Shown: positions 1-45,196 of the stretch, in pieces | Position numbering within the stretch: position 1 is the stretch's first letter | Layout: every line of letters begins with the position of its first letter | Source of the DNA: Bacteroidia bacterium | GTDB taxonomy: Bacteria; Bacteroidota; Bacteroidia; CAILMK01; JBBDIG01 | Length of the DNA stretch: 45,196 nt | Assembly (NCBI GenBank): GCA_040880525.1 | Contig: JBBDIG010000011.1 | Coordinates: 1 to 45,196, forward strand | Direction: 5' to 3' | Program-made: the position numbers and the translations under genes | The notes under the pieces: generated by a model | Told to the model about the DNA's origin: nothing | Databases searched by the model: none | Seen by the model: only the letters and a program-made list of their open reading frames with translations

Positions 1-2593
1 TATTGATATTTTCATGAAGAAACGTGGACTGCGTAAATGGAATGCTGTCAGCCAGCACTAAAAAACTAGTGCTATCTTGGTGGCGGGAATAAAGCCGGTA
101 ATGCGAAACAAAGATATTTTCCAATGAATCGGGCGGCCAGGTGAGCAGAATCTTGCCCTCCGAAGAAGATGTGGAATCTACCGTTGCGTGGAAAGTTTCA
201 GGCGATCGATAAAACTCATCCGGTGTAATTTTAATGTTTACCGTATCAAAAGCGGCACAGCCGCTTGAGTCGGTAATCCGTACCCAATAATTGCCTTCTT
301 CGTATGCCCAAGTTTGCCCCAACGTATCATAATTGGACCAGTAATATACGCTGTGGCCCGTATCTGCTTTCAGTTGCACACTATCGCCCCGGCAAAAAAT
401 GGTGGTGGTATCTGCATCAATTTCTGTGGGGAAAAAGCATTCTGTGAATTTTATGAGAAAGGCATCACCGTCACCAGAATAAACGGTTTGAAAAGCACCT
501 GATGTAACCGGGAAATCATTTGAGGTTGTATTTGAGCTTGTCCTTCCTGTCAGATAAATACATTTTGCTACACCATTATAATCAATGCCATGGCCAATGG
601 TTGTATAGCTGCCACCGTAGTAGCTGGCATAGTGCCGATTACCGGAATAATCAAGTTGAAGAACGGCAGCAAGTAATGTTGCTGAACCAAAATTTGTTTG
701 GAAAGAATGTTTGGTGACTGGAAATAATGAAGAAGTAATACGGCCTGTGGCTATGACTTTACCATATTTTGCCTTCAAATCAAGAAACCAACCTTTCCCA
801 AAATAACCACCCCAAACAAAAGAATGAGACGCAGAGAATTTTATCAAATAAATATTTGGCCCGTTGGAGGAAACAGGTAACAACCCATTTTGGGAAACTG
901 GTAAAGTATCCTCGTCATTGGCAACTGAAAGATAATATTCGCCAAATTCGTCCGCAGTTATATGAATGGAGTTCGGCCATATTAGATCAGTCCCAAAATA
1001 AGAACCATAAAGCCGCGAACCTGTACTATCCATAATAGTTATAAACGCAATTCGATTGACTAGCGTTGTAGATTGGTAAGCATTAGATGTAACTGATAAA
1101 TTTAGATTGTTTGTACCACCTGCAATATAAACTTGCTCGTCCTTTCCTACGTCAATACTTTCCGCAATGCCACCACCGAAAGTATTTGCCCCTACTCCAA
1201 GATAAGTAGACCAATTTCTCCCCCCACTATTATTGAACTTCACTGCGACACCATCATGTAAGCTACCAGTTTTAGCATTCAAATATGCCCCGGATGAGAC
1301 AGGAAAATCTGTACTATTTGAAAAGCCGGCAGCATATACACTCCCTGAATGTCCAATTGCTAATTCATTTAATTCATCCCGATCGCTTCCCCCAATATAT
1401 GTTGCCCAAGACCGTGTTCCATCGGAATTGAACTTTATCACTATCCCATCCTTACCAATTCCTGTTGCGGGACCTGAATAGGATGCCTGAAAAGCATTGA
1501 GTGTTGGCAAACCATCGCCAGCATAACCACAAACAAAGAGTTCAGACGAATTGAAAATACTAATATCCAAAAATTCCGTGGTATGGTATCCTCCATAATA
1601 TGTGGACCATTGCAAACTTCCGGAGCTGTCAAATTTAGAAATAAAACCACAAGGGCTTCCGGATCGGGTAGTTTGAAAGGCCCCTGTGGTAACTGGAAAA
1701 TCAGTGCTCTCAGTTCTGCCGGCTACATACACGTTGCCTAATGTATCGGAAATTACTCCATTACCATCTTCTGATCCTGAACCTCCTAGAAAAGTGGACC
1801 AAACGCGCACAAATGGATCAATTATTAATTCTTCATCCAGGTTGTAATTTTCGGTAGTAAATGACAAAATGCGGTTTGACAAATTGAAGTTGCATTCTAT
1901 TTCATGACCGTTCTGATAAGCCACGGGCGCGTGTTCGGTGATATTCCCAAGAGGGGTTTCGGCATTAAACTGTCCCTGTCCATCAATAAAAATATTTTCT
2001 GCTCCGGTATATTTCATCCTGATCTCGTTAATGTCGCCTCCGGGATGCACGATTAAATCGTACTTTAAACCTTGGACTCCGCCTTCTTCTGAAAAATAAA
2101 ATACAAGATCAATGTGTGGATATAAATCTTTATAAATAATTTTTTTAAATGTAGGTACATTCTCAATACCATCCGGGCAGTGGGGAAAATAATAATTAAA
2201 ATATGGCCCTGCAGCATCTTCGCCAACCGTAATTGATTCGGTATTTGCACCCAAAAAGTCTACATCCACCCTGTGGAGTTGCAAATTCACTTCTGGTTTG
2301 CCATCCTCGTCACTATAAAATTTATCGCGGTTTGCCTCCTGTGCCGCCATTTCCTCATAATGCGATAGCACATAGCTGATGCCGTTTTTGCGCAGGTATA
2401 TGGTTTGGCCCTTCAGGTTTGCCTGGAACAGGATGTCAGGGGTGGGCCTGCCATCAGTGTCGGTAAGCTGTCCTTGGTTTTGGATAAAGCCAAGGGAGGA
2501 GGTTCCTTGAAAACCTTGTGCCGCTGCACCCAAAGAACCCGCTAAGACCAGCGAAAGCGAAAAGAAACACAGAAGTTTGAAAAAAAATGGCAT
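1..2593 (-). CDS. Secreted beta-propeller (SBBP-repeat) surface protein, C-terminus beyond window
   Basis: An open minus-strand frame of 864 codons runs off the left edge, so the C-terminus is missing. It starts at the ATG at 2593 with a hydrophobic signal peptide (MPFFFKLLCFFSLSLVLAG) followed by an N-terminal domain of about 230 residues that begins GFIQNQGQLTDTDG. This resembles the DUF7948-type domain found ahead of SBBP propellers. From about residue 255 there are repeated blades of the form TYLGG...GNVYVAGRT.STDFPVT.GAFQ, the SBBP beta-propeller signature. The visible end has an Ig-like stretch with DSSGC and the start of a fibronectin-III-like segment. Such proteins are normally exported by type IX secretion, and a C-terminal sorting domain would be expected outside the window. 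Substrate and role are unknown. The frame is continuous in the stretches I translated. Confidence 0.85.
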   Translation of the reverse strand, partial: MPFFFKLLCFFSLSLVLAGSLGAAAQGFQGTSSLGFIQNQGQLTDTDGRPTPDILFQANLKGQTIYLRKNGISYVLSHYEEMAAQEANRDKFYSDEDGKPEVNLQLHRVDVDFLGANTESITVGEDAAGPYFNYYFPHCPDGIENVPTFKKIIYKDLYPHIDLVFYFSEEGGVQGLKYDLIVHPGGDINEIRMKYTGAENIFIDGQGQFNAETPLGNITEHAPVAYQNGHEIECNFNLSNRILSFTTENYNLDEELIIDPFVRVWSTFLGGSGSEDGNGVISDTLGNVYVAGRTESTDFPVTTGAFQTTRSGSPCGFISKFDSSGSLQWSTYYGGYHTTEFLDISIFNSSELFVCGYAGDGLPTLNAFQASYSGPATGIGKDGIVIKFNSDGTRSWATYIGGSDRDELNELAIGHSGSVYAAGFSNSTDFPVSSGAYLNAKTGSLHDGVAVKFNNSGGRNWSTYLGVGANTFGGGIAESIDVGKDEQVYIAGGTNNLNLSVTSNAYQSTTLVNRIAFITIMDSTGSRLYGSYFGTDLIWPNSIHITADEFGEYYLSVANDEDTLPVSQNGLLPVSSNGPNIYLIKFSASHSFVWGGYFGKGWFLDLKAKYGKVIATGRITSSLFPVTKHSFQTNFGSATLLAAVLQLDYSGNRHYASYYGGSYTTIGHGIDYNGVAKCIYLTGRTSSNTTSNDFPVTSGAFQTVYSGDGDAFLIKFTECFFPTEIDADTTTIFCRGDSVQLKADTGHSVYYWSNYDTLGQTWAYEEGNYWVRITDSSGCAAFDTVNIKITPDEFYRSPETFHATVDSTSSSEGKILLTWPPDSLENIFVSHYRLYSRHQDSTSFLVLADSIPFTQSTFLHENIN

Positions 2594-2760
2594 GAGCAGC
2601 AATTGAGTAAAAGAAACAAGTTCGTCTAATCTAACTACATCAAATTTCTCAAAAAGATTTCATTCTGAGAAACATTCATCTTTTCCGCACTCGTCATACC
2701 CTTTGTTGAAGCCTGGCAATGGGAGAAAATTCAATTTCGAAAGAAGGGGATAAAATGATA

Positions 2761-3057
2761 TTACTCCACCACCGTCACAGTCCCCACCTCCCTCAGCACC
2801 TCACCATCAAAACCGCTCACGGTGATGCGGAAGAGGTAGACGCCTGACGGAGCATTAGCGCCATCCCAGGGCTGGGAGGTTTCGGTGGTGTAGATGAGTT
2901 CGCCCCAGCGGTTGAAGATGCGCATGGAGTAGGACTTGATCCAGGCGCCAGCGGGGCCGAAGCTGTCGTTGATGCCGTCTGCCTGGCCGGGCGAGAAGGC
3001 GTTGGGTATCCACAGTTTGGGGGCCTAGCGGGTGCAGACTACGATGGACGTATTCGC
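2761..3057 (-). pseudogene. Orphan CHU_C (gliding-motility C-terminal) domain fragment with in-frame stop
   Basis: On the minus strand a frame ending in TAA at 2761 encodes 88 residues of a complete CHU_C type B sorting domain. Recognisable pieces are LWIPNAFSPG, then RIFNRWGELIY, then PWDGANAPSGVYLFRI and a terminal GTVTVVE. The frame is interrupted by TAG at 3025-3027, preceded by only ten more sense codons (ANTSIVVCTR) and another stop, with no start codon or signal peptide. Such domains lie at the end of large secreted proteins, so this is the leftover tail of a lost gene. The fragment is visibly more GC-rich than its neighbours, which suggests a different history. It is not part of the propeller gene next door, which is in the same orientation but starts downstream at 2593. 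Confidence 0.75.
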
Positions 3058-3094
3058 CTAAATATTTTTAAGGTTTGCAGGCAGTTGTGCAACT

Positions 3095-3110
3095 CTGGGC
3101 TTCTGCCCGG
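3095..3110. repeat. Short hairpin repeat, copy 1 (CTGGGC-TTCT-GCCCGG)
   Basis: A six-base-pair stem with a four-base loop. A near-identical copy in the same orientation lies at 30489-30504 (loop TTCC). Both copies are in intergenic DNA just upstream of a decayed, GC-rich secreted-protein fragment. Confidence 0.5.
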
Positions 3111-3192
3111 AAGTATAATATTCAGAAACATACTGAGAATCACATATTGTAATTCTGTGTAATTGCGATAACATTCCGGGCTACAAACATGA

Positions 3193-3225
3193 AGGCGCCA
3201 GACAGCTTGAAACCGTCTGACGCCT
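3193..3225 (-). terminator. Hairpin terminator after the cold-shock gene
   Basis: An inverted repeat (AGGCG-C-CAGAC ... GTCTG-A-CGCCT, one mismatch) lies about 35 bases past the stop of the minus-strand cold-shock gene. On the minus strand the sequence after it is only moderately T-rich (TCATGTTTGTAG), so it may be an inefficient or factor-assisted terminator. Confidence 0.5.
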
Positions 3226-3259
3226 AAGCGCTTTATTTCATGATTGGCAATACAGTATA

Positions 3260-3706
3260 TTATACCTTTTTTACTCTTACTGAATTCATTCCTTTCATTC
3301 CCCGCTCCAGCTCGAAAGTGACTGTATCGCCTTCTTCAATTTTATCTATTAATCCATTGACGTGGACAAAATAGCGGTCGTTGGTGCCGGGTACTTTAAT
3401 GAAACCGAATCCTTTACAATGATCAAAAAAGTCAACTTTTCCTTTTAGGACAGCATCAGTTTCATCCTTCTCTCTTTTTGGAACGCCCAGCGGAATGCTG
3501 CTCAAATCAATTTTTTTCTTTTTTGCCGGATCGGGTGGGGTATCCGTAATATTCCCATTTTCATCAATATAGGCTAGCATGTTTTCAAGAGCTCCTCCTT
3601 CTGAGTTGGCTTTGCGCTCATCACGCTTCTCCTGCTTTTCAAGCCTTTTCTTCATTCTTTTCTTTTCTCTTTCTTTCTTATTAAAAGTTTCCTGCGATTT
3701 GCCCAT
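3260..3706 (-). CDS. Cold-shock-domain nucleic-acid-binding protein with basic N-terminal tail
   Basis: 148 residues. The C-terminal 65 residues form a cold shock domain (OB fold) with both RNA-binding motifs: RNP1 as KGFGFI and RNP2 as YFVHV, then an EEGDTVTFELERG strand and a VRVKKV end. The first 35 residues are a very basic, helical, probably disordered tail (KKEREKKRMKKRLEKQEKR), followed by an acidic linker. This longer layout is common for Bacteroidota CspA relatives, whereas classical CspA is about 70 residues. It is expected to act in the cytoplasm as an RNA chaperone or single-strand nucleic-acid binder. It is monocistronic, with its own hairpin downstream. The start is the only ATG ahead of the basic tail. 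Confidence 0.9.
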   Translation of the reverse strand: MGKSQETFNKKEREKKRMKKRLEKQEKRDERKANSEGGALENMLAYIDENGNITDTPPDPAKKKKIDLSSIPLGVPKREKDETDAVLKGKVDFFDHCKGFGFIKVPGTNDRYFVHVNGLIDKIEEGDTVTFELERGMKGMNSVRVKKV

Positions 3707-3865
3707 TTTGGTTTTTTTAGTTTAATAAAGACACAACATGTAGCGCGGTGCTCATAACGCTCAAAATTGCCGGTGCTTCCTATCGCAATACTGATACCGC
3801 AAAGGAAAAGAGGGTAGCATAAAAAATAATTTTTAATTTAATCTCAAATGCCGATCATTGCCGGG

Positions 3866-6800
3866 TTACCGGATCAATGTCACATTTCCCTTGAGATATT
3901 GCACTGATTTATCACTGCCGGAAAATGAGATGATATAAACATACACATCATCAGGGGCTTCTCCGCCCCTGTAGGTTCCATCCCATTGATCTTTGAGTGA
4001 GGAACTTTTGAATACCCGTTGCCCCCACCGGTCGTATATGAGCAATTCATATTCAAAGACAAAAAGTCCCTGAACGGCAAAATAGTCATTGGTGCCATTT
4101 CCATTAGGACTGAATACGTTAGGAGCGTACAGCGTTGGTGGCACCATCAGGCAGCTTGTGTTGGAGAGGCTCCAAACATTTTTCGTGGCGGAAGCCGAAT
4201 CCTCCTCCCGCATTGCCCTGATCTGGTAGCAATACTCCGGCAGGCTGTTCAGGTCGGTCTGGTGGTCTTCCCATTGCAGTTCTGCTATGTCCGTCAATGA
4301 TGCCAGGCTCCTGAAGTTTCCGGCCTGGTCCTGTACTTCAATCCCATGGGCGCGGGTTCCGAGGCGCCAGCCATTATAAGCAGACCATTCCAATTGAGGA
4401 ACGGGATGAGCCGTGGTGTCTGTTGTCAGCACCATCGTCTGGCCGGGATTGCTCCATTCGCTTACATCCCCGCAACTGTCAATATACCTGATGCGATACG
4501 TGTAGCTTTCATCATCCACCTCCACCTGCCTATCCCGGTAACTGAGCGTGGTACCTGATAATTCATTATTTAATACTTCAAATGACCCAAAAGGATCTTT
4601 ACGCTCCAGAATATATTGCCTGATATTCACCAAAGGTTGTGGCTCCCACTCCACCAGTATCCATTTATCTTCTTCTACCGTAGCCCTTCTTAATTCTGGT
4701 GCCGGAACAACCGGAATATATACCGGTAACGCATCATCCCAATCGCTCTTGCTTTCCATCAGGTGGCCTCCATCCTCGTTGGCTATCACCCTGTAGCGGT
4801 GATTAACGTAACAGATAATTGATGAATCTATAAAAACTGAGCTGTCGCCAGATACGGTGGCGATCAGCGAATATCCGCTCGGTTCATCCGCATTGTCGCG
4901 GTACAGATGATATTTCTGGACCGGCCATCCGGAATAATGATTCCAGCTTACGATGTTGCGATTGGTATCAGGTTCTGCCTCAATATTTACAGAACAATGA
5001 GACCGCGTTCTGTCAAGCACACTGAAAAACCCACAGGTGTTTTCAAACTGCACATTAAAGCAATAGCTGCTGTTAAGGGTACTCAGATTTTCATAAATAA
5101 ATACGGTATCACTCTTTATATTGGAAATGCCCACCTTCTCCCATTTTTGTTCTGAATTTTTTATATAAAAATGATATGCCTTAAAATCAATTTCAGGATA
5201 CGGGGCGAATTCCATTTTAACCCGTTCTTCATCCTCCACCGTTACTCGATAAATAAAAGGAGTAAGATGATCAATACTATCGCCCACCGCAATATCATAG
5301 ATAAAGGTGTCCTTACATCCGAAGCTATTTGTGGCAATGAGTTTTACGCTATACCAATCTTTGCGCGTGAAAATATGCGCAGGATTTTCATCCTGGCTTG
5401 TCGTCCCGTCATCAAAATTCCAGAAGTATTGGGTGATGGGCTTTTCGCTTTTGGAAATGTTCATAAACTGAACCGGCTCATTGACGCAGATCCGGTCCTG
5501 CTTTATCAAAAAGCCGGCTCCAATAGTCGCGATTTCAACATCCTTTTTTATTTCCGCCCGGCAGCCATAAGTATTTTCCAGCAATAGCTCAACAGCGTAT
5601 ATCCCTGGGGCTGAATAGGCATGCTTGACTACGGCTGCGCCCATCACTATTTCTGTATGGCCATCGCCAAAATTCCATGATGAAAAACGCAGGTATCCTT
5701 CGCCAGCCGTGGAAGTATTATTAAAAACTGTGTTTTGCCTAAGGCATGGATTATTGAAAGTAAAGTCCGGACTGGGCTTATCCCGTACCCAGATGGTATC
5801 GCCAATAGGAATGGAAACCCTGCAACCCTTTGCATCAATCAAAATGAGCAGCGGGATATAACGACCAGGCGAATTATAGGTAAAGCTGACATTCTGCCCA
5901 TCTATCAGGGAGCCATCGCCCATGTCCCAGATAATGCGATCAGCGCCCTCGGTTTTGGATGTGAAATTTACCTTGAGAGGAAAACATCCTTCATTGATGT
6001 CCACCTCGCCCGTTCCTCTCGGCCCCATGATCTTGACAAAATCGGGAACAACAAGCGTATCGGAACAATAGATATCTGAAACGATGAGGGTAACGGTAAA
6101 GGAATCCGATGTTTCGTAAACCTTTTGTGGATTCCGCAGAGTGGAACTGGTGCCATCGCCAAAAAACCACTTATGGCTTTTGAGCGGATGCCTTCCGGGA
6201 ACAGAGGCATCGCTGAACTGGATGGTAAGAGGCGGGCAGTCCCCAATAGAATCGTTGGCTGTAAAGTTTGCTTTCAGAAATTTAACCTCCACATGCGCAT
6301 AGACTGTATCATCACAATCTGTAGAATCATTTACAGCTATATAGCGGACCTGATAATTCCCTTCATCCTCATATCGCTTCACCGGGCTTTCAAGGTTGCT
6401 GGTGGTACCATCGCCAAAATTCCAGAAATGTCTGTCGGCTCCTGCTGATCCGTTATAAAAAAATACAGAATCAGGATTGCACCTGGGCTGCACGAAATCA
6501 ATCTTTGCGAGGGGAGCATTAAGCGTGACCGTACTTCCGGTATCCGAAGTACACTGCTTATGATAGAGGGTAAGTTTTACCGGAAAATCCTGGAGTTGTC
6601 CAATAAAAGTATGTCTGGGATTCCAGTCAATGCTCGTATGTGGTGCATTAAAATCCCATCTGAAGCTATCCGGTTGTATGGCCGAGGTATCCGTTTGATT
6701 CAGGAAATTAACCGTGAGAGATTTTCCGCATCCTTCGGGTGGAATGGCGAGATATTCAGGCACAAGCTTGCTGCCTATCGAAAGCTGGATGCTGTCTGTA

Positions 6801-8359
6801 TCATGGCAACCCCACTCGTCCTCAATTATCAGCACAGCCCAAAACTCCCCGGTGTCAGGATAATGCCGGGAAGGATTGGGATCCGTACTGGTTTTAGGTC
6901 CGGGGAAAGGATCAATAAATTCCCAATGCCAGTTTTCGACAGAAAGGATCGTATCAAGTACATTATAAAACTGGACGGTTGTAGGAGCACACAGGTTTTT
7001 GGTATTCGTAACAGGTTTGGCAATAGTATCAGAGAGATAAATATAATCTTTCTTAACAACTGTATCCGTACAGCCATAGATATTGGTTACTACAAGTGTA
7101 ATGTCGTAAGTTCCTTTTTCGTAAAAAGTGTATATGGGGTTTTGCGTGTTCGCTGTGCCTCCGTCATCAAAATCCCACTCCCATTTTATTATGTCCTTCC
7201 CTTCTCCAAAAAAGTTTGCGGTGAAGGGGACATCACAATGTGCTCTGACCGGAGCATGAAAATCAGCATTGGGTTTTGGATTTACCACCACTTCTATGGT
7301 GCTGTCCAGTTCGCAGCCCATTGACGAACTTACTTTCAACTTCACCTGCCAGGTGCCTGCTCCAAAACTATGCGATCCTGAAGGAGCGTTGCTGAAAGTA
7401 CCGTCCCCGAAATTCCATTGGTAATTCACTGATCCCGGAAAATTTTGCGCGTCCGCATTGTACGAAACGGAGGCCGGTTCGCAACTTCTTGTTGGCGAAA
7501 CCGACATGTCCAGCGATGGCCTTTCCAACGTAACCAGGGCCGGGACAGTTTTTCTCCTGATACATCCCGTTGTCAAATTGGTTATTGTGAGGGTAACATC
7601 ATAGGTTCCATAGCTGGTGTACGTGTGTGATGGTTCCTCATCAGTACTGCTCCCTCCGTCTCCAAAGCTCCAGGAATAGGAATACGAACCTGAGCCATTG
7701 GTTACCGGGGCCGAAAACTTTACTGTGCGCGGGATATTGCAATCAGTTACCGTATTTGGTTTAATTTCAAATTCAGGCCGGGGCTGCACCTTTACCACGT
7801 TTATATACCTTTTCACGGCCTTACAACCATTCAGGTCAATGACTTCCAGGAGCACATCGAAAGTGCCCGTATGGGTGTAGGAATGCATCGTGGAGCCATT
7901 GGAGTTCAAAACGTTACCGTCCCCAAAATCCCATCGCCATTGCGTTATGGGTCCTGTGCCGGGCGTGCTGTTATCCGTAAACTGAACATTCAGCGGTTCG
8001 CAACCTTGATCCGGACTCACACTGAAATCGGCAACAGGATTTGCAAAAACATGAATGTAACCGGTTTTAGAAATAAAATCTGTGGCTCCGGAGCTATCTG
8101 CTACTTTCAGGGTTACCGTGTAAACGCCCGGAGCAGAGTATATCGCTCCCGGATTCTTTTGTGCCGACTGATTGCCATTGCCAAAATTCCATTCCCATGA
8201 AACAACACTTCCGGAAGACTGATCAGTAAATTTTACATTGAGCGGGGAACACCCGGATAGTACATCACCATTGAAATCAGCCGTTACCTGCGCCTGGCAA
8301 ATAGCCAGGCAACTGCTACATAGAAGCGTAATTAACAGGTGTTTTGGAGAGAGGGCCAT
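3866..8359 (-). CDS. Giant PKD-repeat surface protein with CHU_C type IX sorting domain
   Basis: About 1,497 residues from the chosen ATG at 8359, which opens a standard signal peptide (MALSPKHLLITLLCSSCLA) ending AICQAQ. The frame continues to an ATG at 8428 but the extra 23 residues would bury the signal peptide. I count about twelve consecutive PKD-like modules with cores such as WEWNFGNG, WRWDFGDG, WSFGDG, WNFGDGT and WFFGDGT. Modules six, seven and ten are degenerate (WHWEFID, FRWDFNAP, IIWDMGDG). Three or so fibronectin-III-like segments follow, then the C-terminal CHU_C domain (YAPNVFSPNGNG, YDRWGQRVF, KGNVTLIR end). PKD modules are beta-sandwich adhesion or spacer domains, and CHU_C directs export by type IX secretion. 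It is likely a cell-surface adhesin or filament component. The ligand is unknown, and no enzymatic domain is visible. Confidence 0.9.
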   Translation of the reverse strand: MALSPKHLLITLLCSSCLAICQAQVTADFNGDVLSGCSPLNVKFTDQSSGSVVSWEWNFGNGNQSAQKNPGAIYSAPGVYTVTLKVADSSGATDFISKTGYIHVFANPVADFSVSPDQGCEPLNVQFTDNSTPGTGPITQWRWDFGDGNVLNSNGSTMHSYTHTGTFDVLLEVIDLNGCKAVKRYINVVKVQPRPEFEIKPNTVTDCNIPRTVKFSAPVTNGSGSYSYSWSFGDGGSSTDEEPSHTYTSYGTYDVTLTITNLTTGCIRRKTVPALVTLERPSLDMSVSPTRSCEPASVSYNADAQNFPGSVNYQWNFGDGTFSNAPSGSHSFGAGTWQVKLKVSSSMGCELDSTIEVVVNPKPNADFHAPVRAHCDVPFTANFFGEGKDIIKWEWDFDDGGTANTQNPIYTFYEKGTYDITLVVTNIYGCTDTVVKKDYIYLSDTIAKPVTNTKNLCAPTTVQFYNVLDTILSVENWHWEFIDPFPGPKTSTDPNPSRHYPDTGEFWAVLIIEDEWGCHDTDSIQLSIGSKLVPEYLAIPPEGCGKSLTVNFLNQTDTSAIQPDSFRWDFNAPHTSIDWNPRHTFIGQLQDFPVKLTLYHKQCTSDTGSTVTLNAPLAKIDFVQPRCNPDSVFFYNGSAGADRHFWNFGDGTTSNLESPVKRYEDEGNYQVRYIAVNDSTDCDDTVYAHVEVKFLKANFTANDSIGDCPPLTIQFSDASVPGRHPLKSHKWFFGDGTSSTLRNPQKVYETSDSFTVTLIVSDIYCSDTLVVPDFVKIMGPRGTGEVDINEGCFPLKVNFTSKTEGADRIIWDMGDGSLIDGQNVSFTYNSPGRYIPLLILIDAKGCRVSIPIGDTIWVRDKPSPDFTFNNPCLRQNTVFNNTSTAGEGYLRFSSWNFGDGHTEIVMGAAVVKHAYSAPGIYAVELLLENTYGCRAEIKKDVEIATIGAGFLIKQDRICVNEPVQFMNISKSEKPITQYFWNFDDGTTSQDENPAHIFTRKDWYSVKLIATNSFGCKDTFIYDIAVGDSIDHLTPFIYRVTVEDEERVKMEFAPYPEIDFKAYHFYIKNSEQKWEKVGISNIKSDTVFIYENLSTLNSSYCFNVQFENTCGFFSVLDRTRSHCSVNIEAEPDTNRNIVSWNHYSGWPVQKYHLYRDNADEPSGYSLIATVSGDSSVFIDSSIICYVNHRYRVIANEDGGHLMESKSDWDDALPVYIPVVPAPELRRATVEEDKWILVEWEPQPLVNIRQYILERKDPFGSFEVLNNELSGTTLSYRDRQVEVDDESYTYRIRYIDSCGDVSEWSNPGQTMVLTTDTTAHPVPQLEWSAYNGWRLGTRAHGIEVQDQAGNFRSLASLTDIAELQWEDHQTDLNSLPEYCYQIRAMREEDSASATKNVWSLSNTSCLMVPPTLYAPNVFSPNGNGTNDYFAVQGLFVFEYELLIYDRWGQRVFKSSSLKDQWDGTYRGGEAPDDVYVYIISFSGSDKSVQYLKGNVTLIR

Positions 8360-8490
8360 GGGATTTACCACTTTGAAAGCCGTGAAAGTTACTGAATATT
8401 TTATCAGCCTTCCTGTTATGACGATCAAGTTTATACTGAGGTTGTCTCACAGATATTATTCTTGCAATAAACTGCCACAGGCGGTGTAAT

Positions 8491-8498
8491 TATCTTTG
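8491..8498 (+). promoter_or_regulatory. Putative -7 promoter element TATCTTTG before the K+ transporter gene
   Basis: Matches the Bacteroidota housekeeping -7 consensus TAnnTTTG. A clear -33 TTTG is not obvious at the usual spacing. It overlaps the most upstream possible start (TTG at 8496), which argues that translation starts further downstream. Confidence 0.45.
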
Positions 8499-8519
8499 CA
8501 CGGCAGCAGAAACAGGATT

Positions 8520-10316
8520 TTGAAACAACGCATCTTCGATTTCATATTTCACCAGCGGGAGCTTGGGCTCAGGTTTATACGGCTGAGCAGTGTTACCGTT
8601 TCAGCAATAGCATTGCTGGTGCTGAGCTACTACTATGGGTTTCCGGTTTCAAACCGTACAGAAGTGATGCTTGGTGAAGTTTTTCGCGTCATCTTTATTT
8701 ATTATGTCGCCAGTTTTCTGCTCCGGTTTGTGTTCAACTATGGACGATGGGAATTTATAAGGCATAACTGGCTGGAGGCGCTCCTTACTTTGCTCATTCT
8801 CTTCGATGGCATTTCAGTTTTAGTTTTTAACTCCTCGCTCCTTTATGAGGTGCTGGACCGGCTGGACCTGGAGCACGTGGCGAATGTTTACCTATATATT
8901 ATAAAGCTTTACCTGCTGCTCTATGTCCTGGTGGAATTTGCACGCCTCGGCCCCCGGATTATTCATTTAAATATAAAACCAAGTTTACTGCTGATCCTTG
9001 CTTTTTCGGTGCTGATTGCAGCGGGCACAATTTTCCTGATGATGCCGGAAATGACTGCTGACGGAAGGGGAGCCGATTTCGTGACAGCGCTCTTCACGGC
9101 CACCAGTGCCGCCTGCGTTACCGGCCATATCGTAGCCGATACTGCGACTTATTTTAGTATAACAGGCCAGGCCGTGATCATGATATTAATGCAGCTCGGT
9201 GGTATCGGAATCGTAACTTTCGGGATGTTCTTCGCACTTTTTTCCCGTGAGGGAGTGTCGCTAAAGCATTCATCAGCTATGCAACAGCTTTTTGACGCTC
9301 CCTCTCTCCACAGCGCCAAAGCCCTCTTAGGCCAGGTAGTGATGGTTACGCTCACTATAGAATTACTTGGTTTTATTGCCGTTTACTTGCTCTGGCCCCC
9401 CGTAATGGAATTTGAACATACGGGAGAAAAGCTTTTCTTTTCTCTTTTTCATTCCATTTCAGGGTTTTGTAATGCCGGATTTTCCCTTTTTTCTAACGGC
9501 CTTTATGAAGAACCGCTGCGGCAGGCCTACCTTCTGCACATCGTAATGGCTGGGTTGATCTTCTTTGGTTCCCTGGGATTCCCGGCCATCCGCGATCTGT
9601 TCAGCGTACCCCGGCTGAGAGAGCGCATGCGTTTTCCCTGGAAAGGTTGGGAAATTGACACCCGAATAGCTGTTTATACATCCTTCGCTCTTATCCTTTT
9701 TGGAATGATCATTTTTTATACTTTGGAAAAGGATAACACCCTGGCTGGTGAGGGAAATTTTGGCAAAATGGTAGGAGCTCTTTTTCAATCTGTAACGGCA
9801 AGAACTGCGGGTTTTAATACGGTTGATATTGGTGCCGTCAGCGTGCCGGCCCTGTTTCTTTTGATCGTACTGATGTTTATCGGAGGCTCATCAGCCTCTA
9901 CAGCCGGGGGCATTAAAACCTCCACTTTTGTTATAATCTTCACCTCAGTGTTTGCGACCATACGGGGCAAAAAAAATCTTGAAATCGCCAACCGTTCTGT
10001 TTCCATGGATATGCTGCTCAAAGCTTACTCTATTGTGGTATTTGCACTATCCTTTATTATAGTGTCCATTTTTCTGCTCACGCTCACTGATCCTGGAGTA
10101 CCTTTTCTTCAGCTAGCTTTTGAAGAAGTTTCTGCTTTCTGTACTGTAGGTCTTTCCACCGGTATTTCGGCCGATCTGTCTGTCCCCGGAAAATTCATTT
10201 TGATATTTTCGATGTTCGTTGGCAGGGTTGGTATTCTCACTCTGGCCCTGGCGCTAAGCACATTAGTAAAGACCACCCGGTATGATTATCCACAGGCGCA
10301 TATCACAATCGGGTAA
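8520..10316 (+). CDS. TrkH/KtrB-family potassium uptake channel subunit
   Basis: About 598 residues, strongly hydrophobic, an inner-membrane protein. The four pore loops of the Trk/Ktr/HKT superfamily are visible in order: TSAACVTGHIV, ISGFCNAGFSLF, VTARTAGFNTVDIG and SAFCTVGLSTG. Each carries the selectivity-filter glycine. The N-terminal 190 residues hold extra transmembrane helices before the first pore unit, and this longer form is common in Bacteroidota. The start is uncertain. No ATG precedes the first helix; the frame opens with TTG at 8496 or TTG at 8520. I chose 8520 because AGGA lies just before it and the TATCTTTG promoter element overlaps the other. A cytoplasmic RCK partner (KtrA/TrkA) is normally needed and is not in the window. 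folB follows 59 bases downstream. Confidence 0.9.
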   Translation: MKQRIFDFIFHQRELGLRFIRLSSVTVSAIALLVLSYYYGFPVSNRTEVMLGEVFRVIFIYYVASFLLRFVFNYGRWEFIRHNWLEALLTLLILFDGISVLVFNSSLLYEVLDRLDLEHVANVYLYIIKLYLLLYVLVEFARLGPRIIHLNIKPSLLLILAFSVLIAAGTIFLMMPEMTADGRGADFVTALFTATSAACVTGHIVADTATYFSITGQAVIMILMQLGGIGIVTFGMFFALFSREGVSLKHSSAMQQLFDAPSLHSAKALLGQVVMVTLTIELLGFIAVYLLWPPVMEFEHTGEKLFFSLFHSISGFCNAGFSLFSNGLYEEPLRQAYLLHIVMAGLIFFGSLGFPAIRDLFSVPRLRERMRFPWKGWEIDTRIAVYTSFALILFGMIIFYTLEKDNTLAGEGNFGKMVGALFQSVTARTAGFNTVDIGAVSVPALFLLIVLMFIGGSSASTAGGIKTSTFVIIFTSVFATIRGKKNLEIANRSVSMDMLLKAYSIVVFALSFIIVSIFLLTLTDPGVPFLQLAFEEVSAFCTVGLSTGISADLSVPGKFILIFSMFVGRVGILTLALALSTLVKTTRYDYPQAHITIG

Positions 10317-10375
10317 ATACACTGGGAAAATTAACAGCAGATTGAGCCATTGATTAAAATTCAAATAAAAATTCC

Positions 10376-10741
10376 ATGACTACCATCTCTTTAGAAGGCA
10401 TCATAATAAAAGCACCTATTGGATTCTATAAGGCTGAGCGAATGCTGAAACGGAATTTTGCTGTGGATATTAAGGTCTTAATTCCTCTGGAAGCATCCGC
10501 TTTGGAGGATGACGTTGCCAATACCATAAATTATGAAGCGCTGCATTCCATTGTGCAAAGCGAAATGGAGAAACCCGCAAAACTGATCGAAACGGTAGCC
10601 GCCAAGATTGCGAATGAAGTGCAAATAAAATTTCCACAGGTACGGCAGGTATGGGTAAAAATATCCAAGCCTGATCCTATGATGAATGGCACCATCAGGC
10701 AATCAGCCATTGAGTATGTATGGAGCTCTCCGGAGGCCTGA
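10376..10741 (+). CDS. folB: Dihydroneopterin aldolase
   Basis: 121 residues, the usual FolB length. It cleaves 7,8-dihydroneopterin to 6-hydroxymethyl-dihydropterin and glycolaldehyde in folate synthesis, as a cytoplasmic oligomer. The N-terminal IGFYKAER strand, the NYEALHSIVQ helix, the catalytic and substrate-binding segment LIETVAAKIA and the late VKISKP lysine motif are all present. It follows the potassium transporter on the same strand and ends at a strong bidirectional hairpin. The only other folate-related gene here is glyA about 1 kb away, so I do not infer a folate operon. Confidence 0.93.
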   Translation: MTTISLEGIIIKAPIGFYKAERMLKRNFAVDIKVLIPLEASALEDDVANTINYEALHSIVQSEMEKPAKLIETVAAKIANEVQIKFPQVRQVWVKISKPDPMMNGTIRQSAIEYVWSSPEA

Positions 10742-10745
10742 AACG

Positions 10746-10773
10746 AAAAAAGCACCTCAAGAGGTGCTTTTTT
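10746..10773. terminator. Bidirectional intrinsic terminator between folB and the YceI-like gene
   Basis: GCACCT-CAAG-AGGTGC stem-loop flanked by six A on the left and six T on the right, so it can end transcription from both strands. It lies between convergent genes ending at 10741 (+) and 10798 (-). Confidence 0.9.
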
Positions 10774-10797
10774 CTATTTAATAAAATGGCTGGAAAT

Positions 10798-11454
10798 TTA
10801 TTCCTGCAACGTAAGGTTAATGGCCAGTTCCACATCATCAGAAAGCACAACATCCTGCGGGCTGTCCCAATTCACGTTGTACTTTTTGCGGTCAAAAACC
10901 AGCTTGCCGGTAGCGGTTTTACTAGCCGGATCATAGGAAACATCCTCTACGGTTTCTTCATGCGTTATACCGCGGATGGTGAGATTGCCCATGAGTTTGT
11001 TCTCCTCTGGTGAAGAACCTGTGATCTCAAAACGAGCTGTTGGATGTTCCTCTACATGAAAGAAATCATCCGATTGGAGATGGCCTACCAGCTTTTCTTT
11101 GCTCTTGCCTTCTTCAGGATTATAATTTTCGTCAGTTGGGACTATGGTGCCAAGATTCACAGTAAAGCTGCCACCTACGATCTTTCCATCTTCCATAATG
11201 AGGTTTCCTTCCTTGAAGTCCACCGTTCCCGTGTGAGCATAAACGCCTAACATGGTTCCGGTCCACATCACGCTGCTTTGATTTTCATTCAGCGTGGCCG
11301 TCATTGTTGCTCCTTCAGCAGTTTCATCAGTCCCCTCCTCCATCGTCATTGTCGTGTCATTGTCTGTGCCATCCTGGTTTCCTCCTCCATTATCGCAAGA
11401 AATGAGCATTGCTGTTGAAGCAAGAAGACACAAAATGAGGTTGTTTTTCATCAT
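10798..11454 (-). CDS. YceI-family lipoprotein
   Basis: 218 residues. A lipoprotein signal (KNNLILCLLASTAMLISC) puts the lipidated cysteine at about residue 20, followed by an acidic Gly/Asp/Thr-rich linker to about residue 55. The rest is a YceI lipocalin-like beta barrel: the early NQSSVMWTGTMLG strand, DFKEGNLIMEDGKIVGGSF, HLQSDDFFHVEEHPTARFE and the FDRKKYNVNWDSP segment are family hallmarks. YceI proteins bind isoprenoid or other lipophilic ligands in the periplasm; the ligand here cannot be told. Two adjacent ATG codons make the start uncertain by one residue. It appears monocistronic and shares the bidirectional terminator with folB. Confidence 0.9.
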   Translation of the reverse strand: MMKNNLILCLLASTAMLISCDNGGGNQDGTDNDTTMTMEEGTDETAEGATMTATLNENQSSVMWTGTMLGVYAHTGTVDFKEGNLIMEDGKIVGGSFTVNLGTIVPTDENYNPEEGKSKEKLVGHLQSDDFFHVEEHPTARFEITGSSPEENKLMGNLTIRGITHEETVEDVSYDPASKTATGKLVFDRKKYNVNWDSPQDVVLSDDVELAINLTLQE

Positions 11455-11484
11455 GATTATTGTTTTTTAATTTAAATGTATATA

Positions 11485-11492
11485 CAAAGATA
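11485..11492 (-). promoter_or_regulatory. Putative -7 element TATCTTTG for the YceI-like gene
   Basis: Minus-strand TATCTTTG about 30 bases upstream of the start codon, with a T-rich TTTTCG about 19 bases further upstream in the -33 position. It fits the Bacteroidota promoter consensus. Confidence 0.5.
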
Positions 11493-11681
11493 TGATTCTG
11501 TTGTCGCGATACGAAAATTGGACTATCGGATTATCCTGATTAAGTATTCTGTATTTTATAAATTTTTATTAAAAGAGGAAGGGATACTGGTATCAAAATC
11601 AATATGGAAGACGCTACTCTACGCCATATTTCCTAATTTTCGCCCGGTTTTACCTATCGTTACAATCCGCAAAAACACGCT

Positions 11682-12959
11682 ATGAAAAGAGACGAAGCAA
11701 TTTTTGAAATAATAAAAAAAGAAAGAAATCGCCAGGAAGAAGGGCTGGAACTGATCGCATCAGAGAATTTTGTGAGTCCGCAGGTAATGGAGGCCATGGG
11801 GAGTGTTCACACCAACAAATATGCTGAGGGGTATCCTGGCCGCAGGTACTATGGCGGTTGCGAATTTGTAGATGAATCAGAGAATCTGGCGATAGAAAGA
11901 GCGAAGGAACTCTTCAGGGCCGCTTACGTAAACGTGCAGCCCCACTCAGGTGCGCAGGCAAATGCTGCCGTAATGCTTGGATGCCTCAACCCTGGCGATA
12001 CCATTCTTGGCTTCAACCTTTCTCATGGCGGGCACCTTACGCACGGCTCGGCTGTAAACTTTTCAGGTAAGCTGTATAACCCGGTATTTTATCATGTGGA
12101 GCAGGAAACCGGACTGATCAACTATGATACGGTGATGGAGACGGCTGCCCGTAAAAAGCCGAAGTTGATCATTGCCGGTGCCTCGGCCTATTCACGGGAT
12201 TGGGATTTCAAACGGTTCAGAGAAATTGCTGATGAAACTGGCGCTTTACTGATGGCTGATATTGCGCACCCCGCAGGCATTATTGCCAGAGGCCACTTGA
12301 ACGATCCGTTGCCACATTGCCATATCGTTACCACAACTACGCACAAAACACTGCGCGGCCCTCGTGGCGGCATGATCATGATGGGCCGTGATTTCGAGAA
12401 TTCCTGGGGGCTCACTACCCCGAAAGGAGAAATTCGGATGATGTCGCAGTTGCTTGATTCAGCCGTCTTTCCCGGAACGCAGGGTGGCCCGCTGGAGCAT
12501 GTAATCGCGGCCAAAGCCATAGCCTTTGGCGAGGCACTCACTGATGAGTATGACCAATACATCCGGCAAGTGGTGCGGAATGCAAAAGCGATGGCCGCTG
12601 CATTCCAGGAGAAAGGCTACAAGGTGATTACAGGAGGCACAGACAATCACCTGATGCTGATTGACCTGCGTTCCAAGAACCTGACGGGAAAAAAGGCCGA
12701 AAACACCCTTGAAGGTGCGCACATCACCATTAATAAAAACATGGTTCCATTCGATGATAAATCACCTTTTGTTACTTCCGGAATGCGCATCGGAACTTCG
12801 GCTATCACTACACGAGGAATGAAAGAAAATGAAATGAGGCAGATCGTGGAATTAATTGATAAAGTGCTGATGAACGTGGAGAATACTCAATTAATAAAGG
12901 ACACCGGAAATGAAGTTAAAAACCTGACTAAACAATTTCCGCTTTATCCATCATTATAG
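11682..12959 (+). CDS. glyA: Serine hydroxymethyltransferase
   Basis: 425 residues, full family length. This PLP enzyme interconverts serine and glycine, passing a one-carbon unit to tetrahydrofolate in the cytoplasm. Visible hallmarks are [39 protein letters not shown], the [10 protein letters not shown] loop, the DIAHPAG segment (cofactor aspartate and histidine) and the PLP-lysine motif [14 protein letters not shown]. The C-terminal domain has [13 protein letters not shown]. The start is the ATG at 11682, with the usual [14 protein letters not shown] beginning. Two small downstream genes and pdxH, another gene of PLP metabolism, follow on the same strand, but gaps of about 100 bases leave cotranscription open. 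Confidence 0.97.
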
Positions 12960-13056
12960 TTTCAGAATTTAATTTCAAATGCCTGAATGAATTTCTTTCA
13001 AAACAATTTTTGTTTTATCCATCATTTTAACTCTATAAACTGTTAACTCTTTTAAA

Positions 13057-13455
13057 ATGGAAACCAACAAACCTTTTCAATCAGAACCCTTTGATGCGCC
13101 AGGGAGCCCCCAAACACTGAGCAAAGATGACCGAAACTGGGGCATGCTGGCACACCTTTCAGCGCTATCAGGTTATGTTATACCCTTCGGCTGGTTCCTG
13201 GGTCCCTTAGTGGTGTGGCTTGTTAAAAGAGAAGAAATTCCTTTTGTGAATGATCAGGGAAGGGAAGCGCTTAACTTCAATATCTCTATGTGCATTTATG
13301 CCTTGATTTCAGCCATCCTGTTCCTGGTGCTGGTGGGTTTCGTGCTGATCGTTATCGTCATGGTGCTTCATCTCGTGTTCACGTTGATAGCAACAATTAA
13401 GGCCAGCGAAGGGAATATGTACCGCTACCCGCTTACCATCCGGTTTGTGAATTAG
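13057..13455 (+). CDS. DUF4870 small membrane protein
   Basis: 132 residues. After about 28 polar N-terminal residues come NWGMLAHLSALSGYVIP, then the GPLVVWLVKREE and NDQGREALNFNIS motifs typical of DUF4870, two or three further hydrophobic helices and a YRYPLTIRFV end. It is predicted to sit in the inner membrane with three or four transmembrane segments. Biochemical function is unknown for the family. It lies about 100 bases after glyA on the same strand. Confidence 0.85.
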   Translation: METNKPFQSEPFDAPGSPQTLSKDDRNWGMLAHLSALSGYVIPFGWFLGPLVVWLVKREEIPFVNDQGREALNFNISMCIYALISAILFLVLVGFVLIVIVMVLHLVFTLIATIKASEGNMYRYPLTIRFVN

Positions 13456-13575
13456 GACGAGAGCGACAGACAGCCACCTGAAAGGCAAAGCAATTGCATA
13501 AGCTGATCATGGAATTACAGGTTGATTCTCATCAATTGGCAACCTCTGAAGTAAACCCTTAAATTATTGATAAAT

Positions 13576-14316
13576 ATGCGATATATAGTAATTCTCCTTA
13601 TCGGATTCATGGCAGGTTTCAGTGCTTCGGATGCCGGGGCACAGGTTCGTTCATCATCAGAATATTCTTATGACGGGTCTGACCGCGAATCAAATTTTGA
13701 TGATGGGATTGAAAACGTAAAACATATATTCAAAGTAAACCCGCTGAACATTTTTATTGGTGATTTTCCGGTGTACTATGAACATAAGCTTGACAAAAGG
13801 CTGAGTGTGGAAGTAGGTGCGGGCTATACATTCAGGAACTACATTTTCGGGATATGGCAAACTACGGCATCCCAGGTTCCGGAATTCATTGACATTCGCG
13901 AAGCTGAGCCAGGCTTTAGTGCCCGCGCCAGCCTCCGCTATTTCCCAAACAAACTGCGAGAGGGAATTTATGATATTGAAGGATTCTATTTCGGGCCTGA
14001 AATCCAATATAAAGCCTACAATATGAGCGTATTGGAATGCGATCCTGATTTCCCAAACCGGTATACCGAAAACACGAAGAGCGAACACCGTAACCTCCTG
14101 GATATAAAAATCACGTTTGGATACCAGCAGTTTTACAGTGGAAATTTTATCGTTGATTTTTATGGCGGAATTGGCGTTCGCAGCAAAGATCAGAACCTAC
14201 ATTTCTGCGATTGGGATGAAACTCAGCGCTCATTTCTGTCAACTCCTGAAAATGTGAAAACAGTCGTCCCGGTAATTTCAGCCGGATTTAAATTTGGCCT
14301 TGGAACCAACTTCTAA
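13576..14316 (+). CDS. Predicted outer-membrane beta-barrel protein, function unknown
   Basis: About 246 residues from the ATG at 13576; a TTG three codons earlier is less likely. An N-terminal signal peptide (MRYIVILLIGFMAGFSAS, cleavage near DAGAQ) is followed by alternating polar and aromatic strands, for example NPLNIFIGDFPVYYEHKL, SVEVGAGYTFRNYIFG and IVDFYGGIGVRSKDQ, ending in a strand with a terminal phenylalanine (FKFGLGTNF). A final aromatic residue is the usual C-terminal signal of outer-membrane barrels, so I infer an OmpA-like or DUF3575-like small barrel. I do not recognise the exact family. The stop lies two bases before the pdxH start, so the two are probably cotranscribed. Confidence 0.75.
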   Translation: MRYIVILLIGFMAGFSASDAGAQVRSSSEYSYDGSDRESNFDDGIENVKHIFKVNPLNIFIGDFPVYYEHKLDKRLSVEVGAGYTFRNYIFGIWQTTASQVPEFIDIREAEPGFSARASLRYFPNKLREGIYDIEGFYFGPEIQYKAYNMSVLECDPDFPNRYTENTKSEHRNLLDIKITFGYQQFYSGNFIVDFYGGIGVRSKDQNLHFCDWDETQRSFLSTPENVKTVVPVISAGFKFGLGTNF

Positions 14317-14318
14317 AA

Positions 14319-14987
14319 ATGCCGGTAATCACAGGAATGAATCATAATCACCACGTTTCTTCATTGCGAAAAGAATATTTTCCTAAAACATTAGAATTAG
14401 CAGCCATGCCAGACAATCCTGTTGAACTGTTTGGGCAATGGTTTGATGCGGCTCTTGATGCGCAAATAATTGAACCCAATGCGATGACGCTTGCTACTGT
14501 AAATTCAGTGGGCAGACCCTCCGCCCGCGTAGTATTGCTGAAGGGTTTTGATTCCAGCGGCTTTGAGTTCTATACTAACTACAACAGCCGGAAAGGAAAG
14601 GAAATCAATGATAATCCTTATGCTGCCCTGGTATTTTTATGGCTGCCGATGGAGCGGCAAATACGCATAGAAGGACGGCTGAAAAAATTACCGGTAGAGA
14701 AATCGGATGAATATTTCCATAGCCGGCCACGGGGCAGCCAGCTTGGAGCCCTTGTTTCTCCCCAAAGCGAAGTAATTGAAAGCCGCGAAAACCTGGACAA
14801 GGTACTGCTCGACCTTGCAGAAGAATTTGACCAGAAGGAGATTCCGCGCCCAAAACACTGGGGCGGATACCAACTGATGCCGGATTACATGGAATTCTGG
14901 CAAGGCCGGCCCAATCGTTTGCACGACAGGATTGCCTATTCCCGCATTTCAGAGGAAGAATGGAAAAGAGTACGTCTGGCGCCCTGA
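14319..14987 (+). CDS. pdxH: Pyridoxamine/pyridoxine 5'-phosphate oxidase
   Basis: 222 residues, normal length. This FMN enzyme makes pyridoxal 5'-phosphate in the cytoplasm, the cofactor used by GlyA upstream. Family motifs: AMTLATVNSVGRPSARVVLLK (FMN phosphate site), FEFYTNYNSRKG, RQIRIEG, FHSRPRGSQLGA and the conserved C-terminal WQGRPNRLHDR ending WKRVRLAP, part of the substrate and FMN site. The ATG at 14319 starts two bases after the previous stop; an internal ATG six codons later is equally compatible. The gene converges on uvrA with a gap of 16 bases and no visible terminator. Confidence 0.96.
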   Translation: MPVITGMNHNHHVSSLRKEYFPKTLELAAMPDNPVELFGQWFDAALDAQIIEPNAMTLATVNSVGRPSARVVLLKGFDSSGFEFYTNYNSRKGKEINDNPYAALVFLWLPMERQIRIEGRLKKLPVEKSDEYFHSRPRGSQLGALVSPQSEVIESRENLDKVLLDLAEEFDQKEIPRPKHWGGYQLMPDYMEFWQGRPNRLHDRIAYSRISEEEWKRVRLAP

Positions 14988-15003
14988 ATTAATTTGCCTC
15001 TGG

Positions 15004-17859
15004 CTACTTCAGTTCCCTTGCGAGAAATTTTGCCGTATGGCCTTTATCTTGGGCAGCAACTTCCTCTGGTGTGCCTGAGCAGATGATCTCGCCTCCTTTG
15101 CTGCCGCCTTCAGGCCCAATATCAATAATATGATCTGCCATTTTAATAACATCCATATTGTGTTCAATAATGAGCACCGTATTTCCACGTGTTACCAGCT
15201 TTTGTAAAACATCCATGAGAATCCGGATATCTTCAAAATGAAGTCCGGTGGTAGGTTCGTCAAGGATGTAAAGCGTCTGCCCGGTATCTCGCTTTGAGAG
15301 TTCGGTCGCCAGCTTCACGCGTTGCGCCTCTCCTCCTGATAAAGTAGTGGAAGGCTGGCCCACATGAATGTAGCCAAGCCCCACATCATTCAGGGTCATC
15401 AGTTTTCGCTTGATATTTGGAATGTTCCGGAAGAACTCAAGGCTCTCCTCAATGGTCATTTCCAGCACATCACTGATTGATTTTCCCTTATAGCGCACTT
15501 CCAGGGTTTCACGGTTGTAGCGCTTGCCAAAACAGGATGGACACTCCACGTATACATCCGGCAGGAAATTCATCTCAATGAGTTTTAGCCCTCCACCTTT
15601 GCACTCTTCACAGCGGCCACCTTTTACATTAAATGAAAAACGCCCCGGTTTATAACCCCTGATCTTTGCTTCCGGAAGATCCGAAAACAAGTTCCGGATG
15701 AGCGTGAACATTCCGGTATAGGTAGCAGGATTGGAGCGCGGTGTTCTGCCAATAGCCGATTGGTCAATTTCAATTACTTTATCAAGATGTTCCAGGCCTT
15801 TGATGGATTTGTAAGGGAGCGGCCTGCCTGAAGCATTGTAGAAATGGCTCCGCAGGATGGGATACAGCGTTTCGTTTATGAGCGAAGATTTGCCGCTGCC
15901 GGAAACTCCTGTGACGCATACCAGCATTCCAAGTGGAAGCTCAAGGGTTACATTCTTAAGATTATGGCCGGAGGCTCCTTTTACCCGCAATTTTTTACCG
16001 CTTCCTTTGCGTCTGCGCTCCGGCATTCGGATATTGGCCCGGCCGCTCAGGAAATCCGTGGTAATGGAAAGTTGCTCCATAATTTTATCAGGAGAACCTT
16101 TTGCCACTACCTCGCCTCCATGAATTCCGGCCTTTGGCCCGAGATCCACTATATAGTCGGCTTCCATGATCATGTCGCGGTCATGCTCCACCACCAGTAC
16201 AGTATTGCCGATGTCCCGCAGGTTTTTCAGCGCACCGATCAGCCTTTGATTGTCGCGCTGGTGGAGCCCGATGCTCGGCTCATCCAGAATGTACAGCACG
16301 TTCAGCAACTGCGAACCGATTTGCGTTGCCAGCCGGATGCGCTGCGCTTCTCCACCCGAAATGGATGCGGATGAGCGGTTCAGCATAAGGTAATTCAGAC
16401 CCACATCCAGCAGAAAACTGGTGCGTGTTTTTATCTCTTTTAAAATTTCCGCAGCAATAATTTTCCTGTTGCCCTCAAATGATTTTTCCAGCTTCCCGAT
16501 CCATTTATAAAAGTGGTCAATCTGCATGGATGAAGCCTCTCCAATATGCATGTCTGCGATCTTAAAATGCAATGCTTCCTCTTTCAACCTGTAGCCGTGG
16601 CAGGCTTGGCATTCAGTCTGGTAGGCAACTTCTGCAACATCACTTTTAGAGAATACACTGCTCTTTTGACCCATTGATTTTTCAAGGGTTTTGACCAATC
16701 CGGGAAAGCGGGCACTATAATCTCCAAACTCCGTTTCAATTTGCATTTCAGCATCAGCGCCATAAAGAATGGCATCTATTGCCTCGGGCGAGAGCTTTTT
16801 AATCGGATCTGTAAGCTTAAACTTAAATTTTTTAGCGATTGATTTTAATACATGCTTGTACCAATAATCAACGTCCTTGCCCAGGGGCGCAATTCCGCCA
16901 TCAGCTATACTCAACTCAGGATCGGGAAAAATGCGGTCCACATCGAATGACCATGTAATGCCAAGCCCTTTGCAGGCAGGGCAATATCCATAGGGAGAAT
17001 TAAAGGAAAAGGTGTTTGGCTGCGGCTCATCATAAGAAATACCGCTATCCGGGCACATCAGATTTTTGCTGAAATTGAAGGATGCGTCCGATTTGCTGTC
17101 CACCACCATCAGGCTTCCATTGCCTTGCTTCAGTGCCAGCTCTATGGACGCTTTTATCCGCTTCTCGGATTTTTCGTCCACCTTCACCCGGTCTATCACC
17201 AATTCAATATCATGGATCTGGTAACGGCTCACCTGGAATCCCGGCTTAATGGTAATTACTTCACCATCTACCCTGGCCTTTGTATAGCCAAGTTTCCGGT
17301 ATTGCTCAAATAATTCACGGTAGTGTCCTTTCCTCCGCCTTACCAGCGGAGAGAGCAGGTATACGCTGCGTTTGGCAAATTGCTTTACCACCGTATCATA
17401 GATCTCACTATCAGAGAAACGCACCATTTTTTTGCCGGTGGTAATGGAATAGGCGTCCGCTACTTTGGAATAAAGCAGGCGAAGAAAGTCGTAGATCTCT
17501 GTAGAAGTGCCCACCGTAGAGCGCGGACTTCTGTTAACGGTTTTTTGCTCTATAGAAATGACCGGGCTGAGGCCGTCTATCTTCTCAACATCCGGCCTTT
17601 TCATACTGCCGATAAACTGGCGCGCATAAGCCGAGAAGCTTTCCATATATCTCCGCTGGCCTTCCGCATAAATAGTATCGAAAGCCAGAGAGGATTTGCC
17701 GCTTCCGCTGAGGCCGGTAAAAACTATGAGCTTATTTCTGGGAAGTACGAGGTCAATATCTTTGAGATTATGCTCTCTTGCCCCGAAAATTTCTATAATG
17801 CCGCCTTCTACCTTTTCTTCAACCTGATTTGCAGGTGCGGTCTCTATGAGTTCACTCAA
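15004..17859 (-). CDS. uvrA: UvrABC excinuclease subunit A
   Basis: 951 residues, typical UvrA. It is the damage-recognition ATPase of nucleotide excision repair. Two ABC modules are visible: Walker [10 protein letters not shown] early and GVSGSGKSS in the second half, each with a later signature ([13 protein letters not shown] and [13 protein letters not shown]) and Walker B ([16 protein letters not shown]). Cysteine pairs of the zinc modules occur at [21 protein letters not shown] and [10 protein letters not shown]. The start appears to be TTG at 17859, since no ATG lies near the conserved [14 protein letters not shown] beginning. It overlaps the stop of the upstream transglycosylase gene by eight bases, which suggests translational coupling. 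Confidence 0.97.
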
Positions 17860-19033
17860 CTTTTTTTAGATAAATCGTTAAAACCTGTCCTGTTTTAATG
17901 CTGGAATTTTCCAGATCATTCCATTTCATCACGTCCTCTGCTTTCACTTTATAAAATAATGAAATACTGCTGATGGTTTCACCGGATTTTACCGTATGCT
18001 GTACGAGGTCTGTTTGTTCGTCTTCTTCCGGTGTAAGTAACTCTTCTTTCTGCCTTGCAGCTTCTTTCAGCTCTTCGATCTCTTCCTCTTCCACTTCCAG
18101 TGTGTTGACGAAAAAGCTATCTATGTTCTTTTCGACCGGAATATCAACGTAGTATGTTTTTCCTGCCCTGTTGCTGAGCTTTGTATTACGCACCCAGGGG
18201 TTGAAATATTTTAACGCTTTATAAGTGATCCCATGATCTTTTGCAAAGGCTACCCAATTGTCTACAGCCGAATCAACGATAACCGATTCTGTCTTAATCC
18301 GGGGATAAAGATGATTCTCCCTGAAGTGAAAACCATAGTTCTGGGGGTTTTCCATTATTTCTTTGGCAGCAAGGATCCTGAAAACATACCGTGAAGTTTC
18401 TGAATTAAGGGCCAGATCATAATAGGATGAAACCTGCTGGTCATCCAGCCTTTTCTGTAATCCGTACATTCCCATGTTGTAGCTTGCAGCAACAAGAGTC
18501 CAGTTTCCGAATTTCTTATGCGCTTCCTTCAAATACATGCATGCGGCTTCGGTTGACTTCTGGACATGATAGCGCTCGTCCACATCAGCATTGATCTCCA
18601 TCCCATATTGCTTCGCGGTTCCTTCTATAAACTGCCAGAACCCGGTGGCTCCGGCTGGAGAAATTGCATTGGTAAGGCCGCTCTCTATGAGTGCCAGGTA
18701 TTTGAAATCTTCCGGTACCCCGTTCCTTTTCAAGGTCTCAGCAATTTCCGGCAAGTAGCGGTTAGATCTTTTCAGGAATAACAGCGTTTGCGACTGCCAG
18801 TAAGTGTTCACGAGCATTTCGCGGTCCAGCCGTTCAGCTACTTCAAAATCATGTACCGGTACCTTTTCGCCTGCAAAAGTTATATTCTCCGGCAGATTGA
18901 AAGCATAGATGCGATAATCGTTTCTGAATTCCATCTGGTACTTCTTCTCCTCCGGGCTGTTTGCATAAATAAACAGGCTGGAGACAGCGATACCTAAAAG
19001 GAAGAAAAAGACGTAAAAGAGTTTGGTGGCCAT
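17852..19033 (-). CDS. MltD-like lytic transglycosylase with LysM domain
   Basis: 393 residues. The N-terminal hydrophobic segment (LFYVFFFLLGIAVSSLFIY) is a signal peptide or anchor. A Slt-type lysozyme-like domain begins near residue 95 with the catalytic glutamate in ALIESGL (about residue 117), then AGATGFWQF and the AASYNMG motif. A linker rich in glutamate (about residues 305-335) leads to one C-terminal LysM repeat (HTVKSGETISSISLFY ... GQVLTIYLK) for peptidoglycan binding. It is expected to cleave glycan strands in the periplasm during wall remodelling. Its stop overlaps the uvrA start; a TPR lipoprotein lies 76 bases upstream on the same strand. Confidence 0.93.
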   Translation of the reverse strand: MATKLFYVFFFLLGIAVSSLFIYANSPEEKKYQMEFRNDYRIYAFNLPENITFAGEKVPVHDFEVAERLDREMLVNTYWQSQTLLFLKRSNRYLPEIAETLKRNGVPEDFKYLALIESGLTNAISPAGATGFWQFIEGTAKQYGMEINADVDERYHVQKSTEAACMYLKEAHKKFGNWTLVAASYNMGMYGLQKRLDDQQVSSYYDLALNSETSRYVFRILAAKEIMENPQNYGFHFRENHLYPRIKTESVIVDSAVDNWVAFAKDHGITYKALKYFNPWVRNTKLSNRAGKTYYVDIPVEKNIDSFFVNTLEVEEEEIEELKEAARQKEELLTPEEDEQTDLVQHTVKSGETISSISLFYKVKAEDVMKWNDLENSSIKTGQVLTIYLKKVE

Positions 19034-19109
19034 TGTTGGGTAAGGGATTTAAGAAGAACGGAGAGGTTCCCCGGCTCCTTATATCAATTTCTTTTCCAAA
19101 AGCGGGTTA

Positions 19110-19856
19110 TCACTCTCCCCTTCCGGATATTCCACTCATTTCTCTTAACGCTCCCTGGGGCAGGACGAACTCGGGATCAACTGCGAGCGCGCGAAGGAAA
19201 AATTCACGCGCTTTTTCCATCTCCTGCCGCTGGCCGAAATAGAAGCCCCGGAGGTTGAGAGCTGCCGCTTTTAGGGGTACCTCCTGGCTGTGGTTCTGGC
19301 CCACCGGCACGGTTACAGAATCGGTTTCTATTCCGGGGTGGGCAAACAAACTGTCAATAGATGTTCTGGCTCCTTCAAAATCATCATCAGAGATTTGTGC
19401 GATAGCGATACGATAGAGATATTGGGCATTTCCTGACAGGCGGTACAATTCCCGGAAGATGTTCAGTGCTTCATCGTTTTCTCCCATAAAAGTATTTGCC
19501 ATGGCTGCGATCTCCAGCATTTCCAGGTTTTCCGGTTCTTTCTCCAATGCTTCATCCGTTACAGCCAGGGCAGCTTGGTATTTCCCATTTCCAAAGTACA
19601 GGGTTGCGAGGGTATCGCTATAATCCACATATTGTGAATCAATGAGCATCAGATTCTGAAGAGCGTAAATAGCCGTGTTCCCATCACCATATTCCATGCT
19701 TTTTCTATAAACGGTTTTAAGCCGTTCTACCTCTTCATTTTTTAGCCGCTCATATACTTCCTCAGCATGTTTGCCGGTTTCTTCATTTTGCTGACAGGAT
19801 GACAACAGAGAGGCCATCAACATCAGAAATGACGCGCAGTAAATATTTAAATTCAT
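19110..19856 (-). CDS. TPR-containing lipoprotein
   Basis: 248 residues. The lipoprotein signal (YCASFLMLMASLLSSC) places the lipid-bearing cysteine at about residue 21. The rest is helical with tetratricopeptide-like repeats: AIYALQNLMLIDSQYVDY, LATLYFGNGKYQAALAVTDEAL, ENLEMLEIAAMANTFMG and a late segment where KAREFFLRALAVDPEFV is a good TPR helix pair. It is probably a periplasmic or outer-membrane scaffold. Sitting in a minus-strand run with a lytic transglycosylase, it could assist wall or envelope assembly, but that is inference. The ATG at 19856 is 47 bases after the biotinyl-protein gene. Confidence 0.85.
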   Translation of the reverse strand: MNLNIYCASFLMLMASLLSSCQQNEETGKHAEEVYERLKNEEVERLKTVYRKSMEYGDGNTAIYALQNLMLIDSQYVDYSDTLATLYFGNGKYQAALAVTDEALEKEPENLEMLEIAAMANTFMGENDEALNIFRELYRLSGNAQYLYRIAIAQISDDDFEGARTSIDSLFAHPGIETDSVTVPVGQNHSQEVPLKAAALNLRGFYFGQRQEMEKAREFFLRALAVDPEFVLPQGALREMSGISGRGE

Positions 19857-19903
19857 GATTTTGATTTGGTTTGATGAGCGATGAAATGCCGTGCTGAAAT
19901 ATG

Positions 19904-20404
19904 TTATTCAAAAAGCAAAAGCGATTGGTTCTTTTCCACCGCCTGTCCCTGGCTCACTTCGATTTTTTTTACTTTTCCTGCGGCAGGACTTTTAAGAACG
20001 TTCTCCATTTTCATTGCTTCAAGGATCATCAGCGGAGTATCCTTCTGTACCTCTTCGCCAACTTCCACCAGCACCTTCAGCACGAGGCCGGGCATTGGAG
20101 CTTTAATTTCGTCCACGCCAGAATCGGCCAGGCTGCTCAGCCCAAGTTTTTCCAGCAACAGATCATAACGGTCTTTCAACTCAATGCTATACCGGTTTCC
20201 ATTCACCTCCGCCCCAAAGGTTTTGGTATTTTGCCTCTCAACAATTCCTACTCTGAAGGACTTCCCTTTATATAATACATGAAGCCGGTTCTCACTTATG
20301 GAATGGATGTCAATTTTTAGTTCCCGGCCATCCAGGCTCAGTTCTCCGTTTTCAACTTCTATTTGAAATGTTTTTTTATTATTTACTTTAACCTCGTAAG
20401 CCAC
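19904..20404 (-). CDS. Biotinyl-domain carrier protein (acyl-CoA carboxylase type)
   Basis: 166 residues. The C-terminal 70 residues form a biotinyl domain (IKAPMPGLVLKVLVEVGEEV ... PLMILEAMKMEN) with the biotinylated lysine in EAMKMEN at about residue 132 and the second half KSPAAGKVKKIEVSQGQAV. The first 95 residues are a beta-rich segment seen in Bacteroidota carrier subunits of acetyl- or propionyl-CoA carboxylase-type enzymes. The frame starts with GTG at 20404, and no ATG is available. No biotin carboxylase or carboxyltransferase gene is in the window, so its partners must be encoded elsewhere. It leads a minus-strand run with the TPR lipoprotein, transglycosylase and uvrA. Confidence 0.9.
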   Translation of the reverse strand: MAYEVKVNNKKTFQIEVENGELSLDGRELKIDIHSISENRLHVLYKGKSFRVGIVERQNTKTFGAEVNGNRYSIELKDRYDLLLEKLGLSSLADSGVDEIKAPMPGLVLKVLVEVGEEVQKDTPLMILEAMKMENVLKSPAAGKVKKIEVSQGQAVEKNQSLLLFE

Positions 20405-20530
20405 TTGTAAATTTTTTTACAGAATTTAATTTTAGCGTGGGCGAAAATACCATTTGAAACGTTAATTATCCGAAATTGCACCTCCCGCAAAGCACCGGCT
20501 TCAGGTGAACCAAAGCCTGCATATTTGTTG

Positions 20531-20538
20531 TATCTTTG
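20531..20538 (+). promoter_or_regulatory. Putative -7 promoter element TATCTTTG for the CHU_C protein
   Basis: TATCTTTG matches TAnnTTTG and lies 21 bases before the ATG at 20560, giving a short leader of about 15 bases. A -33 TTTG is not clear at the expected spacing. Confidence 0.5.
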
Positions 20539-20559
20539 AGAAAGTTGTATTAGCACATC

Positions 20560-22944
20560 ATGAAAAAAATCGTATTATATATTTTCCTGTTTCTATTGTC
20601 ATCCCAAGGGATAAAGGCGTCTCATATTGTAGGAGGTGATTTTAGTCTTCAGCACCAGGGAGGAGATCAATATCTGCTGACCCTGAAAGTTTTCCGGGAC
20701 TGCCAGAATGGAGTTCCACCATTCAATGAACCGCTTTATGTAGGGATGTTTGAGAAAGGCACCAACATCATGGTCAAAAGCTACCGGTTCAATAATATTA
20801 AAAGTAATGACACCCTGATTTTTGTGGGAGATAACTGCATAAACATTCCCGATGGCTGCACGCACATTGGGCTGTATCAGCAGGTGATCAATCTCAGCCC
20901 TTCTGAATTTAACAGTGCCAGAGGCTATTACTTTAGCTGGGAGCGCTGTTGCCGGAACGTTATCATCAAAAATATTGAGATAGGAGATGATCCCCAGGGA
21001 GAAGTAGGAATGGCCTTCTATATGGAGATCCCTCCCCTCAGCATCCAGAACTCAACCCCGGTTTTCAATCGCGATCCCCTTACGTTATTGTGCGTTGGCA
21101 ACCCATTCACCTTCAATTATAATGTGACAGATGCGGACGGTGATTCACTGGTTTATTCGCTCGTAGAACCTTTGAAAGGAACGCTAACACAAATGAATCC
21201 CAATGATCCTAACAGTCCCGATTATCCCATTATCAATCCGGGACCTTACCATAAGGCTGATTGGAGAAAGGGATACCATCTAGGGTTCATCATTGACGGA
21301 GACCCAACGCTTTCTATTCACCCCCGCACCGGAGAGTTGAATATTACGCCAACCCGCCAGGGCGTTTATGTAGTGTCAATTCTTGTTGAAGAATACCGGA
21401 ATGGGGTGAAAATAGGCGAAGTAAGGCGCGAGCTTCAGTTTACGATAAGTACCTGCAACCAAAACACCGCACCTGAAATTTCAGAAAACATTCAGAACGA
21501 AGTTTATACAATAGCTGCAACTGACAAACTGTGCCTGCCGATATCCGCAACAGATGCTGATCCAAATGATTCGCTGTTTTTGACTTTTGAAGGTGATGTA
21601 TTTCCCGGAGGAAGTATTTCTGCACCTTTTGCCACGATGAGTAACGCGCGAGGTTTCAGGTCGGTTTCAACCGAATTCTGCTGGCAAACCGTTTGTGCCC
21701 ATGCCTCCGAAGTGGATACCTATGAGATAGTCGTGAGGGTTACGGACAATGGATGCCCTATTGCCAAAACTTCTGTGGCCAGATTCCAGATCGTAGTGCT
21801 GCCACCACCCACCATAGATCCTCCGGCAATGGTTTGTTTTGACAGGGAAGGCCCTGATGCCCTTACCGTAAGGTGGGGACGATTTGATTCCACGGACCAT
21901 TTCAGGGAATTTGTATTGGTAAAAGAATTCCCTGACGGAACCACGGAATCGTTTACGTTTACCAATCCTGCAAATACTTCCTATTATGACAATGAAGCGT
22001 TTGATAACAAGACAGTAGATTATTGCTATTACATGTACGGGATCAATATCTGCGGAAAAGTGGGCGATACCAGTTACCGGCTTTGCACCAGCATAAACAG
22101 AGATTCTGTCCCGGATCCTACTCACGTGGTAACAGCTACCGTTACGGAAGAAGAGGCTGTAAAAGTAATTTGGGAAGAAGCAGTTGAACCGGATTTTTAC
22201 GGTTATAAACTCTTCAGAAAAGAGAATTCTCCGGATTCCCAATACGAGCAAATTGCTTTTATTACTAACAGAGACCAATTGTCCCACGAGGATCGCTCAG
22301 TTAATGTACATACTTCATCCTACTGCTACAGTGTGACAGTATTAGACCAGTGTGGCTATGAAAGCGATACCAGCAATCGTGGATGCAATGTGGTACTGTC
22401 CGGTACTTCATTCCCTTTTGAGCACTCCCTGCAATGGACATCGTACGACCAGTGGGATCATGGGGTTAAAAAATATGAGCTGATGAGGCGCGATCCGGTA
22501 ATTCCCTATTCTGTAATCAGCTCCGGCAGCGAGTCAGCCTTTTCATACCTCGACCAGAATTTGAATGAAGATGAAGGAGCATATTGGTACAAGATCGTTG
22601 CGCATGAAGAAGATGGCAACTCAAGCCGGAACGCCACCAGTGAGTCCAACGAGGTTTTTCTCTTTCAGCCGCCATTGCTCTATGTTCCTAATGCATTTAC
22701 TCCCAATGACGATGATATCAATGATGATTGGGGTATTAAGCCTGTTTTTGTGAAATCTTATGAGATCAAAGTCTACAATCGCTGGGGCCAGTTGGTTTAT
22801 GAGTCTCAGAACAAACGGGCGCAGTGGAAGGGCGATTACAGAAGAACAGCCGCCTTTCATGGAGTTTATGTCTACCTCATTACCTATACCGGCTGGGATG
22901 ACAGCATCCATTACCGCAAAGGAACCGTAACGGTCTACGATTAA
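20560..22944 (+). CDS. Secreted CHU_C-domain surface protein (ASHIVGG type)
   Basis: 794 residues. The signal peptide (MKKIVLYIFLFLLSSQGIKA) is followed at once by SHIVGGDFSLQHQGGDQYLL, the hallmark start of a Bacteroidota surface-protein family. A first region of about 290 residues is followed by cadherin-like/Ig-like strands (ISATDADPNDSLFL, VRVTDNGCPIAKTS), fibronectin-III-like modules (VRWGRFDSTDHF, VIWEEAVEPDFYGYKLFRK) and the C-terminal CHU_C domain (YVPNAFTPNDDD, YNRWGQLVY, KGTVTVYD end). Type IX secretion to the surface is expected; role unknown, probably adhesion or gliding-related matrix. The last four bases overlap the end of the convergent PAP2-like gene. Confidence 0.9.
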   Translation: MKKIVLYIFLFLLSSQGIKASHIVGGDFSLQHQGGDQYLLTLKVFRDCQNGVPPFNEPLYVGMFEKGTNIMVKSYRFNNIKSNDTLIFVGDNCINIPDGCTHIGLYQQVINLSPSEFNSARGYYFSWERCCRNVIIKNIEIGDDPQGEVGMAFYMEIPPLSIQNSTPVFNRDPLTLLCVGNPFTFNYNVTDADGDSLVYSLVEPLKGTLTQMNPNDPNSPDYPIINPGPYHKADWRKGYHLGFIIDGDPTLSIHPRTGELNITPTRQGVYVVSILVEEYRNGVKIGEVRRELQFTISTCNQNTAPEISENIQNEVYTIAATDKLCLPISATDADPNDSLFLTFEGDVFPGGSISAPFATMSNARGFRSVSTEFCWQTVCAHASEVDTYEIVVRVTDNGCPIAKTSVARFQIVVLPPPTIDPPAMVCFDREGPDALTVRWGRFDSTDHFREFVLVKEFPDGTTESFTFTNPANTSYYDNEAFDNKTVDYCYYMYGINICGKVGDTSYRLCTSINRDSVPDPTHVVTATVTEEEAVKVIWEEAVEPDFYGYKLFRKENSPDSQYEQIAFITNRDQLSHEDRSVNVHTSSYCYSVTVLDQCGYESDTSNRGCNVVLSGTSFPFEHSLQWTSYDQWDHGVKKYELMRRDPVIPYSVISSGSESAFSYLDQNLNEDEGAYWYKIVAHEEDGNSSRNATSESNEVFLFQPPLLYVPNAFTPNDDDINDDWGIKPVFVKSYEIKVYNRWGQLVYESQNKRAQWKGDYRRTAAFHGVYVYLITYTGWDDSIHYRKGTVTVYD

Positions 22945-23576
22945 TATCCGGCTATTTTCAGTCCTATAAAAACCGGAACCAAACCTGCCATGAAACCGGC
23001 AGCAATTTCCGGAAGGGTATGCGCTTTAAGTATTAGTCTCACTCTCATAACCAAAAGCGCCAGCAGCCCTGCTCCGAGCCACAACTTCCAGTAAAGCGAT
23101 TCCTCAAACCAGCCGGAGAACATCAGGATTCCCATTATTCCCCCGACCGAGAATGTATGCATACTGGCCTTCAGCTTCAGATTCAAAACCATCAGCACAA
23201 AAAGGGAGACGGTGGCCGAAAATATAAGCGCAACAAGAAGAATGGGCAGTGCCAGCCAAAAAGCCACCAAGCCACCTGCAATATAAATTAAGAGAGTGAT
23301 AATATAAGGAATGGTCCTTTGCTCCTGATTCCTGAGCATTATGTCCCGCTTCATGGCGAGGACAAAAATGATCGGCAACACCGTCATTCCCAGGATCAGC
23401 AGCAGAATCTCAGTACGATGGTGGAGAATTGGCAGAACAACTTCATTTCTGCCGGCTCCCACTAAAAGAGCGAAGGCATAAAAAGGAAAAAGAACAGGAT
23501 GAAAAATTATAGAGAAAATGAGGGCAAATGTTCTGGATGTGCTGACGTGATCTACCCCGGATAATACTGGTTTCAT
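22941..23576 (-). CDS. PAP2-like integral membrane protein with degenerate phosphatase motifs
   Basis: 211 residues, about six hydrophobic helices. Two places recall the PAP2 (phosphatidic acid phosphatase) core. KASMHTFSVGGIMG sits where the family has its serine-glycine-histidine motif, and RLILKAHTLPEIAAGFMAG sits where a second histidine motif should be. The usual arginine and aspartate residues are altered, so catalysis is doubtful. It sits 12 bases downstream of rpoN on the same strand and probably shares its transcript. Its 3' end overlaps the convergent CHU_C gene by four bases. Function in lipid metabolism is plausible but unproven. Confidence 0.65.
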   Translation of the reverse strand: MKPVLSGVDHVSTSRTFALIFSIIFHPVLFPFYAFALLVGAGRNEVVLPILHHRTEILLLILGMTVLPIIFVLAMKRDIMLRNQEQRTIPYIITLLIYIAGGLVAFWLALPILLVALIFSATVSLFVLMVLNLKLKASMHTFSVGGIMGILMFSGWFEESLYWKLWLGAGLLALLVMRVRLILKAHTLPEIAAGFMAGLVPVFIGLKIAGY

Positions 23577-23588
23577 GCTTTCGGGAAA

Positions 23589-25112
23589 CTACAATTCCTT
23601 CCGGAGACGCGCCACCGGAATGTTGAGTTGCTCACGGTATTTGGCAACAGTCCTCCGGGCGATGTTATATCCCTTGTCATTGAGCATATTTGTCAGCTTC
23701 TCATCCGTCAGTGGCCGGTTCTTGTCTTCAGCTTCAATAAACCGCTGGAGCACCTCTTTCACCTCCTTGTTGGAAACTTCGATTCCCTCATCAGTTTGAA
23801 TTCCCTCTGAGAAGAACTCTTTGAGCGAGTATAGTCCAAAATCCGTCTGAACATATTTGCTGTTCACCACACGTGATACAGTTGATATGTCCATGTCAAT
23901 ACGATCAGCAACATCCTTCAGGATCATCGGGTTCAGCTTCATAATATCGCCACTGAGGAAGAAATCCCGCTGAAGTGCCACAATGGTGCGCATGGTCATG
24001 AGCAGTGTATTCTGCCGTTGTTTTATGGCTTCAATAAACCACTTGGCGTTATCAAGCCTCTGCTTAATAAACTGCACCTGTTTCTTCAGCTTTACGTTTT
24101 TCTCCTTCTCTTCTTTATTGCTTTTCTGGTATCCCAGCAGCGTTTCCTGGTATTGGCGGTTTACGCGCATCTCAGGGGCATTCTTGGAATTAAGTGTAAC
24201 CCTCAGTTCATCGTCCACCTCGGTCACCATGAAATCAGGATTGTTGTACTGTCCCTTTATATTGATCTGGCCTTCTCCAGGTTTGGGATTAAGATGCGTA
24301 ATAATATCCACGACCTCACGCAGTTTATCCCGGTCTATTTTCAGAGACTTCATTAGTTTCTGGTAATGCTTCTTCGCCAGCGCATCCATGTGGTCTTCTA
24401 TCACCCGAATGGCGAGGTGTACATTCTCATTGCTCTGATCCTTGTGCCGGAGCTGGATCAACAGGCATTCCTGAAGGCTTCTGGCACCCATGCCATAAGG
24501 TTCAAAATTCTGAAGGCGCTTCAGAATTTCCTCCAGTTCCTCTTCATTCGTTTGCAAATCACTCATGAATGCCAGATCATAAACGATATTCCTCAGCGGC
24601 CTGCGCAGGTATCCATCTTCATCGAGCATTCCTACCAGATGCATTGCCAACTCCCGCTTCCGGTCTTCCAAATTCAGAGAGCCCAATTGCTCATACAGGT
24701 TATCGTAGATCGTGCGATAGTTGGCCACCGGAATCTCACGGTCCTCTTCATTAGGATCGCGGGGTGTATAATTGTAGCTGTAGTCATCATCATCCGAGAC
24801 GTAATCGGAGATATCAATTTCTGCACTGTCATCCATCGTTTCAAATTCCTCCTGGGTCACCTCATATTCATCCTCCTGATCTGATTTCTCAGCCCTTTCC
24901 TCACGTTCTGCGCTTTCATCTCTAGGCTCGCCATCGTTGTCTCCGGAATCATCCTTCCCCTCCTTTTCCATTTCCAGGGCCGGATTTTGAGTCAGCTCTT
25001 CATCCACACGCTTCTCGAGTTCAGCAGTAGTCAGTTGTAATAACTGAATAAACTGAATCTGCTGCGGAGACAGCTTCTGCATTAATTTTTGATTGAGCCC
25101 TTGTTTAAGCAT
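23589..25112 (-). CDS. rpoN: RNA polymerase sigma-54 factor
   Basis: About 507 residues from the ATG at 25112; an upstream TTG two codons earlier is less likely. Region I (LKQGLNQKLMQKLSPQQIQF) binds activator and core and contains the glutamine-rich start typical of sigma-54. A long acidic region II follows (about residues 55-120). The core-binding region and the DNA-binding helix-turn-helix with the RpoN box ARRTVAKYRE close to the C-terminus (RLRKEL end) are intact. It directs transcription from -24/-12 promoters with enhancer-binding ATPases, none of which is encoded here. asnS is divergent 82 bases away, an adjacency I recall from other Bacteroidota. Confidence 0.97.
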   Translation of the reverse strand: MLKQGLNQKLMQKLSPQQIQFIQLLQLTTAELEKRVDEELTQNPALEMEKEGKDDSGDNDGEPRDESAEREERAEKSDQEDEYEVTQEEFETMDDSAEIDISDYVSDDDDYSYNYTPRDPNEEDREIPVANYRTIYDNLYEQLGSLNLEDRKRELAMHLVGMLDEDGYLRRPLRNIVYDLAFMSDLQTNEEELEEILKRLQNFEPYGMGARSLQECLLIQLRHKDQSNENVHLAIRVIEDHMDALAKKHYQKLMKSLKIDRDKLREVVDIITHLNPKPGEGQINIKGQYNNPDFMVTEVDDELRVTLNSKNAPEMRVNRQYQETLLGYQKSNKEEKEKNVKLKKQVQFIKQRLDNAKWFIEAIKQRQNTLLMTMRTIVALQRDFFLSGDIMKLNPMILKDVADRIDMDISTVSRVVNSKYVQTDFGLYSLKEFFSEGIQTDEGIEVSNKEVKEVLQRFIEAEDKNRPLTDEKLTNMLNDKGYNIARRTVAKYREQLNIPVARLRKEL

Positions 25113-25200
25113 TTGCAACTAAAATTTTAATGAATTTCGCACCCTCTTTAAACGATTGAAATTTGTGTTTTAACAGCATTTTAATAAAAAAAGTTAGGGA

Positions 25201-26739
25201 ATGAAGCTATTGACCAAAGACACTGTCAGCCTTTCAGATTTGAAGCATCATAAAGAAAAATTGGTCGCTGTCAATGGCTGGGTTTTCAATAAACGTAGCG
25301 GCAAAGAGAATGTTTTTTTACTAATCCGTGATGGAAGTGGATTTGCGCAATGTGTAATTAATTCTGACAAAGTTGGCAATTCTCAATTTGATACGGCAAA
25401 AAGACTTGGGATTGAAAGCGCCATCCATGTGAAAGCAACAGTCGTGGAAGACGAACGCCAGGTTGGTGGATATGAATTGCAGGCTTCGGAACTCAAAGTT
25501 TATCATGAAGCTGAAGAGTATCCCATTGCCAAAAAAGAACATGGCCCTGATTTCCTGCTGGACAACCGGCACCTTTGGCTTCGAAGCAGACGGCAATGGG
25601 CCATTATGCGGGTTCGCAACACGATTATCTTTGCTATTCACCGGTTTTTTCAGAAAAACGGTTTTGTTGAAATGGATGCGCCCATTTTTACCGGCAATGC
25701 CTGTGAAGGCACCAGCACCTTGTTTGAAACTGATTTCTTCGAGACACCGGCTTATCTCTCACAATCCGGGCAGCTCTACGGAGAGGCGATGGCTTTTGCG
25801 ATGGGCAAGATCTACACTTTCGGGCCTACCTTCAGGGCTGAGAAAAGCAAGACGCGCAGGCATCTTTCAGAGTTCTGGATGATAGAGCCGGAAATGGCCT
25901 TCTACAATCTTGAAATGACAATGGACCTCATCCAGGAATTCGTGCATTTCCTTGTGAAAACAGTGCTGGAAGAATGCCGGTTTGAGCTGGAACAACTGGA
26001 AAGAGATACGGCTCCCCTTGAGAAGGTGCTACAGGATTTTCCGCGCATCAGCTATGATGATGCTGTGAAGATCATCAAAGGCGAAAAAGATGTGGAAGGC
26101 AGAAATGCCATTCAATTGCTGAAGGGAGACCTGGAATCAGTAAAAATCAAGATCGGGGAATTAAGAGAAGACATTGCTGAACGGGAAGCCAGCCTCAAAA
26201 AGGGTGGAATGAAGAAGGGCGCCATTGCATTTAACGAGCAGAAAATAGTGACGCTGAAGCTTGAGGTCAAAGAGCTGGAAGAGCGGGAGCGCAACATTCC
26301 GCAGTGGCTCCAATCGGCCAGCGACTTCGTGTATGGAGGTGATTTTGGCGGCAGCGATGAAACTGTCCTGACGCGGCTTTTTGATACCCCGGTGATGGTA
26401 TACAACTGGCCCAAAGCGGTCAAAGCCTTTTATATGAAAGGTAGTGATGAAAATCCGGCACTGGTAAAAGGTGTGGACGTGTTGGCTCCGGAAGGCTATG
26501 GAGAAATAATTGGCGGTGGAGAGCGCGAAACAGATAAGGATATACTAATCGAAGCCATCAACCATCATGCGCTGCCAATGTCAGCATTTGAATGGTACCT
26601 CGACCTCCGTAGATATGGTTCTGTTCCTCATGCCGGTTTCGGGCTGGGGCTGGAACGCATGGTAAGCTGGATCTGCAAGCTGACGCATTTGCGTGAAAGC
26701 ATCCCGTTCCCTCGGATGATGGGCCGCTTAATGCCCTGA
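25201..26739 (+). CDS. asnS: Asparaginyl-tRNA synthetase (Bacteroidota type with coiled-coil insertion)
   Basis: 512 residues. It charges tRNA-Asn. The N-terminal OB-fold anticodon-binding domain (about residues 18-105, VAVNGWVFNKRSG, VFLLIRDGSG) is followed by the class II catalytic core with motif 2 (RAEKSKTRRHLSEFWMIEPE) and motif 3 (GFGLGLERMVSWICKL) and the usual PFPRMMGRLMP end. Between motifs 2 and 3, about residues 280-375, lies a charged helical insertion (KGDLESVKIKIGELREDIAE ... LKLEVKELEERERN) that would form a coiled coil. Bacteroidota AsnS proteins often carry it, and E. coli AsnS lacks it. The start ATG at 25201 is preceded by an A-rich stretch. Confidence 0.96.
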   Translation: MKLLTKDTVSLSDLKHHKEKLVAVNGWVFNKRSGKENVFLLIRDGSGFAQCVINSDKVGNSQFDTAKRLGIESAIHVKATVVEDERQVGGYELQASELKVYHEAEEYPIAKKEHGPDFLLDNRHLWLRSRRQWAIMRVRNTIIFAIHRFFQKNGFVEMDAPIFTGNACEGTSTLFETDFFETPAYLSQSGQLYGEAMAFAMGKIYTFGPTFRAEKSKTRRHLSEFWMIEPEMAFYNLEMTMDLIQEFVHFLVKTVLEECRFELEQLERDTAPLEKVLQDFPRISYDDAVKIIKGEKDVEGRNAIQLLKGDLESVKIKIGELREDIAEREASLKKGGMKKGAIAFNEQKIVTLKLEVKELEERERNIPQWLQSASDFVYGGDFGGSDETVLTRLFDTPVMVYNWPKAVKAFYMKGSDENPALVKGVDVLAPEGYGEIIGGGERETDKDILIEAINHHALPMSAFEWYLDLRRYGSVPHAGFGLGLERMVSWICKLTHLRESIPFPRMMGRLMP

Positions 26740-26826
26740 TGCTTTTTCATATAGCTTAATCTATTGCAATTCTTTCCCGGACCTGAAAAGTAGCTTCCGG
26801 CATTTTCCCGACTTTTGCCGGCCAAT

Positions 26827-27855
26827 ATGGAATTACAAAACGAGCAGACAGAAGAGGTTAAACACCTGCTGAAAAACGCAAAGCGGATATTCATTACATC
26901 GCACGCCAATCCTGATGGCGATGCTCTCGGGTCATCCCTCGCGCTCTATCATTGTTTCAGAAAATTAGGCAAGGAGGTAATGGTCGCTTCTCCAAATGAG
27001 TGGGGTGATTATCTGAACTGGCTTCCGGGATGCACAGAAATTCGTAATTACGAAAAACAGAAAGCAGAGGTTGTGGATTTCCTCAAGGAGACGGAAGTGA
27101 TCTTCTGCCTGGATTTTAACAACCTGTCAAGGATCAATGAGATCGGCCATCACGTTCGCATTTCAAAAGCAAAGAAAATTCTGATTGACCACCACCTTGA
27201 ACCGCAGCACTTTGAGGATTATGCTTTTTGGGATCCAAAGGCAAGCTCTACTGCCGAACTGGTGTATGAATTTATCACCGCCATTGAAGGCCCGGAGGCT
27301 ATTGATGTGACACCCGGCACCTGCATTTATACCGGAATAATGACCGATACAGGCTCATTCAAATTTCCAACAACCACGGCTAAGGTTCACCATATTATAG
27401 CGCGATTGATTGACCTGGGGGTTAATAATTCAGAGATTCACCAACGCATTTATGACACCTACTCGCTGAACCGGCTGCGGCTGCTTGGCACCGCGCTAAA
27501 GGACCGGATGGTGGTGCTGCCGGAATACCGCACTGCCTACATTACGATTGATCAGATGGACTATGAGACTTACGACCTGAAAACCGGAGATACCGAGGGA
27601 CTGGTCAATTTTCCGCTCATGCTGCAGGATGTGGTCTTCTCAGTTTTATTGAAAGACAAAGGCGATATTATCAAGATGTCGTTCCGGAGCAAAGGCGATT
27701 TTCCGGCTGATGAAATAGCAAGGAAATACTTTGGGGGCGGGGGCCATCGAAATGCCGCTGGGGGCCGCCTGCACGAGACGTTGGACAAGACCGTTGACAA
27801 GCTCGTTTCCCTGCTTCCGCAATACAAAACCCGCTTGTTGCAGGAAGTCCTTTAA
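26827..27855 (+). CDS. DHH/DHHA1 phosphoesterase, NrnA-like (oligoribonuclease / pAp phosphatase)
   Basis: About 342 residues from the ATG at 26827; a TTG four codons earlier is the only longer option. The DHH domain has TSHANPDGDALGSSLAL, a FCLDFNNLSRI aspartate motif, the LIDHHLEP motif that names the family and TGIMTDTGSFKF, all metal-binding. The C-terminal DHHA1 domain carries the substrate motif KYFGGGGHRNAAGGRL. NrnA-type enzymes degrade nanoRNAs and dephosphorylate pAp; related family members cleave c-di-AMP or pApA, so the exact substrate is open. It follows asnS at a gap of 87 bases and converges on the MbnP-like gene. Confidence 0.92.
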   Translation: MELQNEQTEEVKHLLKNAKRIFITSHANPDGDALGSSLALYHCFRKLGKEVMVASPNEWGDYLNWLPGCTEIRNYEKQKAEVVDFLKETEVIFCLDFNNLSRINEIGHHVRISKAKKILIDHHLEPQHFEDYAFWDPKASSTAELVYEFITAIEGPEAIDVTPGTCIYTGIMTDTGSFKFPTTTAKVHHIIARLIDLGVNNSEIHQRIYDTYSLNRLRLLGTALKDRMVVLPEYRTAYITIDQMDYETYDLKTGDTEGLVNFPLMLQDVVFSVLLKDKGDIIKMSFRSKGDFPADEIARKYFGGGGHRNAAGGRLHETLDKTVDKLVSLLPQYKTRLLQEVL

Positions 27856-27868
27856 AATACGGCAATCT

Positions 27869-28723
27869 TTACCTCTCTACTGAAAAGACATTCTCCGCGC
27901 CATTTTCCTTCAGCATGGTTTGCACAGCCGGTTTATTCATTATACCATCGTCATAGTCATTCATGTCATAATTATTAGGATTGGAATACCAATTATTGAT
28001 ATTCATCACAATGGGTAATTCTATAATACTGTCTTCTTCTGTAATTACGATTGGCTCATCCAAATTAAATACCTCTGTAACAAAACTTGAGGAGTAATCA
28101 TCACCCATCATTACAAGGCCTCCCAGGTGGGTATTGTAGTTTTCCAGGCTGTCATTGCTTTTTTCATAGCGACCTTCCAGCTTCATAAAGTGGTAGCCAC
28201 CGCCCATTTGTTCCGGCCAAAACATTCCTACATGTTCAGGCGTGCCGGGCAGGTATCCGGAATCAACATGATTCTTTTCCGGAGAGATCCCAAAACGAAA
28301 GCTGACGGCCGTATAGCTTCCTTTGGGAAGGCTGTCTAGCATCATCTCCAACGTAGCACTTTGTGTTGCATCTACATAATGTATCACATCAACGATATGA
28401 TTATCTCCATCGGAATTTACCAGCGTAATGTCTGAAATATAATAATGCAGCCTCACCACACTGTAGTCGTTGCCGGCATCATTTGAATAATTTATCGTAT
28501 TAAATTCCAGGGTTTCTCCATCTACCCGGTGGTGTAAGGTCACCTTTACACTGGTTTGCTCCTCTGCATTTTCATAGGTGCATGTGCCGTCATCATTCTT
28601 TGCCTCGCTGTCATAATTCAGCGCATTGGGATCCGTACACCCGTCCTTTGAACAAGACGAAATACTTCCCGCGAGAAGCAGAAAGAATAATACTTTTGGA
28701 AAAATTGAGAATGAAATTTTCAT
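27869..28723 (-). CDS. MbnP-like lipoprotein (candidate kynurenine-dependent copper-binding protein)
   Basis: 284 residues. A lipoprotein signal ends in ISSC (lipid cysteine about residue 24). Next is a short cysteine-containing segment GCTDPNALNYDSEAKNDDGT, a common Bacteroidota linker. The MbnP-type domain begins near residue 58 with VKVTLHHRVDGETLEFN and continues RLHYYISDITLV, SFRFGISPEKN, VGMFWPEQMGGGYHFMKLEG and YNTHLGG. The W169 in that last-but-one motif is the best candidate for the tryptophan that MbnH oxidises to kynurenine in the characterised MbnP. The partner di-heme cytochrome gene is directly upstream, seven bases away on the same strand. Copper binding is inferred from the family, not visible here. 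Unlike methanotroph operons, no methanobactin precursor is seen. Confidence 0.8.
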   Translation of the reverse strand: MKISFSIFPKVLFFLLLAGSISSCSKDGCTDPNALNYDSEAKNDDGTCTYENAEEQTSVKVTLHHRVDGETLEFNTINYSNDAGNDYSVVRLHYYISDITLVNSDGDNHIVDVIHYVDATQSATLEMMLDSLPKGSYTAVSFRFGISPEKNHVDSGYLPGTPEHVGMFWPEQMGGGYHFMKLEGRYEKSNDSLENYNTHLGGLVMMGDDYSSSFVTEVFNLDEPIVITEEDSIIELPIVMNINNWYSNPNNYDMNDYDDGIMNKPAVQTMLKENGAENVFSVER

Positions 28724-28730
28724 TGCTTTG

Positions 28731-29798
28731 TTATTTAAATGGATCTTTAAAATCCGGATTGTTAATAAAAGAAGTATCGGTTAATGTTTTAAGAAATGCC
28801 ACAAGATCCTCTTTCTCCTGATCAGTCAGACGCAGGCCACCCTGCAAAACTTTCTTCATTAGTGGATCTGTATTAGGATGAAAAGCCAGGCCTTCACTGT
28901 AAAAATCCACCACTTCCTCCAGCGTTTTGAACCGTCCATCATGCATATAAGGCGCGGTAAGTTCAATATTCCTTAATGTAGGCACTTTGAATTTTCCTAT
29001 GTCGCGCTGATTGCCTGTAACTTCAAATAACCCCTTATCACCATCATACCTGGCATCCAGCCCATTATTTTTAAAGCTGTTATCAGTAAAAAGCATTGGG
29101 GGTATGTGGCAGTGGAAGCAATCTCCTTTTTCCGAATTAAAAATTGAATCCCCCCTTTTTTCCTGTGCGTTAAGCTGACCTCTGTCTGCCCTGGAATTAA
29201 AAGAAATAAGTGACCGCTCAAATTGGGCAATGGCTTTTACGACATGGCTAGGTGCAATGATATTCACCCCAAAAACCTCTTCAAACTTTTCCGGATATAC
29301 AGTATGCCATTGCAGCTTGTCAAGAACATAGATCCATTCCTGGTGCATTTCAATTGGATCTGGCACGGGGTTCAAAGCTTGCTCTTCCAGGCTGCCCACG
29401 CGCCCGTCCCAAAAAAACCGTTCCCCCCATGCCAGGTTAATTATTGCCATAGCATTGCGCCTGCCCTCATTTCCATTGATGCCTGTACTTACACGGTCAG
29501 GATCTGAAAATCCATTTTCGATCTTATGGCAGGTAGCACAACTTTGCGAGCTATCATCAGAAAGAATGGGATCATAGAAAAGCATACGACCCAGCGAAAT
29601 GCCCTCAACAGTTAAAGGATTATCATCAGGCAAATTGGGAATGGGGTAGCCCCGCTGGTATTTGGTCGGTATCTGAAGCTCATACTTCGTAAGCACTGGC
29701 TCTTCCCCGGTCTTTTCTTCCGTTATTTCAGGGTCCTTTTTGCATCCCCCAATCGTGAGGAATATGCCTAGAAAAAATATGAGGGTTATGTGCTTCAT
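28731..29798 (-). CDS. Di-heme cytochrome c peroxidase / MauG-MbnH family lipoprotein
   Basis: 355 residues. The lipoprotein signal ends LTIGGC (cysteine 19), so it is anchored in the outer or inner membrane facing the periplasm. Two haem c sites are clear: CATCH at 87-91 and CFHCH at 227-231. Family motifs GRRNAMAIINLAWGERFFWDGR, SLEEQALNPV, FKVPTLRNIELTAPYMHDGRF and LEEVVDFY match bacterial di-haem peroxidases and MauG-like enzymes. I cannot tell from sequence whether it acts as a hydrogen peroxide scavenger or a protein-oxidising enzyme. The tight linkage to an MbnP-like gene favours an MbnH role, oxidising a tryptophan of that partner. No other peroxidase genes are nearby. Confidence 0.85.
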   Translation of the reverse strand: MKHITLIFFLGIFLTIGGCKKDPEITEEKTGEEPVLTKYELQIPTKYQRGYPIPNLPDDNPLTVEGISLGRMLFYDPILSDDSSQSCATCHKIENGFSDPDRVSTGINGNEGRRNAMAIINLAWGERFFWDGRVGSLEEQALNPVPDPIEMHQEWIYVLDKLQWHTVYPEKFEEVFGVNIIAPSHVVKAIAQFERSLISFNSRADRGQLNAQEKRGDSIFNSEKGDCFHCHIPPMLFTDNSFKNNGLDARYDGDKGLFEVTGNQRDIGKFKVPTLRNIELTAPYMHDGRFKTLEEVVDFYSEGLAFHPNTDPLMKKVLQGGLRLTDQEKEDLVAFLKTLTDTSFINNPDFKDPFK

Positions 29799-29816
29799 GG
29801 TCAGCCAAGCCTAAGT

Positions 29817-29832
29817 TGCAGTAGATGTGCCA
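29817..29832 (-). promoter_or_regulatory. Sigma-54-like -24/-12 match upstream of the cytochrome/MbnP pair
   Basis: Minus-strand TGGCACATCTACTGCA fits TGGCACRNNNNTTGCW at all but one specified base and keeps the critical GG-N10-GC spacing. The -12 element lies about 20 bases before the ATG at 29798, leaving a leader of under ten bases, which is short. A match of this quality is expected about once per window by chance. Its position directly before a start makes it worth noting. Confidence 0.35.
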
Positions 29833-30088
29833 CGGGTTGCATCTTTAGCCGGTTATTTTTCAGAATTTACAAATAAAAGCATTTATTTTTATTCATGACC
29901 TTTCAACTCCTGAAACCCTTGCCGGGCTTATGTTCTGACTAATTTTACCATTCCAAATGTCCATTAGGCCCTTATTGATAAAGCCAGTGCTGAGAAACCG
30001 CTTCAAGCTCAGCCGCTTTCAGATGGAAGGGAAGACGCTGGAGAAGGAACTGGTGGGGGATCGGCTGCTGTAGTCGTATTAAGCAGAT
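29833..30088. other. Gene-poor stretch with one unrecognised 38-codon frame
   Basis: AT-rich spacer upstream of the cytochrome gene. The only open frame of note is plus-strand 29957-30073, ATG to TAG, beginning MSIRPLLIKPVLRNRF and ending KELVGDRLL. It is basic and helical but I recognise no family, and it has no visible promoter. It could be a fragment of a lost gene. Nothing else stands out. Confidence 0.3.
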
Positions 30089-30112
30089 AAAGGCACGAAG
30101 TCATCAACAGGT
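30089..30112 (+). repeat. 24-base direct repeat, copy 1
   Basis: AAAGGCACGA-AGTCATCAACAGGT. A second copy at 31733-31756 is identical at 22 of 24 positions and in the same orientation, and a shorter match lies at 31688-31704. The first copy abuts the point where the neighbouring pseudogene ceases to look coding. Confidence 0.55.
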
Positions 30113-30364
30113 AACCACCCGGCCCCGCAGAAGTGAGATTCCAGGTCGTGGGCGCCTGCGCCACTCCGTTCAGGCTATCCAGTTCACCGTCACGCCCGAA
30201 AGGGTGTTGGTGCCGTAGTTGCTCACATGCAACGACATATTCTCGAACACAGGCGAAAGCGACACGAGGGAACCCACACCCGCATCATTGGTCTGAGCGT
30301 GGAGGGGTTGCAGGTTAAGCGAAATGATTAATGCAGCAAAGCAAAGTGTAATCAGCGTTTTCAT
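30113..30364 (-). pseudogene. Frameshifted 5' fragment of a secreted protein
   Basis: The ATG at 30364 opens a good signal peptide (MKTLITLCFAALIISLNLQ, cleavage near HAQ), followed by DAGVGSLVSLSPVFENMSLHV and SGVTVNW, a beta-rich start resembling CARDB-like or secreted surface proteins. The frame ends at TGA at 30170. Coding-looking sequence continues in another frame (NGVAQAPTTWNLTSAGPGG). Removing two bases within the TGGATAGCC stretch would rejoin them as TVNW-SLNGVAQ. After about 30113 the sequence no longer looks coding and meets a dispersed repeat, so the remainder of the gene is gone. It is more GC-rich than neighbours. Overall: a decayed, truncated gene. Confidence 0.65.
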
Positions 30365-30421
30365 AACATCTCAATTTTGGCGTTGGTGCAGACCTCATTG
30401 TTGGTTTCCGCACTTAATGGC

Positions 30422-30429
30422 CAAAATTA
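30422..30429 (-). promoter_or_regulatory. Putative -7 element TAATTTTG for the frameshifted fragment
   Basis: Minus-strand TAATTTTG fits TAnnTTTG, about 58 bases upstream of the ATG at 30364. The region upstream on that strand is a set of C-runs (see the G-run feature), so an old promoter may survive although the gene is broken. Confidence 0.35.
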
Positions 30430-30433
30430 GGAT

Positions 30434-30479
30434 GGGGGAACGGGGGGATTGGTAACCTATTTGGGGGATATTGGGGGGG
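30434..30479 (+). other. Cluster of four long G-runs (possible quadruplex)
   Basis: Runs of 5, 6, 5 and 7 guanines at 30434-30438, 30442-30447, 30463-30467 and 30473-30479, with loops of 3, 15 and 5 bases. No other such cluster is seen in the window. It lies directly upstream of the putative -7 element of the frameshifted fragment. The middle loop is long, so quadruplex formation is possible but not certain. Confidence 0.45.
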
Positions 30480-30488
30480 AGTGTACCT

Positions 30489-30504
30489 CTGGGCTTCCGC
30501 CCGG
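30489..30504. repeat. Short hairpin repeat, copy 2 (CTGGGC-TTCC-GCCCGG)
   Basis: Second copy of the hairpin at 3095-3110; the shared context extends to CTCTGGGCTTCYGCCCGGA. As at the first locus it lies upstream of a decayed, GC-rich secreted-protein fragment. Confidence 0.5.
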
Positions 30505-30517
30505 AGTAGTTTGGGTG

Positions 30518-30546
30518 GACACTAATTGCACGGATTTGCACGAATG
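30518..30546. repeat. GTGCAA-type dispersed intergenic repeat, single copy
   Basis: On the minus strand this reads ATTCGTGCAAATCCGTGCAA followed by TTAGTGTC, a roughly 10-base-period pattern. I recall similar intergenic sequence in other bacterial genomes, but cannot verify it here. Just downstream are two imperfect hairpins: GAGAA-AAA-TTCTC at 30563-30575, and TTAGAG pairing with CTCTAA at 30584-30618. Confidence 0.4.
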
Positions 30547-30665
30547 GATTTGGAATGGATACGAGAAAAATTCTCTTGCTATATTAGAGATGTTAAGATG
30601 CGCGTTGTTACGCTCTAAAATGGAATCAGCTACATTGCAGCACTCGGGTTCCTAAAAAAATCACA

Positions 30666-31484
30666 ATGAGAATCTTTTATCTAACATGGCTCCTAACCGT
30701 CCTATTAGGGGCATGTAATTCCAAAGTTGAACCTAAGTCCTCGCCTACACACAATCATCGAGTTGTAGCTTACTATCAGGATAACTTCGCGAATTTGGAA
30801 TTGAGAAATGGATACAGATTATATAACCTGACAAACGACAGTCTCAATATACCTTCTTTAAGCATTACCTTGCATTATGTTCGGTATGGCGCTTCTCACG
30901 GAACTGAATACATTATTATCGATGACTATGATGAAGAACAGTGCTACTTTTATTCCCGATCAAATGGTCATTTTAACTACTATTTGCCGTTAGAGATTCA
31001 ACGCAATCTTCTTGATCCCGGAATGTTTCATTGGAAATATCTACAACCTGTCGGTACGCATGGTTTAAGTTATTATCTGAATAACTCTAAAGTGATTAGA
31101 ACCAAAGGAATAAGCAGGGATGAACTGGATTTGATCTTAACCTTTAAGAACGAGTTTCAACCTATAAGATTAAAGTCACCCGAACAAATTGATGAGGCTA
31201 TTAATACTGACATTAAATTTTTTGAAAGAGCGGATTTGGATATGGAAGAAGAAAAAACTTTACTTAAAATTGCCGAGTTGCTAAAGAAGCAGCTCCCCAA
31301 TGAGGATGTATTACTCCTTGGATATAAAGGACAACATATCGATTATTACGAAATGAACCGGGGCTGGAACTTGGCCTATTTTTCACGATCAGATTCTACG
31401 ATAAATAAAGAAAACTTTAGCCAGAGGGTGGATCTTGGAATGCCCACGTTTAAACTCTTCCGTTTGCGTATTGGTATTAATTGA
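30666..31484 (+). CDS. Hypothetical lipoprotein, function unknown
   Basis: 272 residues. The signal MRIFYLTWLLTVLLGAC is a clear lipoprotein signal with the cysteine at about 17, and SKVEPKSSPTHNHR follows. The body is a mix of beta strands and helices with no motif I recognise: NGYRLYNLTNDSLNIPSL, YIIIDDYDEEQCYFYSRSNG, a helical segment EEEKTLLKIAELLKKQL and a DVLLLGYKGQHIDYYEMNRG stretch. Its base composition is more AT-rich than the surrounding genes. It lies alone between a decay zone rich in repeats and a DUF2442 remnant, and is flanked by the 24-base direct repeats, so it may have arrived by transfer. Confidence 0.7.
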   Translation: MRIFYLTWLLTVLLGACNSKVEPKSSPTHNHRVVAYYQDNFANLELRNGYRLYNLTNDSLNIPSLSITLHYVRYGASHGTEYIIIDDYDEEQCYFYSRSNGHFNYYLPLEIQRNLLDPGMFHWKYLQPVGTHGLSYYLNNSKVIRTKGISRDELDLILTFKNEFQPIRLKSPEQIDEAINTDIKFFERADLDMEEEKTLLKIAELLKKQLPNEDVLLLGYKGQHIDYYEMNRGWNLAYFSRSDSTINKENFSQRVDLGMPTFKLFRLRIGIN

Positions 31485-31658
31485 TGTTCCCTGGCCTTAC
31501 TGTGCCCTCCCTTCTTTTTCGCAAGCTCATATAAAAATTCAGGTGCAAAATCGGCCCCGTTAGGCCATTCAATTGTAAAAGGGTTCAACTGAAATATCAG
31601 AAAAGGCGAAGTCAATTTTGAAGTCCCCTACATAACTGGCATTTATCACTTTAATCAA
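31485..31658 (-). pseudogene. Decayed DUF2442-type gene (internal deletion)
   Basis: Two minus-strand frames carry the two ends of a DUF2442-like protein. The 5' part from a TTG at 31658 reads IKVINASYVGDFKIDFAFSD, like the family N-terminus. In another frame beginning near 31600, FQLNPFTIEWPNGADFAPEF followed by LYELAK is the hallmark C-terminus. The middle of the domain, usually some 40 residues, is absent and the reading frame shifts at the junction. The second frame runs on to 31376 beneath the end of the hypothetical lipoprotein gene, which is probably meaningless. DUF2442 proteins often pair with DUF4160 proteins in toxin-antitoxin-like loci. No DUF4160 gene is seen here. Confidence 0.55.
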
Positions 31659-31732
31659 ATCCAACAATCCAGATCAAGTTAACCGTAAAAGGCACGACGG
31701 CATCCTCGCGCAAGTAGGGGAGGAGATCAGTA

Positions 31733-31756
31733 AAAGGCACGAGGGCATCAACAGGT
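31733..31756 (+). repeat. 24-base direct repeat, copy 2
   Basis: Differs from copy 1 (30089-30112) at two positions. It ends exactly at the stop codon of the PIN-partner gene on the minus strand. A partial third match precedes it at 31688-31704. Confidence 0.55.
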
Positions 31757-31914
31757 CATCCCTGCCCCTTTATGGGGAATTTCTCCCGATACTTTTTACG
31801 GATCAACTCAAGTTGCCTTTTATACTCTGCCGGGTTTTCTAAATGCAGCTTTGACAGCTCATCCCTACGTTTGCGCATAAAGGCCACTGCGTCAAATGAC
31901 TTTTCCTTTTTCAT
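31756..31914 (-). CDS. Small basic partner protein of a PIN-domain toxin gene
   Basis: 52 residues, ATG at 31914 to TGA at 31756. It reads MKKEKSFDAVAFMRKRRDEL in its first third, then SKLHLENPAEYKRQLELIRK, with a basic helical end. Small proteins of this size and pattern follow PIN-domain (VapC-like) genes in many Bacteroidota, and I treat it as the presumed antitoxin or accessory partner. Its ATG overlaps the stop of the PIN remnant by four bases (ATGA), which shows the pair once formed one translationally coupled operon. The frame itself is intact although the toxin gene is broken. Exact biochemical role unknown. Confidence 0.6.
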   Translation of the reverse strand: MKKEKSFDAVAFMRKRRDELSKLHLENPAEYKRQLELIRKKYREKFPIKGQG

Positions 31915-32206
31915 AAATCAATTATTTCTATTGGAGACCTAATCTCAATCAGCGCATATCCGTGCTTTAAGTTAACAGCATTGAACAAACGGATTCTGTT
32001 CAAATTCACAATATGTTTAAAATTCCAGCTCACCAGGGCGCTTACATGATTAATAGTTGCGAGCGCAATATGGCTTGCATCTTCAAGGGATTTAGGCATC
32101 AGAAGAATGGAACTAAGCCAAAAGAGAGGGAGAAAATATTTCATAAGTACTTATAAGAATTACATTGGGCAGAATGGTTTTATCGTAACCCCGCCAAGAT
32201 ACACAT
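31911..32206 (-). pseudogene. Truncated PIN-domain (VapC-like) toxin gene
   Basis: The intact 3' part, in the frame ending TGA at 31911, reads EDASHIALATINHVSALVSW then NFKHIVNLNRIRLFNAVNL, ending EIRSPIEIIDL. This is the highly conserved C-terminal half of a Bacteroidota PIN-domain ribonuclease. Upstream, at 32206-32110, only scraps of the N-terminus survive in changed frames (VYL, then GYDKTILPNVILISTYEIF). The aspartate-bearing DTSV motif and the middle of the domain are missing. A PIN protein is normally about 140-160 residues; at most 77 are readable here from a weak ATG. The gene begins directly after the sirtuin stop (TAA then ATG). It is almost certainly non-functional as a nuclease. 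Confidence 0.7.
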
Positions 32207-32902
32207 TTACCCTCTCTCCTCGGCCAATAACTGCTTCACCAGCATCGGAACCTTTTCACTCGCTTTGCCTTCCAGTACCTCAAGATTTGGGTAATGGCCA
32301 ATGGAGGGCGTCACCCGGTCTATCACAAACTTCCGGGCTTCGTTCGGAACGTAGCCAATAAGTCCGGCAGCAGGATAAACGGCCATCGAGGTGCCCACAA
32401 CAATAAAAATGTCTGCCGCTGCGGAGATTTCCATTGCCTCTTCTATTTTTGGAACTGGCTCGCCAAACCATACTACGAACGGCCGCAGTTGCGAACCCCG
32501 CTCGCAAGTATCGCCCACGCAAATGTCTTTGGTACCAATGTCATAAACCAGGTCAGGATAATCACAACTGCTAACCTTGGTAATTTCTCCATGCAAGTGC
32601 AACACATTTCCGGAGCCACCGCGCTCGTGCAAGTTGTCAATGTTCTGGGTTATCACCGTCACATCGAATTTCTCTTCCAGCTTGGCCAGCGCTATGTGTG
32701 CAGCATTTGGCTGCACCGTTCCAATATTCCTCCTCCGCTGATTATAAAAGTCCAGCACCAGTTCCTGATTTTTTGCCCAGCCTTGTGGAGACGCTACTTC
32801 CATGACATCATGACCCTCCCACAGCCCATCGCTGTCACGAAAGGTGGGCACACCACTTTCTGCACTTATTCCGGCCCCGGTTAAAATCACAACTTTTTTC
32901 AT
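32207..32902 (-). CDS. NAD-dependent protein deacylase (Sir2/CobB family)
   Basis: 231 residues from the ATG at 32902, which places the NAD motif ILTGAGISAESGVPTFRD at residue 5 as usual. The longer frame starting at 33013 overlaps the next gene and adds unrelated sequence. Sirtuin motifs: TQNIDNLHERGG, LHLHG with the catalytic histidine, PFVVWFGE, VVGTSMAVYPAAGL and the late FVIDRV. The FYNQRRR segment keeps the tyrosine and arginine (Y-x-x-R) that favour succinyl/malonyl removal in CobB. The zinc-binding cysteines are reduced (SSCDYPD ... ICVGDTCERG), as in other Bacteroidota sirtuins I recall. It is a cytoplasmic enzyme. The PIN remnant begins right after its stop. Confidence 0.93.
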   Translation of the reverse strand: MKKVVILTGAGISAESGVPTFRDSDGLWEGHDVMEVASPQGWAKNQELVLDFYNQRRRNIGTVQPNAAHIALAKLEEKFDVTVITQNIDNLHERGGSGNVLHLHGEITKVSSCDYPDLVYDIGTKDICVGDTCERGSQLRPFVVWFGEPVPKIEEAMEISAAADIFIVVGTSMAVYPAAGLIGYVPNEARKFVIDRVTPSIGHYPNLEVLEGKASEKVPMLVKQLLAEERG

Positions 32903-32973
32903 AATCATTTTAAAATCTAAACTCCGAAAATAATCAGTTTTTGGAAAACCATTTTGTGCAGAAGCGGATATGG

Positions 32974-34215
32974 TCATTCCTGGTCGGCATACACGGGGTG
33001 TACCAAGAGCCATATTAATAAGAAGAGCAAAACCACCGGCAAAGAGAAATACAGGAAATGCAATTGGGTAGATACATTAAGACGGTCGAGCAAACCATTT
33101 ACAGGGAGAAAAAGCGGTAAAAGCAATATCAGCAAAAGCATTCTTTTTCGTTTCGTAAACTGAAAGGACAATGGAAATAAAAGCAGCAGAAGCAGGGCAT
33201 CATAAAACAGATGATAGGTGGTAAGCAACACACCTGCGCTTAGTAGTAATAATAGATAAACATCATTGAATTTTCGCTTCTGATGCCTCCACCAGATAAA
33301 TCCAAAGAGCAACGCGAGAAGCATATTTTTTACAGGTCCAACGGCATCACTGCTTCCGCGCCAGAGGAATTCCAGCAAAGCCGTGATTTCAGTTGTGGTA
33401 ATCATTACATAATTCAGAGGATATTCGGGACGGTGAGGATCATAAAATGAATCCACCATAAAGGATACATTGGCCGCATAGTTCTCAAGCATTGTTATTG
33501 GCTCTGATGACAAAACCAGAGAGATCAAAAGCAGTATCGCTCCCGTAGATCCGGCAGCTACGAGGGCTTTGAATTTCTTATTTATAATAAAAAATAAAAC
33601 AAAAGGCAAGGCTACAGTTACCTTAAATGCTGCCAGACCCAATAACAGCCCACTGATGAAAGGCCGCCTGTTCACCGCAAGGAGGGCGGAAAATGCCAGC
33701 GCCAGCGAAAGGAATGTTGGCTGTCCCACCAGCATGGAAGCCACAGTTCCCTTGAAGGCCAGGCTAAGCAACAGGAGGTCAGCGTACTGCATTTCGAGCT
33801 TTGAGAAGCGGGCAATGGCAAAAAGAATGAAGCTCAGCAGAAAAGGCAGAGATGAATACCACAAAACGTAAGCAACGGTATAGCTGAAAAGGGACAACCA
33901 GCTAAGCATGGACAAGGCCCAGGGTGGATAAATAACGTGAGACAGCGGCCACACCGGAACATAAGCTGAGGCAATTCCCTCCTGCTCTACCACCTTCTGC
34001 CATTCCTGCTGAATATTGCGCTCCAAGTAAGGATCCTTACCCTGTACCAGCAATCGCTGCGCAAGGTATACGGGTCGGAAATCTATGATCCGGTCAGGAC
34101 CAGGCGGATTGAGCACAATCCGTGTGGTATGCAGCAAGCTGAAGCCCAGCAACAAGAACCACAGCCAGGCCGGAAAAGCGGTTTTTACAGGAAATTTCCC
34201 GGATAATAGGGTCAT
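32974..34215 (-). CDS. GT87/DUF2029-like polytopic membrane glycosyltransferase
   Basis: 413 residues with about ten hydrophobic helices. The first extracytoplasmic loop has IIDFRPVYLAQRLLVQGKDP, the aspartate-bearing motif of GT87 (PimE-like mannosyltransferases using polyprenyl-phosphate sugars). The segment VGQPTFLSLALAFSALLAV followed by PFISGLLLGLAAFKVTVALP is also characteristic. It would transfer a sugar on the outer side of the inner membrane to a lipid or glycan acceptor, unknown here. No other glycan genes are adjacent. It ends 72 bases before the sirtuin start on the same strand. The ATG at 34215 gives a natural cytoplasmic start before helix one. Confidence 0.8.
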   Translation of the reverse strand: MTLLSGKFPVKTAFPAWLWFLLLGFSLLHTTRIVLNPPGPDRIIDFRPVYLAQRLLVQGKDPYLERNIQQEWQKVVEQEGIASAYVPVWPLSHVIYPPWALSMLSWLSLFSYTVAYVLWYSSLPFLLSFILFAIARFSKLEMQYADLLLLSLAFKGTVASMLVGQPTFLSLALAFSALLAVNRRPFISGLLLGLAAFKVTVALPFVLFFIINKKFKALVAAGSTGAILLLISLVLSSEPITMLENYAANVSFMVDSFYDPHRPEYPLNYVMITTTEITALLEFLWRGSSDAVGPVKNMLLALLFGFIWWRHQKRKFNDVYLLLLLSAGVLLTTYHLFYDALLLLLLFPLSFQFTKRKRMLLLILLLPLFLPVNGLLDRLNVSTQLHFLYFSLPVVLLFLLIWLLVHPVYADQE

Positions 34216-34741
34216 CAGGTAAGGAGTTTCCGAAGTGTTTCTGCTCGCAATTTCAGATATTTCAGCTTCCTCTCATCACTGCGAATTCTTTCGATCGCAA
34301 TCTCGCCTATCTGGCCCTATCTGGTGGAGTATACGCTTGTACCTAACCCCCGCTCAGGCAATCAGCTTAGTTCCGTCATGCCGTAACCCCAGCTATCCAG
34401 TAACGGTTTTTTACTCGTCCCTATAAACACATATATACCAGTGCAATGCAACAAAACTGATGACGAGCAATCCTTCATCGTTCAGAAACTTGTATTTTCG
34501 GCTCGGAGATGAAAGGCAAGGATAAGTCGACAGGGCAGCATAAGATAGTGGTTTCTCTATATTCCCTTCGCTCCTAATAAATTACGCGGAAACAGAAAGT
34601 TGCCGAAAAGTAAATTTGCCTACATTTGGCAACGAAGGCGGAGCGGGGATTTCGGGTTTTGGTAACCAAAGGAAATGAAGCAAAAATTACTTAATCTATT
34701 AACAATCAACAGTCTCTACTGACAAACCGAATATTAGTACC
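34216..34741. other. Intergenic stretch between divergent genes
   Basis: About 525 bases with no convincing gene; the 63-codon plus frame at 34235-34426 lacks family resemblance and looks like chance. The right-hand part carries the promoter-like TACATTTG before the secreted-protein gene at 34742. Nothing else is recognised. Confidence 0.5.
34621..34628 (+). promoter_or_regulatory. Putative -7 promoter element TACATTTG with -33 TTG
   Basis: TACATTTG fits TAnnTTTG, and a TTG lies 18 bases upstream (near 34600), close to the usual Bacteroidota -33/-7 spacing. The leader to the ATG at 34742 would be just over 100 bases. Confidence 0.5.
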
Positions 34742-35770
34742 ATGAAGGACAAGATATTAACTCTGGCGCTATTATACAGCACCCTAACTTTCGCTGCCAC
34801 CGGGCAGACACCTATAGACGTAGCAGACAACACCTTAAAGCTCGGTGCATTTGGAGAAGAAGTATTTTACTACGGTTTTTCTGAAGGTGACCAACTTATT
34901 TTTAGTTTTCAAGAAGTAAATGGAAAGGAACTAAAGGAGATTGAAATAATTGAATTTCCATCATCGTCTAAATTTATGGATTATAAAACAAAGAAAATTG
35001 AAAATAAAATAATAAACATTGTATCAACCGGAATCTACAAATTCAGACTTTCAAATTCTGCTATGAGCGGTCGTATTTGCAAGGTGAAAATACAAAGAAT
35101 ACCTGCGACCGAAGCAACTAAAAACTTCAACACAGGTGTTTATTGGCAGACTGTTTACGACACCGCTTATACGACAGTTCAGGAGAATCAACTTGTTAAA
35201 AAAGAATACAAGCCAATTCCCCTTGTTCCTTCTTCGGAATACTATGTCAATAGCGGATCAAATGCTACTTTTAAAGGTGGAAAGTCAAGAATTACTTTTC
35301 CTGTTACACTACCGAAAAATACAAAGGAGTGGTATTTTGTTTTTTCAGCATCAAGAGAAAAAGAAGACATTGACAAAGCCAAATCTTCCTTTAATTTAGT
35401 TGGTCAATTAACCAATTTAATAGACCAATCAGGCGCTTTGACCTTTGGGATTGACATGTTATCAAAACCTCCTGGAAGTAATATATGTGATATTTATTTA
35501 CTTAACTTTGAAAATAGCCGTCTTTTTGAAGAAAAAAAAGCATATACGTATATGACAGGGGGCACACGCGAAAACATAAAATCAGGTGTTGTTAAAATGG
35601 CTGGTGGGGCCGGACAAACCTATTACATCGGCATAAAAAATCCTGATGGTGTGTATGGGATTCAAGTTGCCATAGAAGTTGTTGCAATTGTTTTAGAAGA
35701 AGAATGGGTTACAAGAGACGTTCAAAAAATCAATGTAAATGAAAGACAAGTTCCATATCTGAAGAATTGA
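34742..35770 (+). CDS. Hypothetical secreted protein
   Basis: 342 residues. The signal peptide (MKDKILTLALLYSTLTFAA, cleavage near TGQ) is followed by TPIDVADNTLKLGAFGEEVF and YYGFSEGDQLIFSFQEVNGK. I recall similar sequences in other Bacteroidota, without an assigned function. The first 110 residues look like a beta-sandwich; the middle has YYVNSGSNATFKGGKSRITF and the end is a VYGIQVAIEVVAIVLEEEWV strand. No catalytic motif is visible. It is markedly AT-rich relative to surrounding genes, has its own promoter candidate and ends before an octamer-type repeat, so it could be a transferred gene. Confidence 0.75.
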   Translation: MKDKILTLALLYSTLTFAATGQTPIDVADNTLKLGAFGEEVFYYGFSEGDQLIFSFQEVNGKELKEIEIIEFPSSSKFMDYKTKKIENKIINIVSTGIYKFRLSNSAMSGRICKVKIQRIPATEATKNFNTGVYWQTVYDTAYTTVQENQLVKKEYKPIPLVPSSEYYVNSGSNATFKGGKSRITFPVTLPKNTKEWYFVFSASREKEDIDKAKSSFNLVGQLTNLIDQSGALTFGIDMLSKPPGSNICDIYLLNFENSRLFEEKKAYTYMTGGTRENIKSGVVKMAGGAGQTYYIGIKNPDGVYGIQVAIEVVAIVLEEEWVTRDVQKINVNERQVPYLKN

Positions 35771-35862
35771 GAAGCCCTGACAATCTTCACTCCTTCAAAA
35801 TAAGTATTTTACAAGTGTGACATCAATAATTGTTAATACGCACCATAAAAGAGATACCTCAG

Positions 35863-35940
35863 CCTTCGTGCCTTTGTGTCTAAAATATTTAAAATAAAAC
35901 TTAGCACCACTTTGTGCCTTAGCGCCTTTGTGTCTAAGCA
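35863..35940 (+). repeat. Octamer-type intergenic repeat, copy A
   Basis: Two blocks of CTTTGTG-like octamers. The first reads CCTTCGTGCCTTTGTGTC (35863-35880). The second (35901-35940) reads CTTTGTGC, CTTAGCGC, CTTTGTGT and CTAAGC in succession, a period of eight. It lies between the stop of the secreted-protein gene and the convergent stop of the outer-membrane barrel gene. Related copies occur at 40516-40550 (inverted) and 42145-42180. Confidence 0.7.
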
Positions 35941-35943
35941 AAT

Positions 35944-37194
35944 TCAAAAACTATATTTAAACCTCAAAAACACACTATTACCAATATTAGCAAACTCCTC
36001 TACTTCTAAAAAATAAGTCTGTGCAAAAAAAGCAAACTCCCAGTTATTGGCAATTACCCAATTTACAGAGGGCATCATAAGTACGCTATTTACGTAAGGA
36101 GAATAGAGTGCTACCAGGCTTCCGGAAATAATGGGAGAAAATGGTTTAGATAAACTTAACAGAAAAGAATATTTTGTAGGAAATAAATTTTTCGCAGAAA
36201 TAGGTTGTGAAAATAAATTGTCAGCCCGCCCTAATTCTTTGTTTATTCCTGATGAATTAAATAAGAAAACTGTTGTAGCAAATATTCCATTACCAAAAAC
36301 ATAGTCGCCCGAAACAGAAACGCTCAGCACCCCTGTAGTATCCTGCCAATTGTCCTGCGGATGAAAGTAAGTGGCCTCACCTTTAAAGCCCGCACCTTTA
36401 AAATTGCCGGCCCAGCCCGCGCCTGTGGCCACATCTTCATTCCACCAGCCGCCCAGCACCTGGAAATCATATTGCCACTTATTGAATTTATACATAGCAG
36501 CGCCTATCCAGCTATTTTCATCCCGGCCCGGTTGCACGGCTACGTCCATGGAAGAGTAATTCGCGAAATACTTCTGCACCCGCACTGCGTCAGTACCCGG
36601 CCTTTCTTCATAATCAAAATCGGTGAGGGAATACACATTGAAGAGATCGTTGGCATTCCAGAATAAATTTACGCCCCAATTGATGCGCTGGCGGCCCACA
36701 CGCGCCTCCCATTTCCCATAGTTCCCGTGCAGCCAGGCGCGGTCTATTTGCGTGAGCATCAGCAGCGAGCGCTTGTCAATGAGCCGCCATGACATGTCTA
36801 CCAACCCATCGTCCTGGTCCTGGAATGTCGCAAAGGCCGTGTTGAGGTTGATGCTCTCGCCAAAGAATACACGGTTGCGGACCTCCATGCCCACCGTAAT
36901 ATGACTGTCAGGATATAAACGAAAATTCAGGCGGTTGTGCAGCAGATTGTCAGTGGTCATCATATCGAGGTTGCGGAAACCCACGATCTGCATGTCCTTC
37001 ACGTAGCCCCTCACTGTAAAACGGTCCATTTTGGGAATACTGTCCGCAGCAGCCGGAGTAGTTCCTTCGCTCTCAAGCGATTTAGAATTTACAGAGGACT
37101 GTGCCATCAACTCGGTTCCCAATATTATTTGCAAGACAAAAAGCAGCAATCCGGTTACGAAAGAAATTTTGGTCCGTAATATTTCTTTTATCAT
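35944..37194 (-). CDS. Outer-membrane barrel protein (DUF1302-like) of the ABC transport cluster
   Basis: About 416 residues from the ATG at 37194, which gives a proper signal peptide (EILRTKISFVTGLLLFVLQI, cleavage near LMAQ); an upstream ATG at 37248 only adds sequence ahead of it. After a Ser/Thr-rich linker come many alternating strands: DRFTVRGYVKDMQIV, NRLNFRLYPDSHITVGMEV, DRAWLHGNYGKWEARVGRQ, then RINWGVNLFWNANDLF and DYEERPGTDAVRV, which recall the DUF1302 porin-like family. The protein ends in a strand with a terminal phenylalanine (FLRFKYSF), the outer-membrane barrel signal. It follows the ABC ATPase gene on the same strand after a gap of 183 bases of AT-rich DNA, so it may be coregulated rather than on one message. 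Confidence 0.75.
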   Translation of the reverse strand: MIKEILRTKISFVTGLLLFVLQIILGTELMAQSSVNSKSLESEGTTPAAADSIPKMDRFTVRGYVKDMQIVGFRNLDMMTTDNLLHNRLNFRLYPDSHITVGMEVRNRVFFGESINLNTAFATFQDQDDGLVDMSWRLIDKRSLLMLTQIDRAWLHGNYGKWEARVGRQRINWGVNLFWNANDLFNVYSLTDFDYEERPGTDAVRVQKYFANYSSMDVAVQPGRDENSWIGAAMYKFNKWQYDFQVLGGWWNEDVATGAGWAGNFKGAGFKGEATYFHPQDNWQDTTGVLSVSVSGDYVFGNGIFATTVFLFNSSGINKELGRADNLFSQPISAKNLFPTKYSFLLSLSKPFSPIISGSLVALYSPYVNSVLMMPSVNWVIANNWEFAFFAQTYFLEVEEFANIGNSVFLRFKYSF

Positions 37195-37377
37195 TACTGC
37201 TAATTCAAATATTAAGGTAAACATTCTGCCATGAATTAATGCAGTCACAAAACCTTCTTTTTTGCAGCGGTAACATTGAATATTATTTTTTTATATCTTA
37301 ATTTTTAAATAAAAACCCGGGAAAGTTTATCCTATATTAATATTTAAATTTCCACAGGTTTATAATTTCAATTTAAA

Positions 37378-38064
37378 TTATGAATTCCCCGCTTCATCCG
37401 ATACCACCTTGCCATCCTCAATGGTGATGACACGCCTGGCACGGTCAATCACGCGCTGATCATGGGTGGAAAATATAAAGGTGGTACCTTCTTCATGATT
37501 AAGTTGCGCCATGAGGTCAAGCAGGTTGGCCGTAGAAGCCGAATCAAGGTTGGCCGTAGGTTCGTCAGCCAGGATAAATGCCGGTTTTGAGGCCAGTGCC
37601 CGCGCTACTGCCACGCGCTGTTGCTGGCCTCCTGAAAGCTGTGATGGCCGTTTGTCAAGCTTATCCGCCAGGCCCACTTCGTTCAGCAGTGCATCAACCC
37701 GCTGTTGCCGTTCTTTTTTTGACCGTCCCTGCAGCAGCATAATGAACTCCGTATTCTCCCGTGCCGTCAGCACCGGTATGAGGTTATAACTTTGAAAAAC
37801 GAACCCGATGTGTTTCATACGGAAATCAATAAGCTGGTTCTCTGAGAGCTGCGAAAGATCCGTATCGCTAATGCGGATGCTGCCGGCAGTAGGCCTGTCC
37901 AGCCCACCGATCATATTGAGAAGAGTGGTTTTTCCCGAACCCGAAGGGCCTTTTACCGCGACAAATTCCCCTTCTTCTATTTTCAAGTCAATACCATTAA
38001 CCGCATGGACGGGCACGGCACCTTGATATGTTTTTCGGAGATTCACTGTTTCTACTACTGTCAT
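37378..38064 (-). CDS. ABC transporter ATPase (LolD/MacB type)
   Basis: 228 residues, a complete ATP-binding subunit. Walker A is GPSGSGKTTLLN, Q-loop FVFQSYNLIPVL, signature LSGGQQQRVAVARAL, Walker B FILADEPTANLD and switch histidine FSTHDQ. The sequence family is the LolD/MacB/FtsE group that works with FtsX-like permeases on lipoprotein release, drug efflux or cell-wall tasks. It starts four bases after the upstream permease ends, on the same strand, so the two subunits are cotranscribed. The cargo is not visible from sequence; the LolA-like gene in the same cluster suggests a lipid-linked substrate. Confidence 0.92.
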   Translation of the reverse strand: MTVVETVNLRKTYQGAVPVHAVNGIDLKIEEGEFVAVKGPSGSGKTTLLNMIGGLDRPTAGSIRISDTDLSQLSENQLIDFRMKHIGFVFQSYNLIPVLTARENTEFIMLLQGRSKKERQQRVDALLNEVGLADKLDKRPSQLSGGQQQRVAVARALASKPAFILADEPTANLDSASTANLLDLMAQLNHEEGTTFIFSTHDQRVIDRARRVITIEDGKVVSDEAGNS

Positions 38065-38068
38065 TGCA

Positions 38069-39286
38069 TTATATTTTTCTTATTGCTTCGGAAGGATTGA
38101 GTTTCAAAGCTTTGATGGCTGGATAAATGGCCGCGAGCACCGCCATGATCACCACCATTGCTGATACGATGAGATAAGTCCTGGCTTCGAGTTGCGGATG
38201 AATCTGGGCGGCAAATCCGAAGTCGCTGAGATTTTCGCTGTAGGAACCGAGGCTGAATCCATGTTTTCCCGTATACCAGATGGTGGCCCAGCCCAGGAGA
38301 AATCCTATCGGCCCGCCCGTAAAGGCCAGGAACAGGGTTTCCAGCAGGATCATTTTGAAAACGCGCTGTTTGTTCATGCCTATTGCCATGAGCATTCCGA
38401 GTTCCCGTACCCGCTCCAGCACCGCCATGAGCATGGTATTCAGAATGCTGAAAAGCAGCGCCAACAGAATAATTCCCATAAAGACATAGGTATAAATATC
38501 CATTGAATCAATCATCAACCGCATGATGGGCTGGAGATCGAGCCAGGAAAGCACTTCAAAGTCAGGGTAAAGTTGCTGGTAGCGGGCCGCTTCCGGTTCC
38601 GCATGTTCATTCTGGTACAGGAGCACGGCAATTTCCTGTACGCCACTTTCCGTACCCAGCAGTTCCTGCAATCTCTCGCGCATCACGAAGACGTGCATTT
38701 CATCGAACATTCCATTGCCTGTCTTATAAATGCCGCTTACCTTAAAGGCTCCTGCTGCAAAATTCTGATCCAGGTTTTGCATGGTAAGCACCACCTTTGA
38801 TCCGAGCCTGAGCTTGTATTTGTCTGCCAGCTTTTCGCTCACCAGGATGGAATTGGTGTATTCGCCAGGCAAGTAGTTTCCTTCCCTGATATGCCGGTCG
38901 AGCCGCGTAGCCTGCGATTCGCTGTCCGGATCAATGCCCACCACTTTTGCCCCTCCTGTATGAGAGGGCGATGCCATCATAGCCATAGAGATGGCGCGGG
39001 CTGTCACCGCCTTTACTTTTTCATTTTGCTGCAAATGCCTTACGATGCTGTCGCTGCGTGGAATGTAAAACTGCGGTTGCACGTTATCCCGGAAGTCAGG
39101 GTGATGGAACTGAAAATGCGAAAGTTCGTTGCCAATGATCATTTCGATGCGCTGATTGGTGAGGCCGTACATAAATGCCAGCACCATAAGCCCTGCCCAT
39201 AGACCGAGGGCCACGGCTATGATTCCAACCAGGCTGCGCAATTTCTGGCGCCACACATTTCTCCATGCAATTTTTATCAGCATCAT
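38069..39286 (-). CDS. FtsX/MacB-type ABC permease (second)
   Basis: 405 residues. One N-terminal helix (IAVALGLWAGLMVLAFMYG) is preceded by the basic IAWRNVWRQKLRSLVGI motif of this family. A periplasmic MacB-PCD-like domain of about 220 residues follows (SMAMMASPSHTGGAKVVGI, SILVSEKLADKYKL). The C-terminal FtsX region has three helices with IILLALLFSILNTMLMAVLE, VRELGMLMAIGMNKQRVF and the end LKLNPSEAIRKI. Two adjacent ATG codons make the start ambiguous; the first overlaps the stop of the other permease as ATGA. Together with its sister permease it would form the membrane pair served by the LolD-like ATPase. Confidence 0.9.
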   Translation of the reverse strand: MMLIKIAWRNVWRQKLRSLVGIIAVALGLWAGLMVLAFMYGLTNQRIEMIIGNELSHFQFHHPDFRDNVQPQFYIPRSDSIVRHLQQNEKVKAVTARAISMAMMASPSHTGGAKVVGIDPDSESQATRLDRHIREGNYLPGEYTNSILVSEKLADKYKLRLGSKVVLTMQNLDQNFAAGAFKVSGIYKTGNGMFDEMHVFVMRERLQELLGTESGVQEIAVLLYQNEHAEPEAARYQQLYPDFEVLSWLDLQPIMRLMIDSMDIYTYVFMGIILLALLFSILNTMLMAVLERVRELGMLMAIGMNKQRVFKMILLETLFLAFTGGPIGFLLGWATIWYTGKHGFSLGSYSENLSDFGFAAQIHPQLEARTYLIVSAMVVIMAVLAAIYPAIKALKLNPSEAIRKI

Positions 39287-40500
39287 TTTCTCATTGCTTC
39301 AATAGCGTTCAGACGCAGTAATCTCAAAAAAGGATAAATTGAAATAACGAAGGCAATAATGGCTACCACCACTGCCTGCTGGATGAAAAGGCCGGGCGTT
39401 ACGGCAGTTTGCAGCACCGGCTCTAATCCGTAGTCTGAGTACATTTTTGCCATTTCTTCTCCAAAAGAAACCGGGTTCATATTAAAATATAGGGCAATTG
39501 GGAAGACGGCCAACATCCCTGCAATGGCTCCGATAATGACCATGACCAGGATTTCAATAAATACCATCAGCGCCAGTTGAATTCTTTTCATTCCTATGGC
39601 CACCAGCATTCCGAATTCGTGCTCGCGCTCGGCCATCATCATAAGTACGGTTCCAAAAATTCCAAAGGAGATGACTACATAAAGAATGAACATAAAGACA
39701 TATTGCTCCTGCTCCTCTGATTGGACCATTCGCACCATATCCGGCACAAGTTCCTTCCAGGGCATTACCTCATATTTTGCGGTATCCAGACTGGCGCGCA
39801 ACTCCTCTGCGATTTGTTCTGCTTCATCGGGGTCATCAATAAAAATAACGGCAGCCGTGATTTGCGGCCCTGTAGCAAAGAAATACTGCGCCTCCTCCAT
39901 AGGAAGGAAAACCACCTGCCTGCTCATTTCAGGAGACCCGATCTTTACAATTCCTTTTATGGGATACAGGCCGCTGGAGGTCATTCCCCGGTAACCCTGC
40001 CCGAAAAGCACCAAGGTATCGCCAGCCTTCAGTTTCAGGAATTCGGCAAGCCCCGCGCCTACCAGAACCGCCTTGTCTCCCGGTTCCAGATACTCTCCTT
40101 CAATTACTCTTTCGCTGAGGCCGGTGTTCTGCTCTTCGTTCTCAGGGTCAGTTCCGGTTACCATTGCAGCACGGGTAAGCTCACCAGACGATGCCAGTGA
40201 AAATCCTTCTATCCGGCTTGTGTAGCCAGTGATTCCTTCGTGTTCATTCAGGAGTTGGCGCAGGGAGTCGGTAAATTCAAAACTGAGATCAAGTGACGGT
40301 TCATCCCAATAACCTTTACTGTGGATCTGGATATAACCGGTGAATTTGCCAACGGTATTTTCGACCATAAGATCGAGGACACCTTCTTTAAAGCTTGCAA
40401 GCATGGAAGAGAGCATCACGGCCAGAAACACAGATGCCATGGTGATGAAGGTGCGCTGCTTGCTGCGCCAGAGGTTTCGCCAGGCCAGTTTCAGGAGCAT
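39283..40500 (-). CDS. FtsX/MacB-type ABC permease (first)
   Basis: About 405 residues from the ATG at 40500 (MLLKLAWRNLWRSKQRTF), the standard start for this family. The frame extends to 40539, but those 13 extra residues (CLSAFVSKYFDP) are simply the translated octamer repeat at 40516-40550, so they are rejected. A first helix is followed by a periplasmic MacB-PCD-like domain (SGELTRAAMVTGTDPE, KAVLVGAGLAEFLKLKAGDT) and a C-terminal FtsX core (FGIFGTVLMMMAEREHEFGM, LVAIGMKRIQLALMVFIEI, LNAIEAMRK end). Its stop overlaps the next permease start. It is the first permease gene after the inserted ATPase module. Confidence 0.9.
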   Translation of the reverse strand: MLLKLAWRNLWRSKQRTFITMASVFLAVMLSSMLASFKEGVLDLMVENTVGKFTGYIQIHSKGYWDEPSLDLSFEFTDSLRQLLNEHEGITGYTSRIEGFSLASSGELTRAAMVTGTDPENEEQNTGLSERVIEGEYLEPGDKAVLVGAGLAEFLKLKAGDTLVLFGQGYRGMTSSGLYPIKGIVKIGSPEMSRQVVFLPMEEAQYFFATGPQITAAVIFIDDPDEAEQIAEELRASLDTAKYEVMPWKELVPDMVRMVQSEEQEQYVFMFILYVVISFGIFGTVLMMMAEREHEFGMLVAIGMKRIQLALMVFIEILVMVIIGAIAGMLAVFPIALYFNMNPVSFGEEMAKMYSDYGLEPVLQTAVTPGLFIQQAVVVAIIAFVISIYPFLRLLRLNAIEAMRK

Positions 40501-40808
40501 GGGATCGAAGTATTTAGACACAAAGGCGCTAAGACACAAAGGGGCACAAATAAATGATTAGTTAAGCCTCGAAGCTTTCTATCATCCTGAGCGATAGCGA
40601 AGGAACTGGGCAAGTTGCGGTATATTCTAAGCGAGTTGGCTTCCACTCTAGTAATAGAATCTTTGCTCGTACCGTCATCCTCGTTCATTTCAGCCATATG
40701 CCCTATGGGACTGAGGGGTGTTGCGGAGTGATTTGTTTGGATTTTACACGTGAATGCCAGGGATAAGGCAAAAAAAGTTGCAAAATAGATGTAGCGCTTG
40801 CGGTTCAT
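40491..40808 (-). CDS. Doubtful small secreted ORF running into repeats
   Basis: 105 codons beginning two bases after the DUF4143 ATPase stop. The start looks like a signal peptide (MNRKRYIYFATFFALSLAF, then TCKIQTN). After about residue 75 the reading is translated repeat: SSFAIAQDD from the CCTGAGCGATAGCGAAGG element and FVPLCVLAPLCL from the octamer repeat, ending inside the permease gene. Either a small gene lost its end by repeat insertion, or the frame is chance. I recognise no family. Confidence 0.25.
   Translation of the reverse strand: MNRKRYIYFATFFALSLAFTCKIQTNHSATPLSPIGHMAEMNEDDGTSKDSITRVEANSLRIYRNLPSSFAIAQDDRKLRGLTNHLFVPLCVLAPLCLNTSIPCS
40516..40550 (-). repeat. Octamer-type intergenic repeat, copy B (inverted)
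   Basis: Minus-strand reading TTTGTGCCCCTTTGTGTC then TTAGCGCCTTTGTGTCT. It is the inverse orientation of copies A and C. It sits between the DUF4143 module and the first permease gene and creates a false N-terminal extension of that permease. Confidence 0.7.
40582..40607. repeat. TCATCCTGAGCGATAGCGAA-type dispersed sequence
   Basis: TCATCCTGAGCGATAGCGAA then GGAACT. It resembles a sequence I remember as scattered in Bacteroidota intergenic DNA. Only one copy is visible in this window, so the repeat status rests on memory rather than on internal evidence. Confidence 0.4.
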
Positions 40809-40809
40809 T

Positions 40810-42057
40810 TTATCCCTGTTTTGTTCCTCCAGCCACGCTCAATATTTCAATTGAATTGGCATCGGGATTTTGCCAGCATAATTTCTTTAAAGGGAAATTC
40901 TCATAGGTCTCAGCGAATTTCTTCTGGCCTGAAGATAAACTGGTTTCTCCATCCCATTTCACCTCCCAAGCCATCCCTTTTTCGCGATTATTTTCAATTA
41001 CAAAATCCACTTCGTATTGGTCGGCCGTTCGCCAGTGATGCAACTGATCTGTACTGTAGCTGTCCCACAGCAGGCGAAAGACATAGTTCTCTAGCACCTC
41101 TCCCTTGTCCTGACGCAGGGACGGCCTCCTAAAGTCGTTGATCAGGAAATTCCTTAGCCCGCTGTCAATAAAATAGGCTTTGGGCATTTTGGTGAGTTCC
41201 TTCCTGAAGTTTCGAAAAAACGGTGAGATAGTCTCGATGATGAACGATTTACGGGCGACATACATCATCTCCTCCGCTTTTTTATTGTTGATCTTCAGGG
41301 ATTTGGAGATGGAATTCAGGTTCGTCTGCTTTCCCGTTTCGCCTGCCAGCAATCTGAGGAACTGGGCAAATTTCAGATCATCCGTTAAGCCTGAGTCCAG
41401 CAGGTCTTTCTTGATGATGCTAGTTCCTATGCCCTGCAATACCATCTGCTTTTCCTTTTCATCCGTGGCCAGCACCACCTCTGGATAGCCGCCATAGGTC
41501 AAGTATTGCTCCAGCAGGTTTTTCAGCTTCGGTTCTTGCAACGAACGGTATTGCGGGTTCTGGGCCAGTTTGTCCAGTTCATCCATCAGGGCATCATTTC
41601 CGGAAAAGTGCAGGAATTCCGTAAAGTTGAGCGTGCCGGACTGCACCAGCCTTTTGCGGCCCATCATTGAATCGCCAAACTTCCGGTCTATGTAAAAAGA
41701 ACTGCTGCCTGTAGCAATGATCTTCAGGCGGTCGTGATATTCATCGTAGAGGAACTTGAGCAGGTTGGAGGGATCAGCCGCATATTGTACCTCGTCCACC
41801 AGCAGGAAAAGCTTTTCGCCTTCCGGCAGCCGGAAGAAATCGGTGTAGTTCAGCAGGTGTTCAGGATGCTTGTTCACCTCCTGCAGCACCAGCGGGTTTT
41901 CCAGGTTGATGTACGCCACAGCTTTCCCTTCGGCCTTCAGATACTGGTTCAGTTGCGTCAGGGCAGTCGTCTTGCCCGTTTGCCGAGGCCCAACCAGAAT
42001 GATGAAATGCTTGGTTTCGAGCCCCTCCTTCAACTTTCTTACATACCATCTCTCCAT
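40810..42057 (-). CDS. AAA_14/DUF4143 ATP-binding protein
   Basis: 415 residues, full length for the family. The N-terminal ATPase has Walker A GPRQTGKTTAL, YINLENP, Walker B KLFLLVDEVQ and the sensor segment IIATGSSSF, with the MMGRKRLVQSGTLNFTEFL motif typical of these proteins. A winged-helix-like middle (LNSISKSLKINNKKAEEMMY) leads to the C-terminal DUF4143 domain, which contains EVDFVIENNREKGMAWEVKW, a PD-(D/E)XK nuclease-like core. Function is unresolved for the family, and members are very often found in mobile or accessory DNA. It sits inside an ABC transport operon to which it does not belong, and has its own promoter and operator candidates upstream. Confidence 0.92.
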   Translation of the reverse strand: MERWYVRKLKEGLETKHFIILVGPRQTGKTTALTQLNQYLKAEGKAVAYINLENPLVLQEVNKHPEHLLNYTDFFRLPEGEKLFLLVDEVQYAADPSNLLKFLYDEYHDRLKIIATGSSSFYIDRKFGDSMMGRKRLVQSGTLNFTEFLHFSGNDALMDELDKLAQNPQYRSLQEPKLKNLLEQYLTYGGYPEVVLATDEKEKQMVLQGIGTSIIKKDLLDSGLTDDLKFAQFLRLLAGETGKQTNLNSISKSLKINNKKAEEMMYVARKSFIIETISPFFRNFRKELTKMPKAYFIDSGLRNFLINDFRRPSLRQDKGEVLENYVFRLLWDSYSTDQLHHWRTADQYEVDFVIENNREKGMAWEVKWDGETSLSSGQKKFAETYENFPLKKLCWQNPDANSIEILSVAGGTKQG

Positions 42058-42087
42058 GGCAAGCAGGATATTTTATTCGGATTAGAG

Positions 42088-42095
42088 CAAAAATA
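42088..42095 (-). promoter_or_regulatory. Putative -7 element TATTTTTG for the DUF4143 ATPase
   Basis: Minus-strand TATTTTTG fits TAnnTTTG, about 30 bases upstream of the ATG at 42057. It overlaps the left edge of the palindrome at 42089-42107, so a protein bound there would block the promoter. Confidence 0.4.
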
Positions 42096-42107
42096 TCGGA
42101 TATTTTT
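42089..42107. promoter_or_regulatory. Perfect 19-base palindrome, operator candidate 1
   Basis: AAAAATATCGGATATTTTT: two 9-base arms around a central G, perfectly symmetrical. It shares the core ATCGGAT with the second palindrome, whose centre is 32 bases away, about three helical turns. Confidence 0.55.
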
Positions 42108-42123
42108 CACCTTTTCACATAAC

Positions 42124-42136
42124 ATTATCGGATAAT
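42124..42136. promoter_or_regulatory. Perfect 13-base palindrome, operator candidate 2
   Basis: ATTATCGGATAAT: two 6-base arms around a central G. Same ATCGGAT core as candidate 1 and the same helical face by spacing. Both lie upstream of the DUF4143 ATPase start only. Confidence 0.5.
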
Positions 42137-42144
42137 CACCAAAG

Positions 42145-42180
42145 ACTTAGTGCATCGTAGTGTCCTTTTGCCTTTGTGTC
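42145..42180 (+). repeat. Octamer-type intergenic repeat, copy C
   Basis: Reads ACTTAGTGCATCGTAGTG then TCCTTTTGCCTTTGTGTC. It is more degenerate than copies A and B. It lies directly between the DUF4143 operator region and the LolA-like gene stop, in inverted orientation to copy B. The two together bracket the ATPase module. Confidence 0.6.
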
Positions 42181-42186
42181 AATAAA

Positions 42187-42939
42187 TCACTTCACCCTTT
42201 TCATATTCTGAACAGTAAAAAACTCGTCCTCAATGGGCCGGTCAAACTCTGCTGATTTCATGATCATCACTGTTTTTTGTCCGGGTTTATCAGCAGGAAT
42301 CAACTCGGTTCTGGTGGGGATAAGCCGGCCATCCATTTCCTTCAGGTCGCTCATCAGCATGGTATTTACCAACTCACCATCTTCATCATACATTTCGCTT
42401 TTAAGCTGGATATAGTCCGTTTTATCAATGTATACGATCACTTTTCCCCAAACCACCGCGGCTTTGGGTTTGGGCGTCATTTCAATTTTCCAGGTATCGC
42501 GGCCCGCTATGATCTGACTGCCGATAATCTTATGGGTATAATCATTTACCACGGATGCCTCGCGCACAAGATCATCATTGGTAAAGTCCGTTCCCATCCA
42601 GCTTTGGCCCATCATGCTGGGTGGCAGCTTAATGTTACGCTCTATATTGGGCATCCAGTTCCAGACTTCTTTGTCTCTCTTCAGGAAAGCGCTACCTGCC
42701 TCCCGTGCCGGGGCGGTAATGAGGATGAGGCTGTAATCCTCTCCTTTTGTCCAGCTTTTCATTTCCATGTCCCGCGTCCAGTTTGTCCGTACAATCTGTA
42801 TGGTCATTTCAGATTTCATGGTTTTAGTGCCCCTGGCTCTTTCATCGGCCTTGCGCACAATGTCCGTTGCGGATTCTGTCTGGGCCATGCCGAAGGTGAT
42901 CCCGCTAAAGAGCATCATCAATACTATCAATTTTTTCAT
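42187..42939 (-). CDS. LolA-like outer-membrane lipoprotein-sorting protein
   Basis: 250 residues. Signal peptide (MKKLIVLMMLFSGITFGMA, then QTESATD) and a periplasmic beta-barrel-like domain with motifs typical of the lipoprotein-sorting family: SEMTIQIVRTNWTRDMEMKS, RDKEVWNWMPNIERNIKLPP, MGQSWMGTDFTNDDLVRE and WKIEMTPKPKAAVVWGKVIV. Family members share the LolA/LolB fold that carries a lipid-modified or lipophilic cargo across the periplasm. It starts with an ATGA overlap to the broken TetR gene upstream and, apart from the inserted ATPase module, leads the permease genes. I infer that it is the soluble carrier of this ABC system. Confidence 0.9.
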   Translation of the reverse strand: MKKLIVLMMLFSGITFGMAQTESATDIVRKADERARGTKTMKSEMTIQIVRTNWTRDMEMKSWTKGEDYSLILITAPAREAGSAFLKRDKEVWNWMPNIERNIKLPPSMMGQSWMGTDFTNDDLVREASVVNDYTHKIIGSQIIAGRDTWKIEMTPKPKAAVVWGKVIVYIDKTDYIQLKSEMYDEDGELVNTMLMSDLKEMDGRLIPTRTELIPADKPGQKTVMIMKSAEFDRPIEDEFFTVQNMKRVK

Positions 42940-43517
42940 CGTGGTACGAATTGGTCAATAATCATTTGTTTCACTTGTGCCATTGGAAAATTGTCAGGGT
43001 CAAACATCAGGTGCATTTGCACACCATCCAGCACTGCCGAAAAATATCGGGTTATGGTAACCGGGTCTGCGTGGCCTTTTTCGGCAAAATACCGTTCGAG
43101 TACCTTCTGGTAAGTCGCAACCCTCGTTTTCATTTTTTCAATGAGCAATGGCGCCACATCCGGCTGAAATACCAATGCACTATATAGCCGCCACCGCTTT
43201 GGCTGCGCTACCACCACATCCAGGCTGAAGCTGATCCAGTCTTTAAGTCGTTGATCTGTAAACTGCTCATTTTCATTGATGGGAAAAAGCAGTCTACCTC
43301 GTCAAACATTCCGTTCACCAATTGCAGCAGCAAATCCTCCTTCCCCGTAAAGTAATTATACATCAGCCCTTTAGAAACTCCCGCTTCTTTTGCTATGCTG
43401 CTTACAGGAGTTTCTGTGGTAACCTTTCTCGGCAAAAAGTTTCAGCGCTGCTTCCATGATCGCCTTTTTACGCTTCAGACGTATGCTTTCGGATTATTCC
43501 GGTTTTCTGGGTGCCAT
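42936..43517 (-). pseudogene. TetR/AcrR-family regulator broken by one stop and two frameshifts
   Basis: Reassembling frames from the ATG at 43517 gives a normal TetR protein of about 190 residues: MAPRKPE, then SESIRLKRKKAIMEAALKLF, AEKGYHR, then TPVSSIAKEAGVSKGLMYNY (helix-turn-helix) and, in the third frame, WRLYSALVFQPDVAPLLIEK to FVPR. Three lesions break it: TAA at codon 8 (43494-43496), an extra base in the run near 43411-43413, and a lost base in the run near 43284-43288. Any one would stop translation of the full protein. The end overlaps the LolA-like start as ATGA, so it was the first gene of that operon. Sequencing errors in two homopolymer runs are possible, but the stop is not in a run. 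Confidence 0.85.
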
Positions 43518-43530
43518 GCTTTTGATTTAT

Positions 43531-43550
43531 GACTGAACGACCGGTCAAAA
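43531..43550. promoter_or_regulatory. TetR-type operator candidate upstream of the broken regulator
   Basis: The core TGAACGACCGGTCA (43534-43547) is an imperfect palindrome, matching its own reverse complement at 10 of 14 positions. It resembles operators of the TGACCGACCGGTCA type used by many TetR repressors. It sits 14 bases before the regulator's ATG at 43517, where autoregulation is expected. The site outlives the regulator gene. Confidence 0.55.
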
Positions 43551-44118
43551 ATCTAATTCTGGCTCCATGTTTCCAATCTTTAAAATTGAAATATTTTATG
43601 GATTATGAAATTCTTGTTCAATTACAAAAATAGAATCACATGCTACTAAATACATGTAAGGCTATCTCCTGTGGTGAAGCTAAAATTAACAATTAAATAA
43701 TATGCGAATATTAAAATTTGCTATATATTGCTTTGGTTTTAAACGCACCCCCAGCGAATACCTCTCTCATTTCCAGGATTATAAGCTTGACACGCGAATC
43801 GCGACAGGCCATTGCCCGGGTCCCTCCCTTCAGGTGTTAACCTTGATTTTGAAGTTGGCAGAGGCTAAATAGCCATGTAAGAAAATTAAAAAATAACGCT
43901 AAAAAATATCTTCAGGTTCTGGTGAGTTCCGGTTTAAAATTTTAAAAATGATAAATTATTTTTCTAAAAAACCCAATTGATTGCCAGGGTCAACTTCACC
44001 GAAGCTATCATTGAAAGATTTTTCTTCTTAGAATTCAATTAATCGGACACACTATTAAACCCACACCAAGAGCGCGAAGACATAGCATATTTATATAAAC
44101 ATCTAAAAGAATTTAACC
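43551..44118. other. AT-rich intergenic region between TetR and the beta-helix gene
   Basis: Nearly 570 bases. The only frame of interest is plus-strand 43702-43875 (57 codons), beginning MRILKFAIYCFGFKRTPSEY with an ending QVLTLILKLAEAK. I recognise no family and see no promoter, so I do not call it a gene. No repeat or RNA structure is evident to me in the remainder. Confidence 0.4.
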
Positions 44119-45196
44119 ATGAATGCTATCTACAACAAGGTCTTTTTTACGATCTTACTCTTCTGTGTCTCAGGATTTAGCTTCGTTTCGGCCCAGCCCT
44201 TATCAGGCAGTTACACCATTAATGGAGCCGTAGCTACCGGTGGCACGAATTATCAGACCTTCTCCGATGCCGTGTCTGACCTGGAGGCCAATGGCATTTC
44301 TGACAATGTGGTCTTTAATGTTGCTTCGGGCACTTACAATGAGCAGATCACTATTACAAAAATTGCCGGGACTTCTACTTCTGATACAATTATATTTCAG
44401 TCAGCATCCGGGGATAGTACTGATGTGGTGCTGACATTCAGTGCCAGCAGTTCTGATAACTACACTGTGGAATTGGACAGTGCCGAGTATATAACCTTTC
44501 AGAAGATGACGCTGGCGGCAACCAATACCAGTTTTGGCCATGTGGTCCAGTTTACAAATCATGTCGTGGGGATCAATCTCCTTAATAATTATATAGTTGG
44601 AACTGACGCCACAACAAGTACCAACCAGGCCTTGATTTTCAGTAATAACAATGTCTCCGGACAGGCCGTCAAAATACTCAACAACTACCTCGATGAAGGG
44701 TCTCACGGGCTGTACCTGGATATGAATAACTCCGGCAATTTTACCGGGATGCAGATCAGTAGTAACAATATTTTTAACAGCTTTTCCAGGGGAATGTACA
44801 TTCAGGATGCCGATTTTCTCACGGTAAGTGATAACCGCATCACTTCAGATGACGAGTACACCGGCTTTGAGGGCATTCATTTATTTGATTGCGACAGCTC
44901 CCTGATGGTACTTGGCAACTATGTGTATGGTGTAAAGAACCGCGCACTGTTGGTGCAGCACAGCACCAACTCATCGGCCAACCGGGGTTTGATAGCCAAT
45001 AACTTCCTGCACTCACGGGACAATGGGGATGGAGTTTTCATGACCTCCAATGATTACCTGGACATTTTCCACAACTCAATCCACAAGAGCAATAACACCA
45101 ATGTGAACAATTATGCACTCCAGATGAGCCATGGAGACTTTAACCGGATCTGGAACAACATTTTTGCGAACAGCGGTGGCGGCCCCGCAGTGTATT
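44119..45196 (+). CDS. Secreted right-handed beta-helix surface protein, C-terminus beyond window
   Basis: 359 codons from the ATG at 44119, continuing past the right edge. The signal peptide (YNKVFFTILLFCVSGFSFVS, cleavage near AQ) is followed by PLSGSYTINGAVATGGTNYQ and TFSDAVSDLEANGISDNVVF with NVASGTYNEQ, a start repeatedly found in very long Bacteroidota surface proteins. The rest is a series of short strands in parallel beta-helix style (for example NNYIVGTDATTSTNQALIFS, ISSNNIFNSFSRGMYIQ and NRGLIANNFLHSRDNG). It is probably exported by type IX secretion; the sorting domain would be outside the window. No catalytic site is seen. The substrate or partner cannot be told. Confidence 0.85.
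   Translation, partial: MNAIYNKVFFTILLFCVSGFSFVSAQPLSGSYTINGAVATGGTNYQTFSDAVSDLEANGISDNVVFNVASGTYNEQITITKIAGTSTSDTIIFQSASGDSTDVVLTFSASSSDNYTVELDSAEYITFQKMTLAATNTSFGHVVQFTNHVVGINLLNNYIVGTDATTSTNQALIFSNNNVSGQAVKILNNYLDEGSHGLYLDMNNSGNFTGMQISSNNIFNSFSRGMYIQDADFLTVSDNRITSDDEYTGFEGIHLFDCDSSLMVLGNYVYGVKNRALLVQHSTNSSANRGLIANNFLHSRDNGDGVFMTSNDYLDIFHNSIHKSNNTNVNNYALQMSHGDFNRIWNNIFANSGGGPAVY

What the first reader, a model, noticed from the sequence alone, without database searches (positions are those of the whole stretch)
40516..42180. DUF4143 ATPase module inserted in the transport operon, bracketed by inverted octamer repeats
The ATPase and the doubtful small ORF separate the LolA-like gene from its permeases. 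Copies B and C of the octamer repeat lie at the two edges in opposite orientation, and the module has its own promoter and operator candidates. This looks like a cassette that entered a working operon.
Basis: partly seen in the sequence, partly recalled or inferred. Interest (0 to 1): 0.55.

Follow-up and report, generated by a model that had tools for sequence, protein, structure and literature searches.

The report
Defence-like ATPase gene inserted into transporter operon
A bacterial gene resembling an anti-virus defence enzyme has landed between two genes that normally touch, at a spot where related bacteria carry other small genes, several of them framed by mirror-image DNA repeats that differ by gene family, which hints at unrecognised kinds of repeat-linked mobile gene.

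Summary
The insertion is real. In 131 other loci with the same lolA-permease pair, none has a DUF4143 ATPase between the two genes; in 94 of 132 they lie within 50 nt. The ATPase (40810-42057) is an AAA_14 + DUF4143 protein matching PADLOC's defence candidate PDC-S01 and brings a conserved operator. The small ORF is probably not a gene.

The bracketing octamers are weaker evidence. B and C are related (p about 3.5e-4), but B pairs better with A, which encloses native genes. Such arrays are dispersed (28 matches in this genome, 0 in the control); 0 of 36 DUF4143 genes have them in both near flanks.

The wider result is more interesting. The same junction holds S23 genes in 7 of 132 loci and GxxExxY in 1. 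In 21 genomes S23 (29/50), GxxExxY (35/50) and small DUF559 genes (12/17) lie between inverted repeats, against 0/104 control genes, with different repeat words per family. One relative carries five such genes at five junctions of this operon. The window's arrays are of the GxxExxY type. How these elements move is unknown; the RAYT/REPIN parallel is inference.

The parts
42187..42939 (-). LolA-like outer-membrane lipoprotein-sorting protein, gene upstream of the insertion
   Evidence: Pfam LolA_like E 2.9e-58; orthologs in relatives
42147..42180 (-). Octamer array C, degenerate copy, 6 nt after the lolA stop codon
42124..42136 (.). Operator-like palindrome ATTATCSGATAAT
42089..42107 (.). Operator-like palindrome AAAAATATCSGATATTTTT; its core recurs upstream of three 43-45% identical ATPases
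40810..42057 (-). AAA_14 + DUF4143 ATPase, matches PADLOC PDC-S01; G28 K29 T30, D88 E89 and E349/D351/E365/K367 invariant among nine aligned relatives
40491..40808 (-). Doubtful small ORF; 3' part overlaps a CATCCTGAGCGATAGCGAAGGA-type motif (40582-40609), array B and the permease start; probably not a gene
40514..40550 (+). Octamer array B (CACAAAGG CGCTAAGA CACAAAGG), of the type that flanks GxxExxY genes in relatives
39283..40500 (-). FtsX/MacB-type permease 1, gene downstream of the insertion
   Evidence: ATG at 40500 read
38069..39286 (-). FtsX/MacB-type permease 2
37378..38064 (-). ABC transporter ATP-binding protein
35944..37248 (-). Last gene of the operon (no Pfam match; similar gene at this place in several relatives)
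35862..35939 (-). Array A, a direct double array just downstream of the operon; better inverted partner of B (31 nt, 94%) than C is

Best explanation
A PDC-S01-type gene (AAA_14 ATPase fused to DUF4143), together with its own operator, was inserted between lolA and the first permease of a LolA/ABC operon whose genes usually abut at that point. It lies in the operon's direction, so the downstream genes can still be transcribed. The junction is a recurrent landing place: in other lineages it holds S23 or GxxExxY genes, several of them with demonstrable inverted repeats. The octamer arrays B and C belong to a dispersed repeat family whose usual partner gene is GxxExxY, not DUF4143. Either the ATPase took the place of the usual cargo inside such an element, or arrays settled in the new intergenic spaces later. 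Likely function: the ATPase is a single-gene phage-defence or other nucleic-acid-acting protein that keeps itself repressed through the WTATCCGATAW operator, perhaps with its own winged-helix-like segment between the two domains (recalled fold, not tested). Insertion, recurrence and operator conservation are shown; defence, self-repression and the route of entry are inferred.
For: 0 of 131 other lolA-permease loci carry a DUF4143 gene at this junction; 94 of 132 have a gap of 50 nt or less. Other cargo at the junction: S23 in 7 loci, GxxExxY in 1. ATPase hits PDC-S01 at E 2.3e-87. Motif ATCSGAT upstream in 4 of 4 members of the ATPase's 43-45% identity group, against 3 of about 61 other DUF4143 upstream regions and 2 of 104 controls (the motif was chosen after seeing the window; Fisher p about 1e-4 with a conservative 4/61). 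Arrays dispersed: 28 matches against 0 control in the own genome.
Against: No genome of the same genus or family was among the relatives drawn, so the empty site of the closest lineage is unseen. The ATPase's GC content (0.486) is like that of its neighbours (0.47-0.51), so there is no sign of a recent foreign origin. Operator repression and defence are untested. The count covers only loci with a lolA-permease pair; 9 of 141 lolA loci had no permease found behind them and were left out.
Confidence: 0.72

Rival explanations
1. The whole stretch 40514-42180 moved as one octamer-array-bounded cassette, the same kind of element that usually carries GxxExxY, here with an ATPase as cargo.
For: B and C lie at the two edges, opposite in orientation, and are related (p 3.5e-4; extended-flank score 19, reached by 1 of 104 control genes). 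The architecture equals that of GxxExxY genes (35 of 50 with score >= 18).
Against: B pairs better with A (94% over 31 nt) and A-B encloses native genes. 0 of 36 DUF4143 genes in 21 genomes have octamer arrays in both 180-nt flanks (the window's own B lies beyond that flank). C is degenerate.
Confidence: 0.33
2. Arrays B and C are independent intergenic repeats that settled in the two new intergenic spaces after the ATPase arrived.
For: 28 array matches in the own genome; in 16 own-genome regions fetched around them no S23, GxxExxY, DUF559 or GIY-YIG gene was found by profile. A lies at the end of the same operon. In L057 inverted tandem arrays lie around two ordinary permeases of this operon (scores 39 and 42).
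Against: Two arrays at exactly the edges of one foreign gene, in opposite orientation, need a coincidence; there are only about 28 array matches per 3.8 Mb, though degenerate copies like C are not counted in that figure.
Confidence: 0.45
3. The ATPase belongs to the transport operon functionally and has been recruited to it.
For: Same strand, inside the operon.
Against: Absent from this junction in 131 of 131 other loci; own conserved operator; DUF4143 genes elsewhere show no fixed strand relation to their neighbours (++ 11, +- 9, -+ 6, -- 5 of 31 scorable).
Confidence: 0.05

Closest known systems
PDC-S01 (PADLOC phage-defence candidate, single gene)
   Same: Near full-length profile match, E 2.3e-87. 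[quoted passage not shown]
   Different: Here inside a conserved envelope-transport operon; no defence neighbours were sought.
23S rRNA intervening sequence (IVS) with S23 ORF
   Same: S23 ORF in an element with terminal inverted repeats that form an RNA stem (PMC4990558, abstract start and passages). The S23 genes seen here have a similar layout.
   Different: Here the genes lie between protein genes, not in rRNA; RNase III excision is untested; the window's cargo is not S23.
RAYT / REPIN (recalled; titles and abstract starts seen in the listing)
   Same: A small protein gene flanked by inverted copies of a short repeat that is also dispersed alone.
   Different: Partner proteins are GxxExxY, S23 and DUF559, not HUH (TnpA_REP) endonucleases; genome-wide dispersal was counted only for the octamer family.

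Membership tests
PDC-S01 / AAA_14-DUF4143 ATPases | AAA_14 and DUF4143 domains above curated cut-offs | tested here: met
   84.3 bits against cut-off 27 and 124.9 against 28.1; PDC-S01 E 2.3e-87
PDC-S01 / AAA_14-DUF4143 ATPases | Intact Walker A/B and PD-(D/E)XK-like acidic/lysine residues | tested here: met
   G28 K29 T30, D88 E89, E349 D351 E365 K367 invariant in nine sequences; assigning them to these motifs is inference
PDC-S01 / AAA_14-DUF4143 ATPases | Protects cells against phage | not testable with these tools
   needs an experiment
Octamer-array element of the GxxExxY type | Inverted octamer arrays of CxCxAAG words directly flanking the cargo | tested here: inconclusive
   B and C present and related, but C degenerate, B lies 259 nt past the ATPase stop, and B pairs better with A
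Octamer-array element of the GxxExxY type | GxxExxY (PF13366) cargo | tested here: not met
   No GxxExxY in the insert; the two own-genome copies lie on contigs C28 and C32
23S IVS / S23 element | S23 ORF inside 23S rRNA, excised by RNase III | tested here: not met
   Cargo is not S23; no Rfam match at gathering score in the window; excision untested
Insertion sequence / composite transposon | Transposase gene and target-site duplication | tested here: inconclusive
   No transposase domain in the two ORFs of the insert; duplication not testable without a close empty site
RAYT/REPIN | HUH (TnpA_REP/Y1) endonuclease flanked by REPs | tested here: not met
   No such domain in the two ORFs of the insert

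The most novel reading that the evidence does not exclude
In these genomes and their class-level relatives several small protein families, GxxExxY (PD-(D/E)XK), S23 (four-helix bundle) and small DUF559 proteins, and perhaps small GIY-YIG ones, are each the cognate protein of their own family of hairpin repeats. They move or maintain them much as RAYTs do with REPINs, insert between co-directional genes of operons, and at times carry or are replaced by other cargo such as the PDC-S01 ATPase of this window.
Probability: 0.4. Interest if true: 0.85.

Novelty: new variant of a known kind. Interest (0 to 1): 0.66.

Why it matters
Abundant short intergenic repeats in these genomes have no assigned origin that I found in my searches. 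A specific pairing between each repeat type and a small nuclease-like or RNA/DNA-binding protein would give every repeat family a candidate agent that can be tested, offer poorly characterised families (S23, GxxExxY, DUF559) a shared role, and extend the 23S IVS puzzle to ordinary operons. For the window itself, it shows a defence-candidate gene entering a conserved envelope-transport operon without removing any gene of it.

Tried and rejected
The small ORF as a remnant of an ancestral operon gene: first suspected because five relatives have a gap of 430-490 nt there; rejected when those gaps proved to hold S23 and GxxExxY genes and no relative of the ORF was found in the 338 loci then held.

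A general rule that DUF4143 genes sit between inverted repeats: rejected. Score >= 18 in 2 of 36 with 180-nt flanks, 4 of 36, the window included, with 450-nt right flanks, and 3 of 29 in a second set that overlaps the first in part. Those apart from the window look like long palindromes at the two ends, perhaps terminators or another element, not octamer arrays.

GIY-YIG as a full member of the repeat-bounded set: weak. 5 of 25 and 3 of 16 at score >= 18, some of them terminator-like hairpins.

A strict same-strand rule: 14 of 15 other cargo genes in this operon are co-directional (p 0.001), but one S23 fragment (L101) is antisense, and control genes also mostly follow a co-directional gene (40 of 48 scorable).

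Inverted flank arrays as proof of a moving unit: rejected as proof. 9 of the 21 high-scoring ORFs in the lolA loci are ordinary genes, and in L057 two permeases lie between long inverted tandem arrays.

A copy count for the CATCCTGAGCGATAGCGAAGGA motif: only the copy in the small ORF plus one poor match in 215 kb of own-genome sequence, so its dispersal in this genome is not shown.

Close relatives of the ATPase at E <= 1e-50: none in the 394 other phylum genomes searched. At E <= 1e-28 the closest are 43-45% identical.

Full report
What was claimed and what is there. The window (contig C11 of a 3.8-Mb genome, 60 contigs) holds an operon on the minus strand: TetR (broken frames), LolA-like 42187-42939, ATPase 40810-42057, small ORF 40491-40808, permeases 39283-40500 and 38069-39286, ABC protein 37378-38064 and a last gene 35944-37248. 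Octamer arrays lie at A 35862-35939, B 40514-40550 and C 42147-42180. B and C are opposite in orientation and really related: their score of 16 was reached by 0.035% of 20,000 Markov nulls and by none of about 4,000 window pieces. But A and B are a better inverted pair (31 nt, 94%) than B and C (34 nt, 74%), and A-B encloses native genes. Bracketing alone therefore does not define a unit.

The insertion. LolA orthologs came from 60 genomes (own included; 18 with a match), 80 named loci and a class search (70 of 395 genomes, own included). After removing identical ones, 141 lolA loci remained. In 132, window included, a permease follows; 9 without one were set aside. The gap from lolA stop to permease start, estimated from the tblastn match, is 50 nt or less in 94 of 132, with an overlap of 4 nt in 10 and of 1 nt in 20; 12 of 132 exceed 400 nt. 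The abutting state is the common one and the ATPase is an addition.

Other occupants of the same junction. The gaps of 95 nt and more were read one by one. S23 genes (PF05635) sit there in seven loci: L040, L044, L047, L050, L156, L159 (with an in-frame stop) and L101 (a fragment on the opposite strand); a GxxExxY gene (PF13366) sits there in L049 (Pfam scan of three of them; session profiles for all). Flank inverted repeats of score 18 or more were scored for L044, L047, L049, L050 and L156; inverted short arrays were read by eye for L040, L101 and L159. Cargo-less inverted arrays occupy it in L130 and L065; they fold at -82.1 and -35.9 kcal/mol, z -17.6 and -5.8. Insertions without evident repeats also occur there: a VIT1-like gene (L071) and an RsgA-like GTPase (L162, L169; names by eye). 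Counting all junctions, 10 of 132 loci have cargo inside the operon, 16 genes in all, the window included. Of the 15 outside the window, 14 run with the operon (p 0.001). Many loci are cut short, so junctions beyond the first are under-counted. In genome G020 one operon has S23, S23, S23, GxxExxY and DUF559, one at each of the five junctions from lolA to the last gene. In a tree of S23 proteins those from the lolA junction fall in at least three separate places (G004; G046 with Fodinibius; a cluster with G020, G132, G056 and G097), so there were several arrivals (FastTree, support values not examined).

A rule for the cargo genes. In 21 genomes (own plus 20 relatives) I scored inverted similarity between the two flanks of the best-ranked genes of each family. 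First set, score 18 or more: S23 17 of 30, GxxExxY 21 of 30, DUF4143 2 of 36 (own-genome loci included), other ORFs of the same loci 0 of 104. Small DUF559 10 of 15, long DUF559 and fragments 0 of 7, small GIY-YIG 5 of 25, long 0 of 1; 8 of 30 DUF559 and 4 of 30 GIY loci dropped out because a flank was too short. Shuffled pairings within a family reach 18 in 0.4-6.6%. A second set, taken in rank order while skipping hits with internal stops, open frames over about 200 aa, contig ends or already held, gave S23 12 of 20, GxxExxY 14 of 20, DUF559 2 of 2 and GIY-YIG 3 of 16, two of 18 GIY loci being too short. Without choosing families, 21 of 1223 ORFs in the lolA loci reach 18; 12 of these are S23 (7), GxxExxY (3), DUF559 (1) and GIY-YIG (1), and 9 are ordinary genes. 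Two of the nine, permeases in L057, lie between long inverted tandem arrays, so such arrays also border ordinary genes.

Each family has its own words. Both flanks carry CxCxAAG octamers in GxxExxY 10 of 30 and S23 0 of 30; TTAGG/GTT-type words in S23 12 of 30 and GxxExxY 1 of 30; CCCCTnGGGG hairpins in DUF559 11 of 15 and 0 of 60 for the other two; among controls 0, 5 and 0 of 104. For GIY-YIG the CTGAnC hairpin is in both flanks in 2 of 25 and in one or both in 10 of 25 (controls 1 and 5 of 104). I wrote the patterns after seeing the first set. On the second set, unchanged: octamers 8 of 20 GxxExxY and 0 of 20 S23 (p 0.003); TTAGG type 5 of 20 S23 and 0 of 20 GxxExxY (p 0.047); CCCCTnGGGG 2 of 2 DUF559; CTGAnC in both flanks 0 of 16 GIY-YIG, one or both 1 of 16, so no support there. 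The window's arrays are of the GxxExxY kind. The array pattern has 28 matches in the own genome and 0 for the reversed control, and occurs in 26 of 60 genomes, in several of them as close inverted pairs (capped list, read by eye). In the own genome 16 regions around arrays were read: the arrays are mostly between genes, mostly without an inverted mate, and no S23, GxxExxY, DUF559 or GIY-YIG gene lies in these regions; one region, on C36, holds a DUF4143 gene about 3 kb from its array. So in this genome the arrays are not beside their presumed partner genes.

The ATPase. AAA_14 and DUF4143 pass their cut-offs, PDC-S01 matches at E 2.3e-87, and the catalytic-looking residues are invariant in nine relatives. 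[quoted passage not shown] The three closest relatives (43-45%; L310-L312) lie elsewhere but share the TATCSGATA-like site 40-61 nt before the start; the window has it at 44 and 76. Of 66 upstream regions (one duplicate of the window's own counted; some overlap between the two sets) 8 hold ATCSGAT, among them all four of this group; controls 2 of 104. The motif was picked from the window first. So the gene probably came with its operator. DUF4143 genes elsewhere show no orientation rule.

Mechanism. Shown: a later insertion in a recurrent junction, in the operon's direction, with a conserved upstream site and with repeats of a dispersed family at both edges. Inferred: the ATPase is a repressed defence-type protein; the arrays either delivered it in place of GxxExxY or came later. 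I lean slightly to 'came later', because no other DUF4143 gene examined lies between such arrays and because A-B outmatches B-C.

Known or new. 23S IVS elements with S23 ORFs and terminal inverted repeats are known (PMC4990558, abstract start and passages). I found no paper that links S23, GxxExxY or DUF559 genes in operons to dispersed repeats: searches, all in open PMC papers only (titles and abstract starts of the listings seen, lists capped). 'GxxExxY' occurs in 2 papers of that library. RAYT/REPIN is recalled as the nearest principle.

Limits. Many of the genomes are fragmented or metagenome-assembled. Relatives were drawn by the tool, not at random, and the best-ranked family hits were used. 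No close empty site exists in the data seen. Flank scores depend on start-codon choice. Pairing with a word family does not show that the protein acts on the repeat.

Noticed in passing
42936-43518: The TetR-type gene upstream of lolA is in broken frames (one in-frame stop and frame changes); pseudogene or assembly error not decided.
   Followed up: partly
L047 9134-15768: Genome G020 carries five cargo genes (S23, S23, S23, GxxExxY, DUF559) at five successive junctions of the same operon.
   Followed up: partly
L263, L279, L282, L325, L327, L334: DUF4143 genes with long similar palindromes at both ends, a different layout from the octamer arrays.
   Followed up: no
L357, L363, L343, L364, L349, L457: Small DUF559 genes lie between inverted CCCCTnGGGG hairpin repeats; 12 of 17 in all score 18 or more.
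   Followed up: yes
L057 6771-9472: Two ordinary permeases of the same operon lie between long inverted tandem arrays of AAACCCTC-like words.
   Followed up: partly
30084-30112, 31685-31756; 3087-3111 and 30481-30505: Two further short repeats in the window (AAAGGCACGA..CATC type and CTCTGGGCTTCNGCCCGGA type).
   Followed up: no
L071; L162; L169: A VIT1-like gene and an RsgA-like GTPase also sit between lolA and the permease, without evident flanking repeats (names by eye).
   Followed up: no
L002 (own genome C42): A paralogous DUF4143 gene has three ATCCGAWAWTA-like sites upstream, similar to the window operator.
   Followed up: no
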